Source: a virus | DNA: 20,043 nt | Reading direction: 5' to 3' (one strand) | IMG/VR virus record: IMGVR_UViG_3300005582_000162 | Span: 1-20,043 of that record | Shown here: positions 1 to 20,043 of the stretch, piece by piece | How the letters are laid out: every line of letters starts with the position of its first letter | Position numbering within the stretch: position 1 is the stretch's first letter | Position numbers and translations under genes: made by a program | Notes under the pieces: generated by a model | Databases searched by the model: none | Told to the model about the DNA's origin: nothing | The model's input: the letters and a program-made list of their open reading frames with translations, nothing else

Positions 1-1196
1 CCGATATAAAATTTGAATCTAATTCTGTTAATAGAACACGAAGTGGTGATCTTGGTCTTACTCAAGAATATACCAGTAGTATTTTGAAATATCCGATAGA
101 TGTTGGAGCAGTTGACAAAGGTCATTATATGATTTTTCATATTAATGCCCAAGATAAAACTGAGTATACTGTAAACTTTGCATCAAATCCAGATTCTAAA
201 GTACAGGCAGATAGAAAAAGATTGCAATCAAGCACTGGTGCAGTTAATATAGGAGGCAGTTTAAGTGAGGTTATAGAATTTCTTAAAAATAATGTTGTAG
301 ATCCTATAAATCAAAAGTCAAAAATAAATGATAAATTTTCAGAACTTGTTGATAAAGTTTTTTCACAACTTCCGGTAAAATTTAGAGATCAAATTAAAGT
401 AGGTCCAGGTATTACAAAGTTTTTTGATGAACTGAGTGCATTGAATAATGTAAATTTTTTAAGAACAACAAAAAGAACAACAGATAGTGTTGCATTATAT
501 ATGCCGAACACTTTAAATTTTGCTCAAACGCAAGGTTTTGGTGGTTTGGTATTAGGAAACGACCTTGCAAATAAAGTAGCTTCATTTGGTAAAGCTATGA
601 CTGATTCCGATTCCGGAAAAAATTTAACGCCTTTTATACAAGAAGGAATTACTAGTCTTATAGGAGGTGCTATAGGAAGCGATACTGCTAAAGCAATATT
701 TGCTAGTGTTGCTGGTGTAACAAGAAATCCAAGAATGGAAATGATTTACACTGGTCCAGGAGAGTTTAGAACCTTTAGATTTTCTTTTATGTTTTATCCT
801 AGAAGTCAGATAGAGGCTAAAGAAGTTCAAGCAATTATTGCTAGATTTAATTTTCATCAAGTTCCAGAAATAAAAAAAGGAACAGCAGGATATTTTTTAG
901 TTCCTCCTTCCGAATTTGATATAAAATTTTACTATAATGGTTCTGTTAATCCTAATATTCCAGAAATTACTACTTGTGTTTTGAAAACTGTAGATGTGGA
1001 TTATGCACCAAATGGATTTCAAGCTTTTGAAATAGATGATCTTGGTGTAACGGTTGGCGGAACAGGTATGCCAGTTGGCATTAGAATGGATTTAGCATTT
1101 GAAGAAACAGCAATAATGACTAAGTTGGATTTCGCAGATAAACGTGGAACCGGCAACATGGCCACAGTGTCTACAAATAAAATTGGCGCACAATAA
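1..1196 (+). CDS. 48: gp48-like baseplate tail-tube cap protein, 5' end outside window
   Basis: The frame is open from the left edge (first full codon at 3) to the stop at 1194-1196, giving 397 visible residues. The start lies upstream, and the TTG at 84 is only an internal codon. In T4, gp48 (about 364 residues) sits on top of the hub and starts tail-tube polymerisation. The support is the C-terminal half: an aromatic segment with 'FMFYPRS' around residues 260-270, then 'FHQVPEIKKG' and 'PPSEFDIKFYYNG', and a terminal 'DYAPNGF' stretch. This parallels the T4 gp48 layout (charged 'TPRS' segment, then a 'TPNGNF' segment near the end). A Gly-rich middle resembles tube-like proteins. It is followed after one base by gp53, which fits a baseplate operon. 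gp54 is the main alternative; I prefer gp48 from the C-terminal pattern. Confidence 0.72.
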   Translation, partial: DIKFESNSVNRTRSGDLGLTQEYTSSILKYPIDVGAVDKGHYMIFHINAQDKTEYTVNFASNPDSKVQADRKRLQSSTGAVNIGGSLSEVIEFLKNNVVDPINQKSKINDKFSELVDKVFSQLPVKFRDQIKVGPGITKFFDELSALNNVNFLRTTKRTTDSVALYMPNTLNFAQTQGFGGLVLGNDLANKVASFGKAMTDSDSGKNLTPFIQEGITSLIGGAIGSDTAKAIFASVAGVTRNPRMEMIYTGPGEFRTFRFSFMFYPRSQIEAKEVQAIIARFNFHQVPEIKKGTAGYFLVPPSEFDIKFYYNGSVNPNIPEITTCVLKTVDVDYAPNGFQAFEIDDLGVTVGGTGMPVGIRMDLAFEETAIMTKLDFADKRGTGNMATVSTNKIGAQ

Positions 1197-1197
1197 A

Positions 1198-1830
1198 ATG
1201 TCAAAATACTTTACATACTTTCCAAAAACTATCTATAATCTAGAGGGTTCTAAATCTCTTGATGTTATTACCAATCTAACATCCAGTTTTTCATTTGATG
1301 ATAATATCCTAGAAAATGCGGTATCTTACTATGAGTACTCAGTTCCTGATGGTGAAACACCAGAAATTGTAGCACATAAAGTATATGGTGATGTTGAGAA
1401 ACATTGGGTTATTTTGAAAATGAACGGAATCGTAGATGTTAAAACAGACTGGCCTATAGAACAAAGAATGCTAGATAATGTGGTACATACTAAATATAAG
1501 ACTGCTTCAATTTTAGATGGGCTAGCATGGGCCAAAGCAAATAATCATTCTTATTATAAAATAGAAACTCGTTTGTTTCCATTGACTCGGGAAAAAACAG
1601 AAACTAAAATCCAAATAACAGCAGCCGCATATGCAAATTTAACAGCATCTAGTTCCAATTATACCTTAGCTGATGGTAATGCTTTAACCGTGTCTGTTGA
1701 CAAAACTGTTATAACTTATTATGAGCATGAAGTTGAATTGAATGATGATAAACGAAATATTAAAATTTTAAGAAATGAATTTATATCTGAAGTTGACAGT
1801 GAATTTATTAGGGTAATCAGTAATGTCTGA
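1198..1830 (+). CDS. 53: gp53-like baseplate wedge subunit
   Basis: This is a 210-residue protein, close to T4 gp53 (196 residues), which joins wedges during baseplate assembly. The N-terminus has an aromatic 'YFTYFPKTIYN' start. Residues about 40-80 carry 'YYEYSVPDGETPE', 'VYGDVEKHWVILKMNGI' and 'DWPI', the LysM-like core typical of gp53. The C-terminus has 'NDDKRNIKILR', also a family hallmark. Between about residues 138 and 180 lies a Thr/Ser/Ala-rich stretch that looks like a small insertion. ATG 1198 is chosen because it lies one base after the gp48 stop and gives the family N-terminus. An in-frame ATG at 1144 would overlap gp48 by 53 bases and add non-family residues. No strong Shine-Dalgarno is visible, so translation is probably coupled to gp48. 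Confidence 0.85.
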   Translation: MSKYFTYFPKTIYNLEGSKSLDVITNLTSSFSFDDNILENAVSYYEYSVPDGETPEIVAHKVYGDVEKHWVILKMNGIVDVKTDWPIEQRMLDNVVHTKYKTASILDGLAWAKANNHSYYKIETRLFPLTREKTETKIQITAAAYANLTASSSNYTLADGNALTVSVDKTVITYYEHEVELNDDKRNIKILRNEFISEVDSEFIRVISNV

Positions 1831-3163
1831 TGCACAGATTACACAATCTTCTCAATATACAATTAATCCAAGAGGAATAACACTAGTTACTAAACTTGGT
1901 GAAATTAATTTGGCGGGTATGTTTCAAGAATTAACTATTTTTGATTCTATTTTTAATCCGTGCATGTCTGGTACTGTTCTAATACAAGATGCTGTAGGTT
2001 TATCAAATAAACTTTCATTTGATGGCTCCGAAACTTTGTTAATTAACATAGGTAAAACTGAAAATGTAGCAGTTATCAAAAAGTCATTTAGAATATTTAA
2101 ACAAAGTTCTAGAACGAGTGTAAGTTCTGGCTCAGAAATGTATCTTCTTCATTTTGTCTCGGATGAATTTATTCTATCGCAACAAAGTTCTATTTCTAAA
2201 GCATATAATAATTCTTATTCAGAAATCGTCAAAGATATTTTAAAAAATTATTTGTTACTACCAGATGATAAAATTTTCTTTATTGAACGAACAAAAGGAA
2301 TAAGAAAAATTATTTTACCTAATCAAACTCCATTTTGGTGTTTAGATTTTTGTTCAAAGAGAGCAGTTGATTTTGATTTATCTCCTTCTTTTTTGTTTTT
2401 TGAAAATAAATTAGGATATAATTTTAACACAATTTCTAGAATGATTTCCAGTTTTCCAACTCATTTTATCAATTATCAACCAAAAAATTTAGGATTAGAG
2501 AATAATGAGCGAGATGAATTACTTGGCGCTAAGTATGTAGAGGTTATAACGCAGTTTGATTTAAATAAAAATATTAAATCTGGAGTCTATGCTGGAAAAT
2601 TTATCGGTATTGATATCACATCACGAAAAGTATATGAACGAAATGTGAGTTTTGCTGAGATGTATGCAACAGCAAAACATGCAAATAAAACTCCAAACAT
2701 TGGTGTATTTAAAAATAAAGCTGATATAGATAATACACAAATGTTTAATTCCAGAAGAGTTATGGCTTCAACTGGTATTTTTGGTTCTGAAAGCAAATAT
2801 ATTAAAGAAAATGATCCTACTTCTATAGATTCGGATGATGATACATACAATTATACCATACAAAGAGAAGCTTCTATAATGAATTTAATGAATCAACGAT
2901 TGAAAGTTGTTATGCCTGGAAATTTTAATTTAATTTCTGGAACAACAGTTTATATATCTTTACCAACAGAGAGTGAACATGCAACCACAGATAACAGTGA
3001 TAACACAGATTACTCAATGAGTGGTAAATATTTAATAACAGCCACAAGACAAATAATTACTTACGAAAAACACGAAACTATTATGGAAGTCGCAACAGAT
3101 TCTACAGAGCGACCATCAGTTTATAAAAGCTCTCAACAGCAAAATGATGTAGTTTACACATAA
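1823..3163 (+). CDS. 27: gp27-like baseplate hub protein
   Basis: This 446-residue protein (T4 gp27 is 391) starts inside the end of gp53, with an 8-base overlap that implies translational coupling. In T4, trimeric gp27 forms the hub torus that holds the gp5 spike. Residues about 30-80 ('LTIFDSIFNPCMSG', 'IQDAVGLSNKLSFDG', 'LLINIG') match the T4 gp27 order of a small strand, 'RDSLY..', and a Met/Asp/Gly segment. Near the C-terminus, 'MPGNFNLISGTTVYI' parallels 'IGNFNLTPGVKIIF' of T4, followed by a strand and a 'HE.' segment. The middle (about 150-330) is more divergent and includes an extra charged loop. The next genes encode gp5 parts, exactly the expected partner. The family call is strong; the fine domain boundaries are inferred. 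Confidence 0.8.
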   Translation: MSDAQITQSSQYTINPRGITLVTKLGEINLAGMFQELTIFDSIFNPCMSGTVLIQDAVGLSNKLSFDGSETLLINIGKTENVAVIKKSFRIFKQSSRTSVSSGSEMYLLHFVSDEFILSQQSSISKAYNNSYSEIVKDILKNYLLLPDDKIFFIERTKGIRKIILPNQTPFWCLDFCSKRAVDFDLSPSFLFFENKLGYNFNTISRMISSFPTHFINYQPKNLGLENNERDELLGAKYVEVITQFDLNKNIKSGVYAGKFIGIDITSRKVYERNVSFAEMYATAKHANKTPNIGVFKNKADIDNTQMFNSRRVMASTGIFGSESKYIKENDPTSIDSDDDTYNYTIQREASIMNLMNQRLKVVMPGNFNLISGTTVYISLPTESEHATTDNSDNTDYSMSGKYLITATRQIITYEKHETIMEVATDSTERPSVYKSSQQQNDVVYT

Positions 3164-3169
3164 AGGAGA
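3163..3169 (+). promoter_or_regulatory. Shine-Dalgarno site for the OB-fold spike gene
   Basis: AAGGAGA lies five bases before the ATG at 3175 and overlaps the gp27 stop codon. It is the clearest ribosome-binding site in the window and fixes the start of the next gene. Confidence 0.75.
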
Positions 3170-3174
3170 AAAAT

Positions 3175-4272
3175 ATGATTGAAAGAGGTGTAGATTTAGT
3201 GTCGTGGATAGGTGTTGTTGAGTCAAGATTATATGACCCACGGCAAGAAGGGCGTGTTCAAGTTAGAATCTTTGGTTATCATTCTGGAGATACATCTGAT
3301 ATAGAGATAGAAGATTTACCTTGGGCAGAGGTTGAACTACCAACAAATGGAGGACCAAAAGTGCCAGATTTACCACGAGGAACTTTTGTGCGAGGTTATT
3401 TTTTAGATGGCCATTCAGCGCAAAAACCGATGGTGGTAGCTGTGCTTCCTGGTTTGTACACAAGAATGCCAGTGGCATCATTGGATGGAAAACGTGTTGT
3501 AGAGGCCTCAAAAGAGCCTAAACCAAGTGATAAAATTATAGTGACCGGAACAATAGTAGGTGAACCAACAACAGGAAAAACATTACCAGATATAGTTAAT
3601 CTTGCAAATAAAAATAGAATTCATATTTGCGATATACGGGATGAAATGAAAAAAGCGGCTGCTTTTGCAAGATTAAAATTCTCTCAATTAATAGCTGCAA
3701 TTAGAACTGCTGTTAGGGCTATATTAACAGCTTTAGGTTTTTCTCCAGATGGCGTAACTGCTAGGTTTATTGAAATAGCAAAAGGCATTTTACGAGATTT
3801 AAAATTTATTACAAAAATAATAAAAGAAATTTCTGATATTGCTGTTATTCTAGTTTTCTATGCAAAAAAACTTCGGGCAATGATTGATTGGTTATTGTCT
3901 TTACCAAAAAATTTATTGGCACTTCTTTCTAATTGTTTATCTGAATTGTATTCTTCATTGGCTTCTGGATTCAGTGAGTTGTTTTCTTTATCTGGCACGG
4001 AAGGAACAGAAGCAGTATCTTCAATAACAGAAACTATGCAAGTTTTTTCAGATATAGCAACTGAAACAAAAACGATTGTACAAGGTACAATTGACATTAT
4101 TAATACACCAATTGCAATAATTGATGCACTGACCAATCCTGCATCGGCAGCAGATATTGAAAAAGTTGGAACTCAAATAACAAGTCTATTAGCAGCTACA
4201 GCAGCCGCAGACACTTCAGCAAATACTGCGCTGGCTATTACTAATTCTATTAACAAAACGATAAGTGTTTAA
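3175..4272 (+). CDS. 5: gp5-like N-terminal OB-fold spike protein without lysozyme, with hydrophobic helical C-terminal half
   Basis: This is a 365-residue protein. Residues 1-110 form the OB-fold of T4 gp5: 'WIGVVESRLYDP', 'GRVQVRIFGYHS', 'LPWAEVELP' and 'GTFVRGYFLDG' match, in order, the T4 segments that bind gp27. T4 gp5 then has a lysozyme domain and a beta-helix. Here no phage-lysozyme signature (the Glu-Gly ... Tyr-x-Asp-Thr-x-Gly ... Gly-x-Gly pattern) is visible. Instead, residues about 155-365 are helical, with strongly hydrophobic stretches (about 168-190 and 220-260) and an Ala/Thr/Ser-rich end. The beta-helix is encoded by the next gene, in a different frame, one base downstream. 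A clear Shine-Dalgarno precedes the ATG. Inferred role: connects hub and spike. The helical part could be a scaffold, a spacer, or membrane-active; I cannot tell which. Confidence 0.8.
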   Translation: MIERGVDLVSWIGVVESRLYDPRQEGRVQVRIFGYHSGDTSDIEIEDLPWAEVELPTNGGPKVPDLPRGTFVRGYFLDGHSAQKPMVVAVLPGLYTRMPVASLDGKRVVEASKEPKPSDKIIVTGTIVGEPTTGKTLPDIVNLANKNRIHICDIRDEMKKAAAFARLKFSQLIAAIRTAVRAILTALGFSPDGVTARFIEIAKGILRDLKFITKIIKEISDIAVILVFYAKKLRAMIDWLLSLPKNLLALLSNCLSELYSSLASGFSELFSLSGTEGTEAVSSITETMQVFSDIATETKTIVQGTIDIINTPIAIIDALTNPASAADIEKVGTQITSLLAATAAADTSANTALAITNSINKTISV

Positions 4273-4273
4273 A

Positions 4274-5167
4274 ATGGCAGATAATTTAATAAATCCCGAT
4301 GAAGTAAATAAACCATCCAATGATGAATCTTGGACTGAACGGGAATCTGAAGCCAGTATAGAGAATCCTCCTGTATATCCATATAACAAAATTACTATGT
4401 CGGAATCTGGGCATATGTTTGAGATGGATGATACTAAAGGGCGTGAAAGAGTTCGTATTCAACACGGCGGCGCAAAAACTGACGGCAAAGGTTCTTTCAT
4501 TGAATGGCATTCAAATGGTGATGTAACAACTAAAATACAACGAGATAATTATGAAATAACATTAGGAAAAAATAGAGTATATGTTAAGGGCGTATGTAGT
4601 GTTACTATAGATGGAGATTCTATCGTACACATTAAAGGAAATAAATTTGAAAGAATTGATGGAGATTATACACAAGAGGTTCGTGGAAATGTAACTCAGA
4701 ACTTCAAAAAAGAAACTAAAATTCTTTCAAGTGGAGACATGACAATTGGATGTGGTGACCCGGTAACTGGAAGTTTGTTTATTTCCACTGGCGACTCTGC
4801 TTATGTGCAGGGAGATTTGAGTGTGGCGGGTTCTATAAATGGTGATATGATAACATCAAGAACTAAAGTAAATGCAGGAACTCAAGTTAATGCCGGTCCT
4901 CTTGGATTTGTGTCAGAACTTGGAGGACTAGCAATAGGCTCACCAGTAGCAATACCCCTAGACGTTATAGTTCCATTAGGTAACATTTATGTAGGAGAAA
5001 GCGTTAACGCTCTCATATCTGTAAATTCTCCTCTTATAAATGGAATCATCGTTGAAGATGTAGGAGGAACAATGATGGGAATACGATTATTACATAATGC
5101 ACATAATCATATAGGTAATAAAGGATTTCCTACCAGTACACCAATCATTCCAATGATTTTAATTTAA
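4274..5167 (+). CDS. gp5-like C-terminal beta-helix spike protein with His-x-His tip
   Basis: This is a 297-residue protein. After a polar leader (1-30) comes 'YPYNKITMSESGHMFEMDD' (about 35-53), then 'RVRIQHGG' and 'SNGDVTTKI'. This is the T4 gp5 segment leading into the triple-stranded beta-helix. Short Val/Ile-x-Gly repeats follow (about 90-150: 'VYVKGVCSVTIDGDS', 'IKGNKFERIDGDY', 'VRGNVTQNF'). The C-terminal part is glycine- and hydrophobic-rich and ends with His274, His277 and His279 ('HNAHNH'), then Pro/Ile. The spike tips of P2 gpV and phi92 gp138 use a His-x-His motif from three chains to hold iron; the same use here is inference. ATG 4274 is chosen because it is one base after the upstream stop; a GTG at 4265 would only add three residues. 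An in-frame stop at 4262-4264 separates this ORF from upstream coding. The protein should form the pointed end of the membrane-piercing needle. Confidence 0.8.
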   Translation: MADNLINPDEVNKPSNDESWTERESEASIENPPVYPYNKITMSESGHMFEMDDTKGRERVRIQHGGAKTDGKGSFIEWHSNGDVTTKIQRDNYEITLGKNRVYVKGVCSVTIDGDSIVHIKGNKFERIDGDYTQEVRGNVTQNFKKETKILSSGDMTIGCGDPVTGSLFISTGDSAYVQGDLSVAGSINGDMITSRTKVNAGTQVNAGPLGFVSELGGLAIGSPVAIPLDVIVPLGNIYVGESVNALISVNSPLINGIIVEDVGGTMMGIRLLHNAHNHIGNKGFPTSTPIIPMILI

Positions 5168-5171
5168 TAAT

Positions 5172-5176
5172 GGAGA
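5172..5176 (+). promoter_or_regulatory. Shine-Dalgarno site
   Basis: GGAGA lies five bases before the ATG at 5182 and supports that start. An ATG at 5170 would give only three codons. Confidence 0.6.
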
Positions 5177-5181
5177 TATAA

Positions 5182-6027
5182 ATGGCTAGTGCTTTTGGAA
5201 GACTAAATTATAACTTTGATGATACCAAATATGGTTCATCAATCTATTTAACTACAGATACTAAAGAATACTTAAATACGTATCCTTTGTTACTAAAAAC
5301 TTGGCAAAAAAATGATATAGCAAATGGTAATATACAAAACTCTAATTATTTTAAAAATCCATTATCTACTATATGCGACCAATTGTCTGCTAATGTAAAT
5401 ACATTTTCAAGTGTAATATCAACAATTGTTAATTTTGATGATGTTAGTGTTAATGTAGCAATTCTTTTGGCTGCGACTACAAATCTTAAAATAGAAATAA
5501 TAAATTTTAAAAGCCACACATCTAATGTTTCAGGATTAACAAAAAGTACATCTTCAGTGGATGAAGGTAATCGTACAGTTACCGAATATCCAGATTATCA
5601 AAAATCAACTGCAATTGGGCAACTATTATTGCAAATAGTAAATGCTACAGATTCTGTACTAAATTCTACACCGGTGTTGGGTTCTATGACAAGTCTATTC
5701 ATTGGTTCAGAATTAAGTTCAAATCTAACTACAATACAAACTGATACAGTAACTGTCAATAATAGCATAAGATTAGTTTCAAGTAATTTAGATTCAAATC
5801 TAACTTCTTCTGCTGTAAACACAATTATTTCTCATTTTCAATCTGCAAATACTATACTTGCAACTAGACGAGAACATGATTGGAATTTTTACAGAAACGC
5901 AATTTCTTTAGTCAATGACTACAATCAAGTAAACGGATTAGGTCATCTCGGCAATACTCAAATATATTTGGTAAATAATTTGATAGGAACTAACAGTTAT
6001 ATTACAAATATTGCCGCAAATACTTAA
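5182..6027 (+). CDS. Unassigned helical baseplate-cluster protein
   Basis: This is a 281-residue protein of unknown function, lying between the spike gene and gp25. It has no signal peptide, no clear membrane segment and no enzyme motif. Long stretches read as amphipathic helices with regular Leu/Ile/Val spacing (about 60-110 and 145-225). It has a single Cys at about 65. The C-terminus is the most distinctive part: 'TRREHDWNFYRNAISLVNDYNQVNGLGHLGNTQIYLVNNLIGT' pattern positions, with a conserved-looking Trp-Asn-Phe-Tyr, Asp-Tyr and Tyr-Leu-Val-Asn-Asn. I have an impression that comparable proteins occur next to gp25 in marine T4-like phages, but cannot verify it. The position between hub and wedge genes makes a virion structural or assembly role likely. 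No T4 counterpart is recognised. Confidence 0.55.
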   Translation: MASAFGRLNYNFDDTKYGSSIYLTTDTKEYLNTYPLLLKTWQKNDIANGNIQNSNYFKNPLSTICDQLSANVNTFSSVISTIVNFDDVSVNVAILLAATTNLKIEIINFKSHTSNVSGLTKSTSSVDEGNRTVTEYPDYQKSTAIGQLLLQIVNATDSVLNSTPVLGSMTSLFIGSELSSNLTTIQTDTVTVNNSIRLVSSNLDSNLTSSAVNTIISHFQSANTILATRREHDWNFYRNAISLVNDYNQVNGLGHLGNTQIYLVNNLIGTNSYITNIAANT

Positions 6028-6039
6028 TAAATAGAATAT

Positions 6040-6444
6040 ATGTCAACCGTAACCGTTAAAACCACAAGACAGTATAAAGACCTAGATTTGGCTTTTACTA
6101 TGCATCCTATTAAAAAGGATGTTACTAAACATGTGGATGAAATGGCCGTTATTAATTCGGTTAAGAACTTAATATCAACTTCTAGGTATGAAAGACCGTT
6201 TCAGCCTCTATTAGGTTCCGGAGTCAGAAATTTGCTATTTGAGAATATGGATTCTATAACGGCAAGTGTATTACAAAGAGAGATTATTCAAACTCTAGAA
6301 AATTTTGAGCCTAGAGTTTCTGTTAGAGAAGTTAATGTTTCACCAGATTATGACAATAATACTTATAGAATTGGTATGACTTTTTTCATAATTAATAGAA
6401 CTGAGCCTATAACCATACAATTCTTCTTACAACGAGACAGGTAA
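6040..6444 (+). CDS. 25: gp25-like baseplate wedge protein
   Basis: This 134-residue protein is close to T4 gp25 (132 residues). gp25 is the small, widely conserved wedge protein, related to type VI secretion TssE, that sits near the sheath start. Residues about 60-75 have 'RPFQPLLGSGVRNLLFE', and about 87-96 have 'TLENFEPRV' with the EPR motif that defines the family. The C-terminus has a 'YRIGMTFFIINRTEPITIQFFLQR' pattern of two strands. No obvious Shine-Dalgarno lies before ATG 6040. gp6 follows after one base, the same order as in T4 (25-6). Confidence 0.95.
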   Translation: MSTVTVKTTRQYKDLDLAFTMHPIKKDVTKHVDEMAVINSVKNLISTSRYERPFQPLLGSGVRNLLFENMDSITASVLQREIIQTLENFEPRVSVREVNVSPDYDNNTYRIGMTFFIINRTEPITIQFFLQRDR

Positions 6445-6445
6445 A

Positions 6446-8521
6446 ATGGCAGATCGTTTAAATGTAACTGAATTAGATTTTGATTCAATAAAAACAAGTC
6501 TTAGAACATTTCTACGACAACAAACTGAATTTCAAGATTATGATTTTGAAGGCTCAGGGCTGAGTGTTCTTTTGGACATTCTTGCATACAATACTCACTA
6601 TAATGCTTACTATTTAAATATGATTGCAAATGAGGCATTTCTAGATAGTGCCTCATTAAGAAATTCTGTAGTATCACATGCAAAAAGAGTTGGATATACT
6701 CCGCGTTCTGTCCGAGCGCCAAGAGCAATTGTTACAGTTAATGTTGCAACATCATCTGCAAATGCTGGCAGTTTGACTATACCTAGTGGTTATTCATTTT
6801 CATCTTCTCAATTAGATGGTGTTTCTTACAAGTTTGTAACAATAGAATCCAATACAACCACAACAAAGGTTGCTAATAATTTTATCTTCACTAATGTTCC
6901 AATATACCAAGGTCAACTAGCGTCTTACTCTTACACGAATAGTATTTCATCAAATCCAAAACAAACATTTACGATACCTGATGCAAATATAGATACTACT
7001 ACTCTGAAAGTTAGTGTAACACAATCTTCTTCTAATACTGAAACTATTGTCTATGAATTGTCCACAAATGCACTTACTGTAGATTCCAATTCTGAAGTAT
7101 ATTATTTGCAAGAAGGTAAAGGAGGAGAGTACGAAATTTATTTTGGAGATGATGTACTGGGTAAAAAAGTACCAGACGGCGGTATTATTTCTGTAGAATA
7201 TCTAATTACAGATTCATCGGCATCCAATAAAGCAAATTCATTTGTTTCTAGCGTTTCAATTGGTGGGTTTTCCACAATTTTTGTAAATTCTATTCAAGCA
7301 GCAGCTGGAGGAACACAAAGAGAATCTGTAGACTCAATTAAATTTGCGGCACCACTCTCTTTACTTTCTCAGAATCGTGCAGTAACAAAGAACGATTATA
7401 TTAAATTGATTCTTCAAAATTATCCAAGTTTTGAGGCGGTAAATGTTTGGGGCGGAGAAGAAAATGACCCTCCTGTATATGGAAAAGTATTTATTTCCGC
7501 TAAACCAAAATTAGGGTTTGAAGTTTCAGATACCGAAAAGGAATATATTAGAAATACCATATTGAAACCGATTAGCGTTCTGACAATTACACCAGAAATT
7601 GTAGATATTGATTATAACTATTTAAAAATTGAAGCCAATGTTTTTTATAATAAATCTAAAATGTCATTAAATGATTCCGAATTAAAAGCTGCATTGAAGA
7701 CTGTAATACAAAATTATACTGATACAAATTTAAATCAATTTAATAGTTACTTTAAATTTTCCGGATTAGAAACGACAATTGATGATTTCAATAGAGCAAT
7801 CATTTCCAATGAAGTAACATTATTTGTTGCTAAAAAATTCAGACCAGATTTAATAAATTCTGATAATTACATATTAGATTATGGCTTTGAATTGAATAGA
7901 GGAACAACAAATGACAATTTCTATTCTTCACCCGATTTTACGATGAGAGATGAAGAAGGAATTTCTCGGCAATGTTTCTTTGAAGAAATACCATCATCTT
8001 TTACAGGGCTTGAATCTGTTACTGTCAATAATCCTGGTTTTGGTTATACTTCTACTCCGACAGTAACAATTATTGGTGATGGTTCTGGTGCTGTTGCTAC
8101 GGCTACAATCGTAAATAGTAAGTTATCTAAGATTACAGTAACTAATCCTGGAGTTGGTTATACTACAGCGGCTGTTCAAATTACTGGTGGTTCTGGAACT
8201 TCAGGTTCTGGACTAGCCGTGCTTGAAGGTAGGTATGGTAAACTTAGAATTTCATATTTCAAAACGGATGAAACTAGTAGCCAAAGCACAAAAGTAGTAC
8301 TAAATGCAAATAAAAATAGCGGCATTATTGGAGAGATTGATTATTCTCTAGGAAAAATTACCATAACTGCATTTAATCCTATAGCAGTCAATAATGATTT
8401 TGGTGATATTTCTGTACATATTAAACCTAAAGTTAGTATTATACAGTCTAAATTAAATAAAATGCTGGTGTTAGATTCGGATGACCCAACAAGCGTTATT
8501 GTTAAAACTGTTTTAACTTAA
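6446..8521 (+). CDS. 6: gp6-like baseplate wedge protein
   Basis: This 691-residue protein (T4 gp6 is 660) forms the inner ring of the baseplate and links wedges. The N-terminus has the family opening 'LDFDSIKTSLRTFLRQQ', then 'FEGSGLSVLLDILAYNTHYNAYYLNM' positions about 36-60 and 'SLRNSVVSHAKRVGYTPRS' at about 70-90. Residues about 215-245 and 290-340 carry the Mu gp47/gp6 core ('GDDVLGKKVPDGGII', 'NRAVTKNDY'). Two Gly-rich repeats with a 38-residue period sit at about 525-600, near the C-terminus ('GFGY', 'GVGY'). They look like an addition relative to T4. The start has only weak Shine-Dalgarno character (CAGG at 6438-6441). The stop overlaps the next ATG by one base, so translation is probably coupled. 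Confidence 0.93.
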   Translation: MADRLNVTELDFDSIKTSLRTFLRQQTEFQDYDFEGSGLSVLLDILAYNTHYNAYYLNMIANEAFLDSASLRNSVVSHAKRVGYTPRSVRAPRAIVTVNVATSSANAGSLTIPSGYSFSSSQLDGVSYKFVTIESNTTTTKVANNFIFTNVPIYQGQLASYSYTNSISSNPKQTFTIPDANIDTTTLKVSVTQSSSNTETIVYELSTNALTVDSNSEVYYLQEGKGGEYEIYFGDDVLGKKVPDGGIISVEYLITDSSASNKANSFVSSVSIGGFSTIFVNSIQAAAGGTQRESVDSIKFAAPLSLLSQNRAVTKNDYIKLILQNYPSFEAVNVWGGEENDPPVYGKVFISAKPKLGFEVSDTEKEYIRNTILKPISVLTITPEIVDIDYNYLKIEANVFYNKSKMSLNDSELKAALKTVIQNYTDTNLNQFNSYFKFSGLETTIDDFNRAIISNEVTLFVAKKFRPDLINSDNYILDYGFELNRGTTNDNFYSSPDFTMRDEEGISRQCFFEEIPSSFTGLESVTVNNPGFGYTSTPTVTIIGDGSGAVATATIVNSKLSKITVTNPGVGYTTAAVQITGGSGTSGSGLAVLEGRYGKLRISYFKTDETSSQSTKVVLNANKNSGIIGEIDYSLGKITITAFNPIAVNNDFGDISVHIKPKVSIIQSKLNKMLVLDSDDPTSVIVKTVLT
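8018..8245 (+). repeat. Two 114-base in-frame repeats encoding Gly-x-Gly-Tyr modules in gp6
   Basis: Copies start at 8018 and 8132. Each encodes about 38 residues with the order V/I-T-V-x-N-P-G-x-G-Y, a Thr/Val strand, then Gly-rich G-x-G or G-S-G. The copies are clearly related at protein level but diverged at DNA level, so this is an old duplication. Confidence 0.7.
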
Positions 8522-11313
8522 TGGAAAATGTTCGCACATCAGATTTGGTATCTTCACAGTTACCAGATTTTATAAAAAGTGATTATCCAAAATTCGTAAC
8601 ATTTCTAGAGAAATATTATGAATGGATGGAAACAAGCGGAAAAAATAATTATGAAATTGATGCATTAAACTTTGCAAATGATATTGATGACGCTAACACA
8701 TATTACACAGAACAACTAAAAAGAGATTTAGCGCCATATTTCCCAGAAAATATTGTATCCAATAAGAAGCTATTTTTAAAATTGGTGACTCAATTTTACA
8801 AAGCAAAAGGAACACAAGACTCGGTTAAATTTCTTTTTCGGGCTCTCTTCAATGAAAATATAGAAATTTATTATCCTAAAGATGATATTTTAAAAACTTC
8901 TGATGGTAAATGGATTTTACCTCTTACTCTACGCATTGATACAGCAGATAATAATGTATTTAATCTTGAAAAATGTTTAGTTACTGGTTTAACATCAAAG
9001 GCTACAGCGATAATTGAACGAGTTATACAATCGGTTGATAGGCAATTAGGCATTCAATATACTGAACTCTATATCTCTAATATTAAGAGATTGTTTGCAA
9101 CAGGTGAAACTCTTTCGGCAAGTTATATAGATGAAGATACTGAATTAACTGTTACTGTAACCGGAAGATTAATAGGCTCTTTATCTGAAATTAAAATAAA
9201 TTCAACCAACAGAGGACTCTTTTATAACGGATACGATACTGTTACAGGTTATCCTGGTGACCCAGTAAGTATTGTTGGTGGTTTAAATCCAACAGCAAAT
9301 ACTCCAATAGGAGCAGTTGCTTATGTTGGCGATGTAACAAAAGGCGGCATCACTGATATCACTGTAGATAAAGGTGGATTTGGTTTTAGAGACCCAGCAG
9401 TTAATTCAGGCTCTTCAATTATAAATTTTAAAGGAGGATTTGCTGGAGCTGTTTTTGGCACAGAAGCAAAAGCATCCATTTCACTAATAGATTCAACTAT
9501 ATCTAGAGTAATTAATATTTCTAATATGTCAGTAAGCACTCTTCATGGGTTGCGTCCAAATATTGCAAATATTGAAAATGTTACAATATCCAGTGCTACA
9601 ACATTTGATAGTTTTACTGTTTTTCCAATACAATTAGTTTCTATAGATGGGTCTGGAGGAGGTTATCGCCAAAAACCAACTGTTGAAACATATAGTTTTT
9701 ATAATGAAGAATATGAAGAAACTGAACCTCTCGTCAGTAATAATAGAGTCTTGGTTAAAGATACATCTATTATTACTGATATAGATATAGATTTTACTGT
9801 ATCTTTTGAACCTGGAGATTATGCTAGATTATTTAAAACTAACATACTTGAAGAAATTCTTGAAGTTAGTTATGTGGATGAACATAATCTTTATTTTAGT
9901 GAGCCATTTTCCCACGATTTAGTTGATGTGGATGTTTATAAAATTTTAAGAAACGATTTGTACAAAATAGGTTCAATTGGTAGAATTAATATTAATTCTG
10001 GTGGAACAGGTTATGCTAATGGTGATATTCTTATTTTTACAGGCGGTTCAGGATATGGAGCAAATGGTTTTGTTAATGTTTCGGGTGGAATAATTTCTTC
10101 AGTAACTATTAACAATCATTCTAGTAATGCATTTGTTATAGGCGGAGAGGCGTATACAAGAGATAGTTTACCGATAATTACTGTTCAATCTTCGGCCGGG
10201 GCAAATGCAAACTTATCCGTTTCAGAAATAACTGGTGATGGCGAAAAATATGGATTGACCACTGCTAGAATTGGTGCAATATCATCTATAAGAGTTACCA
10301 GTTATGGTTATGACTATGTATCTGCGCCACTTGTTTCATTGAGGAATGCAGATTTGGTTTTAGCAAATGTAACTCCCGGTGAACTATTTGTTGCAAACAC
10401 AATTGTATATCAAGGAACTTCAAATAGTAATACAACATTTAGTTGTACTGTGGATAATTTTGACCAAGACAATAGCGAAATCAGAATATTCAATTATAAA
10501 GGTACTCTAGATTTAACTAAGAGTTTAAAATCCGATGATGATGTAGTGTCAGCAAATGTTATATCATCCGTATTCTATGGAGACGGAAAAGCAAAAGCTA
10601 CTGCAAAATTTGAAAATGGACTAATTCGTTATCCTGGTATATATTTGAACACGGATGGTCAAGTTAGTGCAGATAAAAAAATGCAAGATGGAGAAAAGTA
10701 TCATAATTTTTCTTATGTGATTGACACTCAAACTGATTATAACAAATTTAAAAAACCTCTTGAAGACCTTGTGCATCCAGCTGGAACTAAAACTTTTATT
10801 ACAAAAATAGATAACAATGAAAAAGTTGTTGCAATAACAAACACATCATCTTTTATAACAATAACTGCAATGCAAGATAGTTATAACATTGCAAATGGCT
10901 CCAATACCATTATCACTACAAATAACAGTGCAAACTTAATGTCAACGGTTAATGTTGGAGATTTGATTATATTAAGTAATGTGCATAGACGATTACAAAA
11001 TACGGTAAATGTGTTATCGGGTTCAAATATATTATTTGGTCATGCTAATAGTGTGAATTTCATTAATGATTTACAAGACGGAGATACGATTTATTTGTCT
11101 ACTGGAAATACAACAACAATTAAAGAAGTAACTAACTCAACTTATGCTGTATTAAATACTACAATTAATGTTACATCTACCACAGCAACAATAAATTTAG
11201 TCTATAGTGATGTAGCCAGAGCAAATTCAATAAATGCAAACACAATTATAACGACAACCACATTTAGAGCAAATAACAATAATTTGAGTGCAACCATTCA
11301 TAAAGATAGATAA
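8521..11313 (+). CDS. 7: gp7-equivalent baseplate wedge protein with rearranged domains
   Basis: This 930-residue protein sits at the gp7 position between gp6 and gp8. Its N-terminus (about 12-40, 'LPDFIKSDYPKFVTFLEKYYEWM' pattern, and 92-131, 'FYKAKGTQDSVKFLFRALFNENIEIYYP' pattern) resembles the C-terminal third of T4 gp7 ('FYSTKGIEASYKFLFKVLYNEEVEIEI' pattern). 'LEDLVHPAGTK' at about 747-757 parallels the 'FVHPVG' further on in T4 gp7. Between these is a long beta-rich region with Gly-x-Gly-Tyr/Phe modules (about 258-340 and 483-620). The C-terminus (about 767-930) is Thr/Asn-rich and contains a two-copy repeat ending in Gly-Asp-x-Ile-x-Leu-Ser. The large N-terminal part of T4 gp7 is not seen. 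Wedge role is inferred from position plus the shared core. No Shine-Dalgarno; one-base overlap with gp6. Confidence 0.78.
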   Translation: MENVRTSDLVSSQLPDFIKSDYPKFVTFLEKYYEWMETSGKNNYEIDALNFANDIDDANTYYTEQLKRDLAPYFPENIVSNKKLFLKLVTQFYKAKGTQDSVKFLFRALFNENIEIYYPKDDILKTSDGKWILPLTLRIDTADNNVFNLEKCLVTGLTSKATAIIERVIQSVDRQLGIQYTELYISNIKRLFATGETLSASYIDEDTELTVTVTGRLIGSLSEIKINSTNRGLFYNGYDTVTGYPGDPVSIVGGLNPTANTPIGAVAYVGDVTKGGITDITVDKGGFGFRDPAVNSGSSIINFKGGFAGAVFGTEAKASISLIDSTISRVINISNMSVSTLHGLRPNIANIENVTISSATTFDSFTVFPIQLVSIDGSGGGYRQKPTVETYSFYNEEYEETEPLVSNNRVLVKDTSIITDIDIDFTVSFEPGDYARLFKTNILEEILEVSYVDEHNLYFSEPFSHDLVDVDVYKILRNDLYKIGSIGRININSGGTGYANGDILIFTGGSGYGANGFVNVSGGIISSVTINNHSSNAFVIGGEAYTRDSLPIITVQSSAGANANLSVSEITGDGEKYGLTTARIGAISSIRVTSYGYDYVSAPLVSLRNADLVLANVTPGELFVANTIVYQGTSNSNTTFSCTVDNFDQDNSEIRIFNYKGTLDLTKSLKSDDDVVSANVISSVFYGDGKAKATAKFENGLIRYPGIYLNTDGQVSADKKMQDGEKYHNFSYVIDTQTDYNKFKKPLEDLVHPAGTKTFITKIDNNEKVVAITNTSSFITITAMQDSYNIANGSNTIITTNNSANLMSTVNVGDLIILSNVHRRLQNTVNVLSGSNILFGHANSVNFINDLQDGDTIYLSTGNTTTIKEVTNSTYAVLNTTINVTSTTATINLVYSDVARANSINANTIITTTTFRANNNNLSATIHKDR
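10897..11100 (+). repeat. Two diverged 27-residue repeats (123-base period) in the gp7-equivalent C-terminus
   Basis: Copy 1 is 10897-10977 and copy 2 is 11020-11100. Both read G-S-N-x-I/L, an Asn-Ser with a spaced Asn, V/L-x-x-G-D-x-I-x-L-S. A Gly-Asp-x-Ile strand pattern of this kind is common in small beta domains of phage tail proteins; the family name is not certain. Confidence 0.6.
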
Positions 11314-11321
11314 ATACAAAC

Positions 11322-12650
11322 ATGCCAGCACTTTTAACTAAAAATTTCAAAATATTAATAGCTCAACAAGTATATAATTTGTTGGAACTAGGAGCAAATT
11401 CATACCTACCTTCTATTAGAAGGTCATATTTGTATGCATTTTTAGGTAGGCATCTTCCATGGAATGCTGGAACCGAAGTGGCTGGAACTCCGTTAGAAAC
11501 AGATACCGAATTAAATTCTTATTATAAACGAGGAATTTTAGCTAAACAACTTTCCTTTCAAGATGCTGCCTTAGTTGTGCCTAGAAAAAACTGGACTTCA
11601 AATACTGTATATAACACATATGAAGCAAATACTAATTTTTATATTTTGAATTCTAGGGATCAAGTGTTTAAATGTTTATCTAATGTAGCCTCAAGTACAG
11701 CATCTACTAATGAACCAACTCTGACATTATCCACAACTTCTTTAGAGGAACCTTTTATTGAAACTTCCGATTTCTATAAGTGGAAATATCTCTACACATT
11801 AACTCCAACGCAAAAACAGAAATTCTTAACAGATGACTGGATGCCAGTTTACACAAATAAGTTTGTTAGAGCTTCCGCGGAAGCCGGTTCTATTGATATT
11901 GTTAAAATTACTAACAGTGGAAATAATTATATTAATGGCACAACTCAAGCAATTATAACAATTACTGGAGATGGCACTGGTGCAATTTTAAAAGCGAATG
12001 TTGCTAATGGGCATGTAACAAATATAATCGTACAGAATAGAGGAAACTATTATACATCAGCAAATTTAACATTTACGGATGTAACCGGCGGTACAGGAAC
12101 TGCGGCCGCTGCTCAAGTTTCTATTGCACCTCACGATGGCCATGGTTATAATCCAACATATGACCTTGGCGCATCTACGATTATGTTCAATGTAGAATTT
12201 ACACAAGATGAAGGTGGAATACTTCCTACAGATAATGATTTTCGTGAAGTTGTTTTAATACAGAATCCTTACACACGAGGAACTACAACTTTAGCTACAG
12301 CGGCTTCATATACGTTATATACTCTTATTAAAGTTTCTCCAGGAGTTGGTGATTTTAATAATGATGAAATTGTTTTCCAGGGCACAACTTTTGATACAGC
12401 AACTTTTACTGCGGATGTTATATCATTTGAACAAGTTTCTAATAATTTGTATCTAAATAATGTTAAAGGAACAATTCAATCAAATCAAGCAATTAAAGGA
12501 TTACAAACGGGTGCAATACGAGTTGTAAATTCTGTTACTTTACCTACTTTAGATTTATATTCCGGAAAAATATTATACATATCGGAAAAATTACCAATTA
12601 CAAGAGATCCGTCTCAAACAGAACGAATTCGTTTCATATTGAGTTTTTAA
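11322..12650 (+). CDS. 8: gp8-like baseplate wedge protein
   Basis: This 442-residue protein (T4 gp8 is 334) is a wedge component that contacts gp7 and the peripheral gp10 region. The N-terminus has 'YAFLGRHLPW' (about 39-48, T4 'FITFGRSEPW') and 'AALVVPRKNW' (about 83-93, T4 'DAVIPRRDW'). 'YKWKYLYTLTP' (about 150-160) matches T4 'YVWEYLFEIPP'. 'FREVVLIQNPY' (about 307-317) matches T4 'FRQISIITNPL', and the last residues 'TERIRFILSF' match T4 'TEEINILFTF'. The extra length is explained largely by a Gly/Asn-rich beta module at about 190-267, inserted between these conserved segments. Order gp7-gp8 is as in T4. No clear Shine-Dalgarno lies before ATG 11322. Confidence 0.92.
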   Translation: MPALLTKNFKILIAQQVYNLLELGANSYLPSIRRSYLYAFLGRHLPWNAGTEVAGTPLETDTELNSYYKRGILAKQLSFQDAALVVPRKNWTSNTVYNTYEANTNFYILNSRDQVFKCLSNVASSTASTNEPTLTLSTTSLEEPFIETSDFYKWKYLYTLTPTQKQKFLTDDWMPVYTNKFVRASAEAGSIDIVKITNSGNNYINGTTQAIITITGDGTGAILKANVANGHVTNIIVQNRGNYYTSANLTFTDVTGGTGTAAAAQVSIAPHDGHGYNPTYDLGASTIMFNVEFTQDEGGILPTDNDFREVVLIQNPYTRGTTTLATAASYTLYTLIKVSPGVGDFNNDEIVFQGTTFDTATFTADVISFEQVSNNLYLNNVKGTIQSNQAIKGLQTGAIRVVNSVTLPTLDLYSGKILYISEKLPITRDPSQTERIRFILSF

Positions 12651-12652
12651 AC

Positions 12653-12656
12653 GAGG
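12653..12656 (+). promoter_or_regulatory. Shine-Dalgarno site for the giant structural protein
   Basis: GAGG lies five bases before the ATG at 12662, in the 11-base spacer after gp8. It supports the chosen start. Confidence 0.55.
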
Positions 12657-12661
12657 AATAA

Positions 12662-15600
12662 ATGACTGCTACTTTTAACTACGACCCCTACTATGATGAT
12701 TTTGATGAAGATAAAAACTTCATGCGGGTATTGTTTCGCCCAGGGTATTCGGTGCAAGCCAGAGAATTAACTCAACTGCAAACCATATTAGCCAATCAAA
12801 TTGAAAAATTTGGAAATCATATTTTTAAAAGCGGTAGTCCAATCCTTGGAGGTAAAGTATCATTAGATAATAGAGCAAATTATATAGTGTTACAATCACA
12901 ATATTCTAATTCGGATATAGATGCTTCATTATTTTTAGATAAAACAATCGTATCTTACAATTCATCCAAATTAGTAAAAGCTAGAGTTATTGCAATTGAT
13001 ACCACAGGAGATAATCCTATACTTATTATTAAATATTTGAGCGGAGATAGATTTGTTGCCAGTGATGAAATTAGAGTTTATGGGCAAGAAATATTTGCTC
13101 AACTAAGAACTACATTAGCAGTTGGAGGCTCCTATGTTGCAAAATTACAAGAAGGTGTGTTCTATTTTAAAGGTCAATTTGTTAAGGTAATTCCACAATA
13201 TTTAGTTTTAGAAGTCTTTTATAGAATAGGTGAAAACTCTGTCGTAGTAAATTCAAATCCATCTTATAAAATTGGTATAGAATTTACTGAAACTATTGTT
13301 GATGAAATAGATGATACTTCATTATTAGATCCAGCACAAGGAGCATTTAATTATCAAGCGCCTGGAGCCGAGCGTTTTTCTATAGAAACTTCATTATCAA
13401 AAAGAACTTTAGATTCGGCTGACATTTCAACATTTTTTGAAATTGTTCGTTTAGTTGATGGAGTAAAAACTAAAGAAGTTGAATATCCAATCTATAGTGA
13501 AATTGAAAAAACATTGGCTCGTAGAACATTTGATGAATCTGGAAACTATACTGTTGACCCATTTGTAATTACACTAGATGAAGGCGATTCTGCTAATGGT
13601 AAATTCAGTGTAATTTTAGATCCAGGAAAAGCTTATATCAGTGGGTATGAATTTGAAACTATTGCGCCGACAACTATATCCGTAGATAGGGCACGTGAAG
13701 TAGCAAATGTCTCCGATTACGATTTACCAACAAATTATGAAAGCACTATCGTATTAGCAAATGTTCGTAATACACTAGATATTACTGCATTTCCACAACT
13801 AGACATTCATGCGGTGCCGTGGGAATATATCAATATAACAACTGCTCCAAAATATAATTCAACTAAAATTGGTACAATTTTTGCTGACATGATTCGGTAT
13901 AACGATTCAGCTACAAGTTCAAATGGAAACACACATACATTTACCGTTCATGTTTTTGGAGCAAATACTGTTCCAATAACCGGAACTTTAGCTGCAACTA
14001 CTCATACCACAACACAAATTACTTTACCAACAACATTTAATACTACTTTACCAGCGAATACTTATTCAAATTCATATTTTCAAATCACAAACGGGGCTGG
14101 CGCAAGTCTATCGCCAATTTTAATCACCACATCTAATAACACAACACTAAACTTAACTTCCGCTTTAACTTTCATACCAGCATCTAACACTTTCACTATT
14201 ACCTCAGATATTAGAAATGCAGAATCTTTAGTGGCTAATGGTGGGCTGTATATCGCATCTGCTGGAAATATTGATGTAGACTCAAAAGACTCTAGTACAG
14301 GATTTGTTTATATATCAAATCCAAATAAAACAAGTTTAATTCTTGATACACCATATGAAGCAATTAAAGCAAATACGCTTTCAAATATGGATTTTTTCGC
14401 AAGAAAAAAATATTCAGGCACAACATCTAGCGGTGTATTCTCTGTAACCGCATCAGGTACAGATACTTTTAGTTTCTCTCCTGGTTCAGGAACAATATCT
14501 AGTTCTCTATTATTAAATAATATAATTTGTTTTGTTCGTTCTGATAGTGCAAGTAATGCTCAATATGGAATAACACCAAATACAATTTTAGCACTTTCAA
14601 ATGCAAATTTCACTGTTACATCAGTATCAACTACACAATTTCAAATTAATTTAGTAGCTGCTGAAACGATTAAAGTTGATTTATTAGTAACAACAAAAAT
14701 TAATAATGCTGAAGATGGTTCTACGGGCGCAACTAAACGTAAAGAATTAATTCCTATTACAGGAGGAATAGATTTACATTCATTGATTCCTAATGAAATG
14801 AATTCTGGAGGAACACAAGGAACCGATACTCTATATTCAGCAAATACTACAGGCGAAGTTGTGAGTGGTTCTTTTGGTTCAGTATTTAAAAGCATTGGCG
14901 CTATTAATTATGATAATACTACTATACTTACTACACTAAGAACACCCGGCACTGTAGTGAGCCTTCAAGTGCCGGATGTGTATGAAATTATTGGTATTTT
15001 TGATTCTAAAAACACAGGGTCAAATGTAACTTCTGCAATGCTTACAGATTCAAATTATGATATTACATCTAACTATGAATTTGACAATGGTCAAAGAAAA
15101 ACACACTATGACCATGGAACTATTAAATTAAAACGTGGTTATTCAGCACCAACAGGTAGAGTTTTTGTTCAATTTAGATATTTTAAAAACTTATCTGGCA
15201 CAGGACTATTTACTATAGATTCTTATACTAAAGGTTCTAATATTTCCTATGATGAAATTTCTAAGTTTGAAAATAAAGAAGATAAAAAACTAATTTCTTT
15301 AAGAAGTGCTTTTGATTTTAGACCATCTATGGCAATAGGTGGAACAACTTTATCTGGTGCATTAAATCCCGAACCACTAGAAAACATAACTTTAAATTAT
15401 GATTATTTTTTACCTAGAATTGACCAAGTTATTGTTAAATCATCTAGACAATTTACAGTACTTAAAGGGCAATCAGCATTAGTTCCAATTGCTCCTTCGG
15501 TGAATGCCGGCGATATGTTAATTTATACATTATATATTCCAGCATATACTGAAAATGTAAAGGATATACGAGCAGATTTTAAAAATCATCGCCGGTATAC

Positions 15601-18600
15601 AATGAGAGATATTCAAAATTTTGATGATAGAATTCGTGGCCTAGAATATTATGTAGCATTAACTACATTAGAAAAAGATGCGGCTTCCACAAAAATTCTT
15701 GATGCGAATGGGCTTGAGCGTTCAAAATATGGAATACTTGTTGATAACTTTACAAGCAGAGATTCGCAAGCTACTTTTTCAGATGTAGATTTTGATAATA
15801 GAAATTTAATTAATTCGGGTAGATTATATCCTGCTTCATTAATGCGAACCGTTAAGTTGGAAGCAAACACTACAGTACAATCTGGCGCAACAAAAACTGT
15901 TGGTATTGGAACTAAAAAAGCTGTAATGCTTTCTTATACAACAACAGAATTCGCAAAACAACCTTATGCTACAAAGTCTGTTTTGGTTGCAGATGCTACT
16001 TATGGGAATTTTAAAGGAATAACAAAATTATATCCAGAATTTACTGGTGATGTTGATACTGGTGTAACAGCTAAAGTCACATTAAATTCTACTCAAGGAA
16101 TTGAGAACGCATTTAATTTTATTAATGGCGCATTTAAATATATATCCGATTCAAATAAACAATGGGCCGATGATAAAAATAGTCCATTTGCTCAAATCGC
16201 AGATAGTCAGTGGTACAAAACTCGCACAGAAAATTCTGGAGCAGCGTATCAAGCAGTTCTATCCGGTAACGGTGGACCAGGATCAACAATTGGTATTCTT
16301 CAGGCAAGAAATGATAATACATATCTTACGGCTGGAGCACAACTATCACAGAAACAAATTACTACATCAACTTCACAGGTAAATGTGGGAACATTTATAA
16401 CTGATTTGGCTATCCAGCCATACATGAAACCAAGGGGAATATTGTTTGTTAGCTATGGATTAAGACCATCCACAACAATGTATTCATTTTTTGATTCGGT
16501 TGATGTTTTCCGACAAATTGTAGTGCCAAATAAAGTTACACTAAATGCAAACACAACTCTAATATCGGGTGAAGCTGTTCTTATGGCAAATACTATTGGA
16601 GATTTAACTGCAAATTTAGTAAGCTTACTAAGTGGTGGCAGTAGTTATGATTTAGCATATGTAGCTACAAGTGAGGTAGGTTCTGCTAATGTTTCTATAA
16701 TTAACGAGACTGCAAAACCATTAACCGGCAAATTTGTTTATGGTTTGGACAGCGGTAAATATTTTACTATTTCTACAGTAACCGACCATCGTTCCGGTGT
16801 TACGAGAGATATTACTTCCAATACCATCACACTCGCTTCTGATGCACCAGCATACAATATATCAGGTAATGTAATTTCACTAATACGTTCAAGCACATCT
16901 CTAGATGGTATAGGTGCAGCATTTAATGTTATAAATTATAATACTACAACTAAAGTTGCAACAGTAATCGAAAGCCCTTGGTTTAATACACTTGAATTTG
17001 GAACAACTTGCACATATAGTTTTGGTACAAATGGAACTAATAAAATTGGTCAAGCGGGCGGTATGTTTTATATGCGGCCCGCAACTTTTCGTTCCGGAGA
17101 AAGAAATTTTAGATTAACGGAATCTTTTAATAATAGTTTCAATCCAGATTCAATTTCATTTGCAGATAAAACTTATAATTCATCTGGGTTATTGGTAAGT
17201 AAGACTGATTTAGTAGATACAGTATTAAGTGTTGGTATTAATAGTCAAATTGTTGGTTCTCAAACTGCTGATAGATTATTAAGTTCAGCCGCAGCAAGTA
17301 CAGTTACATTAGCGTCTTGGACAATACCACAACCTCCGCCAGCTCCGCCGGCAGAGACTTGGGGTGGCGGTGAAGGAAATGCCGGTGCGCCCGGTGATCC
17401 ACTCTCACAAACATTCTTTGTTGACCCTACCATTTATCCTTATGGTTTATTCCTAAGTAGCGTTGATTTATTTTTCAAATCAAAAGCAATTGAGGATTTT
17501 CCAGTAAGTGTGCAAATTAGACCAACAGTTAATGGATTTCCTTCTTCAGACTTTTGGTATCCCGAATCTGTAGTAACAAAATATCCATCTGAAGTTAATA
17601 TTTCAGATACTGGTCCAATAATTACTAATTCATCTGCTAAAACTAATTTTGAATTTAGTTTTCCGGTTTATTTAAAGCCTGGTTTATATGCACTTGTGGT
17701 TGGAGCAGATACCCCAGAATATAGTCTATGGGAATCTGAAAAAGGAGCAAGCACAAGTGATGGCTCCAATGTGGATAAACAACCGTATATTGGAACTTTA
17801 TATAAATCTCAAAATAGTATGGAATGGTCTCCGTTCATAAATGAAGATTTAATGTTTAGACTAAATCGTTGTGTATTTACAAAAGATACTACAGCAACAT
17901 ATTACCTAAGAAATGAAGCATTAGATTCTTCTATAAATTTTGATAAATTGAGATTGAACCAAAATTCAATTGTGCCATACGACAAAATAACAAATTTAAC
18001 ATATAGTTTAATAACAACTACAGTTAATGGTAACAAAGAAACAACATATCGTAAAATTTCTCCCGATCAAATATATTCTTATTCTACGGATGATTTATAT
18101 TCAATAGGTTTCCGTAGAAAAAAAATGGAAAATCAAAACGATTTGACTTTGAAAGTTGAAATGTCTACTACAAACGATGCTGTTTCTCCTATTTTTTCTA
18201 TGGAATCAGCGTTTGTTAATGTTTGGGAAAATTTTGTAGATAACTCAGAAATCAACTCTGAAGATTTTACAATCATTGCGCCGGGGCAAGGATATAGTAA
18301 TGCAAACTTTATTAGTATAACTAGTTCAACAGGAAGCGGAGCAAATGCTAATGTAACTGTAGATGTTAATGGTAATGTTATTGGAATTTATGTAAATTCT
18401 GTGGGTTCTGGTTACTTGGATGATTTTGATATTTCATATTACACTCACCCAACTACACCGGCTACCATAGTTCTTAATAGTGAATATGACTCTTCTGGTG
18501 GTCCTTGTCTTGCTCGGTATATTACAAAACCGATTAAATTAGCAGACGGATATGATGCAGGCGATTTACGAGTGTTTCTTGGTGCAAATAAACCAGGTAG

Positions 18601-18904
18601 TTCTGAAATTTCGGTATTCTTTAAAATTCTTTCTGATAGCGATTCTACGCCATTTAAAGATAGACCTTATCAGAAATTAGTTAATATTAATCCTACAGTA
18701 ACTCCTTCTCCGGAAGACCAAACTTATAGGGAATATGAATATCGCCCATCAGCAACATCTAATGAGGTTACATATACCGGAACAAATGGAGTAACATACA
18801 CTTCTTTTAAAACTTTTTCAATTAAAGTAGTGTTAACTTCCAGTGATCCAGCAATTGTTCCTAGTGTTAAAGATTTGCGTATCATAGCAACTCCAGCAGA
18901 GTAA
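12662..18904 (+). CDS. Giant DUF4815-type peripheral baseplate/fibre-anchor protein
   Basis: At 2080 residues this is by far the largest gene here. The N-terminus ('KNFMRVLFRPGYSVQARELTQLQTILANQIEKFGNHIFK' pattern, about 18-56) is the DUF4815 signature found in tailed-phage structural proteins. Other family landmarks are 'FDFRPSM' (about 883-889), 'RIRGLEYYVALTTLEKDA' (about 990-1007) and 'MKPRGILFVSYGLRP...FFD' (about 1253-1278). Thr/Asn/Ser-rich stretches (about 416-520 and 578-700) look like insertions. A Pro/Gly-rich hinge (1558-1580, 'PPPAPPAETW') precedes a C-terminal part opening with 'DPLSQTFFVDP' and 'SSVDLFFKSK'. A Gly-x-Gly-Tyr module follows at about 1867-1927, then a terminal domain with 'LADGYDAGDLRVFLGA'. 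It lies where T4 has gp9-gp10-gp11, none recognised separately. Role inferred: peripheral baseplate and fibre attachment. The enzymatic function, if any, is unknown. Confidence 0.75.
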   Translation: MTATFNYDPYYDDFDEDKNFMRVLFRPGYSVQARELTQLQTILANQIEKFGNHIFKSGSPILGGKVSLDNRANYIVLQSQYSNSDIDASLFLDKTIVSYNSSKLVKARVIAIDTTGDNPILIIKYLSGDRFVASDEIRVYGQEIFAQLRTTLAVGGSYVAKLQEGVFYFKGQFVKVIPQYLVLEVFYRIGENSVVVNSNPSYKIGIEFTETIVDEIDDTSLLDPAQGAFNYQAPGAERFSIETSLSKRTLDSADISTFFEIVRLVDGVKTKEVEYPIYSEIEKTLARRTFDESGNYTVDPFVITLDEGDSANGKFSVILDPGKAYISGYEFETIAPTTISVDRAREVANVSDYDLPTNYESTIVLANVRNTLDITAFPQLDIHAVPWEYINITTAPKYNSTKIGTIFADMIRYNDSATSSNGNTHTFTVHVFGANTVPITGTLAATTHTTTQITLPTTFNTTLPANTYSNSYFQITNGAGASLSPILITTSNNTTLNLTSALTFIPASNTFTITSDIRNAESLVANGGLYIASAGNIDVDSKDSSTGFVYISNPNKTSLILDTPYEAIKANTLSNMDFFARKKYSGTTSSGVFSVTASGTDTFSFSPGSGTISSSLLLNNIICFVRSDSASNAQYGITPNTILALSNANFTVTSVSTTQFQINLVAAETIKVDLLVTTKINNAEDGSTGATKRKELIPITGGIDLHSLIPNEMNSGGTQGTDTLYSANTTGEVVSGSFGSVFKSIGAINYDNTTILTTLRTPGTVVSLQVPDVYEIIGIFDSKNTGSNVTSAMLTDSNYDITSNYEFDNGQRKTHYDHGTIKLKRGYSAPTGRVFVQFRYFKNLSGTGLFTIDSYTKGSNISYDEISKFENKEDKKLISLRSAFDFRPSMAIGGTTLSGALNPEPLENITLNYDYFLPRIDQVIVKSSRQFTVLKGQSALVPIAPSVNAGDMLIYTLYIPAYTENVKDIRADFKNHRRYTMRDIQNFDDRIRGLEYYVALTTLEKDAASTKILDANGLERSKYGILVDNFTSRDSQATFSDVDFDNRNLINSGRLYPASLMRTVKLEANTTVQSGATKTVGIGTKKAVMLSYTTTEFAKQPYATKSVLVADATYGNFKGITKLYPEFTGDVDTGVTAKVTLNSTQGIENAFNFINGAFKYISDSNKQWADDKNSPFAQIADSQWYKTRTENSGAAYQAVLSGNGGPGSTIGILQARNDNTYLTAGAQLSQKQITTSTSQVNVGTFITDLAIQPYMKPRGILFVSYGLRPSTTMYSFFDSVDVFRQIVVPNKVTLNANTTLISGEAVLMANTIGDLTANLVSLLSGGSSYDLAYVATSEVGSANVSIINETAKPLTGKFVYGLDSGKYFTISTVTDHRSGVTRDITSNTITLASDAPAYNISGNVISLIRSSTSLDGIGAAFNVINYNTTTKVATVIESPWFNTLEFGTTCTYSFGTNGTNKIGQAGGMFYMRPATFRSGERNFRLTESFNNSFNPDSISFADKTYNSSGLLVSKTDLVDTVLSVGINSQIVGSQTADRLLSSAAASTVTLASWTIPQPPPAPPAETWGGGEGNAGAPGDPLSQTFFVDPTIYPYGLFLSSVDLFFKSKAIEDFPVSVQIRPTVNGFPSSDFWYPESVVTKYPSEVNISDTGPIITNSSAKTNFEFSFPVYLKPGLYALVVGADTPEYSLWESEKGASTSDGSNVDKQPYIGTLYKSQNSMEWSPFINEDLMFRLNRCVFTKDTTATYYLRNEALDSSINFDKLRLNQNSIVPYDKITNLTYSLITTTVNGNKETTYRKISPDQIYSYSTDDLYSIGFRRKKMENQNDLTLKVEMSTTNDAVSPIFSMESAFVNVWENFVDNSEINSEDFTIIAPGQGYSNANFISITSSTGSGANANVTVDVNGNVIGIYVNSVGSGYLDDFDISYYTHPTTPATIVLNSEYDSSGGPCLARYITKPIKLADGYDAGDLRVFLGANKPGSSEISVFFKILSDSDSTPFKDRPYQKLVNINPTVTPSPEDQTYREYEYRPSATSNEVTYTGTNGVTYTSFKTFSIKVVLTSSDPAIVPSVKDLRIIATPAE

Positions 18905-18912
18905 TTGTTAAC

Positions 18913-19140
18913 ATGAAAGTAGAAGGTACTAATTTTATTAAAGATTTAACTACAAATGCTCTGTTAATGACTGGAAGAAATGCTTTAATTGAAAATGAAG
19001 CTAGGAAAAAACTTGCTGAGAGAATGAATGGTAAAAATCAAGAGATAAATAATCTAAAGAATCAGGTAAATTTATTGTCTTCCGATATAAATGAAATTAA
19101 AGGCCTACTTAACTTATTGTTGAAACCGAGTAAAGAATAA
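18913..19140 (+). CDS. Small coiled-coil protein upstream of the tail fibre
   Basis: This is a 75-residue protein with no signal peptide. The first 25 residues are polar with 'MKVEGTNFIKDLTTNALL'. Residues about 25-70 are charged and helical, with leucine/isoleucine/valine at roughly heptad spacing ('INNLKNQVNLLSSDINEIKGLLNLLL' pattern) typical of a short trimeric or dimeric coiled coil. It starts eight bases after the giant gene and its stop overlaps the next ATG by one base. Position suggests an adaptor, chaperone or attachment factor for the fibre or the giant protein. No named family is recognised. Confidence 0.65.
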   Translation: MKVEGTNFIKDLTTNALLMTGRNALIENEARKKLAERMNGKNQEINNLKNQVNLLSSDINEIKGLLNLLLKPSKE

Positions 19141-20043
19141 TGTCAATTACTAATATTACAAGAACAAATACTATTGATGCATGGCGCATTCAGACCAATT
19201 TATCAGCAAATGCTCTGAATCAAATTGAAACTGGTGATTACAATAAAACCAATGGAACTTTTTCTATATCGTCTAATGGCGCTTTAGCTATTACTGCTTC
19301 TGGAACAGCATTATCAGTCGCAAATGGCGCATTATTTTCATCAAATGTAACTGTAGGTAAAGAAATTGTCCTTGGGGCAGAACAATCCGCAACTGGAAAT
19401 TTAGGAGTTGGTGGCATAGTTTCAATTTATGGAGTAGGCACTGCATTATACGTAGCTAATAATATACTTGTAGGAAGTGGCACTAGAGGAAATGTTATAG
19501 TATCAAATAAAATCACAACAAATACTATAACAGTAAATGCAAATGTTGTTGTAGTTGGTACAACTAATACTGGATATATCGGAGTTGCGAATACTTTAGT
19601 AGTAGGATTAAGTGGCACGATTGGAACAACTTTAGATGTTACAGGAAACACTACTGCTGGTAATTTAATTACTGCGAGTTCTGTCGTAGCAAATAACGCT
19701 AGAATAACTGCTAACACATCTGTTGGAGAAGAACTAACAACAATTACCATCAATGCAACAAACGCTAGAATATCTGCTAACGCTAATGTCGCACACTTAA
19801 CATCATCTGGTTCTGTTGTAGCAGACAATGCTAGAATAACAGCGAATACAACTGGTGCTCATTTCATAGCATCTGGTTCTGTTGTAGCAGACAATGCTAG
19901 AATAACTGCTAACACAACTGGTACTCATTTTGTAGCATCTGGTTCTGTCGTAGCCGATAATGCTAGAATAACAGCCAATACAACTGGTGCTCATTTTGTA
20001 GCATCTGATTCTGTCGTAGCAGATACCGCTAGAATAACTACAA
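19140..20043 (+). CDS. Repetitive tail-fibre-like protein, 3' end outside window
   Basis: I translated this frame directly. It starts at ATG 19140, whose first base is the last base of the preceding TAA, and stays open to the right edge (301 full codons). The N-terminus 'MSITNITRTNTIDAWRIQTN' followed by 'LSANALNQIETGDY' resembles the attachment ends of marine T4-like fibre proteins. After about residue 40 it becomes a Gly/Ala/Asn/Thr/Val-rich, low-charge, strand-turn sequence. From about residue 180 it turns into 22-residue repeats with the core 'ARITANT'. Such sequences form long trimeric beta-structured shafts. The receptor-binding tip is probably beyond the window. The fibre role is inferred from composition, repeats and position; which T4 fibre it replaces is unclear. 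Confidence 0.72.
   Translation, partial: MSITNITRTNTIDAWRIQTNLSANALNQIETGDYNKTNGTFSISSNGALAITASGTALSVANGALFSSNVTVGKEIVLGAEQSATGNLGVGGIVSIYGVGTALYVANNILVGSGTRGNVIVSNKITTNTITVNANVVVVGTTNTGYIGVANTLVVGLSGTIGTTLDVTGNTTAGNLITASSVVANNARITANTSVGEELTTITINATNARISANANVAHLTSSGSVVADNARITANTTGAHFIASGSVVADNARITANTTGTHFVASGSVVADNARITANTTGAHFVASDSVVADTARITT
19677..20043 (+). repeat. 66-base tandem in-frame repeats in the tail-fibre shaft
   Basis: Units start at 19677, 19743, 19809, 19875, 19941 and 20007 (the last cut by the window edge), exactly 66 bases apart. Each encodes 22 residues with core S-V-V-A-D-N-A-R-I-T-A-N-T. Units three to five are nearly identical, while the first two are diverged. There are no spacers, so this is a coding repeat. 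Confidence 0.9.

Follow-up and report, generated by a model that had tools for sequence, protein, structure and literature searches.

The virus of IMG/VR record IMGVR_UViG_3300005582_000162 appears to encode its T4-type cell-puncturing device in pieces, and we consider the C-terminal domain of another tail protein, encoded in the tape-measure slot beside gp26 and here called the slot protein, to be the most likely agent of peptidoglycan cleavage (probability of about 0.75). We refer to the whole stretch of DNA analysed, 20,043 nt in length, as the window. In the proposed mechanism, a first product of the gp5 locus (gp5N) would form an OB ring seated on trimeric gp27, with a helical module at the place of the T4 lysozyme. 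The spike (gp5C) would be translated on its own as a trimeric beta-helix with its own HxH tip, and would join gp5N non-covalently, by analogy with the cleaved gp5* and gp5C of T4. The slot-protein C-terminal domain, delivered with the tube, would then cut the peptidoglycan, as has been proposed for Sit of phage P1. We infer the gp27-gp5N-gp5C assembly.

The gp5N gene (3175..4272, + strand) encodes an OB-fold protein of 365 aa, with the OB domain at residues 1-100 (3175..3474, +) and the helical module at residues 140-275 (3592..3999, +). The gp5C gene (4274..5167, +) encodes a separate beta-helix spike of 297 aa, trimeric as judged from its sequence, with the tip motif HNH (His277, His279) at 5102..5110 (+). 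The hub protein on which the OB ring is expected to sit is of gp27 type; it is encoded at 1823..3163 (+) and was assigned by its match to PHROG_350 (tail protein, 3.3e-73) and by gene order, as its gene precedes gp5 in the same way as in KVP40 and phiM12. The stop codon of gp5N (TAA, 4270-4272) is separated by a single base from the ATG of gp5C at 4274, which is in a different frame, and an in-frame stop upstream of gp5C is present at 4262-4264; the initial annotation had described this layout with exact coordinates. The ORF lister places the start of the second ORF at GTG 4265, and we took gp5C from ATG 4274 because the spikes of relatives also begin there. The sequence AAGGAG precedes gp5N. 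No obvious ribosome-binding site of gp5C was found upstream of ATG 4274, and this, together with a start one base past the gp5N stop, suggests that translation of gp5C is coupled with that of gp5N. Downstream from the spike the window contains a 281-aa ORF (5182-6027), with a similar ORF at the same place in the relatives checked, and at its end an open, fibre-like ORF (19140-20042) with repeats of type SGSVVADNARITANTTGAHFVA. No near match to the 20-kb window was found among 50,697 phage records.

Both gp5 products match PHROG_430, gp5N with residues 8-117 (1.7e-23) and gp5C with residues 17-182 (7.1e-35), while their single-sequence Pfam matches are weak (Gp5_OB 0.0089 and Gp5_trimer_C 0.0018, respectively). 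The profiles built from relatives, run against PDB sequences, match T4 gp5 at 5-117 for the OB domain (E 3.6e-22) and at 382-507 for the spike (E 7.6e-30), and the predicted OB structure of gp5N matches T4 and KP1 gp5, then P1 gp5. On these sequence comparisons, gp5N carries an N-terminal OB fold homologous to that of T4 gp5 and gp5C its C-terminal beta-helix, presumably trimeric; the identities proposed beforehand for the two proteins were borne out. In the T4 gp5 family the two modules are on a single polypeptide, an arrangement that we did not find in the window or in its relatives with distinct helical/spike pairs. In line with the earlier reading that neither protein shows a lysozyme motif, Pfam and PHROG searches gave no lysozyme family match in gp5N or gp5C, nor in the corresponding proteins of L012, L024 and L026; the window thus has no recognised lysozyme between OB fold and beta-helix, where T4 has its tail lysozyme.

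The alignment between gp5C and T4 gp5 starts 20-30 residues into gp5C, and ungapped extrapolation puts gp5C residue 1 near T4 gp5 residue 353 (358 via a KP1-like chain). Since T4 gp5 is cleaved between Ser351 and Ala352 (PMC3004832), the gp5N/gp5C gene boundary would, by this extrapolation, fall near the T4 cleavage site. The idea that the phage makes the cleaved state genetically therefore holds as a description of the topology. It needs one correction: in T4 the beta-helix inhibits the gp5 lysozyme (PMC3004832), and with no lysozyme here this motive for separating the two is lost.

The spike is under purifying selection, with His277 and His279 invariant across 41 aligned spikes. An HxH motif within the last 50 residues, as at the tip of the metal-tipped spikes of P2/Mu type, is present in all the distinct complete split spikes (63/63) and absent from all 12 ORFs for a spike or gp5 taken from other records, at least one of these ORFs being truncated. 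As a double-histidine iron-binding region comparable to the gp5C tip is described in the Sf14, Mu and P2 spikes (PMC11821841), the HxH tip of gp5C may bind metal. A search that detected a PAAR domain in KVP40 gave none for the window or for the records of 12 relatives, an absence that is only suggestive since the relatives' records are fragments.

In those 12 records Phage_lysozyme2 (PF18013) is present in three, one of which also has an SLT domain, and there was no match to PF00959, Amidase_2, M15_3 or NLPC_P60. The carriers are ORFs of 671-765 aa on the opposite strand, beyond the gp4, tail-tube and gp26-like genes, and these matches pointed to the slot protein; KVP40 and Mosig have proteins of 655-656 aa near their gp51 and gp26 genes. 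By scanning with slot proteins and with profiles of the domains we collected 82 slot proteins of full length, representing 52 clusters at 90% identity. The C-terminal domain is lambda-lysozyme-like (A5 type) in 18 clusters and resembles one of six Pfam hydrolase families (one of them weakly) in 20, precisely PF18013 in 6, PF07486 in 5, PF00959 in 4, PF01832 in 3, and VanY and a VgrG3-like domain in 1 each. A further 11 clusters have domains of the NNPG (8), L233 (2) or L239 (1) type, and the 3 clusters without a domain, left unassigned, each adjoin a partner gene with one (A5 type, L239 type and VanY, respectively), these partners being counted too.

We set these classes with our own profiles and ran Pfam on representatives. 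The PF18013, PF00959, PF01832, VanY and VgrG3-like domains are above the Pfam cut-off; PF07486 scores 20.5 and 21.5 bits, short of its cut-off of 27. For the NNPG, L233 and L239 types (11 clusters) Pfam matched none of the representatives. The A5 type, with no credible Pfam match, was aligned by hhalign with the C-terminal end of phiM12 gp5, which carries a muramidase annotation (97.9%, 3.3e-13), and weakly with lambda R (38%). The A5 model (pLDDT 74, pTM 0.73) aligned by VIA-align with Z 9.4 to residues 102-252 of the A-1(L) hub, which lie inside the part named lysozyme by its authors (PMC10966104), and with Z 7.8 to lambda lysozyme. Z values in this middle range may be due to chance and Foldseek by itself gave no significant result for A5 (E 1.1); we base the assignment on hhalign and VIA-align together. 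The enzymatic activity of the slot-protein C-terminal domains is putative. A hydrolase domain at the slot-protein C-terminus, as in P1 Sit, was found in relatives only. Position and size fit a tape measure, and the slot protein may be one; its N-terminus, which has no known homologue, shows no homology to the KVP40, Mosig or phiM12 counterparts, and its match to a tape-measure PHROG lies over the lytic domain, so the term rests on position and size.

Gp5 parts are also present in 31 of the 87 slot-protein loci, 30 of them without an OB-spike fusion. OB, helical and spike modules occur together as split genes in 3 loci, and most of the others end before the spike. In one locus (L241) OB fold and spike are fused without an intervening lysozyme and the slot protein has PF00959, which fits a relocation of the lysozyme preceding the split; from a single locus, however, the order cannot be fixed. 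In the window phage the slot protein lies off the contig, and the hydrolase-like domains are known from slot proteins of relatives. A contig identical to the window over 3,713 bases (L007), which terminates within gp5N so that the junction lies outside it, contains slot-protein residues 3-212. These are 68% identical to a protein (G012) that has PF18013, and the slot protein of the window phage presumably carries a lytic domain as well.

The enzyme that opens the wall might instead be elsewhere in the virion, for instance in a gp25-like or fibre-borne domain, with the slot protein unrelated to entry. T4 gp25 was once described as a 15K lysozyme in work cited by PMC5259590, the window contains a 134-aa ORF at 6040-6444, and hub-borne hydrolases exist in other phages, e.g. 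A-1(L) (PMC10966104). We consider this improbable, as the slot protein belongs to the tail gene cluster and varies precisely in its C-terminal domain. Less probable still is a purely mechanical entry, in which the tipped needle would pierce the wall with no virion enzyme. The baseplate of phiCD508 shows no hydrolase (PMC11948020) and both gp5N and gp5C lack a lysozyme; on the other side are the hydrolase-like domains on the relatives' slot proteins and the N-terminus of the same slot gene on the near-identical contig. The initial annotation had supposed that the phage opens the wall another way or not at all: the first part is probably right, and the second probably wrong because relatives bear hydrolase-like domains on a protein of the tail cluster.

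We return to the reading in which the slot protein cuts the wall, and to what gp5N has at the lysozyme's place. A lysozyme fold predicted in gp5N residues 110-365 had been named beforehand as a refutation of this absence; residues 138-364 are predicted helical instead, and since the mean pLDDT over the whole model is 58 we take this as a tendency and claim no fold. A conserved module, with helices predicted at low confidence, thus seems to occupy the place of the lysozyme. It was detected (residues 140-275) in 116 ORFs and is under purifying selection in four of the five pairs compared (e.g. dN 0.014, dS 0.78; dN 0.062, dS 0.52); between the window and L006, a record about 97% identical to it, changes are too few to judge. 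Matches of the module to designed bundles and apolipophorin were judged to be chance, and a single-domain search of phage records with the middle of gp5N found nothing. A diverged lysozyme hidden in this region is very unlikely: the region sits where T4 has its lysozyme and the model is poor there, but family, profile and structure searches give it no support in the window or, for the family searches, in relatives, the prediction is all-helical, and in three-gene loci the helical region is part of separate genes. As a separate observation, window and L006 are 67-84% identical in the OB region (window 3200-3600) between flanks of 94-100%, a pattern suggestive of recombination in the OB segment.

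The split is general to uncultured T4-like phages that make up a large group, in which gp5, without its lysozyme, is encoded by two and sometimes three genes. We searched 138 loci with profiles of the OB, helical and spike modules, and the distinct helical/spike pairs, the window's own included, are encoded as separate genes in all cases (76/76): 60 in two-gene loci, 10 in three-gene loci where OB is separate too, and 6 whose OB end lies beyond the contig. That relatives might share the split and the lack of lysozyme had been anticipated. The spike always starts with ATG, from -4 to +19 nt relative to the preceding stop, and since spacing and frame vary among the 76 pairs we saw no common frameshift signal. 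Although the two ORFs are one base apart, a sequencing or assembly error as the source of the split is refuted by L006, with the same split, and by 76/76 distinct pairs of varied spacing and frame, so that its probability is negligible. OB fold and spike are fused in one gene in T4, KVP40, Mosig, phiM12, a cyanophage, BUCT-ZZ01 and IME-SM1.

With T4 gp5 the locus shares, by profile, homologous OB fold and beta-helix and a mature state of two chains; T4 differs in encoding one chain that is cleaved, contains lysozyme and is capped by the PAAR protein gp5.4. The gp5 of P1 also lacks lysozyme, and the SLT domain of its tape measure Sit is proposed as the hydrolase (PMC9024508; PMC12810830), but it fuses OB and needle and has a PAAR-type tip protein, UpfC, where here there are separate genes and an HxH tip. 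The KVP40 record states that gp5 lacks the lysozyme domain; in KVP40, however, OB and spike are fused, a PAAR gene adjoins, and the slot protein is without a Pfam hydrolase. P2 gpV, Mu gp45 and Sf14 gp47 have a double-histidine tip below the beta-helix and no lysozyme (PMC11821841), and are spikes of another lineage, whereas the metal tip is putative here. A tape-measure hydrolase is also described for TM4 (PMC1796659). Lysozyme-less gp5 (KVP40, P1) and a tape-measure lysin (P1 Sit) were therefore already known; in the literature searched, which covered few subscription papers, we found no account of T4-like gp5 OB and spike as separate genes.

Taken as a whole, it is somewhat probable that a large uncultured T4-like branch dismantled gp5 into OB, helical and needle genes, replaced the PAAR cap by an HxH tip, and made wall opening an exchangeable slot-protein cassette drawn from about seven hydrolase-like families. 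This suggests that the single cleaved gp5 of T4 is apparently not the sole route to a T4-type needle, and that cleavage can be dispensable when the lysozyme sits elsewhere. Free exchange of lytic domains within the branch is a prediction of this reading, and the OB, needle and lysin parts, being unfused in nature, are material for tests of needle attachment and detachment.

Other arrangements of gp5 modules were seen in the records compared. At L010:5968-9139 (also in L008, L009 and L011) they extend over four genes, encoding OB, Phage_lysozyme2, an Amidase_2 protein and spike. An OB protein with CHAP is about 40 kb from the spike protein in L029:5918-6832 and L005:4492-7080 (Agrobacterium phage OLIVR5), both being annotated as gp5. 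In phiM12 (L002:6001-9179) gp5 combines OB and spike with a muramidase-like domain at the C-terminus, and the next gene carries an M15 peptidase.
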